The position numbers were made by a program, and so were the translations under genes. A stretch of DNA of 38,723 nt, taken from contig CACEFQ010000012.1 in NCBI GenBank assembly GCA_902558885.1, positions 1 to 38,723 on the forward strand, in the 5' to 3' direction. The DNA is from an uncultured SAR116 cluster alpha proteobacterium. GTDB taxonomy: Bacteria; Pseudomonadota; Alphaproteobacteria; Puniceispirillales; Marisalimonadaceae. Shown here piece after piece: positions 1 through 38,723 of this stretch (its first letter is position 1; each line of letters begins with the position of its first letter). The notes under the pieces were generated by a model. It was not told the DNA's origin. It ran no database searches and saw nothing but the letters and a program-made list of their open reading frames with translations.

Positions 1-873
1 TTTACGAATTTAAAAAGTGAATTTAAAGATGTTTCTTCTGGTATTTGTATAGTTGAAAAAGAAAATTTCAAATTTTTAAATAAAGATATTATTAAGATAC
101 CATTTGATCAACCTAAAAAGGGTTTTTCAAAAATTTTAAAAAAATATTTAAATCAAAATCAAAAATATTATAATGAGAATAAAATTCATCCATCGGCAAT
201 AATACATAAAACTGCCAAGATTGGTAAAAATGTTTTTATAGGCGCATATTCTATTATTTGTGAGTATGTTATCATTGAAGATAATTCATATATATCTGAA
301 CGTGTTACTATTTCATCAAATTGTAAAATTGGAAAAGAGTGTTTTATTGGCGCTGGTGTTGTTATTGAATGCACAGTTATAAATAAAAAAGTAATTGTTG
401 CTCATAATACTGTTTTAGGAAAAATAGGATTTGGTTTTATTCCAGAAACTAATAAGACAAATTTAACTCCTCATGTGGGTGGCCTGATCATTGGTGAAGG
501 CACAAATATTGGTTCTGGTTGTACGATTGACAGAGGTTTGATTGATAATACTTTAATTGGTAATTATGTTATGATTGATAATCAAGTTCATATTGGCCAT
601 AACTGTATTATAAATGATTTTTGTATTTTAGCAGGGCAAGTTGGTTTGTCTGGTTCTGTTATTTTAGAAAAAAACGTAATTTTAGGTGGAGATGTAAGCA
701 TTAAAGACAACATCAAGATTGGACAAGATTCGGTAGTGGCTGGTGCTTCAAAAGTTTTTAATAGTTTTCCAAAAGCTAGTAAAATAGGGGGTAGCCCAGC
801 TCAAGATATTAACTCCTGGAAAAGACTTGTTGCATCACAAAGATTAAATCATAAAAAAAGAAAGAAAAACTAA
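1..873 (+). CDS. lpxD: UDP-3-O-acylglucosamine N-acyltransferase (5' end outside window)
   Basis: Adds the second 3-hydroxyacyl chain (N-acylation) to the UDP-GlcN lipid A precursor in the cytoplasm. The frame is open from base 1, giving 290 visible residues; compared with the usual length of about 340, roughly 50 N-terminal residues lie outside the window. The visible part holds the end of the uridine-binding domain and then left-handed beta-helix hexapeptide repeats (many [IV]G-x-x-x repeats from about residue 62). The LpxD signature TIDRG...VMIDNQVHIGHN is present; the His of GHN (visible codon 200) matches the catalytic His of the family. The stop shares one base with the fabZ ATG (TAATG), so the two are probably translationally coupled. 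An internal ATG near base 475 is not the true start because the family alignment runs through it. Confidence 0.95.
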   Translation, partial: FTNLKSEFKDVSSGICIVEKENFKFLNKDIIKIPFDQPKKGFSKILKKYLNQNQKYYNENKIHPSAIIHKTAKIGKNVFIGAYSIICEYVIIEDNSYISERVTISSNCKIGKECFIGAGVVIECTVINKKVIVAHNTVLGKIGFGFIPETNKTNLTPHVGGLIIGEGTNIGSGCTIDRGLIDNTLIGNYVMIDNQVHIGHNCIINDFCILAGQVGLSGSVILEKNVILGGDVSIKDNIKIGQDSVVAGASKVFNSFPKASKIGGSPAQDINSWKRLVASQRLNHKKRKKN

Positions 874-1352
874 TGGTTCTAAATGACGATAAAGGTGAAA
901 CAATTACACTTTTACATAATGATATAATTAAATTAATTCCTCATAGATTTCCATTTTTATTGATTGATAAAGTTACAGATATAGTATTCAATGAAAGTAT
1001 AACTGGTATAAAATCAGTAACATTCAATGAACCTTTTTTCCCAGGTCATTTTCCTGAACATCCAGTTATGCCAGGTGTTTTGATTTTGGAATCGATGGCT
1101 CAAACAGCTGCATGTTTAGTATCATATCAAGATAAATCTTTGTCTTCCAATAATCTTGTTTTTTTTACAGGTATAGAAAAAGCTAAATTTAGAAAACCAG
1201 TTACTCCAGGTAATGAATTGATTTTAAAAATAAATCTTATTTCAAACAAAAAATCTTTATATAAATTTAATGGTGAAGCTTTTGTTAAAAATATATTAGT
1301 AGCGTCTTCAGAGTTCTCGGCAATGCTTGTAAACGAGGAAAAAGCAAAATGA
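873..1352 (+). CDS. fabZ: 3-hydroxyacyl-ACP dehydratase FabZ
   Basis: Dehydrates (3R)-hydroxyacyl-ACP in fatty acid elongation and competes with LpxA/LpxD for the hydroxyacyl-ACP pool, which explains its place inside the lpx operon. It has 159 residues, normal for the family with a slightly long N-terminus. The hot-dog fold signature is complete: PHRFPFLLIDKV, then FPGHFPEHPVMPGVLILESMAQ, with catalytic His59 and Glu73. The ATG overlaps the lpxD stop by one base, and its own TGA overlaps the lpxA ATG (ATGA). The LLIDKV and LESMAQTAA segments are typical of FabZ rather than FabA. Confidence 0.96.
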   Translation: MVLNDDKGETITLLHNDIIKLIPHRFPFLLIDKVTDIVFNESITGIKSVTFNEPFFPGHFPEHPVMPGVLILESMAQTAACLVSYQDKSLSSNNLVFFTGIEKAKFRKPVTPGNELILKINLISNKKSLYKFNGEAFVKNILVASSEFSAMLVNEEKAK

Positions 1353-2146
1353 ACAATGTACATCCAACAGCAATAATTCATAAAGGGTGTGAAATTGACG
1401 AAAACGTTTTAATAGGTGCCTATTCTATAATTGGCCCAAATGTTAGAATAGGAAAAAATTCTAAAATTCATTCTCATGTTTTAATTGATGGGAATACTAC
1501 TATTGGAGTTAATAATGAAATCTATTCTTTTTCTGTATTAGGATCTAGTCCTCAACATTTAAAATATCAGGGAGAAAAGACACAACTTATAGTTGGTAAC
1601 AACAATATATTTAGAGAACATGTGACTGTTCATCCAGGCACAAAAGTCGGCATTCAAAAAACAATTATTGGTAATAATGGATTTTTTATGGTTGGTTCAC
1701 ATGTGGCTCATGATTGTCTGGTAGGCAATAATGTTGTTTTTGTAAATAATGCAGTTATTGGAGGTCATGTAGAAATTTCTGATTTTGTTTATTTAGGTGG
1801 TCAAAGTGCTGTTCATCAATATTGTAGAATTGGTAAACATGCTATTATAGGTGCTGGAACCACTATTGATGGTGATGTTATACCTTTTTCATCAGTTATA
1901 GGAAGTAGGGGTTATCTTAGTGGCTTAAATTTAGTCGGCTTAAAAAGAAGATCTTTTAAAAAAGACCAAATAAAGACATTAAGAAATGTTTATAGACTTC
2001 TATTTGCTCCCGAAGGAACATTTAATGAAAGACTTTTGGAGGTAAGTGAAACATATAATAAAAATGAATTGGTGAAAGAAATATTAAGTTTTTTAAAAGA
2101 AAATCTTAATCGTCCAATAGTTCATCCTAAAATGGGCAAGCACTAA
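1349..2146 (+). CDS. lpxA: UDP-N-acetylglucosamine O-acyltransferase LpxA
   Basis: Catalyses the first step of lipid A synthesis, transfer of a 3-hydroxyacyl group from ACP to UDP-GlcNAc. It has 265 residues, close to the 262 of the E. coli enzyme. It starts with the typical VHPTAIIHKGCEI and consists of hexapeptide repeats to about residue 190, followed by an alpha-helical C-terminus (RSFKKDQIKTLRNVYRLLF). The PQHLKYQGEKT segment and SHVAHDC are family hallmarks; His121 is the predicted catalytic base (His125 in E. coli). The ATG lies inside the fabZ stop and its TAA overlaps the lpxI ATG by one base. Confidence 0.97.
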   Translation: MNNVHPTAIIHKGCEIDENVLIGAYSIIGPNVRIGKNSKIHSHVLIDGNTTIGVNNEIYSFSVLGSSPQHLKYQGEKTQLIVGNNNIFREHVTVHPGTKVGIQKTIIGNNGFFMVGSHVAHDCLVGNNVVFVNNAVIGGHVEISDFVYLGGQSAVHQYCRIGKHAIIGAGTTIDGDVIPFSSVIGSRGYLSGLNLVGLKRRSFKKDQIKTLRNVYRLLFAPEGTFNERLLEVSETYNKNELVKEILSFLKENLNRPIVHPKMGKH

Positions 2147-2952
2147 TGAAAATAGCTATTATTGCTGGACATGGTTCTTTTCCTATTCAAATTGCAAAAG
2201 AAAATCCAGACACCTTCGTTTTGTGTGTTAAAGATCATTCGACTCCAAGTGATTTTAAAAATAATTCTGATATAATTTCTTTAAATGATCCATTAAGTTG
2301 GATTTCAGTATTAAAGAAAAATAAAATTACACATTTGGTAATGGCAGGTAAGATTAACAGAATTTCAAATGAAAAATTTCTTGTTAATGAAGTAACTCAT
2401 GACTTGATTAAAAAAACATTTTCTTTAGGTGATAATTCTGCTTTAAATCTTATTGAAAATTTTTTTAATGTAAATGGTTTTGAAATAATGCCAGTTACAT
2501 CCTTACTAAAGGATTGTTTTTTTACTAAAGGTTTTTATAAAGAAGAATTTTTTTCAATAAATTTTAAAAATTTTGTAATTGAAAATGCTAAATTTGGTAG
2601 TAATTTCTTAAAAAAAATGTCTGAGTTTGATGTTGGGCAATCAGTTGTTGTAAGTAATTCTATTGTATACGCTATAGAGGCTTTGGAAGGTACCCATGAA
2701 ATGATAATTAGAGCAGGAGAATTATATAATAATTTTAAAAATAATGATTTTGGACCAGTTTTAATTAAAATTCCTAAATTACATCAAAATTTTAATATGG
2801 ATTTACCGGTTATAGGATTAGAAACAATAAAAAAATGTAATGAATTAGGTTTTAGTTCAATCGTATTATCTTCTAAGGGTACTTTGATTGCAGATATAAA
2901 TATTGTTAAAAATTATTTACAAAAGAACAAATTTTGTATTTATGCAATTTAA
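2146..2952 (+). CDS. lpxI: UDP-2,3-diacylglucosamine pyrophosphatase LpxI
   Basis: Hydrolyses UDP-2,3-diacylglucosamine to lipid X and UMP. LpxI (DUF1009 family) replaces the unrelated LpxH in alphaproteobacteria and some other groups. The 268 residues show the family landmarks: N-terminal IAGHGSFP (residues 6-13), GDNSALNLIENFF (95-107), a central EALEGTHEMI (178-187), and MDLPVIGLETI (218-228), which contains a conserved Asp219 in the region reported to matter for catalysis. It sits between lpxA and lpxB, exactly where the pathway needs it. It starts in the TAATG overlap with lpxA and ends 24 bases before lpxB. Confidence 0.94.
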   Translation: MKIAIIAGHGSFPIQIAKENPDTFVLCVKDHSTPSDFKNNSDIISLNDPLSWISVLKKNKITHLVMAGKINRISNEKFLVNEVTHDLIKKTFSLGDNSALNLIENFFNVNGFEIMPVTSLLKDCFFTKGFYKEEFFSINFKNFVIENAKFGSNFLKKMSEFDVGQSVVVSNSIVYAIEALEGTHEMIIRAGELYNNFKNNDFGPVLIKIPKLHQNFNMDLPVIGLETIKKCNELGFSSIVLSSKGTLIADINIVKNYLQKNKFCIYAI

Positions 2953-2976
2953 AATTTTTATTTTGACAATAAAATT

Positions 2977-4173
2977 ATGAAATTAAACAAAAATTATAAA
3001 ATTTTTATTCTAGCAGGTGAATCCTCTGGTGATTATATAGGTTCATGTATTATCAAAGGTATTAAACAATATAATGATAAGATTAAATTTTTTGGGGTTG
3101 GTGGAGATTTAATGAAAAATGAGGGTTTGAGCTCTCTTTACAATATAAAAGAATTCAATGTAATAGGTTTTTTGAATACTTTAATCAAACTTAAAAAATT
3201 AAGAAATTATGTCAATGAAATTGTAAAATTTATTATAAAAGAAAAACCAAAACTTGTTATTACAATCGATACTAAAGGTTTTTCTCTAGCATTAGCAAAA
3301 TCTTTGAAGATAGCTTTTAAAAATTCTGATTTTAAATGTCCTTTAATACATTTTGTGCCTCCAACAATATGGGCTTATGGTCAATCAAGAATAAAAAAAT
3401 GGAAGAATCTCCATGAAGAACTAATTTGTCTTTATAAAATAGAAGAAGATATTTTTAAAGATTATGATACTAAATGTATATATTTAGGAAATCCAATTAT
3501 AGAAAAATTTTTAAATTTTGAACAATCTAAAAAATATCATAATACTGATGTTTACCATTCCAAAAGAATTAATTGCCTATTATTACCTGGAAGTAGAAAC
3601 AGCGAAATAAAATATATTTTACCTGAATTTATTAAATTAATAAAAAACACAAATAATAAATTTAGAAATGTAAATTGGATTATACCAACAACTAAATCAC
3701 AATACTTAAATGTTTCATCAAAAATAAATGAAATAAGATCTTACCCTATTGAAGTAATTATTCTTGAAGATAACTATGAAGTAATTAAGGATGCAAGCAT
3801 TGCAATTGCCTGTAGTGGAACTATTACCCTTGAGTTGGTATTATTCAAAATTCCAACAATTGCAGTTTATAAAACAGATTTTATTAGTGCTTTTATAGGA
3901 AGAATGTTAGTGAATTTTGAAAATGTAATTTTACCAAATTTTTTATTAAAAAAAAATGTAGTACCATTTCTTTTTCAAGAAAAATGTAATTATATTGAAA
4001 TGGAAAAAGTTTTAATTAATTTTATAAATAATTTAGATATTCAAAATAAGCTTTATAAGGATTATTCAAAAATTATTCTTAAAAACATGCATTATTTAGA
4101 TAATAAATCAACAAATTTTACAAGAAATTCTGGTAAAATGATAATTAATCTAATCAATAATTACGATAGATAA
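2977..4173 (+). CDS. lpxB: lipid-A-disaccharide synthase LpxB
   Basis: Membrane-associated GT-B glycosyltransferase that joins lipid X and UDP-diacylglucosamine into the lipid A disaccharide. The 398 residues carry AGESSGD (13-19), HFVPPTIWAYGQSRIKKWK (125-143; usually HYVxPxVWAW), LLPGSRNSEI (202-211), and a C-terminal CSGTITLELV...VYKTD nucleotide-sugar region. Asp98 in IDTKGF matches the conserved Asp of the usual IDxPDF motif, but the PDF part has drifted to KGF here. The gene is very Lys/Ile/Asn-rich, consistent with the low GC. No strong Shine-Dalgarno sequence is visible in the 24-base gap after lpxI. Its stop codon abuts the stop of the convergent gltA with no base between them. Confidence 0.95.
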   Translation: MKLNKNYKIFILAGESSGDYIGSCIIKGIKQYNDKIKFFGVGGDLMKNEGLSSLYNIKEFNVIGFLNTLIKLKKLRNYVNEIVKFIIKEKPKLVITIDTKGFSLALAKSLKIAFKNSDFKCPLIHFVPPTIWAYGQSRIKKWKNLHEELICLYKIEEDIFKDYDTKCIYLGNPIIEKFLNFEQSKKYHNTDVYHSKRINCLLLPGSRNSEIKYILPEFIKLIKNTNNKFRNVNWIIPTTKSQYLNVSSKINEIRSYPIEVIILEDNYEVIKDASIAIACSGTITLELVLFKIPTIAVYKTDFISAFIGRMLVNFENVILPNFLLKKNVVPFLFQEKCNYIEMEKVLINFINNLDIQNKLYKDYSKIILKNMHYLDNKSTNFTRNSGKMIINLINNYDR

Positions 4174-5475
4174 TTATCTGTTTTGTAATTCGACAAAATC
4201 TCTCATAGTGTTTCCTGTATATAGCTGTCTAGGTCTACCTATTCTTTGAACTGGATCAGTAATCATTTCGTTCCATTGAGCCACCCAACCAACTGTTCTG
4301 GCTAGAGCAAACAAAACTGTAAACATGTCAGTAGGAAATCCCATAGCTTTTAGAATTATTCCTGAATAAAAATCAACATTAGGGTAAAGCTTCTTTTCAA
4401 TAAAATATTCGTCATTGAGAGCAATTTTCTCTAATTCCATTGCTATTTCTAAAAGTGGATCATTTTTTATTCCTAACAAATCTAAAACTTCATGACATGA
4501 AACTCTCATCACAGCAGCTCTTGGATCGTAATTTTTATACACTCTATGGCCAAATCCAAACAATCGAAAAGGATCATTTTTATCTTTAGCCTTTTTTACG
4601 AATTCATTAATTCTATCTACCGTGCCTATTTCAGATAACATCTTCAATACAGCTTCATTTGCACCACCATGAGCTGGTCCCCATAAGGATGCAATACCAG
4701 CTGCAATGCATGCAAAAGGGTTTGCGCCGGAAGATCCAGCAATCCTTACAGTTGAGGTTGATGCGTTTTGTTCGTGATCAGCATGTAAAATTAATATTTT
4801 ATCCATGGCTCTAGCAATAATTGGATCTATTTTATATTTTTCAGCGGGAACTGAAAAACACATATGCAAAAAGTTTTCAGCATAAGTTAAATCATTTTGT
4901 GGGTAATTAAATGGTTGGCCTAACGAATACTTATACGCCATTGCAGCAATAGTTGGGATTTTAGCTATCATTCTTCTTGAAGAAACAAGTCTTTCATATG
5001 GATCATTTATATTTGTTGAATCAGGGTAAAATGATGAAAGAGCTCCTACTACACCGACCATTATCGCCATTGGATGTGCATCGCGTCTAAAGCCTCTATA
5101 AAAGTTTATTAATTGTTCATGAACCATCGTGTGATAGGTTATGGCGTTTTCAAATTCTTCTTTTTCTGGTTTATTAGGTAAATTTCCATTTAGCAATAAG
5201 TAAGCCACTTCTAAAAAACTACTTTTGTCAGCTAACTGATCGATAGGATAACCCCTATGTAGTAATATTCCATTTTCTCCATCTATATAGGTAATGCCTG
5301 ACTCACATGAACCAGTCGATCCGTATCCTGGATCATAGGTAAAAATGCCTAGACTACTATAAAGTGACCTTATATCTACTACGGATGGCCCAACGGTACC
5401 TGATAAAGTTTTTAATTCCATTTCTTTGCCATTAAATATAATTTTATTATTATCTGATGATGAAATGTTTGACAT
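4174..5475 (-). CDS. gltA: citrate synthase
   Basis: Condenses acetyl-CoA and oxaloacetate to citrate, the entry step of the TCA cycle. It has 433 residues, the length of the type II, Gram-negative hexameric enzymes. The active-site residues are in their standard contexts: [14 protein letters not shown] (231-244), GPAHGGANE with His269, [15 protein letters not shown] with His310, and NVDFYSG with Asp368 (His264, His305 and Asp362 in E. coli). The N-terminal [22 protein letters not shown] block is typical. The ATG is preceded by an AGGT-type ribosome site about 8 bases upstream on the minus strand. It is the last gene of the leftward run, 51 bases after gltX. Confidence 0.97.
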
Positions 5476-5526
5476 GTTAATTACCTATATTATTTATCAA
5501 GTTTTATTTGGATTTTTTTTAAATTG

Positions 5527-6930
5527 TTAATATTTATAATTTAGTCGATTTACAGTAATTGTACAACCTAGTTCATAAATAATTGAAACTAAATCAGGAG
5601 AATTAGTTTTACCAGTTAAGGCAATTCTAAGCATTGGACCAATATCTTTGAAAGTTAATGAATTTTCAAAAATATACTGGTTAAGGCAGTTTTTAATGTT
5701 TTCCATGCTCCATTCACACTCTTTTAATAGTGATCCGATTTCTTTCAGCAAAAATTTATTATTTTGCAGTTTTAGTTGTAAATTTTTATCTTTACAAAAA
5801 AAGTCGTGTTGAAAAAGCCAATCAAATTCATCTTCTAAATCTGTATAAACTTTAACCCGTTTTAGGAGTTCCGGTAGTAAAGATTTAAATCTTTTTTGTT
5901 CTTCTTTATTCAAAGAGAGCTTAAATCTCTCTACAATCAACTTGTATACATCATTTACTTTCATAATATTCAGGTATTTGGAATTAATATTATTTAGCTT
6001 TTTTAAATCAAATTTTGCTGGAGATTTATTTACCTTTTCGAGAGTAAATAACTTGGTAGCTCTATCTATAAAATAGTCTTCATCATTTTTAGCGGACCAT
6101 CCTAATTGAAGTAAGTATGAAAACATTGCTTCACTAGTATAGCCTAAATCATGATAATCATATAGACTTGTGGCACCGTGTCTTTTGGATAATTTAGCTC
6201 CATCTAGTCCATGAATTAGAGGTATATGTGCGTAATATGGTATATTCCAGTTAAGATATTTAATAATTTGTATTTGCCTAAATGCATTATTAAAATGATC
6301 ATCACCTCTGATTATATGAGTAATTCCCATGTCATTGTCATCTACTACTGATGATAACATATATGTTGGTGTATTATCTGATCTTAAAATAACCATATCA
6401 TCTAGGATTTCATTTTTTATTGTAACTTTTCCTTGAACTATATCGTTTATTGTTGTCGTACCATCAGATGGCATTTTTAAACGGATAACAAATTCTTTAT
6501 TTTTATACTCATCTTGTTCTTTTTTTTTTCTCCATGGTGATTTAATTGGAATTCCATTTTCACGGCTTTTTATTCTTAATTTTTCTAATTCATCAGATTT
6601 TAAAAAACATTTATAGGCAAAACCTTTTTCTAAAAGCTCATAAGCAACTTTTATATGTGAATTAAAATTTTGGGATTGGTAAACTATTTTATATTTAGAA
6701 TTTATATTTAGCCAATTTAAGCCTTGATGTATGGCTTTAATAGCTTCTTCAGAAGATCTTTTTTTATCGGTATCCTCAATTCTTACTAAATATTTTCCAG
6801 AATGTTTTTTTGCAAATAAATAGTTGAATATTGCTGTTCTAGCACCGCCAATATGCAAATATCCTGTAGGTGAGGGTGCAAATCTTGTAACTACGTCCAA
6901 ATCACTGCCTATGAATATGTTAAATGACAA
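5527..6930 (-). CDS. gltX: glutamyl-tRNA synthetase (TTG start, position uncertain)
   Basis: Charges tRNA-Glu with glutamate, and in organisms lacking GlnRS may also charge tRNA-Gln. Class I synthetase signatures are present: RFAPSPTGYLHIGGARTA (HIGH-like, residues 26-29) and GAKLSKRHGA (KMSKS-like, 246-250), plus THIIRGDDHFNNAFRQIQI. At up to 467 residues it is full length. No in-frame ATG exists at the N-terminus. The longest reading starts with TTG at 6930, but a second TTG at 6900 (codon 11) has a weak AGGCAG sequence just upstream and would give M-DVVTRFAPSPTG, the usual family N-terminus, so 6900 may be the real start. Its substrate tRNA-Glu is also in this window (15696-15770). Confidence 0.94.
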   Translation of the reverse strand: MSFNIFIGSDLDVVTRFAPSPTGYLHIGGARTAIFNYLFAKKHSGKYLVRIEDTDKKRSSEEAIKAIHQGLNWLNINSKYKIVYQSQNFNSHIKVAYELLEKGFAYKCFLKSDELEKLRIKSRENGIPIKSPWRKKKEQDEYKNKEFVIRLKMPSDGTTTINDIVQGKVTIKNEILDDMVILRSDNTPTYMLSSVVDDNDMGITHIIRGDDHFNNAFRQIQIIKYLNWNIPYYAHIPLIHGLDGAKLSKRHGATSLYDYHDLGYTSEAMFSYLLQLGWSAKNDEDYFIDRATKLFTLEKVNKSPAKFDLKKLNNINSKYLNIMKVNDVYKLIVERFKLSLNKEEQKRFKSLLPELLKRVKVYTDLEDEFDWLFQHDFFCKDKNLQLKLQNNKFLLKEIGSLLKECEWSMENIKNCLNQYIFENSLTFKDIGPMLRIALTGKTNSPDLVSIIYELGCTITVNRLNYKY

Positions 6931-6976
6931 TATTTGACATAATTTTGCATAAATTTAAAGAGTTATTGATACATTT

Positions 6977-7660
6977 TTAGTGATATTTTCTTAAAAGTGC
7001 ACACATTTTTCCTTGTATCGTAACCCTGTCTGGTCCATATATTTGGGTTTTATAATTTTTGTTAGCAGGTTCGAGGGCGATACTATCTCCTTTTTTTCTA
7101 AATTTTTTTAATGTTGCTTCTTCTTTGTCAATTAAAGCAACAACAATATCTCCATTATTAACATTTGTTATTTTACTTATTAAAACTGTATCTCCATCAA
7201 ATATACCTTCGTCTATCATTGAATCTCCCTCTACAGTTAAGGCATAACTTTCCTCGGAAATTAGATAATTTCTAGGTACATCAATAAATTTTTCATAATT
7301 TGAGATTGCTTCAATTGGTGTTCCAGCTGCAATTTTTCCTAGCAATGGTATTTTTTTTGTGTCTTCATTTGATATTTCTTTATTATTCCTATCTTTTGGG
7401 TGTAATAACTTATTAATATCTATCACATTGCTAATGAAAGGTTGTCCATTTGGGTATTTAGTTGGGGCTATTGCTCTAGCTTTATTTTCTAGATGTTTAA
7501 TATATCCTCTTTCCTCAAGAGCTTTTACAATTCTATGAATGCCAGATTTAGATTTTAAATTTAGCTCTATACAGATTTCTTCATATGAAGGTGATACGCC
7601 ATCTTTTTCTATACGTTTAATTAAGAAACTTAATAATTGATTTTGTTTATTTGTTAACAT
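6977..7660 (-). CDS. lexA: LexA repressor (SOS regulator)
   Basis: Represses the SOS regulon and cleaves itself when RecA is activated by DNA damage. I start it at the ATG at 7660 because GAGGAAA lies just upstream, the product begins MLTNKQNQLLSFLI as the family does, and a longer reading from a TTG at 7711 would run through the LexA operator. The 227-residue product has an N-terminal winged helix-turn-helix (SPSYEEICIELNLKSKSGIHRIVKALEERG, 23-52), the Ala112-Gly113 cleavage bond in GKIAAGTP, nucleophile Ser147 in EGDSMIDEG, and general-base Lys185 in EATLKKF. The SKSGIHR recognition helix is the alphaproteobacterial type, which fits the GTTC-N7-GTTC box found upstream. Confidence 0.96.
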   Translation of the reverse strand: MLTNKQNQLLSFLIKRIEKDGVSPSYEEICIELNLKSKSGIHRIVKALEERGYIKHLENKARAIAPTKYPNGQPFISNVIDINKLLHPKDRNNKEISNEDTKKIPLLGKIAAGTPIEAISNYEKFIDVPRNYLISEESYALTVEGDSMIDEGIFDGDTVLISKITNVNNGDIVVALIDKEEATLKKFRKKGDSIALEPANKNYKTQIYGPDRVTIQGKMCALLRKYH

Positions 7661-7671
7661 AATTTCCTCGT

Positions 7672-7686
7672 GTTCACCGTTTGTTC
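7672..7686 (-). promoter_or_regulatory. LexA operator (alphaproteobacterial SOS box) of lexA
   Basis: The plus strand reads GTTC, seven bases (ACCGTTT), GTTC, a perfect direct repeat matching the known alphaproteobacterial LexA box GTTC-N7-GTTC. It lies 12 bases upstream of the lexA ATG on the minus strand, just before the GAGGAAA ribosome site. A plausible promoter reads TTGTAT (7711-7706), 17 bases, TAGAAC (7688-7683), so the -10 would overlap the operator, as expected for autorepression. The promoter match is only moderate; the operator match is exact. Confidence 0.85.
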
Positions 7687-7714
7687 TACAATATTTGGAT
7701 TCAAAATACAAGTT

Positions 7715-8947
7715 TTAAATATTATTTGGGAATTTAAATACTTTTACATTTTCACCTTTGCTGATTGATTTTTCAAATGGATCTCTTACAATTAAACAGT
7801 CTGCTTTTGAAAAATTTGTAATCATTGAGCTGTCTTGTAAGTTAAATGGTTTAACATTTAACACGCCATTTTTGTAGCTTGTGTTTGCTCTTACAAAATC
7901 TAGTCTTTTATCATTTTTAGACAATTTTCCATTTAAAACACCATTTTCTAAAAGTGGGAAAGAGCTATTGTCACCTAACATTTTTCTAATAGCAATGTTC
8001 ACAAATATTAATGAGCAAACACCTGAAGACACAGGATTTCCTGGTAATCCAATTAATGGAGTATTATTTATTTTTGAAAAAAGTAAGGGTTTACCAGGCC
8101 TCATAGCTATTTTCCAAAATTCAATTTTGTTCTCAAATTTTGATAAAGCTTTTTGTATTAAATCATATTTCCCAACTGAAACTCCTCCAGTTGTTATTAT
8201 TAAATCACTATCAAGAGCATTCTCTAATATTTCATAAATATCTTGTAAATTATCTTTAGCAACTGGCAAAATTCTAGTTGTTCCACCAAACTCTTGGACC
8301 ATAGATGCTAACATGAGGCTGTTACCACTAGGAATTTTATCCTTTGATATTTGCTCACCTACTTTTAAAATTTCATTACCAGTAGATAAAATAGAAACTG
8401 TTGGTTTTCTAGATACTGTCAACCAAGCTTGTCCAGTCATAGCAATAGATCCAAGATGACGTGATTTTAAGACTGTTCCTTTATTAAAGAGTATGTTGTT
8501 TTTTTTGAAATCTAATCCTTTTTTTCGAACAAACTGACTTTTCTTAGGACTTTCTTTAATTATTATGTAATTTCCATTGTTTGAGACTTTTACATTCTCT
8601 TGAATAATAACCGTATTGCTTCCTTGAGGTAATTTGGCTCCTGTAAAAATTCTGACAGTTTCTAAAGAGTTTATTTTTTTAGAGTAAGGAACACCAGCAG
8701 AAGACTCTCCAACAATTTTAAACTTTTTAATTTTGCTATCTTTTAAATTATTAAAATCTTTGTGATTTACAGCATATCCATCCATCGAAGAAACATCATA
8801 CTTAGGGCTGTCTACTTCACTAATTATGGGTTTGGCAAGGCATCTTCCTAGAGCATCCTTAAGAAAAATGTCTTCGTGACCTATTTTATGAAAATTTGAT
8901 TTTATCTTATTAATTGCTTCATCTAAGGACAGCAAATCAGACTGCAT
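7715..8947 (-). CDS. moeA: molybdopterin molybdenumtransferase MoeA
   Basis: Inserts molybdate into adenylylated molybdopterin, the last general step of molybdenum cofactor synthesis in the cytoplasm. The 410-residue protein has the MoeA landmarks: SPKYDVSSMDGYAV (47-60), IFTGAKLPQGSNTVI, ILSTGNE, TTGGVSVGKYD (MoCF-binding loop), and GLPGNPVSS, then a small C-terminal barrel domain. Its start overlaps the 3' end of moaC by 11 bases, so the two are probably co-translated. The likely client in this window is the molybdenum hydroxylase at 24326-27916. Placement between moaC and lexA is a familiar alphaproteobacterial order. Confidence 0.95.
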   Translation of the reverse strand: MQSDLLSLDEAINKIKSNFHKIGHEDIFLKDALGRCLAKPIISEVDSPKYDVSSMDGYAVNHKDFNNLKDSKIKKFKIVGESSAGVPYSKKINSLETVRIFTGAKLPQGSNTVIIQENVKVSNNGNYIIIKESPKKSQFVRKKGLDFKKNNILFNKGTVLKSRHLGSIAMTGQAWLTVSRKPTVSILSTGNEILKVGEQISKDKIPSGNSLMLASMVQEFGGTTRILPVAKDNLQDIYEILENALDSDLIITTGGVSVGKYDLIQKALSKFENKIEFWKIAMRPGKPLLFSKINNTPLIGLPGNPVSSGVCSLIFVNIAIRKMLGDNSSFPLLENGVLNGKLSKNDKRLDFVRANTSYKNGVLNVKPFNLQDSSMITNFSKADCLIVRDPFEKSISKGENVKVFKFPNNI

Positions 8948-9419
8948 TAAATTCTCCAGATTTTCCTCCAGATTTATGGATAAGTTTTATATTTGTTAAT
9001 ATCATTTCTCTGTCAATAGCTTTACACATGTCATAAATGGTAAGGCCAGCAACTGAGGCTGCAGTTAGAGCCTCCATTTCAACTCCAGTTTTTCCAACAA
9101 GAGATGCTTCAGCAGTAATTTTTACGGAAGATTCTTCAATGTTAGGTTCTAAATCAACATTAACATATGATAAAGGAATAGAGTGACATAATGGGATTAA
9201 TTGGTCTGTTTTTTTTGCAGCCATAATACCTGCTAATTTTGCTATATTAAGAACATCACCTTTTTTAATCTCTAACTCTAATATTTTTTTTAGAGTATTT
9301 GCTTTCATAATAATTTTACCAGTTGCAATAGCTACTCTAACAGTAGAATCTTTTTGATTTATATCCACCATTGATGGGTTTCCATTTTTATCAAAATGTG
9401 TAAGTTCATTTTTACTCAA
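8937..9419 (-). CDS. moaC: cyclic pyranopterin monophosphate synthase MoaC
   Basis: Converts the MoaA product (3',8-cyclo-GTP) into cyclic pyranopterin monophosphate in molybdenum cofactor synthesis. The 160-residue length is normal. The core motifs are LIPLCHSIPLSYV, GVEMEALTAASVAGLTIYDMCKAID, and the C-terminal HKSGGKSGEF. The start is a TTG at 9419; it gives MSKNELTHFDKNGNPSMVDI, matching the usual LTHFD...MVDV start of the family, so the TTG is convincing. The TTGA overlap with the trpC stop (4 bases) points to translational coupling. Confidence 0.95.
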   Translation of the reverse strand: MSKNELTHFDKNGNPSMVDINQKDSTVRVAIATGKIIMKANTLKKILELEIKKGDVLNIAKLAGIMAAKKTDQLIPLCHSIPLSYVNVDLEPNIEESSVKITAEASLVGKTGVEMEALTAASVAGLTIYDMCKAIDREMILTNIKLIHKSGGKSGEFNAV

Positions 9420-10204
9420 TTTTTTATTCCTAATATTGTTTTTGTTGCCAAAGTTAAATTTTTTTCTTTTATAAGGCTCTCTCCAATTAAAAAATTAATT
9501 ATTCCATTTTCTTTAAATAATTTAAGATCTGAGTGTGTTTTTAGTCCACTTTCTGCTACAAGAATTTTGTCTAGATCAATAAATCTTTTTAATTTTAAAG
9601 TATTATTAATATCTACTTCCATAGTTTTTAAATTTCGATTATTAACACCAACTAATTTTGATTTAAGCTTGTTTGCCATTTTAATTTCTTCTTGAGTATG
9701 TGTTTCAATAAGCACATCCATACCTAAATCCATGGCTTCTTTTTCTAATAAGATTGCTTCTTCTAATGTAAGTGCTGCCATTATTAACAATATACAATCA
9801 GCACCTAATGATCTAGATTCTTTTATCTGCCAAGGATCAACTATAAAATCTTTTCTCAGAATAGGTAAATCAATTTCTTTTTTTATAATATCAATATATT
9901 TATTATTTCCTTGAAAATATTTTTCATCAGTTAAAACAGATAAACATGAAGCACCTCCATTCTGATAACATTTTGCTAGCTCTAGTGGATCAAAATCTTT
10001 TCTAATTAATCCTTTGCTTGGTGAAGCTTTTTTTATTTCTGCGATAAGATTAAATTTATTTGGATTATTAAGGTTTTCAATAAATCTTCTTGGTTTTTTT
10101 TGCTTATCAATTTTAGATTGGAGTTCAAAGTTATTTGTTTGGTTCTTTCTGAAAGTAAATTCTTCTTTTTTATAATTTATGATTTCTTGAAGTTTTGTTC
10201 TCAT
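9416..10204 (-). CDS. trpC: indole-3-glycerol phosphate synthase TrpC
   Basis: Closes the indole ring from CdRP in tryptophan synthesis. It is a monofunctional 262-residue TIM barrel without a fused TrpF domain. Catalytic-site motifs are all visible: LIAEIKKASPSKG, SVLTDEKYFQG, LRKDFIVDPWQI, GADCILLI, LVGVNNRNLKT, and ILVAESGL. It begins 8 bases after the trpD stop, with AAGGA on the minus strand inside the end of trpD serving as a possible ribosome site, and its own stop overlaps moaC by 4 bases. Confidence 0.96.
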   Translation of the reverse strand: MRTKLQEIINYKKEEFTFRKNQTNNFELQSKIDKQKKPRRFIENLNNPNKFNLIAEIKKASPSKGLIRKDFDPLELAKCYQNGGASCLSVLTDEKYFQGNNKYIDIIKKEIDLPILRKDFIVDPWQIKESRSLGADCILLIMAALTLEEAILLEKEAMDLGMDVLIETHTQEEIKMANKLKSKLVGVNNRNLKTMEVDINNTLKLKRFIDLDKILVAESGLKTHSDLKLFKENGIINFLIGESLIKEKNLTLATKTILGIKN

Positions 10205-10212
10205 TTTTATTT

Positions 10213-11241
10213 TCAGTCCTTCAAATTTGTCATTTTTATTAACATTTCTAATTTTTCCATAGCTTTCCCGTTGTCTAATGATTCTATTGCTTTTAAAGCG
10301 CCTTCTTGAAGGTTTTGTGCGTTACCTGTAGCAACTAATGCAGAAGCAGAATTTAAAATTACAACATCTCTAAACTTACTTTTTTTACCATTAAACAATT
10401 CAATAATTTCTTTAGCATTTTCTTCAGGTTCTCCGCCAACAATATCAGATATCTTAGCAGTAGGAATATCAATATCAGATGGATTAATTGAAAACTCTCT
10501 TATATTCCCATTTTTGAGTTCAGCACAATAAGTTTCTCCAGTTATAGTAACTTCATCTAATCCATCACTACCATGCACTATCCATGCATGAGTAGATCCA
10601 AGAGTTTTTAGTGACTCTGCAAATGGTAAAATAAGAGATTTGTCATAAACACCTAATAATTGTTTCTTTACTAATGCAGGGTTTGATAAGGGACCTAATA
10701 AATTAAATATAGTTCTTATGCCTATTTCTTGTCTTATTTTGCCAACATATTTCATTGCAATATGATGTTTTGGAGCAAGAAGAAAACAAATGCCAATTTT
10801 ATCCAAACATCTCTCTACAATATGAATCTCACAATCAATATTGACTGAAAGAGATTTTAAAACATTTGCTGCTCCTGATTTAGACGTGGCAGAATAGTTT
10901 CCATGTTTTGCGACGGGAATATTTGTTCCAGCTAACACAAAAGAAACAGCAGTAGAAATATTTAAAGTACCTAAATTATCTCCTCCAGTTCCTACAACAT
11001 CGATAGTATTTTCCTTAGATTTAATTTTTGAACATTTTTCTCTAAGGATTTCAGCGCCTGCTGCAATAACAGTTGAATTATGATTTTGCATTTTAATAGC
11101 TGTCAAAAACGATGAAATTTGTGCATCAGTTGCTTTTCCAGACATAATGATCTCAAATGCTGATTTGCTTAGTTGATAGCTCAATTCGTTTCCGTCAGTA
11201 ACAATTTTTAAAATATTTTTAAAACCCAAATCATAATTCAT
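10213..11241 (-). CDS. trpD: anthranilate phosphoribosyltransferase TrpD
   Basis: Transfers phosphoribose from PRPP to anthranilate, the second committed step of tryptophan synthesis. The 342-residue protein has the PRPP-binding glycine-rich loop DVVGTGGDNLGTLNIST (about 81-97), VAKHGNYSATSKSGAANVL, and the FNLLGPLSNPA block. It is first in the leftward run, with a 230-base gap before the divergent rplM. The glutamine amidotransferase trpG, often just upstream in alphaproteobacteria, is not here. I looked for a trp leader peptide in the gap and saw no cluster of Trp codons. Confidence 0.96.
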   Translation of the reverse strand: MNYDLGFKNILKIVTDGNELSYQLSKSAFEIIMSGKATDAQISSFLTAIKMQNHNSTVIAAGAEILREKCSKIKSKENTIDVVGTGGDNLGTLNISTAVSFVLAGTNIPVAKHGNYSATSKSGAANVLKSLSVNIDCEIHIVERCLDKIGICFLLAPKHHIAMKYVGKIRQEIGIRTIFNLLGPLSNPALVKKQLLGVYDKSLILPFAESLKTLGSTHAWIVHGSDGLDEVTITGETYCAELKNGNIREFSINPSDIDIPTAKISDIVGGEPEENAKEIIELFNGKKSKFRDVVILNSASALVATGNAQNLQEGALKAIESLDNGKAMEKLEMLIKMTNLKD

Positions 11242-11400
11242 TTATTAGCTCATCCATAATTTTGTTAAGATAATTTTAAATTATACTAATATTTTTTATT
11301 AATTTAATCTATATTTCTTTATCTATTATGTTTATGTGGTATTATCATACTCATTTAATTAAGTAATTGAAATTATTGTAAAATAACAAGAACTTTTTAA

Positions 11401-11428
11401 TTGACTGTAAAAGATAAAAAGGTTAACT
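11401..11428 (+). promoter_or_regulatory. candidate promoter of rplM-rpsI
   Basis: In the 230-base divergent gap between trpD and rplM, TTGACT (11401-11406) is followed after 16 bases by TTAACT (11423-11428), a fair sigma-70-like pair about 43 bases upstream of the rplM ATG. A closer -10 match, TAAAAT (11434-11439), lacks a well-spaced -35. The surrounding DNA is very AT-rich, so chance matches are easy and this is tentative. Confidence 0.3.
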
Positions 11429-11471
11429 AAGCATAAAATTTATAAATAAATTTACATTTAGGGAAGATGAA

Positions 11472-11936
11472 ATGACCTTAAAAGGTACTTATTCAGCAAA
11501 ACCAAAAGATATTAATAAAGATTGGTTTGTTGTAGATGCAGATGGGTTGGTCTTAGGACGCTTGGCCGTAATTATTGCAAATAGATTAAGAGGTAAACAC
11601 AAGGTTGGATTCACTCCGCATATGGCTTGTGGTGATAATATAATCGTTGTTAATTGTGAAAAAGTTGTTTTGACTGGAAACAAAAGAACTCAAAAAACAT
11701 ATTATTGGCATACAGGATACCCTGGAGGTATTAAAGAAAGAAAAGCTGATAAAATTTTAGATGGAAGATTTCCAGATAGAGTTATTCGTAAAGCTGTAGA
11801 AAGAATGGTTCCTCGTGGTCCACTTGGACGTCAAATAATGAGGCAACTATATATATATGCTGGCAATAATCATCCTCATGAAGCTCAATCTCCAGTAATA
11901 TTAGATATAAAATCTATGAATAGAAAAAATAGTTAA
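11472..11936 (+). CDS. rplM: 50S ribosomal protein L13
   Basis: Component of the large ribosomal subunit that binds 23S rRNA early in assembly. The 154 residues match the alphaproteobacterial length. Recognisable blocks are [54 protein letters not shown], and [29 protein letters not shown] strong ribosome site (AGGGAAG) precedes the ATG. It is followed by rpsI 10 bases later, the widespread L13-S9 operon. Confidence 0.98.
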
Positions 11937-11946
11937 AGGTTTGAAC

Positions 11947-12435
11947 ATGGCTGAAGAAAATAAAGAAACAAATAGTCTGGACGATTTATCTAAATTGAAA
12001 GTTGATAATAAAGAAGAGGCTGTCGTTAATGAACCAAAAATTGATTCCTTGGGTAGGTCTTATGCTACCGGAAGAAGAAAAGAATCTACTGCTCGTGTTT
12101 GGGTTAAGCGAGGCTCAGGAAAGATTTCTATTAATGGCAAAGAAATGGTAAAATACTTTGCTAGACCAGTTCTTCAAATGCAGTTGAATTTTGTGTTTGA
12201 CGTAACCGAAAGAAAAGATCAGTTTGACGTTATAGCAACAGTCAAAGGTGGTGGATTATCTGGGCAAGCAGGGGCTGTTAGGCATGGTTTAAGTAGGGCT
12301 ATTAGTCTTTTTGAGCCAGATCTTAGAAAACCATTAAAAACTGCTGGAATGTTAACCAGAGATTCTAGAGTTGTTGAGCGTAAAAAATATGGTAGAGCTA
12401 AAGCTAGAAAAAGTTTCCAATTTTCAAAACGATAG
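11947..12435 (+). CDS. rpsI: 30S ribosomal protein S9
   Basis: Small-subunit protein whose C-terminal tail reaches the P-site tRNA. The product is 162 residues from the ATG at 11947, which has AAAGG 6-7 bases upstream; a TTG two codons earlier is less likely. The first 35 or so residues are an acidic, variable extension as in other alphaproteobacterial S9 proteins. The conserved core begins at [16 protein letters not shown] and ends in [17 protein letters not shown], the expected basic tail. The operon ends at the hairpin terminator 27 bases downstream. Confidence 0.98.
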
Positions 12436-12461
12436 AGATAAGCATACTAATTTAATTAATA

Positions 12462-12487
12462 GGGTGTGCAATGCACACCTTTTTTTT
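12462..12487 (+). terminator. Rho-independent terminator of rplM-rpsI
   Basis: A perfect 7-bp stem GGTGTGC (12463-12469) / GCACACC (12473-12479) with the 3-base loop AAT is followed directly by eight T residues (12480-12487). It sits 27 bases after the rpsI stop. This is the clearest terminator in the window; most other gene ends here lack one. Confidence 0.93.
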
Positions 12488-12540
12488 ATCTTAAATATAT
12501 TTTATAAGTATTTTGTAATTTTAAATGAGAAGGAAATCAA

Positions 12541-13836
12541 ATGAAACCTATAAAAATAGGAATCGCAGGGCTTGGAAATGTTGGTGAAGAGGTTGCTTAT
12601 CAGTTAATTAAAGGTTTCAGGGTCCAAAAAAATTTATTCCAAATTGAGTTAGTAGCTGTTTCAGCTAGGTCAAAAAACAAAAAAAGAAAAGTAGATATAA
12701 ATAATCTTAAGTTTTTTGATAATCCTACAGATATGGTATCAGACAATAACATTGATGTGATTGTTGAATTAATTGGTGGTGACGAAGGTGTTGCAAAAGA
12801 TTTATGCTTTTCTGCTTTAAAAAATAATAAGGCAGTTATTACTGCTAATAAGGCACTAATTGCAAAATATGGTAAAGAATTAGCCGAAATAGCTGAGGAA
12901 AGAAATTTATTCTTTTCTTTTGAAGCTTCTGTTGCAGGAGGCATTCCAATTCTTAAACTTATTAGAGAAGGATTAATAGTAAATGAAATTACTAAACTCA
13001 CAGGCATTTTAAATGGAACTGCAAATTATATTTTATCCGAGATGGAAAAAGAACAAAAAAGTTTCGATATTGTTCTCAAAGAGGCACAAAAAAAAGGTTT
13101 TGCAGAAGCAGATCCATCTTTTGATGTAGATGGAATAGATGCAGCCCACAAAACCATAATATTATCAGCTTTAGCTTATGGGAAAATGCCAAATGTTAAT
13201 AATCTTACAATTAAGGGAATTAGAGATATAACATTGAATGATATTTCATACTGCAATCAATTAGGATATAAAATAAAGTTATTAGGTAATTCTTTGTTAT
13301 CTAAAAATAATAATGGTGATGATGAGTTGTGTTGTTCTGTTGAGCCATGGCTTATATCAAAAAATCTTGGCCTTTCAAGCGTTGCTGGGGTCCTAAACGC
13401 TGTCCAAATTGAGTCAAGCTTAGCTGGCTCAGTAATGATTACAGGTGCTGGGGCTGGTGGAGAACCCACCGCATCTGCTGTCTTAGCAGATATAGTCGAT
13501 TATGCTAATGAAACTAAATTATTTTCATTTGGAAGAAATTCAAAAGATATTAAAAATAACTATAATACAATACCCTATACAAATAAATTTAGATATTACT
13601 TGAGGTTAAATGTAGTAGATAAATCTGGTGTATTAGCTGATGTTACGTCCATTTTTAAAGATTATGGTTTATCAATTGAAAGTTTTATTCAAAAATCTAA
13701 TCAAGAAGACAAAACTGCTGAATTAGTAATAATAACTCATGAAGCTGAAGTTTCTGTGCTAAACGACTCTTTATTAAAAATATCAACATTAGATGGGGTA
13801 ATTACAAAGCCGGTTTGCTTAAGTATTTATTCCTAA
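12541..13836 (+). CDS. hom: homoserine dehydrogenase
   Basis: Reduces aspartate semialdehyde to homoserine in the threonine/methionine branch. The 431 residues comprise an N-terminal Rossmann domain (GIAGLGNVGEEVA, 8-20), the dimerisation/catalytic region (VITANKALIAKYG; FEASVAGGIPIL; GILNGTANYIL; KGFAEADPSFDVDGIDAAHK), and a C-terminal ACT domain (YYLRLNVVDKSGVLADVTSIF...), the usual site of threonine feedback inhibition. AAGGA about 7 bases before the ATG is a good ribosome site. In many alphaproteobacteria glpX lies between hom and recJ; here the two are separated by only 18 bases. Confidence 0.96.
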   Translation: MKPIKIGIAGLGNVGEEVAYQLIKGFRVQKNLFQIELVAVSARSKNKKRKVDINNLKFFDNPTDMVSDNNIDVIVELIGGDEGVAKDLCFSALKNNKAVITANKALIAKYGKELAEIAEERNLFFSFEASVAGGIPILKLIREGLIVNEITKLTGILNGTANYILSEMEKEQKSFDIVLKEAQKKGFAEADPSFDVDGIDAAHKTIILSALAYGKMPNVNNLTIKGIRDITLNDISYCNQLGYKIKLLGNSLLSKNNNGDDELCCSVEPWLISKNLGLSSVAGVLNAVQIESSLAGSVMITGAGAGGEPTASAVLADIVDYANETKLFSFGRNSKDIKNNYNTIPYTNKFRYYLRLNVVDKSGVLADVTSIFKDYGLSIESFIQKSNQEDKTAELVIITHEAEVSVLNDSLLKISTLDGVITKPVCLSIYS

Positions 13837-13854
13837 TAATTATAAGCAGTTAAT

Positions 13855-15660
13855 TTGACAAAAACACTATTATATAACTCAAATCCATCAGTAAATAATG
13901 CAGACTGGCAATTAATTGTTTCAAATGATTTTACAAAAAGATCTATAGATTATTTGTATCAAAAATATAAACTGCCAAGCTTTATTACGCCTTACCTTTT
14001 ATATAAGGGTATAAATTTAGATGAATTTGACAATTTCTTTACTCCTAAACTTAAAAATTTATTACCAGAGCCTTTTAAATTTAAAGATTTAGAAAAAGGA
14101 GTAAAAAGACTAGCTTCAGAAGTAATTGCATCGCGTCCTATAGGTATTTTTGGTGATTATGACGTAGATGGAGCTACATCTGCAGCAATTATATCAAAAT
14201 ATTTAGAACAATGTGGATGTAAAACATTTATACATATACCAGATAGGTTTCTAGAGGGATATGGACCAAATGAAAAAGCTTTAAAAGGACTTCATGAAAA
14301 AGGTTCTAAATTAATAGTTACTGTTGATTGTGGTATTTCTTCTTTTGAGCCTCTTCAAGCAATGACCTCTGTTGATATTGATGTAATTGTTATTGATCAT
14401 CATATACCCGATATGAAACTGCCTCCAGCATATGCTATTATTAATCCTAAAAGAATTGACACTGTAAAGGGATATGAAGATTTATGTGCAGCTGGTGTAA
14501 CTTTTATTTTTTTAATTGGTTTGAATAGAGAATTAAGAAAACAAGGTTTTTTTAAAAATAGACCTGAACCTAATTTGTTTCAATTTCTTGATTTGGTTGC
14601 TTTAGGGACAGTTTGTGATGTGGTTCCTTTAAGCAAGTTAAATAGGGCCCTTGTAAAGCAGGGACTTAACATAATGAAAAGAAGAGAGAATATTGGGATT
14701 AAAGTTTTATCAGATATTAGTAAAATAAATAGTACGCCAAACACCCAATCTCTAGGTTTTTCTTTGGGACCAAGAATTAATGCAGGTGGTAGGATTGGAA
14801 ATAGTGAACTTGGTGTAAAGCTTCTTAAAGAAAGCGATGAGAGTAAAGCTATTGAAAAAGCTAACAAATTAGATGAATTAAATAAAAAAAGAAGATTTTT
14901 AACAGCTGAATTAGAGAGTAAAGCCATAGGATTAATAGAAAAAATTAAAAATAATAATGGTAACAGAATACCTAACGCAATAGTAGTAAATGGCAATGAT
15001 TTTCATCAAGGTATAACCGGCATTGTAGCTGGTAGAATGAAAGAATTGTATAACCGACCCGTGTGTTTAATTTCAATTAAAGATGGAATTGGCAAGGGTT
15101 CAGGTAGGTCAATTTATGGCATTCCTCTAGGAGAAATAATTTTAGAAGCATTAAATTTAGAAATATTAAAAACTGGTGGCGGTCATGATATGGCTGCTGG
15201 ATTTACAATTGATCCATCTGAGATAAATAACTTTAACAACTTTTTAAATGATAAAGTAAGTTCTTTTATGAAAAATGGAGTTCCAAGATTTTCACATATT
15301 GTAACTTCTGTTATTCCAATTTCAGCCTGTACTTTAGAGATAGCTGAATGGCTTGAAAATTTGGGTCCGTGGGGTTCAGGAATGGAGGAGCCAAAATTCA
15401 TAGTACCTAATTCTAAGATATCTTCTTTTAGAAGATTTGGCTCTAATAATGAGCATGCTTCATTTTATATAAATGATGGTTCTTCAAAAAAACTAAGAGT
15501 AAAAAAATTTAATTTATTAAATAGTGATTTAAAAAAAGTGTTTAAAAATTACGAAAATGTAAATTTTGATTTTTTAGGTACTTTAACTATTGATACATGG
15601 AATAATTCTAAAACTATTGAGTTTATGCTTGATGATATAATTTATGCAGATGTTACTTGA
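13855..15660 (+). CDS. recJ: single-stranded-DNA-specific exonuclease RecJ
   Basis: 5'-3' single-strand exonuclease for recombination and mismatch/base-excision repair. The 601 residues include the DHH-family motifs GIFGDYDVDGATSA (97-110), VTVDCGIS (155-162), and VIDHHIPD (179-186), then a DHHA1 region with VVNGNDFHQGITGIVAGRM, GKGSGRS and TGGGHDMAAGFTI, and a C-terminal OB-like domain. The start is a TTG at 13855, because no in-frame ATG or GTG exists nearby and the N-terminal homologous region requires it; the upstream AAGCAG is a weak ribosome site. It probably shares a transcript with hom. Confidence 0.94.
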   Translation: MTKTLLYNSNPSVNNADWQLIVSNDFTKRSIDYLYQKYKLPSFITPYLLYKGINLDEFDNFFTPKLKNLLPEPFKFKDLEKGVKRLASEVIASRPIGIFGDYDVDGATSAAIISKYLEQCGCKTFIHIPDRFLEGYGPNEKALKGLHEKGSKLIVTVDCGISSFEPLQAMTSVDIDVIVIDHHIPDMKLPPAYAIINPKRIDTVKGYEDLCAAGVTFIFLIGLNRELRKQGFFKNRPEPNLFQFLDLVALGTVCDVVPLSKLNRALVKQGLNIMKRRENIGIKVLSDISKINSTPNTQSLGFSLGPRINAGGRIGNSELGVKLLKESDESKAIEKANKLDELNKKRRFLTAELESKAIGLIEKIKNNNGNRIPNAIVVNGNDFHQGITGIVAGRMKELYNRPVCLISIKDGIGKGSGRSIYGIPLGEIILEALNLEILKTGGGHDMAAGFTIDPSEINNFNNFLNDKVSSFMKNGVPRFSHIVTSVIPISACTLEIAEWLENLGPWGSGMEEPKFIVPNSKISSFRRFGSNNEHASFYINDGSSKKLRVKKFNLLNSDLKKVFKNYENVNFDFLGTLTIDTWNNSKTIEFMLDDIIYADVT

Positions 15661-15695
15661 TTTTTAATTAAATTGTAGTTAATAACTATTCCAGT

Positions 15696-15770
15696 GGTCC
15701 CTTCGTCTAATGGTTAGGACTCAGCCCTTTCACGGCTGCAATAGGGGTTCGAATCCCCTAGGGATCACCA
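15696..15770 (+). tRNA. tRNA-Glu (anticodon TTC)
   Basis: A 75-base cloverleaf. The acceptor stem GGTCCCT pairs with AGGGATC (one G-T wobble), the anticodon stem CAGCC/GGCTG encloses the loop CTTTCAC with anticodon TTC at 15729-15731, and the T-arm reads AGGGG-TTCGAAT-CCCCT. The discriminator base is A and the CCA end is encoded. It lies in the 136-base gap after recJ. Confidence 0.97.
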
Positions 15771-15796
15771 TCTAATATATTAATAAATTTATTATT

Positions 15797-16279
15797 ATGA
15801 AAAATATCCAAGAAAAAATTAATATAACTGAATTAGAAGTTATTAAGGCTCAAGAATTGTGGGCTCAAAACGTTATAGAAATCGGAAATTTATATATTAA
15901 AAAAGAAGATTATAAATCAAGAGCGAGTGTTTTTGTTAAACAATTTTATGCTTTTGATGTGGGTGAAGTATTATTTAAGCCTACATTAGCGTCAGAAAAG
16001 CAATTTCGTTGTACTTATGATGACGCCTTATCTTATTTCATTGGGGGTCATATTTCAGAAGATAAAGGTTTTGCATTAAAACCGTGGGAAAAAATAAATT
16101 TTGGTGAAAGAAAAATAATTATTCTCAAGGAGATAGCTTTATCAATGGGAAATTACTTTTTTCAAAGTATTGACGGTGGGGATGAGGTTAAAGTAGAATT
16201 TACTTTTGGTTATGTAAAAGATAAAGATAATAATTTGTTAATCAACCTACACCATTCATCTATTCCATATACAAACTAA
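15797..16279 (+). CDS. NTF2-like (SnoaL-type) domain protein of unknown function
   Basis: A 160-residue soluble protein with no signal peptide or membrane segment. It begins with helix-rich ITELEVIKAQELWAQNVIEIG and continues with FKPTLASEKQFRCTYDDALSYFIGG, DKGFALKPWEKINF, MGNYFF, VEFTFGYVKDKDNNLLINLHHSSIPY. The final LHHSSxPY beta strand and overall pattern resemble the NTF2-like/CaMKII-association fold. From memory, close relatives in marine cyanobacteria and proteobacteria are sometimes labelled phosphoribosyl-AMP cyclohydrolase, but none of the HisI metal-binding Cys/His motifs is visible here, so I do not use that name. It follows tRNA-Glu by 26 bases and converges on the hydrolase gene with a 15-base gap. 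Confidence 0.8.
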   Translation: MKNIQEKINITELEVIKAQELWAQNVIEIGNLYIKKEDYKSRASVFVKQFYAFDVGEVLFKPTLASEKQFRCTYDDALSYFIGGHISEDKGFALKPWEKINFGERKIIILKEIALSMGNYFFQSIDGGDEVKVEFTFGYVKDKDNNLLINLHHSSIPYTN

Positions 16280-16294
16280 AAGAAATATGCAGCA

Positions 16295-17203
16295 TTATCT
16301 CAAATTTTTAATCCAATTAACCATTGTTTTTTTAGCATGTTCAGTTTGATTTGGAGAAATAATATCACCAGCTAACACATGTGAATATTTATCGTCGTTA
16401 TTCGAAAGTTTAACGATTTTTGTTGTGCTTTTCCCTCCCCAATTAGATATAAAGTTTTTTGTTTTTTTAGGATCAACCACTTTGTCATCCATTGAAAAAT
16501 AAAAAAGCGCAGGTTTATCCACTTTACTGTAATCATTATCATTTACTTCATTTACTAGCTTTGCCATTGGAATAAGAGCAATTGTTGGATATGACATTGT
16601 CCAATATTTTTTGTTAAGATCATTTCTTGGATTGTGTTTCATTGTCTTACCAAGAATTAATTTTAACCAATATTCAGAAAAAGGCCATGAAATCAAACTA
16701 GCAAATTTGTTATTTATTCCAAAATTAGGTGATATAAATATATATCCTAAAATTTTCTTTGAAAGCTTTTTGTCTAGAGCAGAAGTTACACTTATCGTTC
16801 CGCCAGTTGAAGAGGACATTAAAATAACTTTTTCTCCAATTTTTGAACCAATTTCTAATGCCTCATGAAGATCTTTCATCCAACTTGAAATTGAACATAA
16901 TTCCATTGCTTTTGAATTTCTTCCATGTCCTGTTAACCTTGTAAAGAAAAGATTTGCATTTAAATCGATAGCAATTTTGTCAGGAAGAGGGCGAACTTCT
17001 TCTGATGATGCTGTAAAACCATGAATATAAACTATTGCAATCTGTGTTTTTTTATTGGTTTTGTTGGCCCAAATTACTTTTTTTTCTACTCCTTCTTTAA
17101 TATCTATAAACTGTTCTTCTGTTTTTTTTAAATATTCATTTATATTAGACCCGATAAAATTTGGATTAAAATCGCTTGAAAATTTTACCTGATTTGTATT
17201 CAT
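16295..17203 (-). CDS. alpha/beta hydrolase, probably membrane-anchored or exported
   Basis: Serine hydrolase of unknown substrate. From the ATG at 17203 it has 302 residues: IVYIHGFTASSEEVRPLP (oxyanion region), FFTRLTGHGR, a nucleophile elbow SSSTGG (Ser132 as nucleophile in an S-x-S-x-G variant of GxSxG), DDKVVDP (probable acid Asp), and a His in YSHVLAGD near the C-terminus. The in-frame DNA upstream of the ATG encodes about 20 mostly Ile/Leu/Phe residues after a Lys, a typical signal peptide or anchor, with no ATG, GTG or TTG. A perfect AAGGAG (17277-17272) lies 8 bases before an ATA codon at 17263-17261, so the true start may be AUA (or the next AUU), giving about 322 residues. See the findings. 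Confidence 0.88.
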   Translation of the reverse strand: MNTNQVKFSSDFNPNFIGSNINEYLKKTEEQFIDIKEGVEKKVIWANKTNKKTQIAIVYIHGFTASSEEVRPLPDKIAIDLNANLFFTRLTGHGRNSKAMELCSISSWMKDLHEALEIGSKIGEKVILMSSSTGGTISVTSALDKKLSKKILGYIFISPNFGINNKFASLISWPFSEYWLKLILGKTMKHNPRNDLNKKYWTMSYPTIALIPMAKLVNEVNDNDYSKVDKPALFYFSMDDKVVDPKKTKNFISNWGGKSTTKIVKLSNNDDKYSHVLAGDIISPNQTEHAKKTMVNWIKNLR

Positions 17204-17271
17204 AGATATTATTAAAGTTAAACTAAAAAGTATTATAAAGGGTATAATATATTTAAAAATTATTTTGCAAA

Positions 17272-17277
17272 CTCCTT
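17272..17277 (-). promoter_or_regulatory. ribosome binding site that implies an upstream non-canonical start
   Basis: AAGGAG on the minus strand is separated by 8 bases from ATA (17263-17261) in the hydrolase frame. It is 68 bases before the first ATG (17203), too far to serve it. A stop codon (17278-17276) immediately overlaps the site, so translation must begin after it. Confidence 0.6.
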
Positions 17278-17398
17278 AACTTTTAATATTACTATTAACC
17301 CATAATTTTATTAAAAAAAACAGTAAATATTAAAATAATAAATATTAATTTTTAGCTATTTGTGTTTATATAACGTCATTATTATAATGGTTTAATTT

Positions 17399-19147
17399 AT
17401 GAATAATTTACCACAGATTTTCTTTAACAATTCAGAATTATATGAAAATAAAACACTATTTGGTTTTAAAATAAATAGTAATTGGGAACACCTTTCTTGG
17501 AAAGACACAAAAGATTTAGTTCTAAATATAAGTTCTGCTTTACATGAAATAGGTGTTAAAAAAAATGATAAAATATCCATTATTGCTGATAATAGTTATA
17601 AGTGGTGTGCTGTAGATTTGGCTACAATATCATTGGGAGCAATAACTGTTCCTGGTTATACAACAAGTAATGAAGAAGAAATTTCTTATCTCTTATCTCA
17701 TTCAGAAACCTCAATAGTTTTTGTTAATGGAAAACTTTTATCACTAATTTTAAAAATACTACCAAGTTTGAATAAAATTAAACATGTAATTTGTATTGAC
17801 GATACAAATACATCAAAATTCAAAAAATTTAATATAGGTTTTTATACATTTAAAGAGCTTTTAAATCTTGGTTCAAAAAGTGATAAGAAATCTAAAATTA
17901 TAGAACGTTTTGTTTCTAAAATTAATGAAAATGATGTTGTTTCAATTATTTATACATCTGGAACTAGTAATAAGCCTAAAGGTGTAATGTTAACTCATAA
18001 ATCAATTATATCTAATATAGTTGGAGCAAATGAGTTGGTTTCTGAAATCAAAATTAAAGATCATAAATTTTTATCTATCATTCCACTATCACACGCGTAT
18101 GAACACACTGCTGGCTTTTTCTTGCCTATATTTATTGGAGCAGAAATTTATTTTAATGAAAATCGTGATCAAATAGTAAATGATTTATTAAGCGTTAAGC
18201 CAACATTAATGACTGCTGTGCCAAGACTTTATGAAGTTTTATATAAGAAAATAAATAATCAACTATTAACAAAAAGTAAATTTTCTCAAAAACTGTTTGA
18301 AAAAACAATTACATTCGGGACTAAAAAATATAAAAAAATAAAATTAAGTTTTTTAGAAGAAATCCAAAATATAATTTTAGATAAATTAGTAAGAAAAAAC
18401 TTTCAGAAAAAGTTTGGTGGAAATTTGCAAGCTTTTATTTCTGGAGGAGCTGCTTTGAATGGACAAGTTGGTTTGTTTTTTCAATCTCTTGGAATTAACA
18501 TACTACAAGGATACGGACAGACTGAATGTTCGCCACTTATATCGTGTAATCCAATCAATAATATAAAAATAGACACTGTTGGCGTTGTTATAAAGGGGCT
18601 TCAGGTTAAACTTTCTGATGAAAATGAAATTCTCGTAAAGGGAACTTCTTTAATGAAAGGATATTGGAAGGATAAAAAAAATACAGATAAAGTTTTGGTA
18701 AATGGTTGGTTGCATACAGGAGACCTGGGGTCAATTGATAATGATGGATATTTAAAAATTTCTGGAAGAGTAAATGAAATGATTGTTAATTCAGGTGGTG
18801 AAAATATAGCTCCTGTTCCAATTGAAAACCTTCTACTGTCATATGACGAAATTGAGCAAGTAATGATTTATGGTCATAATAGGCCTTTTTTAGTTGCTAT
18901 AATTATTCCAAACGAAAACTTATTCAGCGACAATGAAAATGTTTTAAGAGATAATATTCAAAATATTTTAAATAATGTAAATAAAAATTTATCTCAAACC
19001 AAAAAAATTAGAAAATTTATTTTTTCGAATAAAGTTTTTAGCACTGATAACAGTCAACTAACACCTACACTTAAAATAAGACGGCATGTAATTGCAACAT
19101 TTTATAAAGACGAAATTAATAACTTATACAAGAAGTCCTTCTTTTAA
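17399..19147 (+). CDS. AMP-dependent acyl-CoA synthetase (long-chain fatty-acid-CoA ligase type)
   Basis: Activates a fatty acid to acyl-CoA through an acyl-adenylate. The 582 residues carry the ANL superfamily motifs in order: the P-loop-like IIYTSGTSNKPKGVMLTHKS (about 183-202), IPLSHAYEHTAG, GYGQTECSPLI (A5 motif), GWLHTGDLGSIDNDGYLKISGR (A7/A8), and a C-terminal PTLKIRRH with the catalytic Lys region. SGGAALN...FFQSLGI and the size fit the long-chain (FadD15-like) subgroup, although chain length cannot be read from sequence. It diverges from the hydrolase gene, and a DMT transporter follows 21 bases later. The role may be use of scavenged fatty acids. Confidence 0.9.
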   Translation: MNNLPQIFFNNSELYENKTLFGFKINSNWEHLSWKDTKDLVLNISSALHEIGVKKNDKISIIADNSYKWCAVDLATISLGAITVPGYTTSNEEEISYLLSHSETSIVFVNGKLLSLILKILPSLNKIKHVICIDDTNTSKFKKFNIGFYTFKELLNLGSKSDKKSKIIERFVSKINENDVVSIIYTSGTSNKPKGVMLTHKSIISNIVGANELVSEIKIKDHKFLSIIPLSHAYEHTAGFFLPIFIGAEIYFNENRDQIVNDLLSVKPTLMTAVPRLYEVLYKKINNQLLTKSKFSQKLFEKTITFGTKKYKKIKLSFLEEIQNIILDKLVRKNFQKKFGGNLQAFISGGAALNGQVGLFFQSLGINILQGYGQTECSPLISCNPINNIKIDTVGVVIKGLQVKLSDENEILVKGTSLMKGYWKDKKNTDKVLVNGWLHTGDLGSIDNDGYLKISGRVNEMIVNSGGENIAPVPIENLLLSYDEIEQVMIYGHNRPFLVAIIIPNENLFSDNENVLRDNIQNILNNVNKNLSQTKKIRKFIFSNKVFSTDNSQLTPTLKIRRHVIATFYKDEINNLYKKSFF

Positions 19148-19168
19148 TTTTGCTTAGGTTTCAAAATA

Positions 19169-20128
19169 GTGAGATTTGATTTTTTTAATCCACAAGTAAG
19201 AGATAATCCTTTTTCTTCGGTGATAATGTTAATTTTAGGAGTGATAATTTTATCTTTGCAGGATAGTCTTATCAAACTAATGTCTGGTGAAACAAGTTTT
19301 TGGCAATTGCAATTTATTAGATCAATTGGAAATATAGTTTTACTATTTTTAATAGCTAAATTTACTAACGGTATTCATTTTCTAATTCCAGTTAACTGGA
19401 AGCCTGTATATTTTAGAGCTCTGATAATGACGACTTGTATGTTTTGTTTCTTTGCAGCATCTCCAAAATTAAGTTTTGCACAGATGGCAGCAGGTCTTTA
19501 CACATTTCCAATTTTTGTATCTTTATTAGCAATAGTTTTTCTTAAAGAAAGGATTGGAATTTGGAGAATTTTTGCTTTGATATTAGGAAGTTTAGGAGCT
19601 TTATTGATTTTAGAGCCATGGTCTGAAAATTTTTTGTTATTACAAATATTACCTATAATGGCTGGTTTTTTCTTTGCTTGTAATATTATTCTTATTAGAA
19701 AATATTGTAGAGAAGAATCTGTAATGTCTCTTACATTGGCAGTAGGTGTAATGTTTTTCGTTTCTGCTTCTTTGGGGATATTATTTTTTGAATATTTTTA
19801 TATAGAAAACATTTATAGAGAATCAAGTCCATTTGTTTTTATAGGATGGCCATTGTTAACTTTTATAGTTTTCTCTTTTTGTTTATCATGTTCAATCTTG
19901 AATATTGCAGGCAATATGCTTTTAGCAAAAGCTTATCAAACAGCAGAAAGTAGTTGGTTGGCTCCAATGGATTACTCATATTTAGTTTTTGCAACTATTT
20001 GGGGAAAAATATTTTTTGGAGATTGGCCTAGTTATTCAAATATATTTGGAATGTTTTTAATTGCTTTTTCAGGCATTTTGATTGCTTTTCGAGAACAGAA
20101 AAAAATAAAAAATCAACTAAGAAAATAA
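19169..20128 (+). CDS. EamA/DMT-family transporter
   Basis: A predicted ten-helix inner-membrane transporter with two EamA repeats; the substrate is not predictable from sequence. The 319 residues begin at a GTG, with TAGG upstream as a weak ribosome site. Landmarks are LQDSLIKLMSGETSFWQLQFIRSIG in the first repeat, FAAxxKLSFAQMAAGLYTFPIFVSLLAIVFLKERIG, and LLAKAYQTAESSWLAPMDYSYLVFATIWG in the second. It is close behind the acyl-CoA synthetase. Its last 16 bases overlap the convergent helicase gene. Confidence 0.9.
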   Translation: MRFDFFNPQVRDNPFSSVIMLILGVIILSLQDSLIKLMSGETSFWQLQFIRSIGNIVLLFLIAKFTNGIHFLIPVNWKPVYFRALIMTTCMFCFFAASPKLSFAQMAAGLYTFPIFVSLLAIVFLKERIGIWRIFALILGSLGALLILEPWSENFLLLQILPIMAGFFFACNIILIRKYCREESVMSLTLAVGVMFFVSASLGILFFEYFYIENIYRESSPFVFIGWPLLTFIVFSFCLSCSILNIAGNMLLAKAYQTAESSWLAPMDYSYLVFATIWGKIFFGDWPSYSNIFGMFLIAFSGILIAFREQKKIKNQLRK

Positions 20129-21399
20129 TCTTCAATATTTTTATCGAAAACCACATCAGAAACATTTATCGCTCGAGTTAAAAAAAGACCATCTAAAGAA
20201 GTAACTCTGCTTAATGCTACATAGGTTTGACCAGGAGCAAACGAGCCTTTGTCTAAATCTATTACAGCTTTTTCAAATGTTTGTCCTTGGCTTTTATGTA
20301 TTGTTACAGCCCAAGCTAGCTTGATAGGGTATTGAGTAAAAGTTGCTACAACTTCATGCATAACTTGACCATCTTTAATTAAATAATCAAATTTTTCCCA
20401 AGTATCTTGTGAGATTTTATAGATTTTATTTTTAATTTTTAAATGAATAGCATTTTCTGTTAGCTGAGTAACTATACCTATTGATCCATTAACCCATCTT
20501 TTTGGAGATTTTAAATCATTTTTAATTAGCATCACTTGAGCTCCAACTTTTAGCTCAAGAATTTCGTCAGCAGGTTTTTCTTTGAAGTCACCTGTTTCAG
20601 ATGACTCATAAGAAAATGTTTCACTGTTTATATTTTGAAGGTTAACATTATTTATAGAATCCACTCTTTTATTTGTAGGAGATAATATAATTGTTTCTGA
20701 CGGTATATCTAAACTTTCATCAACGACCCTGTTGTTTAATACAAAAAGATCATTATCATTTATGTACCCAGATCTAATATTGTTGAGTATATTAATAAAA
20801 TCTTTATCTTTTTGTCTAAAGACTTTTGTTAATTCATAGGTTTTAATATCACTTTCCTCAAAGCAATTAGCATTAAAAAAATAATGACCAAGTGGATAAA
20901 AGTTATTAAAAATTTCTCTTTCATTTTCCCTTATTACAGGTGGAAGTTGATAAAGGTCTCCTAAAAGAATAATTTGAATACCGCCAAAGCTTTGGTCACT
21001 ATTTCTATTTAATCTAAGTGATTGATCTATAGCATCGAGCACATCACATCTTATCATAGAGCATTCATCAATTAAAATAGTATCAATTTTGCTTATTACT
21101 TTACTTCGTAATCTTTTAATTTTTTCATTTATTAAAATTCTTGGTGGAAATAGAAAAAAAGAATGAATGGTTTTTCCTTTTGCTTTTATTGCAGATATTC
21201 CCGTTGAGGCTAATATTACAAAATTCTTTTTTGAATTTATCCTAAAATATTCTAGTAAGGTAGTCTTTCCTGTGCCAGCTTTCCCAGTGATAAAAATATT
21301 TTGCTTAGAATATTCCATTTGATTAAAAATTTCTTTAAATTCAGAATCAAATTCAATTTTTTCAGGTATATCACTGTAATTATTTATTTTATTTTCCAT
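20113..21399 (-). CDS. PIF1-family ATP-dependent DNA helicase
   Basis: Superfamily 1B, 5'-3' helicase related to PIF1/RecD. The 428 residues (ATG at 21399; a TTG two codons earlier is possible) contain Walker A ITGKAGTGKTTLLEYF, motif Ia ASTGISAIKAKGKTIHSFF, Walker B ILIDECSMIRCDVLDAID, motif III GDLYQLPPV, and the C-terminal VTIHKSQGQTFEKAVID...QTYVALSRVTSLDGL. The IHSFF and ALSRVTSLDGL segments point to PIF1 rather than RecD. It starts within the 3' end of gntK (11-base overlap), so it appears to be transcribed with gnd and gntK even though the functions look unrelated. Possible roles are G-quadruplex unwinding or replication restart; this is inference. Confidence 0.92.
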   Translation of the reverse strand: MENKINNYSDIPEKIEFDSEFKEIFNQMEYSKQNIFITGKAGTGKTTLLEYFRINSKKNFVILASTGISAIKAKGKTIHSFFLFPPRILINEKIKRLRSKVISKIDTILIDECSMIRCDVLDAIDQSLRLNRNSDQSFGGIQIILLGDLYQLPPVIRENEREIFNNFYPLGHYFFNANCFEESDIKTYELTKVFRQKDKDFINILNNIRSGYINDNDLFVLNNRVVDESLDIPSETIILSPTNKRVDSINNVNLQNINSETFSYESSETGDFKEKPADEILELKVGAQVMLIKNDLKSPKRWVNGSIGIVTQLTENAIHLKIKNKIYKISQDTWEKFDYLIKDGQVMHEVVATFTQYPIKLAWAVTIHKSQGQTFEKAVIDLDKGSFAPGQTYVALSRVTSLDGLFLTRAINVSDVVFDKNIEDYFLS

Positions 21400-21898
21400 A
21401 ATCAAATTTATTTTTAATAATAGAAATTAAATGTGATGTCGTTTCTTCTGGTGTAAGAGTTTCTTCTAATGTTATGCAGACATCTGGTTCTTCCAAAATA
21501 GCAAATTGACTATCAACTAAACTGTCAGGCATGAAATGATCTTTTCTATTTTTTATCCTTGTCTTTGCAGTGTTTTTAGTAATTTTTAAATAAACTAAAT
21601 AATCTTCTTTAACGTTTAATATTGATCTATATTTTTCTTTTAGAGCAGAGCATGCAACAACTAAATTTTGAAAACTTTTTCTTTTATCAATTTCTTCTTT
21701 GATTTTGATAAGCCAATCATACCTGTCGTCGTCATTAAGTGGAATTCCCGCACTCATCTTATCTATATTATTTTTACTATGGTAATCATCTGCTTCAATA
21801 AGAAATGCATTTATTTTTTTTGATAACAACTTTGCAATCGTTGTTTTCCCAGAACCAGCGACACCCATAATAATTATAGTAACAAATTTTTCGCTCAT
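21389..21898 (-). CDS. gntK: gluconokinase
   Basis: Phosphorylates gluconate to 6-phosphogluconate. The 169-residue P-loop kinase has Walker A MGVAGSGKTTIAKLL and the gluconokinase signature EADDYHSKNNIDKMSAGIPLNDDDRYDWL, followed by VACSALKEKYRSIL and a lid with NRKDHFMPDSLVDSQFAILEEP. Its ATG overlaps the stop of gnd by 4 bases, so kinase and dehydrogenase form a coupled pair that would feed gluconate directly into the oxidative pentose phosphate route. No gluconate-specific transporter was recognised nearby, though the DMT protein at 23346 precedes the pair. Confidence 0.93.
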   Translation of the reverse strand: MSEKFVTIIIMGVAGSGKTTIAKLLSKKINAFLIEADDYHSKNNIDKMSAGIPLNDDDRYDWLIKIKEEIDKRKSFQNLVVACSALKEKYRSILNVKEDYLVYLKITKNTAKTRIKNRKDHFMPDSLVDSQFAILEEPDVCITLEETLTPEETTSHLISIIKNKFDYGK

Positions 21899-23274
21899 AA
21901 TTTAGTCCAATAAGGATTTATCTTATTTTTTCCTTTTTTGTCTTTAATTGGATGAAGGCCAAAAAAACTTCTTTGTAACTGTATTATTTCACCAATTTTA
22001 TGATTTGAAAACATTTGGTCATAATATGCCAGATTAGAAGATAAAACAGGGCAAGTTATCCCCATGTTTATTGCACTTGAATTGAATTCTCTAATTGATT
22101 TTAATTGATCTGGACAATTTCTTTTAATTAAATCATATAAATATTGTGCATCAATTTTTTTTCGTATGATGAATTCTTTTGAGATAATATCTAGGTACCT
22201 ACCTTGTAAAATACATCCAGCACTCCATGCTTTAAAGATATCTTCGATTTTAAAATCAAAAAAATCCCATTTATTAGATTCATTTATAAGATTTAGACCT
22301 TGGTATATAGAGCATGCAAAATTAAAAAAAATTATTTGTTCAATAGAGATTTCATTATATTTATCTTTTGGTTTATATCTTTTATTATTAAAATTTTGTT
22401 CAAAATTATATTTAAAATTTTTTGAGTTTGATCTTGCAGATACAGCCTCGTAAATTGATGGGATTCCAACTCCTAAGTCTAGTGCAGCTTTTATAGACCA
22501 AACACCTGTTCCATTTTGTCCAATTACAGGGTCAACCTCATCTATAAAATATTGATCATTTTCATTTTTAGCATTTATTATCTCAGAAGTTATTCTTAAC
22601 AGAAATGAAGAAGAGTTAGTTTTAAGTATATCTTTAAATTTTTTTGCTATTTCATCATTATTTAGATTATAAACTTTATCTAAGATATTACTTATCTCAG
22701 CTATTCCTTCCATAAGTGCATATTCAATTCCATTATGGACTAATTTTACAAAATGTCCTGAGCCAGCGCTGCCAAAAAAACAACAAGCACTTTGATTATG
22801 ATTTTTTGCTGCAATATCCTCAAATATGTGTTTTGTTTTGTTCCACGCTTTTTTTGAGCCTCCAACCATTATTGCAGGACCGTTTTTAGCTCCTCTAGGC
22901 CCACCTGAAACTCCAACCCCTAAAAAGTTTATCTTATGACTATTTAACAGAGTATTTCTTTCTATAGACTTCGAATAAAGTGAATTTCCAAGGTCAGCGA
23001 CAATATCTTCAGGTTCTAAAAAATTAGTTAATTCATTAATTACCACATCTACTTTATTAGCTGGTAAGCTGAGCATAATTATTCTAGGCGAAATAACCTT
23101 GTTTAAGAGTTCATTAAAAGATTCTGTTAGAAATAAATCTTTAACTTTATTTTTTTTGAGGTAATTATTTATTGCTGAATTTTCTTCATATGCATAAACT
23201 TTATATTTTTTTGATATAATATTCTTGGCTAAATTTAATCCCATTGAGCCAAGTCCAATTATTCCAATATTCAT
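21895..23274 (-). CDS. gnd: 6-phosphogluconate dehydrogenase, decarboxylating
   Basis: Oxidatively decarboxylates 6-phosphogluconate to ribulose 5-phosphate with NAD(P)+. The 459 residues match the long (E. coli-like) form. Motifs are IGIIGLGSMGLNLAKNI (N-terminal Rossmann), GVGVSGGPRGAKNGPAIMVGG (substrate loop), GSGHFVKLVHNGIEYALMEGIAE with the catalytic Lys, and GQNGTGVWSIKAALDLGVGIPSIYEAVSAR in the helical domain. The last residues (GLHPIKDKKG...NPYWTKL) keep the position of the usual FGxHxYxR tail, but the sequence has drifted. It is the first gene of a three-gene leftward run with gntK and the PIF1 helicase; zwf and pgl are not in the window. Confidence 0.94.
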   Translation of the reverse strand: MNIGIIGLGSMGLNLAKNIISKKYKVYAYEENSAINNYLKKNKVKDLFLTESFNELLNKVISPRIIMLSLPANKVDVVINELTNFLEPEDIVADLGNSLYSKSIERNTLLNSHKINFLGVGVSGGPRGAKNGPAIMVGGSKKAWNKTKHIFEDIAAKNHNQSACCFFGSAGSGHFVKLVHNGIEYALMEGIAEISNILDKVYNLNNDEIAKKFKDILKTNSSSFLLRITSEIINAKNENDQYFIDEVDPVIGQNGTGVWSIKAALDLGVGIPSIYEAVSARSNSKNFKYNFEQNFNNKRYKPKDKYNEISIEQIIFFNFACSIYQGLNLINESNKWDFFDFKIEDIFKAWSAGCILQGRYLDIISKEFIIRKKIDAQYLYDLIKRNCPDQLKSIREFNSSAINMGITCPVLSSNLAYYDQMFSNHKIGEIIQLQRSFFGLHPIKDKKGKNKINPYWTKL

Positions 23275-23345
23275 AAGACGATTTACCTTTTTGATGTGAA
23301 TAGTATTTTTATATCAAGTTGAAATATTTTTTTCTATCAGATTGA

Positions 23346-24296
23346 TTAATTTCTATTAAATTTAAAAAAATTAGAAATTGAAGAATAAAAAATTTCTAAT
23401 ATTACAAATCCAGTTATTACAAAAATTGCAATTAATTGATTAAGAGTAATTTCGTCTTCAAGAATAAAAAATGCTAATCCTAAAGCAATTACAGGTTTCA
23501 AGAAAAACAAATAATTTCCTTTTGCTACGTCAGGAACTTTAGATAGCCCCCACAACCAAAGTATGAATGCTATACAAGTATTCCAGACTCCAAGAGTTAT
23601 TATGGACATATACTCAACATATGTTCTATCAAAAAGATCAAATGGATTTACCCATATATTCCAAATAATACCTATGGATGGATATAAAGCTACAAAGCCT
23701 AGTACAAAAGTGTATGTGGTCATCCTTACAGGTCCATATAATTGGACATATGGTTTAACCATAACAAGATAAATTGCTCCAACTAAAGCACATCCAATAG
23801 ATAAATAAATACCCAAGATACTATCCCCAGTCCCACTGAGTTGTTCTAAGTAGCCGTCAGTAAGTAAAAAAACACATCCTAGAAAGGCACCAATTCCACT
23901 TATAATTTTTGGGGGTGTTATTTTAGTTCCCTCAATTATACGAGCAACAAAAACGACTCCTATTGGCATTATTGTAACCATAGTAGCAACTTGTACAACA
24001 GAAGCAAAATCTAAGGCCCAGTGAAATAAAAATTGTCCAAACGCCATGCCAAAAACTGAAAGAATAACAATGGGGTAGGGGTCTTTTTTAAGTGGAATTA
24101 TTAAGTTTCTGGATGATGGGTTGATTAAGCACAATATCAATAAGGCAAAGCCACCTAAGCCAAATCTCCAAACAGACACCTCCACACCTGAAATACCTGA
24201 GAGTTTAACAAAAAATTCAGAACTAGCATGTCCAAACACACCTAAAAGCGCAGAAAAATAAGCTAATATAATCAAAGTTTTTTTATCTTGATTCAT
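23346..24296 (-). CDS. EamA/DMT-family transporter
   Basis: 316 residues with about ten hydrophobic segments arranged as two EamA repeats. The first includes HASSEFFVKLSGISGVEVSVWRFGLGGFALLIL and FHWALDFASVVQVATMVTIMPIGVVFVARIIEG; the second includes VGAIYLVMVKPYVQLYGPVRMTTYTFVLG and NTCIAFILWLWGLSKVPDVAKGNYLFFLKPVIALGLAFFILEDEIT. It is only distantly similar to the other two DMT proteins in this window. Its ATG is at 24296, 29 bases after the end of the molybdenum hydroxylase genes on the same strand, so it may be the last gene of that unit; it is followed by a 71-base gap before gnd. Exporter or importer role unknown. Confidence 0.9.
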   Translation of the reverse strand: MNQDKKTLIILAYFSALLGVFGHASSEFFVKLSGISGVEVSVWRFGLGGFALLILCLINPSSRNLIIPLKKDPYPIVILSVFGMAFGQFLFHWALDFASVVQVATMVTIMPIGVVFVARIIEGTKITPPKIISGIGAFLGCVFLLTDGYLEQLSGTGDSILGIYLSIGCALVGAIYLVMVKPYVQLYGPVRMTTYTFVLGFVALYPSIGIIWNIWVNPFDLFDRTYVEYMSIITLGVWNTCIAFILWLWGLSKVPDVAKGNYLFFLKPVIALGLAFFILEDEITLNQLIAIFVITGFVILEIFYSSISNFFKFNRN

Positions 24297-24325
24297 AGAT
24301 CTAAATAATAAAACTACTTTTACAA

Positions 24326-26563
24326 TTAATTACCTTCAATAATCTTCAAAACTTTAGGTGGCGACATCGGAAGACTGTACGAACGTTTTCCGATTGCTTG
24401 ATAAACTGCGTTTGATATAGCTGCCAAAGGTGGTACTAAGGGTACTTCACCTACACCTCTTACCCCTTGCGGATGTTTTGGGTTCGGAATTTCGATTAAT
24501 ACAGTGTCTAACATTGGTAAATCTGAACATACAGGCATTCTATAATCCAAAAATCCAGTATTATCCAAATGACCATCTTTATTGTAGATATATTCTTCGC
24601 TTAAAGCCCAGCCAATACCTTGAACACAACCACCATGAAGCTGACCTTCCACATAATCAGGATGAATGGCTTTACCAACGTCTTGTATAGATGTGTATCT
24701 TTTTACCCTTACTATACCAAGATCCATATCTACTTCAACGTCACAAATATGAGTTGCAAAGCCACCTTCAGCACCTTCAGTGTTTACCTGGTATCCAGCT
24801 CCAATTGGACCACCGGTCGCGGTGGCTTTTTCTGCTAATTCAGCCAATGTAAGTGGAGCGAATTTTCCTGCATTATCACCGGCAGGTCTAGCTTCACCAT
24901 TTTCCCACTCAATTGCTTCTTCGTCAATACCCCAAATTTTAGCTGCTCTTTGTTTTAATTGTTTAATTACTATTTTAGCAGATTCAGTTACAACCATTGC
25001 AGAAGCAAATAATACTCTACTTCCACCAGTAAGGTTGCTGTATCCAATTGTTGCTGTGTCACCAATTAAAACCGACACTTTATCATGATGAATACCTAAT
25101 AACTCAGCAGTTATATTGGCTATAGATGCTCTGGAACCTCCAATATCCGGATGTCCCGTTGTTACAACTACATTCCCGTCTTCAGTTATGTTTAACTGTG
25201 CGCTTGATTCTCCGCCAGCATTAAACCAAAAACCACTAGCTACGCCTCGACCTTGATGCTTGCCTAAAGGAGCTTTATAATGAGGATGGTTTATTGCTGC
25301 TTCAACTGTTTCCAAGTATCCCATTTTGGGATAAGTAGGGCCATGGACTGCTTGGGTTCCTTCTTTTGCAGCATTAATTTTTCTTAACTCCAAAGGACAC
25401 ATGTTAAGTTTTTCAGCAATTTCATCTAAAACACATTCGACTCCATATGCACCAATAGGAGCTCCAGGAGCTCTGTATGCAGCAACTTTACATCTGTTAG
25501 ATACAACATCATAACCAAAAGTATGGGCATTAGGAATATCATATGGTGCAAGAGAGCATCCTACTGCACCTCTAATAGGTGAACCGGGAAAAGCTCCTGC
25601 TTGTAAATAATATGTTCCTTGTGCTGCAACAATTTTTCCATCTTTAGTAACACCAATTTTTATTTTACTTTTAGATCCAGATGTAGGCCCGGAAGCTCTC
25701 ATTGTATCTTCTCTGTTCATTACTATTTTAACTGGACGACCTGTTTTTTGTGACAAGATAGTAGCTAATGGCTCTAAATAAACAATAGTTTTTCCTCCAA
25801 ATCCTCCACCAATTTCAGCCGGTATTGCTCTGATGTTACTCTGTGGTATACCAGTTAAATATGAGGTCATAGCTCTTACCATAAATTGACCCTGGCTTGA
25901 GCTCCATATAGTAGCTCTACCATCTGCTGTAACACTTACTAAACATGAATGTGTTTCTAAGTAACCTTGATGAACTGCTTCGGTTTTAAATTCTCTTTCT
26001 ATGATGACATCAGCCTCTGAAAAACCTTTATCTATATCACCTTTTTTATGCTCAAGAGTGCCAGCTATATTAGAGGGCTTTCCTTCAAATTGAATGTGAT
26101 TATGTAGAATAGGGGCGTCAGATTTTATTGCGTCGTCAATTTCAATGGCCCATGGTAAAACTTCGTACTCTACCTCTATTAATTCACATGCTTTTTCTGC
26201 TATTTCTTCAGTTGTTGCTGCAACTGCTGCAAGTGGATGGCCATGAAAAAGAACTTTGTCTCTAGCCATAACGTTTCTACACATCCATCTCATATCTTGG
26301 ATGCCAAGTATAACTGGCGTATCAATAGGAAAGTCGACGACATCTTTTGATGTGATTACTGCCTTAACCCCCTCTAATTCCTCAGCCTTTTTTGTATTAA
26401 TAGATAAAATTCTAGCATGTGGATGAGGGCTTCTTAATACATGACCCCAAATCATACCTGGCATTGTTGTGTCTGATGAATATTGAGCTCGACCAGTTAC
26501 CTTGTCTGCGCCATCTGGTCTAATAGTGTTTTTACCAATCCATTTGTTACTAATTTCATTCAT
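24326..26563 (-). CDS. molybdenum hydroxylase, large (molybdopterin-binding) subunit, xanthine dehydrogenase family
   Basis: Catalytic subunit that hydroxylates a substrate, probably an N-heterocycle or aldehyde, with water as oxygen donor. The 745 residues comprise an N-terminal Ald_Xan_dh domain (DKVTGRAQYSSDTTMPGMIWGHVLRSPHPHARI) and cofactor-binding regions: EIGGGFGGK, an active-site loop AYRAPGAPIGAYGVE, TGHPDIGGSR, and TGGSRV. The C-terminal GVRGVGEVPLVPP has the conserved catalytic Glu in GVGE. The active-site loop lacks the Cys of form I CO dehydrogenase (AYRCSFR), so a CO-oxidising enzyme is not supported. It overlaps the small-subunit stop by one base (TAATG). Local base composition is less AT-rich, as in other Gly/Ala-rich conserved genes here. 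The substrate cannot be named. Confidence 0.9.
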   Translation of the reverse strand: MNEISNKWIGKNTIRPDGADKVTGRAQYSSDTTMPGMIWGHVLRSPHPHARILSINTKKAEELEGVKAVITSKDVVDFPIDTPVILGIQDMRWMCRNVMARDKVLFHGHPLAAVAATTEEIAEKACELIEVEYEVLPWAIEIDDAIKSDAPILHNHIQFEGKPSNIAGTLEHKKGDIDKGFSEADVIIEREFKTEAVHQGYLETHSCLVSVTADGRATIWSSSQGQFMVRAMTSYLTGIPQSNIRAIPAEIGGGFGGKTIVYLEPLATILSQKTGRPVKIVMNREDTMRASGPTSGSKSKIKIGVTKDGKIVAAQGTYYLQAGAFPGSPIRGAVGCSLAPYDIPNAHTFGYDVVSNRCKVAAYRAPGAPIGAYGVECVLDEIAEKLNMCPLELRKINAAKEGTQAVHGPTYPKMGYLETVEAAINHPHYKAPLGKHQGRGVASGFWFNAGGESSAQLNITEDGNVVVTTGHPDIGGSRASIANITAELLGIHHDKVSVLIGDTATIGYSNLTGGSRVLFASAMVVTESAKIVIKQLKQRAAKIWGIDEEAIEWENGEARPAGDNAGKFAPLTLAELAEKATATGGPIGAGYQVNTEGAEGGFATHICDVEVDMDLGIVRVKRYTSIQDVGKAIHPDYVEGQLHGGCVQGIGWALSEEYIYNKDGHLDNTGFLDYRMPVCSDLPMLDTVLIEIPNPKHPQGVRGVGEVPLVPPLAAISNAVYQAIGKRSYSLPMSPPKVLKIIEGN

Positions 26564-27042
26564 TATGCACTCTCCTTCATTTCATCAGCGACTTCTAATA
26601 CAGCTTTAACAATCTTGTCATATCCGGTACATCTACATAAATTGCCAGCTAGCCAATATCGTACTTCAGTTTCTGTTGGTGAAGGGTTATGGTCTAATAA
26701 TGCTTTAGAAGCCATTAAAAAACCAGGTGTGCAAATACCACATTGAAGTGCAGCTTTTTCAAGAAATTTTTGTTGTAAGGCATGTAATTTACCACCTTCA
26801 GACATTCCTTCTATCGTTTCAATGCTGCTTCCTTCAGCTTCTGCGGCTAACATTAGGCAAGAACATACAAGTTCGCCATCTAATATAATGCTACATGAGC
26901 CACAATCACCTGAACCGCAGCTTTCTTTAGAGCCAGTTAGGTTTAATTGGTTTCTTAAAACATTTAACATAGTATCATGTGGTTCACATAAATACTCAAC
27001 GTTTTCATTATTAATTTTTGTTGAAATTTGAATTTTTGCCAT
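26563..27042 (-). CDS. molybdenum hydroxylase, small [2Fe-2S] subunit
   Basis: Electron-transfer subunit passing electrons from the molybdenum site to FAD. The 159 residues contain two iron-sulfur domains. The plant-ferredoxin-like N-terminal cluster uses SCGSGDCGSC and a later Cys in LVCSCL. The helical C-terminal cluster uses LQCGICTPGFL and GNLCRCTGYDKI. All eight expected cysteines are in their family contexts. GAGGA about 9 bases before the ATG serves as ribosome site. It sits 4 bases after the medium subunit and overlaps the large subunit, giving the medium-small-large order also used by cox-type operons. Confidence 0.94.
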   Translation of the reverse strand: MAKIQISTKINNENVEYLCEPHDTMLNVLRNQLNLTGSKESCGSGDCGSCSIILDGELVCSCLMLAAEAEGSSIETIEGMSEGGKLHALQQKFLEKAALQCGICTPGFLMASKALLDHNPSPTETEVRYWLAGNLCRCTGYDKIVKAVLEVADEMKESA

Positions 27043-27046
27043 TTCC

Positions 27047-27916
27047 TTAATTTCCTCTTATTCTATCAGCTGCTAAAAGAGTTGTTCTTTTAAATAAAAC
27101 TCCTGCAACTTTTGTTCTGTAATCAATAGTTCCTCTTTTGTCATCAATTGGATTACATGAATCTCTACATATCTTAGATACTTTTTCTAAAGTCCCTTCA
27201 TCAAGACTAGATCCCACCATTATATCTGTTGCCTCATTTATTAGTAATGGTTTTGGCGCAACAGCACCTAGTGAAACTCTTGCATTTGTGCAGACGCCAT
27301 TTTCAATTGAAATATTTACACCACATCCCACTACAGCAATATCCATCTCAGTTCTTGGTGTCATTCTCAAATAAGCATCAGCAGAATTATTATTTCTTTT
27401 AGGGAATTTAAGGGCAACTAGCATCTGTCCATTTTCCAAAATTGTTTTACCTGGTCCTAAATGAAAATTTTCAATGGGTATCTCTTTTCTTTCACCTGGC
27501 CCAGCTATCACGGCTTTACATCCAGCAGCAATTAATGCTGGTACACTATCACCAGCTGGTGAACCATTACATAGATTTCCTCCAAGAGAAGCTCTTCCTT
27601 GTATTTGTTCTGAACCGATAAGCCTAAATGCTTCTAAAACACCTGGCCAAAGTTTAGCAAATTTAGGGTTTCTATTAAGATTTGCACCAGAAACTGAGGC
27701 GCCTATTACAAATTCATTTTCAGAAATTTCTTGAATAGAATTTAATTCAACTATTTTTTTTATATCGATAACTAAATTAGGTTTTCTAATTCCACTTTTT
27801 ATTTGTACTAACAAGTCTGTTCCACCAGCCAAAAAACGTGCTGATCCATTAGCCTTAGCATGAGCATCAACAGCCTCATCAATAGTTTTTGCAGCTAGGT
27901 ATTGTGTATCTGACAT
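27047..27916 (-). CDS. molybdenum hydroxylase, medium FAD-binding subunit
   Basis: Binds FAD and hands electrons to the external acceptor. The product is 289 residues from the ATG at 27916, chosen because GGGAG lies 6 bases upstream; a TTG at 27928 would add only four residues. FAD-binding motifs are FLAGGTDLLVQIKSG, then IQGRASLGGNLCNGSPAGDSVPAL (the GGNxxxxSPxxD type), with a CO_deh_flav_C domain from about residue 180 (YLRMTPRTEMDIAVVGCGV...). It is the first gene of the leftward hydroxylase operon; 110 bases separate it from the divergent DMT gene. Confidence 0.92.
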   Translation of the reverse strand: MSDTQYLAAKTIDEAVDAHAKANGSARFLAGGTDLLVQIKSGIRKPNLVIDIKKIVELNSIQEISENEFVIGASVSGANLNRNPKFAKLWPGVLEAFRLIGSEQIQGRASLGGNLCNGSPAGDSVPALIAAGCKAVIAGPGERKEIPIENFHLGPGKTILENGQMLVALKFPKRNNNSADAYLRMTPRTEMDIAVVGCGVNISIENGVCTNARVSLGAVAPKPLLINEATDIMVGSSLDEGTLEKVSKICRDSCNPIDDKRGTIDYRTKVAGVLFKRTTLLAADRIRGN

Positions 27917-28026
27917 TTTATCTCCCAAAAATTAAATTTGAATATAAAGAAAAAGAATTATATTAAATAAATAACAATTTATTTTTTCTTATTCAATATA
28001 TTTAAATTTAAAAGCTCAATAATTTT

Positions 28027-28956
28027 ATGAATTTTTTAACAAATCCTCATTTTCTTTTAACACTAACGTCTATCTTTTGGGCATTTAACACTATAGCTGG
28101 AAGAGCTGCAGTTGGTGAGGTTTCCCCATTGTTAATAGTAAGTCTTAGGTGGCTATTTGTTTCAATTATATTATCATTTTTATGTAGAAACCAATTAAAA
28201 GAAATATGGACAATCTTAAGTCAAAGAATTAAGTGGCTTATCATAATGGGTTTGTTTGGTTTTACAGGTTTTAATTCTGCTTATTATATTGCCGCTCATG
28301 ACACTATTGTAATAAACCTTGGTTTAGTTCAAGGTACCATGCCAGCATTTATAATAATAATTGCATGGGTTTGGTTAAAAGATAAAATAAATTTAACCCA
28401 GTTTTTAGGAGTTTTAACAACTTTTATTGCTGTATTGATTGTTGTTAGTGCAGGAAATCTAACCATATTATTAAATTTAGAATTAAACAAAGGTGACATA
28501 GTAATGATTTTTGCATGTACTTTATACGCAGTGTATGCTGTTGGTTTAAGAAAAAAACCCCAAATAGGAGCTCTTCCTTTACTAACTTTTTTTGCATATG
28601 TAGCATTTGTAGGTTCGCTTCCTGGATTAATATATGAAACTTATTCAAATCAGCTAATTCTTCCTGGATTAAAAGGCTGTATTATCTTAGGTGTAATAAT
28701 TATTTTTCCGTCATTTTTAGCTCAAATCTTTTTTATGAAAGGTGTTGAAAAAATAGGACCTGCAAGGTCTGGGCTATATACAAATCTAGTACCTGTTTTT
28801 AGTTCAATATTAGCAGTGTTTTATTTAGGAGAAAGTTTTCAGTTATACCATTTCTTATCTTTATCTATGATATTTGCTGGAATTTACCTATTTGAAAATA
28901 AAAACAAAATTAATGATTTAATATTAAAAAGAGAATTAAATGATAGACATCAATAA
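28027..28956 (+). CDS. EamA/DMT-family transporter
   Basis: A 309-residue integral membrane protein with two EamA repeats. The first has SIFWAFNTIAGRAAVGEVSPLLIVSLRWLFVSII and YYIAAHDTIVINLGLVQGTMPAFIIIIAWVWLKDKI; the second has GDIVMIFACTLYAVYAVGLRKKP and KIGPARSGLYTNLVPVFSSILAVFYLGESFQ. The EKxGPxRSGxxxNLxPVFxxxL pattern is typical of EamA C-terminal repeats. It is divergent from the molybdenum hydroxylase operon. Its last 17 bases overlap the start of a small membrane-protein gene, suggesting co-translation. Substrate unknown. Confidence 0.9.
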   Translation: MNFLTNPHFLLTLTSIFWAFNTIAGRAAVGEVSPLLIVSLRWLFVSIILSFLCRNQLKEIWTILSQRIKWLIIMGLFGFTGFNSAYYIAAHDTIVINLGLVQGTMPAFIIIIAWVWLKDKINLTQFLGVLTTFIAVLIVVSAGNLTILLNLELNKGDIVMIFACTLYAVYAVGLRKKPQIGALPLLTFFAYVAFVGSLPGLIYETYSNQLILPGLKGCIILGVIIIFPSFLAQIFFMKGVEKIGPARSGLYTNLVPVFSSILAVFYLGESFQLYHFLSLSMIFAGIYLFENKNKINDLILKRELNDRHQ

Positions 28957-29146
28957 TTTTGAAAAATTTTTTTATTATTCACACACAAAAGCTCTATTTT
29001 TTTTGATTATATTCATTGTTTTTGGAAGATCATTTATAATAAATTTAAAAAATAAAGAAAATGACTGGAAAAGAAAAGCTTGGCTCAATGGAATTATTTC
29101 TTCAATATCTTTTATTGTTTTGGTGTTCATGCCACTAGACAAATAA
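28940..29146 (+). CDS. small two-helix membrane protein, unknown function
   Basis: 68 residues with two hydrophobic stretches (about 18-34, FFLIIFIVFGRSFIINL, and 49-66, GIISSISFIVLVFMPL) separated by a basic, charged loop (KNKENDWKRKAW). I do not recognise the family. Support for a real gene comes from tight packing: the start overlaps the DMT transporter by 17 bases, the end is 3 bases from the convergent nqrM stop, and AGAGA lies just before the ATG. The NxENDWKRKAWLxG loop is unlike random AT-rich translation. It could belong with the transporter or, by proximity, with Na+-NQR assembly; neither is shown. Confidence 0.65.
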   Translation: MIDINNFEKFFYYSHTKALFFLIIFIVFGRSFIINLKNKENDWKRKAWLNGIISSISFIVLVFMPLDK

Positions 29147-29149
29147 AAG

Positions 29150-29362
29150 TTATATTTTTTGAATTTTTTTACAATCAAGTTGATCAATTAATGGACTATT
29201 AGGGTCTATATCTTTATTACAAACAGAACATTTGTCTGAACCAGAAATAGCATTCAATCCTCCACAGCTTCCTTTAATGTTTTTATTCATTAAAATAACG
29301 CCAAGTGACATTATAATTGTAATTATTAAAAAGAAGAAAAATGCAAAAATAAATATATCCAT
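29150..29362 (-). CDS. nqrM: Na+-NQR maturation factor NqrM (DUF539)
   Basis: Small membrane protein needed for assembly of Na+-translocating NADH:quinone reductase, thought to deliver iron to the NqrD/NqrE Cys site. The 70 residues have one N-terminal transmembrane helix (about 3-25) followed by KGSCGGLNAISGSDKCSVCNKD, which matches the family pattern GSCGGL...C-x-x-C with all cysteines. A C-terminal tail of about 15 residues with one extra Cys (LDCKK) follows. It lies 42 bases downstream of apbE on the same strand; both are divergent from nqrA-F, whereas in many genomes they follow nqrF. Confidence 0.9.
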   Translation of the reverse strand: MDIFIFAFFFFLIITIIMSLGVILMNKNIKGSCGGLNAISGSDKCSVCNKDIDPNSPLIDQLDCKKIQKI

Positions 29363-29404
29363 ACCTATACTTACGATATTTTTTTTTAAATCTCAATTGT
29401 TGTC

Positions 29405-30442
29405 TTATTTTAAATTTTTAAATTCACTACTTTTAATTTTTATAAGCTTATTATCAATTTCATCAATAAAAAGTACTGCTATTTTTTCTTTATCAGCAAT
29501 TTTCAATCCTTCCAAACTTCCTAGGGCTAAAAAAGCAGTAGCCCAACCATCAGCTTTCATTGAACTTTCATGAATAACAGTAACTGATTTTGTTGAATGC
29601 ATTATTGGCTTTCCAGTTTTTGGATTAATGATGTGTGAATACCTTTTGCCGTCTTTAGTAAAAAAATTTTTATAATCTCCTGATGTTGCTAAGCCTTTAT
29701 TTGTTAAATTAACTATCTCTTTAATTAATTTTTCTTTTAAATTTGGATTTTCAATACCAATGACCCAATTTTCTTTTTTACTATTGTAACCTTTTGTTAA
29801 AATGTCACCTCCAATATTTATAATGTAATTATTTATTCCTAATTGATCTAATTTTTTTCCAATTAAATCTATTCCGTACCCCTTACCAATAGAAGATAAG
29901 TTGATCTTAATCTCTTTATTTTTTTTTATAAGTTCATTATTATCAAAATTCATCCTCAGAAATGATTTTTGACCGATTAAAGATAAAACATTTTTTATTT
30001 GATTGTCTTTTGGTATGACTTGCATTTGTTTGTTTTTGTAGCCAAACCCCCAAAGTTCAATTATTGGATCAAGGGTTAAATCAAAAAAGCCATTGCTCTT
30101 ATTATTTATTTCTTTTGCAGTCTTAAAAACTTCTTTTAATTCATCTGAAATTTTAATTGCTGTAGTTTTGTCAGTTTTATTAATTATGCTTATTTCAGAA
30201 TCTTTATCCCAATTTGATAAAATCTTATTTGCCTTCTTAAGTGTATCTTTAATTTCTAACTCTATATTTTTAATTTTCAATTCAGTTGGAACATCTATAA
30301 CCTCAATAAAGTAATACGTACCCATTGTATTTCCTTTTATTTTAGCATTGTAATTTTTTTCTTGAGAACAGGAAAAATTTAATAAGAAAAAAATTATTAA
30401 GATCGCATAATTTATTAGAGATTTATTTTTAAATAAGTTCAT
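29405..30442 (-). CDS. apbE: FAD:protein FMN transferase ApbE (NQR flavinylation)
   Basis: Attaches FMN by a phosphoester bond to Thr residues of NqrB and NqrC on the periplasmic side. The 345 residues start with a Lys-containing hydrophobic leader ending LLNFSC-SQ, a lipoprotein-like signal with a slightly unusual Asn at -3. The core has GNTMGTYYFIEV, SNWDKDSEISIIN, GFFDLTLDPIIELWGFG, NLSSIGKGYGIDLIGKKL, INIGGDILTKG, YSHIINPKTGKPI, and SSMKADGWATAFLALG, all typical of ApbE including the metal/FAD-binding Asp/Gly segments. It is the first gene of apbE-nqrM, opposite the nqr operon across a 223-base gap. Confidence 0.94.
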   Translation of the reverse strand: MNLFKNKSLINYAILIIFFLLNFSCSQEKNYNAKIKGNTMGTYYFIEVIDVPTELKIKNIELEIKDTLKKANKILSNWDKDSEISIINKTDKTTAIKISDELKEVFKTAKEINNKSNGFFDLTLDPIIELWGFGYKNKQMQVIPKDNQIKNVLSLIGQKSFLRMNFDNNELIKKNKEIKINLSSIGKGYGIDLIGKKLDQLGINNYIINIGGDILTKGYNSKKENWVIGIENPNLKEKLIKEIVNLTNKGLATSGDYKNFFTKDGKRYSHIINPKTGKPIMHSTKSVTVIHESSMKADGWATAFLALGSLEGLKIADKEKIAVLFIDEIDNKLIKIKSSEFKNLK

Positions 30443-30665
30443 TTTTACAATAATTTCGTTTAATCAGATTCTAATTTTTAATACAAATTTATAACAATTT
30501 TTATTAATGGCGATAAGATTATTGACATAAACTTTTTTTATTATAAAAAAATCTATATATACTCTTGTTTTTTTTTTATAATATTATATACAAATTATTA
30601 TCTATTTTAACTTGCTTAACCAAACTTAATTTAGTTTTTTTTAAAGAGGCGTCAATTTTTTTTAG
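30443..30665. other. divergent regulatory gap between apbE-nqrM and nqrA-F
   Basis: 223 very AT-rich bases between two divergent start codons. A TTGACA (30522-30527) and a TATAAT (30577-30582), both on the plus strand, are the best single promoter hexamers, but they are not a correctly spaced pair, and neither has a convincing partner in the AT-rich background. No hairpin, riboswitch or ORF was recognised. Because structural and maturation genes share this gap, a common regulator could act here. Confidence 0.45.
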
Positions 30666-32009
30666 ATGAATAAATTTAATCTTAAGAAGGGTCTTAACAT
30701 TCCTGTCGCAGGAATTCCAAAACAAGTTATAGATGAAACTAAAATTCCTAACTCTGTTGCAATTCTTGGCCCTGAATATAATGGTCTTAAACCAAAAATG
30801 TTTGTCAACGTAGGTGATAAAGTGGAAAGAGGTTCACCTCTTTTTTGTCATAAGGATAACCCAGAGGTCCCTTTTGTTTCTCCCTGCAAAGGTTTTGTTA
30901 AAGAAATTAATAGGGGAGAAAAGAGAGCATTATTAAGTGTTGTCATTGATATTGATAATTTAGAAGACAAGGGTGCTTCAATAACAAAACTTCACTCTAA
31001 AGAAAAATCAAAAAAAGAATTTATAAAAAAGTGTTTGTTTGATAGTGGTTTATGGACTTCTTTTCTAACTAGACCTTATTCAAAAATTCCGGATAGTAAC
31101 TCTGAGCCAGCATCAATATTTATTACAGCAATGGATACCGAACCTCTAAGTCCTGATGCGGATATAATCATTAAGAATGATATTAAATCGTTTGAAGAAG
31201 GTGTAAAAAAAATATCGATATTAACTGAAGGTAAAGTTTTTATTTGTAAAAAAGAAAATAGTGACATTGATATTGATAATTTTGACACTTATGAATTTTC
31301 AGGACCACATCCTGCTGGTTTAAGTGGAACTCACATGCATTTTCTAGATCCACCAAATGCTAACAAAATAGTTTGGTCAATTGGTTATCAGGATGTAATT
31401 GCTATTGGTAAATTATTTTTAGATGGTTTCATTGATATTTATAGGACTATATCAATTGCAGGTCCTTTATCTCAAAATCCAAGATTAATAAAAACTATTG
31501 TTGGTGCATCTTTTGACGATATTCTTGAGGGTGAATACCCTAAATCAGAAAGTTGCAGAATAATATCGGGTTCAATACTTTCAGGATTTCATGCCACTGG
31601 AGATACGGCTTACCTAGGAAAATATTCTAGACAAATTACAATTATTAAAGAGGATAGAGATAAACATTTTTTTGGATGGATAAAACCACAACCCAATAAA
31701 TATTCGGTAATCCCTGTGCTTTTATCTGCGTTTAGTTTTTTCAAACTATTTAATCTTACTTCTAATTTAAATGGTGGAAGAAGAGCAATGGTTCCGACTG
31801 GGGTGTTTGAAACTTTAATGCCTCAGGACTTTTTGCCAACTCAACTTCTTAGGGCCTTGTTGGTTATGGATACTGACGTTGCTCAATCATTAGGAGCACT
31901 GGAACTTGACGAAGAAGACATAGCATTGTGTACTTTTGCTTGTCCTGCAAAATACGAATATGGAACTGCCTTAAGAGACAGTTTAACAAAAATTGAAAAA
32001 GAAGGTTAA
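30666..32009 (+). CDS. nqrA: Na+-translocating NADH:quinone reductase subunit A
   Basis: Peripheral cytoplasmic subunit of the Na+ pump, linked to quinone binding. The 447 residues match the family: KKGLNIPVAGIPKQ at the N-terminus, a biotinyl-lipoyl-like domain (FVNVGDKVERGSPLFCHKDNPEVPFVSPCKGFVKEINRGEKRALLSVVI, about 42-95), FSGPHPAGLSGTHMHFLDPP, and GVFETLMPQDFLPTQLLRALLVMDTDVAQSLGALELDEEDIALCTFACPAKYEYG near the C-terminus. AGAGG lies rather far (about 17 bases) from the ATG, so initiation may be weak. First gene of a complete nqrABCDEF set; the stop is 3 bases before the nqrB ATG. Confidence 0.97.
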   Translation: MNKFNLKKGLNIPVAGIPKQVIDETKIPNSVAILGPEYNGLKPKMFVNVGDKVERGSPLFCHKDNPEVPFVSPCKGFVKEINRGEKRALLSVVIDIDNLEDKGASITKLHSKEKSKKEFIKKCLFDSGLWTSFLTRPYSKIPDSNSEPASIFITAMDTEPLSPDADIIIKNDIKSFEEGVKKISILTEGKVFICKKENSDIDIDNFDTYEFSGPHPAGLSGTHMHFLDPPNANKIVWSIGYQDVIAIGKLFLDGFIDIYRTISIAGPLSQNPRLIKTIVGASFDDILEGEYPKSESCRIISGSILSGFHATGDTAYLGKYSRQITIIKEDRDKHFFGWIKPQPNKYSVIPVLLSAFSFFKLFNLTSNLNGGRRAMVPTGVFETLMPQDFLPTQLLRALLVMDTDVAQSLGALELDEEDIALCTFACPAKYEYGTALRDSLTKIEKEG

Positions 32010-32012
32010 TTG

Positions 32013-33221
32013 ATGTCACTACGAAACTATTTTAATTCCCTTGAACCTCACTTTGAAAAGGGTGGTAAATACGAAAAATATTATCCTATTTTTGAAATGG
32101 TTGAAACTATATTTTTTACAAGTAATACAGTTACAAAAGTCGCTCCTCATGCAAGAAGCTTTGTAGACATGAAAAGAGTTATGACCTATGTTGTTATTTC
32201 TACTATACCTTGTATACTATGGGCACTTTACAACACTGGTTTACAGACAAACAGTGCATTGGCCACTTTAGGTGTTGAAGTGCAATCAGGATGGCGAATA
32301 TCATTCCTTCAATTAACTGGTTTAGGTATCAATCCTGATAGTTTAATATCAAATGTTTTTCATGGATTATTATATTTTTTACCAATTTATCTCACCACCT
32401 TAATTGCTGGTGGTATATGTGAAGTTACCTTTGCTACGATCAGAGGCCATGAAGTTAACGAAGGCTTTTTAGTTTCTTCAATGTTATTTGCGCTTACTTT
32501 GCCAGCTTCTACTCCTTTGTGGCAAGTTGCTCTAGGAATTGCTTTTGGTGTAGTTGTTGGAAAAGAGGTATTTGGTGGAACTGGTAAAAACTTTTTAAAC
32601 CCTGCACTTACAGGACGTGCTTTTTTGTATTTTGCTTATCCTGCTTATATGTCAGGTGACTCAATCTGGACACCTGTAGACGGATATTCAGGTGCCACCT
32701 CTCTAGGAATAGCAGCTGCCGAAGGTTATGAAAGTTTAAGTAATTATGGAATTACATGGGCAGATGCTTTTTTGGGGACAATTCAAGGTTCTCTAGGTGA
32801 AACTTCTACTTTAGCATGTGTTATAGGATTGGTTTTCCTTCTTTTAACAAAAATTGCAAACTATAGAATGGTTGTTGGTTGTCTTGCTGGTATGATAGTA
32901 TTTTCTTCCTTTTTAAACTGGATTGGTTCAGATACAAACCCAATGTTTAGTATGCCATGGTACTGGCATCTTGTTATCGGTAGTTATGCGTTTGGGCTTG
33001 TTTTTATGGTTACTGAGCCAGTTTCAGGTAGCCATACCAATGTTGGTCGTTACATTTATGGAGCTTTAATAGGTTTTATGGTAGTAATGATAAGAGTATT
33101 AAATCCAGCATTTCCTGAGGGAATGATGCTTGCTATCTTATTTGGAAATATATTTGCACCATTGATTGATCATTTTGTTGTAATGGCAAATATTAAAAGA
33201 AGGGCAAAGTTTAGTGTCTAA
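32013..33221 (+). CDS. nqrB: Na+-NQR subunit B (covalent FMN, membrane)
   Basis: Main membrane subunit; it carries covalent FMN and riboflavin and forms part of the Na+ path. The product is 402 residues from the ATG at 32013, with GAAGG 7 bases upstream; a TTG one codon earlier is less likely. About ten hydrophobic segments follow an N-terminal amphipathic part. The flavinylation motif DGYSGAT has acceptor Thr229, made competent by ApbE encoded nearby. GTGKNFLNPALTGRAFLYFAYP and the C-terminal GSHTNVGRYIYGALIGFMVVMIRVLNPAFPEGMMLAILFGN are NqrB hallmarks. It overlaps nqrC by 8 bases. Confidence 0.97.
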   Translation: MSLRNYFNSLEPHFEKGGKYEKYYPIFEMVETIFFTSNTVTKVAPHARSFVDMKRVMTYVVISTIPCILWALYNTGLQTNSALATLGVEVQSGWRISFLQLTGLGINPDSLISNVFHGLLYFLPIYLTTLIAGGICEVTFATIRGHEVNEGFLVSSMLFALTLPASTPLWQVALGIAFGVVVGKEVFGGTGKNFLNPALTGRAFLYFAYPAYMSGDSIWTPVDGYSGATSLGIAAAEGYESLSNYGITWADAFLGTIQGSLGETSTLACVIGLVFLLLTKIANYRMVVGCLAGMIVFSSFLNWIGSDTNPMFSMPWYWHLVIGSYAFGLVFMVTEPVSGSHTNVGRYIYGALIGFMVVMIRVLNPAFPEGMMLAILFGNIFAPLIDHFVVMANIKRRAKFSV

Positions 33222-34005
33222 TTCTAATAATTTTTTTACTAGGTTTAGAGAATTGCCAGTTGATGGCATGACTAAAACTATAATTGTAGCTGTAAGCTTG
33301 TGCCTTGTTTGTTCAATGGTAGTTTCATTTGCTGCCGTAAATCTAAAAAATATTCAGGAGATTAATAAAGCAGTTGATAAACAAAAAAACATTTTGCAAG
33401 TGGCGGGGGTATATTATGAAGGTATTGATGTTAAAAAGACTTTTTTATCTTTTGAGCCAGTTGTTGTTGATTTAAATAAAGGTAAATTTACAAATAAATT
33501 TGATCCTATTACTTTTGATGACAAGGCTGCTGCTCAAGATCCAGAATTAAGTATATCTTTAAAAGATGATCCAGCTTCAATTGGAAGAAGGACAAACTTT
33601 GCAACTGTTTATCTTCTTAAAAAAGAAGATGGCTCCTTAGATAAGATTATACTTCCAATTCATGGATATGGATTATGGTCAACTCTATATGGGTTTATAG
33701 CGCTAGAAAAAAATGGTAATGATATATTTGGGCTTCAATTTTATCAACATGCAGAAACTCCAGGTTTAGGTGCAGAAGTTGATAATCCTAAATGGAAAGC
33801 GCAATGGAAAGGAAAGAAGCTTAATAATGATAATGGTGAACTGATGATTACAGTTGCCAAAACTCAAAAAAATAAAGAATATCATATTGATGCATTAGCT
33901 GGAGCTACTCTTACTTCAAACGGAGTTGATAATTTGGTAAAATTTTGGATGGGTGATTCTGGTTTTAAAAAGTTTCTAAAAAATTTACAAAATGGAGCTG
34001 CTTAA
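33214..34005 (+). CDS. nqrC: Na+-NQR subunit C (covalent FMN)
   Basis: Single-span subunit with a large periplasmic FMN domain. The 263 residues begin at GTG 33214, with AAGGG about 9 bases upstream. A transmembrane helix occupies about 22-43. The periplasmic domain contains [37 protein letters not shown], and the flavin attachment motif [18 protein letters not shown], with Thr232 as acceptor. The residue before GAT is usually Ser or Thr (SGAT); here it is Ala. The stop overlaps the nqrD ATG by one base. Confidence 0.96.
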
Positions 34006-34658
34006 TGGCTCAAACTAGGAAACAATTACTCACTGATCCTTTAGTAGATAATAACCCTATAACACTTCAAGTTTTAGGAATTTGTTCTGCTTTAGCAGTT
34101 ACCTCTTCTTTAAACGTTGCATTTGTTATGTCATTAGCTGTGATAGCTGTTTGTGGATTTTCATCTCTATTTATCTCCTTTTTAAGGCATTATATCCCAA
34201 ATTCTATAAGAATTATTGTCCAGATGGTGATTATTGCTTCTTTAGTAATATTGGTTGATCAAATAATAAAAGCTTATGCTTACGAGATTTCTAAAACATT
34301 ATCAGTCTTTGTAGGTTTAATTATCACAAATTGTATTGTTATGGGAAGAGCAGAAGCTTTTGCAATGAAAAACAAACCATTTGATTCATTCATTGATGGT
34401 GTTGGCAATGGTCTTGGTTATAGTCTATTATTGATGTGTGTCGGTGTGATACGTGAGCTTTTTGGTTCTGGCTCATTATTTGGGGTAATGATTTTTGAAC
34501 CAGTGAGCAATGGTGGGTGGTACGTTCCCAACGGTTTATTACTTCTTCCTCCCTCAGCTTTTTTTATTATAGGGTTTATCATTTGGGGTGTGAGAACATG
34601 GAAAAAGTCCCAGGTTGAAGCCCGTGATTACAAAATTCAAACACTAGAGGAACATTAA
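34005..34658 (+). CDS. nqrD: Na+-NQR subunit D (membrane)
   Basis: Six-helix membrane subunit that with NqrE holds the intramembrane iron/2Fe-2S centre. The 217 residues start [31 protein letters not shown], with Cys27 in LGICSAL. The second ligand, Cys110, is in [20 protein letters not shown], the family signature. Later blocks [21 protein letters not shown] and GSGSLFG are normal. It is related to NqrE by inverted topology and to RnfE, but the operon makes it NqrD. TAATG overlaps on both sides (nqrC and nqrE) suggest coupled translation. Confidence 0.97.
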
Positions 34659-35266
34659 TGGAAGGCTTAATTTCATTAGCTGTAAAAGCGATTTTTGTAG
34701 AAAATTTAGCTCTTTCCTTTTTTTTAGGAATGTGTACTTTTATCGCTGTATCAAAAAAAATATCAACTGCTATCGGCTTAGGTATTTCAGTAATGATAGT
34801 TCAATCTATTACTGTTCCTGCAAATAATATTATACTTTCATATTTATTAAAACCAGGTGCATTAGCTTGGGCAGGATTTCCAGACGTTGACTTAACTTTT
34901 TTAGGTCTTATTTCTTATATAGGTGTTATAGCTGCATTGGTTCAAATTTTAGAAATGATATTAGACAAATATTTTCCGCCATTATATAATGCACTCGGTA
35001 TATTTCTTCCCTTAATCACCGTGAATTGTGCAATTTTAGGAGGTTCATTATTTATGGTAGAAAGAGACTATAATTTTTCAGAAGCAACAACTTATGGGAT
35101 AGCATCAGGATTTGGCTGGGCCTTGGCAATTGCTACTATGGCTGGTGTAAGAGAGAAGCTTAAGTATAGTGATATACCTGATGGCTTGCAAGGTCTTGGA
35201 ATCACTTTTATAACTGCTGGGCTTATGGCAATGGCTTTTATGTGTTTCTCTGGCGTTAAACTTTAA
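34658..35266 (+). CDS. nqrE: Na+-NQR subunit E (membrane)
   Basis: Partner of NqrD in the membrane. It has 202 residues and about six helices. The two iron-ligand cysteines are present: Cys26 in [15 protein letters not shown] and Cys124 in [73 protein letters not shown] is nearly the consensus C-terminal half. The stop lies 11 bases before the nqrF ATG. Confidence 0.97.
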
Positions 35267-35277
35267 AGGATTATGAA

Positions 35278-36498
35278 ATGGATACATTCGTACTTGGTAT
35301 AACTCTTTTTACAATGATAGTACTTACTTTAGTTTCAATCATCATATTTGCTAGAAGTAAGTTAGTTTCGTCAGGTGATGTAAATATTACTATTAATGGT
35401 GAAAAAACTGTTTCTGTTCCTGCTGGTGGTAAATTGTTACAAACACTTGCAGCAGAAAAGCTTTTTGTTCCCTCAGCTTGTGGAGGAGGCGGGACCTGTG
35501 CTCAATGTCGAGTAAAAGTACACTCAGGAGGTGGAGCTATTTTACCTACTGAAGAGAGCCATATAAACAAAAGAGAAGCGTCTTGTGGTGATCGCTTATC
35601 ATGTCAAGTTGCGGTGAAGCAAGATATGGAAATCGAAGTTCCGGAAGAAGTTTTTGGTGTTAAGAAATGGAGATGTAAAGTTAGAAGTAATGATAACGTT
35701 GCTACTTTTATAAAAGAATTAATACTAGAACTTCCAGAAGGAGAAGATGTTAACTTCAGAGCCGGAGGATATATACAAATCGAAGCTCCAAGTTATTCGT
35801 TATCCTATAAAGATTTTAATATAGAAAAAGAATATCATGAAGATTGGGATAGATTTAAAATATGGGATTTTAACTCCGAAAGTAATGAGCCAATAGAGAG
35901 AGCTTACTCTATGGCAAATTGTCCTGATGAAAAAGGAATTGTCATGCTTAATGTTAGAATAGCATCACCCCCACCTGGTTCTACAGGAATTCCTGCTGGA
36001 AAGATGTCTTCATATATTTTCAACTTAAGACCTGGTGATGAGGTGGTAATTTCTGGTCCTTTTGGTGAGTTTTTTGCTAGAGAAACAGATAAAGAAATGG
36101 TTTTTGTAGGTGGTGGTGCAGGAATGGCACCCATGAGGAGTCATCTTTTTGATCAATTTAATAGAATTAAAACTAAACGTAAGGTCACTTTTTGGTATGG
36201 AGCAAGATCTAAAAAAGAAATGTTTTATGTTGATGACTTTAATAAGTTAGCAAAAGAGAATTCTAATTTCAGTTGGCATGTAGCACTTTCTGATGCAATG
36301 CCTGAAGATAAATGGGATGGCCTTACAGGATTTATTCACAACGTTTTATATGAACAATATCTTAAGAATCATCCTGCACCAGAAGATTGCGAATATTATA
36401 TGTGTGGTCCACCTATGATGAACCAATCTGTTATAAACATGCTCCTTGATCTAGGGGTTGATAGAGAAGATATAATGCTTGATGATTTTGGTGGATAA
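35278..36498 (+). CDS. nqrF: Na+-NQR subunit F (NADH-oxidising, [2Fe-2S] and FAD)
   Basis: Entry point for NADH electrons. The 406 residues run as an N-terminal transmembrane helix (about 4-25), then a ferredoxin domain with Cys68, Cys74, Cys77 and Cys109 in [12 protein letters not shown]...RLSCQ. FAD-binding RAYSMANCP (208-216) follows, then an NADH-binding [16 protein letters not shown] and the C-terminal [11 protein letters not shown]...LLDDFGG. It is full length with the usual cluster ligands. AAAGGA before the ATG is a good ribosome site. Last subunit of the operon; no strong terminator follows. Confidence 0.98.
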
Positions 36499-36594
36499 AC
36501 TTAATTCTTAATTCATCAAATTATTAAAATGATTTTTTTAGTTACATTCATATCTTTATATTATATTTTAAAATAAAGTATAAAGACGTGAAAC

Positions 36595-38286
36595 ATGGAA
36601 ATATTATTATTTGTTTTCCCATTATTAAATTTTTTATTATTTCAGTTTGGTTATCAAAAAATAAGATCTGAAATTTTATATGCAATTAATATTTTTTTAT
36701 GCGGTCTTTCTTTTCTTTTAAGCTTGTACATTTTTATAAAAATTTTAAATTTAGATAAAGATTTACCATTATTTTTCTATACTTTGATTAAATTAGAAAA
36801 TTTATTTATAGACTGGTCATTAAGATTAGACTTATTTGTGTCTGGCTTAATAGCTTTGGTAACGCTTATAGGATTATTAATATCAGTATACTCAATAAAT
36901 TTATCAAAAAACCATTTAATTAATCATGAAATAAATAGTTTTTTATCGCTTTCAATTTTTGGTGTACTAGTTCTAATATCTTCAAACAATTTAATGCAGT
37001 TTTTTTTAGGATGGTATTTAATAATTTTATCTTCTTATTTGATCTCTAATATTTCAGACAATAAGGTTGATAATAGTAATATTTTTTTTGAAAACAGAGT
37101 TTCTGATCTCTGTTTTTTTTTAAGTTTGTATTTTATTTACACATTTTCAAACTCAATAAATTTTGATGTTATTTTTAAAAGTTTTCAAATTATTGAAAGT
37201 AAAATAACTATTTTAAATCAAACTTTTTGTCGTTTTGACTTAGTAATTTTTATTTTATTTTTTTCTTTTTTATTAAGATTTCGTCAATTCTATATCTCAG
37301 ATTCCAGGTATGATTTATTAAACTTTAATTCAAGTTTGTATTCACTTAGTTTATATGGTCTGTATTTTCCTGTTGGACTTTATTTTGTTTTACGTTTTTT
37401 AACTTTAACTCACATAAGTTTAGATTATTTAAATCTTATATTGATATTAGGTTCTATTTTATCTTTCATTTTTTTAGTTCTATTAATTCGATCATATAAT
37501 TTGAATAAATTGTTTTTATATATTGCGTCTGCTCAATTTGGTATTTTATTGATTGGTGTTGGTTTAAAGTTATATAATGCAGCAGTTTTTCATTTTTTTA
37601 CATCAACATTATCTCTGTTAATTCTGTCTTTGAGTTTTGGAATTATTTCATACAAATTAAATAATGAACAAGATATTAGGAAAATGGGTTCTCTTATTAT
37701 TAAATGTCCTTTCATGTTTTTGTTTATTTTAATTGGCTTTATTTCTTTGTTGGGAATACCATATTTTTCTGGATTTTATTCTAATCAACTATTCTTATCT
37801 CAATTATCATCAATTAATAAAGTAAGTTATTTTTTAATATTTAGCTTCTGTTTTTGTTATACTTTTACAATTAGCTATATTTCATTTAAGATCATTCTAG
37901 TTGTATTTTTAGGTCAAAATAATTGTAATATACATTTATATAATAAGATAGAAGAAGGATCATATTATTTAAAATTTATTCTATTTGTTTTATCTATTTT
38001 TATAATTTTTTCAGGTTGGTATTTTAATAATTTATTTTCAGGTAATTTTGGTGAAAACATATGGCGTTTGGTATTAGTGGGTAGTACTGAATTTTCTTTA
38101 AATCATAAACTTGATAATAATCAATGGCTTTTTGAAACTAGAAATATTGTTTGTTACATTGGAATTTTTTTAGCTTTTTTAAACTATCTTATTATTCCAA
38201 AATTAGGAGATAATTTAAAACTCAAAAATAATAAATTATTTAAATATTATCTAAAATCCTTTACTTCATATGATTTTAATAGATGA
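36595..38286 (+). CDS. divergent NuoL-like membrane protein lacking proton-channel residues
   Basis: A 563-residue, very hydrophobic protein with about 14 predicted helices that aligns by eye with complex I NuoL. WSLRLDLFVSGLIALVTLIG matches the DGLS helix, SNNLMQFFLGWYLIILSSYLI the [23 protein letters not shown] helix, NRVSDLCFFLSLYFIYTF the NRVGD helix, YNAAVFHFFTSTLSLL the HLMTHAFFKALLFL helix, and IPYFSGFYSNQ the LVTAGFFSKD turn. Residues needed for pumping in NuoL are changed: Glu144 to Tyr141, Lys229 to Arg228, Lys342 to Leu341, Lys399 to Asn397, and Asp400 to Gln398. The ORF is intact, so it is probably expressed. It follows nqrF by 96 bases and overlaps birA by 17. An Mrp or DabB antiporter-type protein is possible but less likely given the birA neighbour. 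Confidence 0.75.
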   Translation: MEILLFVFPLLNFLLFQFGYQKIRSEILYAINIFLCGLSFLLSLYIFIKILNLDKDLPLFFYTLIKLENLFIDWSLRLDLFVSGLIALVTLIGLLISVYSINLSKNHLINHEINSFLSLSIFGVLVLISSNNLMQFFLGWYLIILSSYLISNISDNKVDNSNIFFENRVSDLCFFLSLYFIYTFSNSINFDVIFKSFQIIESKITILNQTFCRFDLVIFILFFSFLLRFRQFYISDSRYDLLNFNSSLYSLSLYGLYFPVGLYFVLRFLTLTHISLDYLNLILILGSILSFIFLVLLIRSYNLNKLFLYIASAQFGILLIGVGLKLYNAAVFHFFTSTLSLLILSLSFGIISYKLNNEQDIRKMGSLIIKCPFMFLFILIGFISLLGIPYFSGFYSNQLFLSQLSSINKVSYFLIFSFCFCYTFTISYISFKIILVVFLGQNNCNIHLYNKIEEGSYYLKFILFVLSIFIIFSGWYFNNLFSGNFGENIWRLVLVGSTEFSLNHKLDNNQWLFETRNIVCYIGIFLAFLNYLIIPKLGDNLKLKNNKLFKYYLKSFTSYDFNR

Positions 38287-38723
38287 AAGCTCTAATGGTA
38301 AACTCTTGACATATTATGATCTAAATATTTTGCAAACTTGTTCTAGTACAAATGATATAGCTATAAATAACGCAAAAAAAGGATTACCAGAAGGCAGTTC
38401 ATATTTATCCTACCTACAGACAAATGGACGAGGTAGAAATAACAATCAATGGGATTCAATGAAAGGGAACCTTTTTTTATCAACTATTTTTAGACCAACT
38501 ACAAGCAAAATAAATTGGCATCAATTATCATTGATAATTGGTTTATCAATTTTAGAAACTCTAATTACTTTGGGTGTAGATAAAAAGAAAATTGTATTAA
38601 AGTGGCCAAATGATGTACTTGTTCATAAAAGTAAAATCTCTGGTGTTTTATTAGAATCTTTTGATGATTTTATTGTTGCTGGAATTGGATTAAATGTTTT
38701 AAAAAAACCACAAAACGAAATAA
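38270..38723 (+). CDS. birA: biotin--[acetyl-CoA-carboxylase] ligase (3' end outside window)
   Basis: Biotinylates the carrier domain of biotin enzymes through biotinyl-AMP. The ATG at 38270 lies within the end of the NuoL-like gene (17-base overlap), and the frame is open to the window edge for 151 codons. Motifs are TCSSTNDIA (substrate site), TNGRGRNNNQW (the GRGR biotinyl-AMP loop), GNLFLSTIFRP, LKWPNDV, and KISGVLLES with the conserved catalytic Lys, then IVAGIGLNV. There is no N-terminal helix-turn-helix, so it is a group I, non-regulatory enzyme. Roughly 80 to 90 C-terminal residues are missing. In alphaproteobacteria birA commonly follows nuoN. Confidence 0.93.
   Translation, partial: MILIDESSNGKLLTYYDLNILQTCSSTNDIAINNAKKGLPEGSSYLSYLQTNGRGRNNNQWDSMKGNLFLSTIFRPTTSKINWHQLSLIIGLSILETLITLGVDKKKIVLKWPNDVLVHKSKISGVLLESFDDFIVAGIGLNVLKKPQNEI

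Follow-up and report, generated by a model that had tools for sequence, protein, structure and literature searches.

The closest described system is that of PMC8547437, which we take to be Roda-Garcia et al. 2021. In passages of that paper, the complex I genes (nuo) of the SAR116 genera LGC2-C and LGC2-D are replaced by nqr, with an extra 'nuoL' immediately beside nqr, and nuo/nqr exchanges are cited for marine Flavobacteria, Marinimicrobia and Methylophilaceae. Its main-text passages name the additional gene nuoL without going into its residues, and the words 'birA' and 'synteny' occur zero times in its text; the passages of PMC11813361 and PMC4014512 do not report the SAR116 replacement. The locus studied here shares with the clade of PMC8547437, as those passages describe it, the family name (AAA536-G10), the replacement and the extra 'nuoL' beside nqr, and very probably belongs to that clade. 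That nqr takes the place of nuo in these SAR116 genera, with nuoL alongside, is the core of the case and was already known. Beyond the passages of PMC8547437, we add the evidence of the flanks, a nuoN remnant, a genome carrying both nqr and nuo, and the residue losses of, and selection on, the NuoL-like gene, here called NL.

The window, by which we mean the whole stretch of 38,723 nucleotides analysed, comes from a SAR116 genome (Alphaproteobacteria) that is 76% complete. Open reading frames and a profile search confirm the gene order given in a preliminary description: nqrABCDEF, NL and birA in a row, with apbE–nqrM divergent at the head (Table 1). All six Na+-NQR subunits are present in an operon-like row, each over its NCBIfam cut-off, and both maturation factors exceed their Pfam cut-offs, although ApbE scores 249.5 bits against NF007774, under that model's cut-off of 498. 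Inspected by eye, the translations contain the flavin attachment motifs of NqrB and NqrC and the 2Fe-2S and flavin motifs of NqrF. DGYSGAT in NqrB and AGATLT in NqrC we take to be flavin attachment sites; [23 protein letters not shown] and RAYSMAN presumably belong to the flavin and 2Fe-2S motifs of NqrB, NqrC and NqrF. birA is truncated by the window end, which is also the contig end, and its true start may lie further downstream. The arrangement is not an assembly accident, since the order nqrF–NL–birA recurs in 15 further named assemblies. A promoter and terminator scan around nqr–NL returned sites no more numerous than in shuffled sequences.

Table 1. Features of the nqr locus and its flanks, in window coordinates.
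Feature	Coordinates	Strand	Profile evidence and remarks
eamA-like transporter gene	28027..28956	+	PF00892; upstream flank, common to nuo-bearing sister genera
nqrM, Na+-NQR maturation factor, 70 aa	29150..29362	-	PF04400 29.6 bits, cut-off 22
apbE, FMN transferase, 345 aa	29405..30442	-	PF02424 272 bits, far over cut-off
nqrA	30666..32009	+	NF003759, TIGR01936 over cut-off
nqrB	32010..33221	+	NF003756, TIGR01937 over cut-off
nqrC	33214..34005	+	NF003749, TIGR01938 over cut-off
nqrD	34005..34658	+	NF006777, TIGR01939 over cut-off
nqrE	34658..35266	+	TIGR01940 over cut-off
nqrF	35278..36498	+	TIGR01941 678.5 bits, over cut-off
NL, most likely NuoL-derived, 563 aa	36595..38286	+	TIGR01974 207.5 bits (cut-off 407.5)
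birA, 5' part	38270..38722	+	TIGR00121 over cut-off; downstream flank

Comparing the birA neighbourhood across sister lineages, as the preliminary description had proposed, places the cassette in a slot that relatives fill with complex I. The order is eamA, nuoA–N, birA in the nuo-bearing sister genera, and eamA, apbE/nqrM with nqrA–F, NL where present, and birA in the window's group. In two sister genera the eamA–birA slot holds nuoA–N, and in the genus of the window and a single neighbouring one it is occupied by the nqr cassette. eamA lies immediately 5' of nuoA in 8/8 sister-genus loci and birA follows nuoN in 8/8; nuoN, birA and coaX are found in this order in 10/10 other loci of the order. 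The window's eamA is 60–62% identical to its counterparts in the four sister loci compared, and in the nine loci searched no other frame of at least 200 aa matches it at E<=1e-3. Within the group, eamA precedes the cassette in 20 of the 21 loci extending that far, the exception (locus G064, L132) having other genes upstream.

Across 136 genomes of the order, nqrF was found in 28 and nuoD in 75, with both in a single genome, G029; neither was found in 34, which are mostly incomplete and include 2 of the 43 high-quality genomes (completeness at least 90%, contamination at most 5%). Most genomes surveyed are incomplete single-cell or metagenome assemblies. G029 was rejected as a real two-enzyme intermediate: it is contaminated, its nuo contigs bearing a second, divergent birA–coaX–rnj that is only 30–41% identical to the genus and order copies. 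Because both flanks are shared with nuo-bearing sisters, and nqrF and nuoD coincide only in contaminated G029, in-place replacement is strongly supported: nuo was exchanged for nqr at the same chromosomal spot, which bears out the original proposal of a complex I replaced in situ by the Na+ pump. A third state within the genus, with neither enzyme, found no support. nqrF is missing from 14 of the 40 listed genus members, and we count the region as unassembled in all 14 because 11 of them also lack coaX and in 3 the contig ends here.

A nuo operon elsewhere in the genome had been named at the outset as the result that would speak against replacement. It did not materialize: nuoD and nuoH, the two genes searched for, were not found in the source genome. 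Its three other Proton_antipo_M proteins, encoded on contig 4, were rejected as complex I since they stand in a row with MrpB, MrpE, MrpF and MrpG genes and hence form a Mrp cluster. The source genome being 76% complete, complex I might be present but overlooked; this is extremely improbable, as nuoD is missing in 36 of the 37 genus members searched, the sole exception being contaminated, and as nqrF occurs in 6 and nuoD in 35 of the 43 high-quality order genomes.

NL is closest to NuoL. Its best model is TIGR01974, which it matches over residues 3–557 below the cut-off and which is matched by 14/14 members of alignment A2, the window protein included. A structure model of moderate confidence (pLDDT 65) has NuoL/ND5 as its top Foldseek matches (E 4e-17, TM 0.74 by query), and NL is predicted to retain the antiporter-like NuoL fold. 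A placement outside NuoL, for example in Mrp, which the preliminary description had raised as a counter-result, is thus not what profile and fold return.

The residues of NL are another matter. Among 42 NuoL and 16 NL proteins, NuoL shows 6 invariant lysine and 8 invariant histidine columns, not one of which holds throughout NL. The TM5 Glu, TM8 His, TM11 Lys and TM12 Asp are lost in 16/16 NL and the TM12 Lys in 11/16, while the TM7 Lys has become Arg in 16/16; we take these six residues of NuoL to constitute its proton path. The conserved C-terminal NuoL columns D588, D593 and H621 (L149 numbering) face gaps in 16/16 NL, the missing region being presumably the lateral helix and last TM helix of NuoL. 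Since NL has lost the C-terminal arm and most of the acid/base residues that make up the proton path, it should not pump protons in the classical manner.

NL nevertheless appears to be maintained, and the idea that it is a functionless, dying relic, open only since its loss is recent, is hard to sustain. Its dN/dS does exceed that of the nqr genes, and two lineages retain nqr without it. However, dN/dS lies at 0.19–0.31 in 11/11 pairs (chosen out of 120 possible), close to the 0.14–0.26 of birA; all 16 full-length frames are open (559–573 aa) despite divergence down to 37% identity; and NL has 77 invariant positions of its own, 27 of which are rare in NuoL. These statistics cover the 16 genomes in which NL is full-length; the copies in G003, G009, G014, G019 and G023 are partial and were excluded. 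Because selection still acts on NL at the protein level, it has probably been recruited to a different task in the membrane. From its sequence, NL is most likely a repurposed membrane protein without classical proton pumping. The group consists of small-genome ocean bacteria, many of which keep NL without most of NuoL's proton-handling residues.

Where NL came from is a separate question. The preliminary description had it as the one nuo-derived gene left behind, and its position agrees with this; the tree does not add to it. In a tree of 10 NL and 39 NuoL rows (of 81 gathered with duplicates, three g13 near-copies being dropped), seven groupings that join NL to one NuoL set or another were tested, and not one could be rejected. 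The tree prefers no grouping because the very long NL branch is too long for this, and hence the case for a leftover of the old operon rests on position, from which NL is most likely the remainder of the local nuoL.

The distribution of NL bears on this reading from both sides. NL is missing in sister genus g12 (2 genomes), G027 and G030, where birA follows nqrF at a gap of 55–99 bp, and is found in G029, which branches deeply within the group. The best flank tree, in which the source genome's row is only 17% filled, requires two NL state changes, and its starred branches force one. If NL was already there at the swap, this tree implies that it was lost twice; otherwise NL arrived later. Moreover, ancestral nuoM and nuoN separated nuoL from birA, and if NL is a relic both were removed separately. 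Together with the failure of the tree to group NL with the family's NuoL, these points lend something to the alternative that a diverged NuoL copy, transferred or duplicated, came to lie between nqrF and birA afterwards, in the ancestor of the genus to which the window belongs. We consider such a late arrival rather improbable. NL occupies the position of a former nuo gene and is present in the deep branch G029, and its best matches in 385 genomes of the class, other than its own protein, are ordinary NuoL at no more than 29% identity among those listed.

Two alphaproteobacteria outside the group present what could be stages of the exchange. In G392 the cassette lies 857 bp upstream of a complete nuoA–N, followed by birA, an arrangement that is like an intermediate; it is the only one of 11 other nqr-bearing class genomes with fetched nqr regions in which nuo adjoins nqr. 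AH-324-F23 has a broken nuoN between nqrF and birA, and nuoD was not found in it. A nuo remnant at the site is hence seen in AH-324-F23, which is not of the order; for the window's genus NL alone qualifies, by position and not by the tree. AH-324-F23 was rejected as a SAR116 member sharing a single swap: its flank genes fall outside the order in a birA–coaX–rnj tree of 19 order rows and 3 others.

The Nqr proteins of AH-324-F23 and SAR116 are sisters (100/100), unlike their birA–coaX–rnj (p-AU about 1e-5), and the two cassettes occupy the same place. These observations speak for another route, in which a block with nuo flanks came from another alphaproteobacterium by homologous recombination and not by insertion with later deletion. 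We regard that route as unlikely, if deserving of attention, because the flanks track the host (eamA and birA–coaX–rnj of the SAR116 group are of SAR116 type, whereas AH-324-F23 has clpX–lon upstream of its cassette) and because a recombined piece would need an end within the slot.

We therefore favour, with a probability of roughly 0.8, an in-place exchange of complex I for Na+-NQR in one SAR116 lineage, in which the cassette came by transfer, nuo was deleted and NL is a repurposed nuoL remnant. The nqr cassette would have been acquired horizontally and have settled beside the nuo operon, as in present-day G392; nuo would have been deleted afterwards, as in AH-324-F23 with its broken nuoN before birA. 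NL would then probably have been adopted for a new function in the membrane, perhaps alongside Nqr; it can be lost while nqr stays. Going by the enzyme family, NADH oxidation in these cells would export Na+, and coupling of the Na+ and H+ gradients could be provided by the genome's separate Mrp cluster. A wider reading, which we put forward only tentatively, is that nqr has captured the nuo locus of Alphaproteobacteria more than once, each time in the same way, and that in SAR116 a subunit of the deleted operon was rebuilt as NL, a new, non-proton-pumping partner of Na+-NQR. The route so envisaged runs from settling at the head of nuo (G392) to nuo deletion (the AH-324-F23 stump; SAR116 with or without NL).

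Exchange of the main respiratory entry enzyme alters the ion that powers the cell, and finding before, side-by-side, stump and after at one locus would make the order of events readable from genomes. NL is in turn a natural experiment, an antiporter-like subunit that selection has kept although its complex is gone, as are most residues of its proton path, and could reveal other uses of the antiporter-like fold.

Among known systems, NL belongs to the same superfamily as the Mrp antiporter subunits (Proton_antipo_M), but it scores far lower on Mrp models than on NuoL and the genome's Mrp cluster is separate. Its neighbours are nqrF and birA, with no DabA/MpsB partner adjoining it at the locus as would mark a DabB/MpsA. 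The best profile and fold match is NuoL/ND5 (Paracoccus 8qby_L and relatives); unlike these, NL has neither the C-terminal arm nor most of the charged residues that are invariant in NuoL, in a genome where nuoD and nuoH were not found. The exchange as a whole resembles those cited in PMC8547437 for Flavobacteria, Marinimicrobia and Methylophilaceae, which likewise led from complex I to Na+-NQR in marine lineages.

The window, contig 12 of a 1.65 Mb assembly that is 76% complete, carries the gene set that the preliminary description had claimed. All of nqrA–F score over curated cut-offs, nqrM and apbE are divergent at the head, and the NuoL-like gene, a 563-residue frame, is followed by birA; the window end coincides with the contig end and only the 5′ part of birA is present. 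A search with NqrA returned 32 named loci, the nearest of which, including SCGC AAA536-G10 and AAA536-K22, come from single cells and MAGs of SAR116 or of related alphaproteobacteria. Four are more distant: that of AH-324-F23 and those of a gammaproteobacterium, a Bacteriovoracaceae MAG and a Neomarinimicrobiota MAG.

Comparison of the birA neighbourhood in lineages with and without nqr bears out the earlier claim of in-place replacement. eamA directly precedes nuoA, and birA follows nuoN, in 8/8 loci of the nearest nuo-bearing genera (two loci of g11 and six of g13), nuoN and birA being read in consecutive stretches for the g11 pair and some other sister loci. In other families of the order, nuoN, birA and coaX follow one another in all ten loci fetched. 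In the nqr-bearing group, eamA lies before the apbE–nqrM head in 20 of the 21 loci reaching that far, the sole exception with another upstream neighbour being that of genome G064 (L132), and birA likewise lies downstream, with coaX where the locus extends to it. eamA is 60–62% identical across the swap (four sister loci compared), and frames of at least 200 residues in nine searched loci gave no second eamA match. Gene order thus strongly supports an nqr-for-nuo swap in situ, between eamA and birA.

Three further features of these loci were observed. Molybdenum hydroxylase genes lie just outside eamA in the window and adjoin it in the nqr-bearing group too; no match to them was found beside eamA in nuo-bearing sister loci. 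The nuoN of sister locus L146 (G074, g13) is a fusion, joining the first 84 residues of nuoM in frame to nuoN from residue 232, and sits between an intact nuoL and birA; it would reflect either an internal deletion in the nuo operon or an assembly collapse. Synonymous divergence between the window and genome G002 (L090) is ~1.0 for nqrA and nqrB and ~0.3 for nqrF, the NuoL-like gene and birA, a contrast suggestive of recombination with a breakpoint within the nqr operon.

Coordinates of features in the window and in sister locus L146
Feature	Location	Coordinates	Strand	Basis
Xanthine dehydrogenase-type molybdenum hydroxylase genes	Window	24326-27928		Matches to that family
Stretch compared with G002 for synonymous divergence	Window	30666-38722		
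NuoL-like gene	Window	36595..38286	+	
nuoM-nuoN fusion	L146	2325-5250		

Complex I was sought elsewhere in the window's own genome. Neither nuoD nor nuoH was found in this 76%-complete assembly, and its three other Proton_antipo_M proteins are encoded in an Mrp cluster, next to the genes for MrpB, MrpE, MrpF and MrpG. Of 136 genomes of the order, 28 have nqrF (counted at E≤1e-80) and 75 have nuoD, leaving 34 with neither by subtraction; comparison of the two lists gives G029 alone with both. For the 43 high-quality genomes the figures are 6 with nqrF, 35 with nuoD and 2 with neither. Judged by the nuoD/nuoH search and this survey, complex I is gone from the window's genome. nqrF is missing from 14 of the 40 listed genus members, 11 of which also lack coaX; in the other three a contig end falls at the nqr place. 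G029 was rejected as a two-enzyme genome. Its nuo contigs 96 and 68 (L086 and L087) are read as contamination by another low-GC alphaproteobacterium because they bear a second birA–coaX–rnj set, 30–41% identical to genus and order copies, the genus-type set being on its nqr contig; its contamination figure is 5%.

Beyond the group, AH-324-F23 (L120) has the order nqrM–apbE, nqrA–F, a broken nuoN (NuoN residues about 223–481, with an in-frame stop and a frame shift) and then directly birA–coaX–rnj; nuoD was not found in its genome (completeness not given). Its Nqr is sister to that of the SAR116 group (support 100/100). AH-324-F23 does not fall within the order in a birA–coaX–rnj tree of 22 rows, just three of them from outside the order, and its union with the SAR116 group on these genes is rejected (p-AU 1e-5). 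The cassette also occurs in G392, an alphaproteobacterium from a different family whose genome is listed at 100% completeness. There it lies 857 bp upstream of nuoA; nuoA–N follow as 14 open frames, and birA–coaX–rnj come next. Of 11 class genomes with the nqr region fetched, the remaining 10 show neither a nuo operon nor birA adjoining nqr within the 6.8–20 kb read, which counts against nqr beside nuo as a general rule. A further alphaproteobacterium, G252, has three NqrF-like places (contigs 122, 102 and 63).

By profile and fold, the NuoL-like protein belongs with NuoL. TIGR01974 (NuoL) is its best model and matches 14/14 members of an alignment of such proteins, and the best Foldseek matches of its predicted model, of moderate confidence, are NuoL/ND5 (TM about 0.74). 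In an alignment of 42 NuoL, 204 columns are conserved at 95% or above; of these, 43 are kept in at least 90% of 16 NuoL-like proteins and 93 are lost in all, with 0/6 lysine and 0/8 histidine columns kept at the 90% level. In terms of the residue roles and TM numbering of NuoL, Y, Q or H replaces the TM5 glutamate, all 16 have R for the TM7 lysine, the TM8 histidine and TM11 lysine are both lost in 16/16, the TM12 lysine is lost in 11/16, and the C-terminal arm is missing. The loss is partial: numbered by the NuoL of L149, K309 is kept in 12/16, H338 in 9/16 and K402 in 5/16, as are E363 in 15/16 and D79, R172 and D175 in 16/16. Of 77 invariant positions, 27 are rare in NuoL. dN/dS is 0.19–0.31 in 11/11 pairs (nqrA, B, C and F, 0.01–0.11; birA, 0.14–0.26), values indicating that the gene is under selection as a protein.

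The proposal that this gene is a nuo-derived leftover is probable from its position; the tree prefers no grouping, and none tested was rejected (p-AU 0.33–0.52). Against the free tree, placing the protein with its own family's NuoL gains 0.25 log units, placing it with f2, with f3, with f4 or with two other class rows changes the fit by at most 1.1, and placing it with f1+f3 or the whole order is 3.4 or 8.1 worse. Among matches listed in 385 class genomes no closer relative appeared, those listed being at most 29% identical. The gene is full length in 16 genomes. Another five (G003, G009, G014, G019 and G023) have only part of it because their contigs break within it, perhaps owing to high variability of the gene in the population. 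It is absent from G027, G030, G064 and G065, where birA follows nqrF after 55–99 bp. This distribution needs two changes on the best flank tree, of which the starred branches force just one. As nuoL was already there before the swap, the simplest reading is presence from the start with two losses; a later gain, after the swap, may still apply.

Nqr oxidizes NADH with quinone as the electron acceptor and exports Na+. The window's enzyme would do likewise, and the Mrp cluster may swap Na+ for H+. Given the residue losses, a classical proton path in the NuoL-like protein would not be workable. We tentatively propose, at somewhat under even odds, that it acts in the membrane close to Nqr in a structural or regulatory capacity; the four genomes that retain nqr without the gene count against it.

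A literature search largely short of full texts gave no report of in-place flanks or a nuoN stump, of nqr and nuo side by side in Alphaproteobacteria, or of these residue losses. The core of the finding, nqr for nuo with a nuoL alongside, is already published: the portions of PMC8547437 (2021) consulted state that nqr took the place of nuo in the SAR116 genera LGC2-C and LGC2-D and that a nuoL immediately adjoins nqr, the closest nqr found there being that of HTCC2181 (67.52%).
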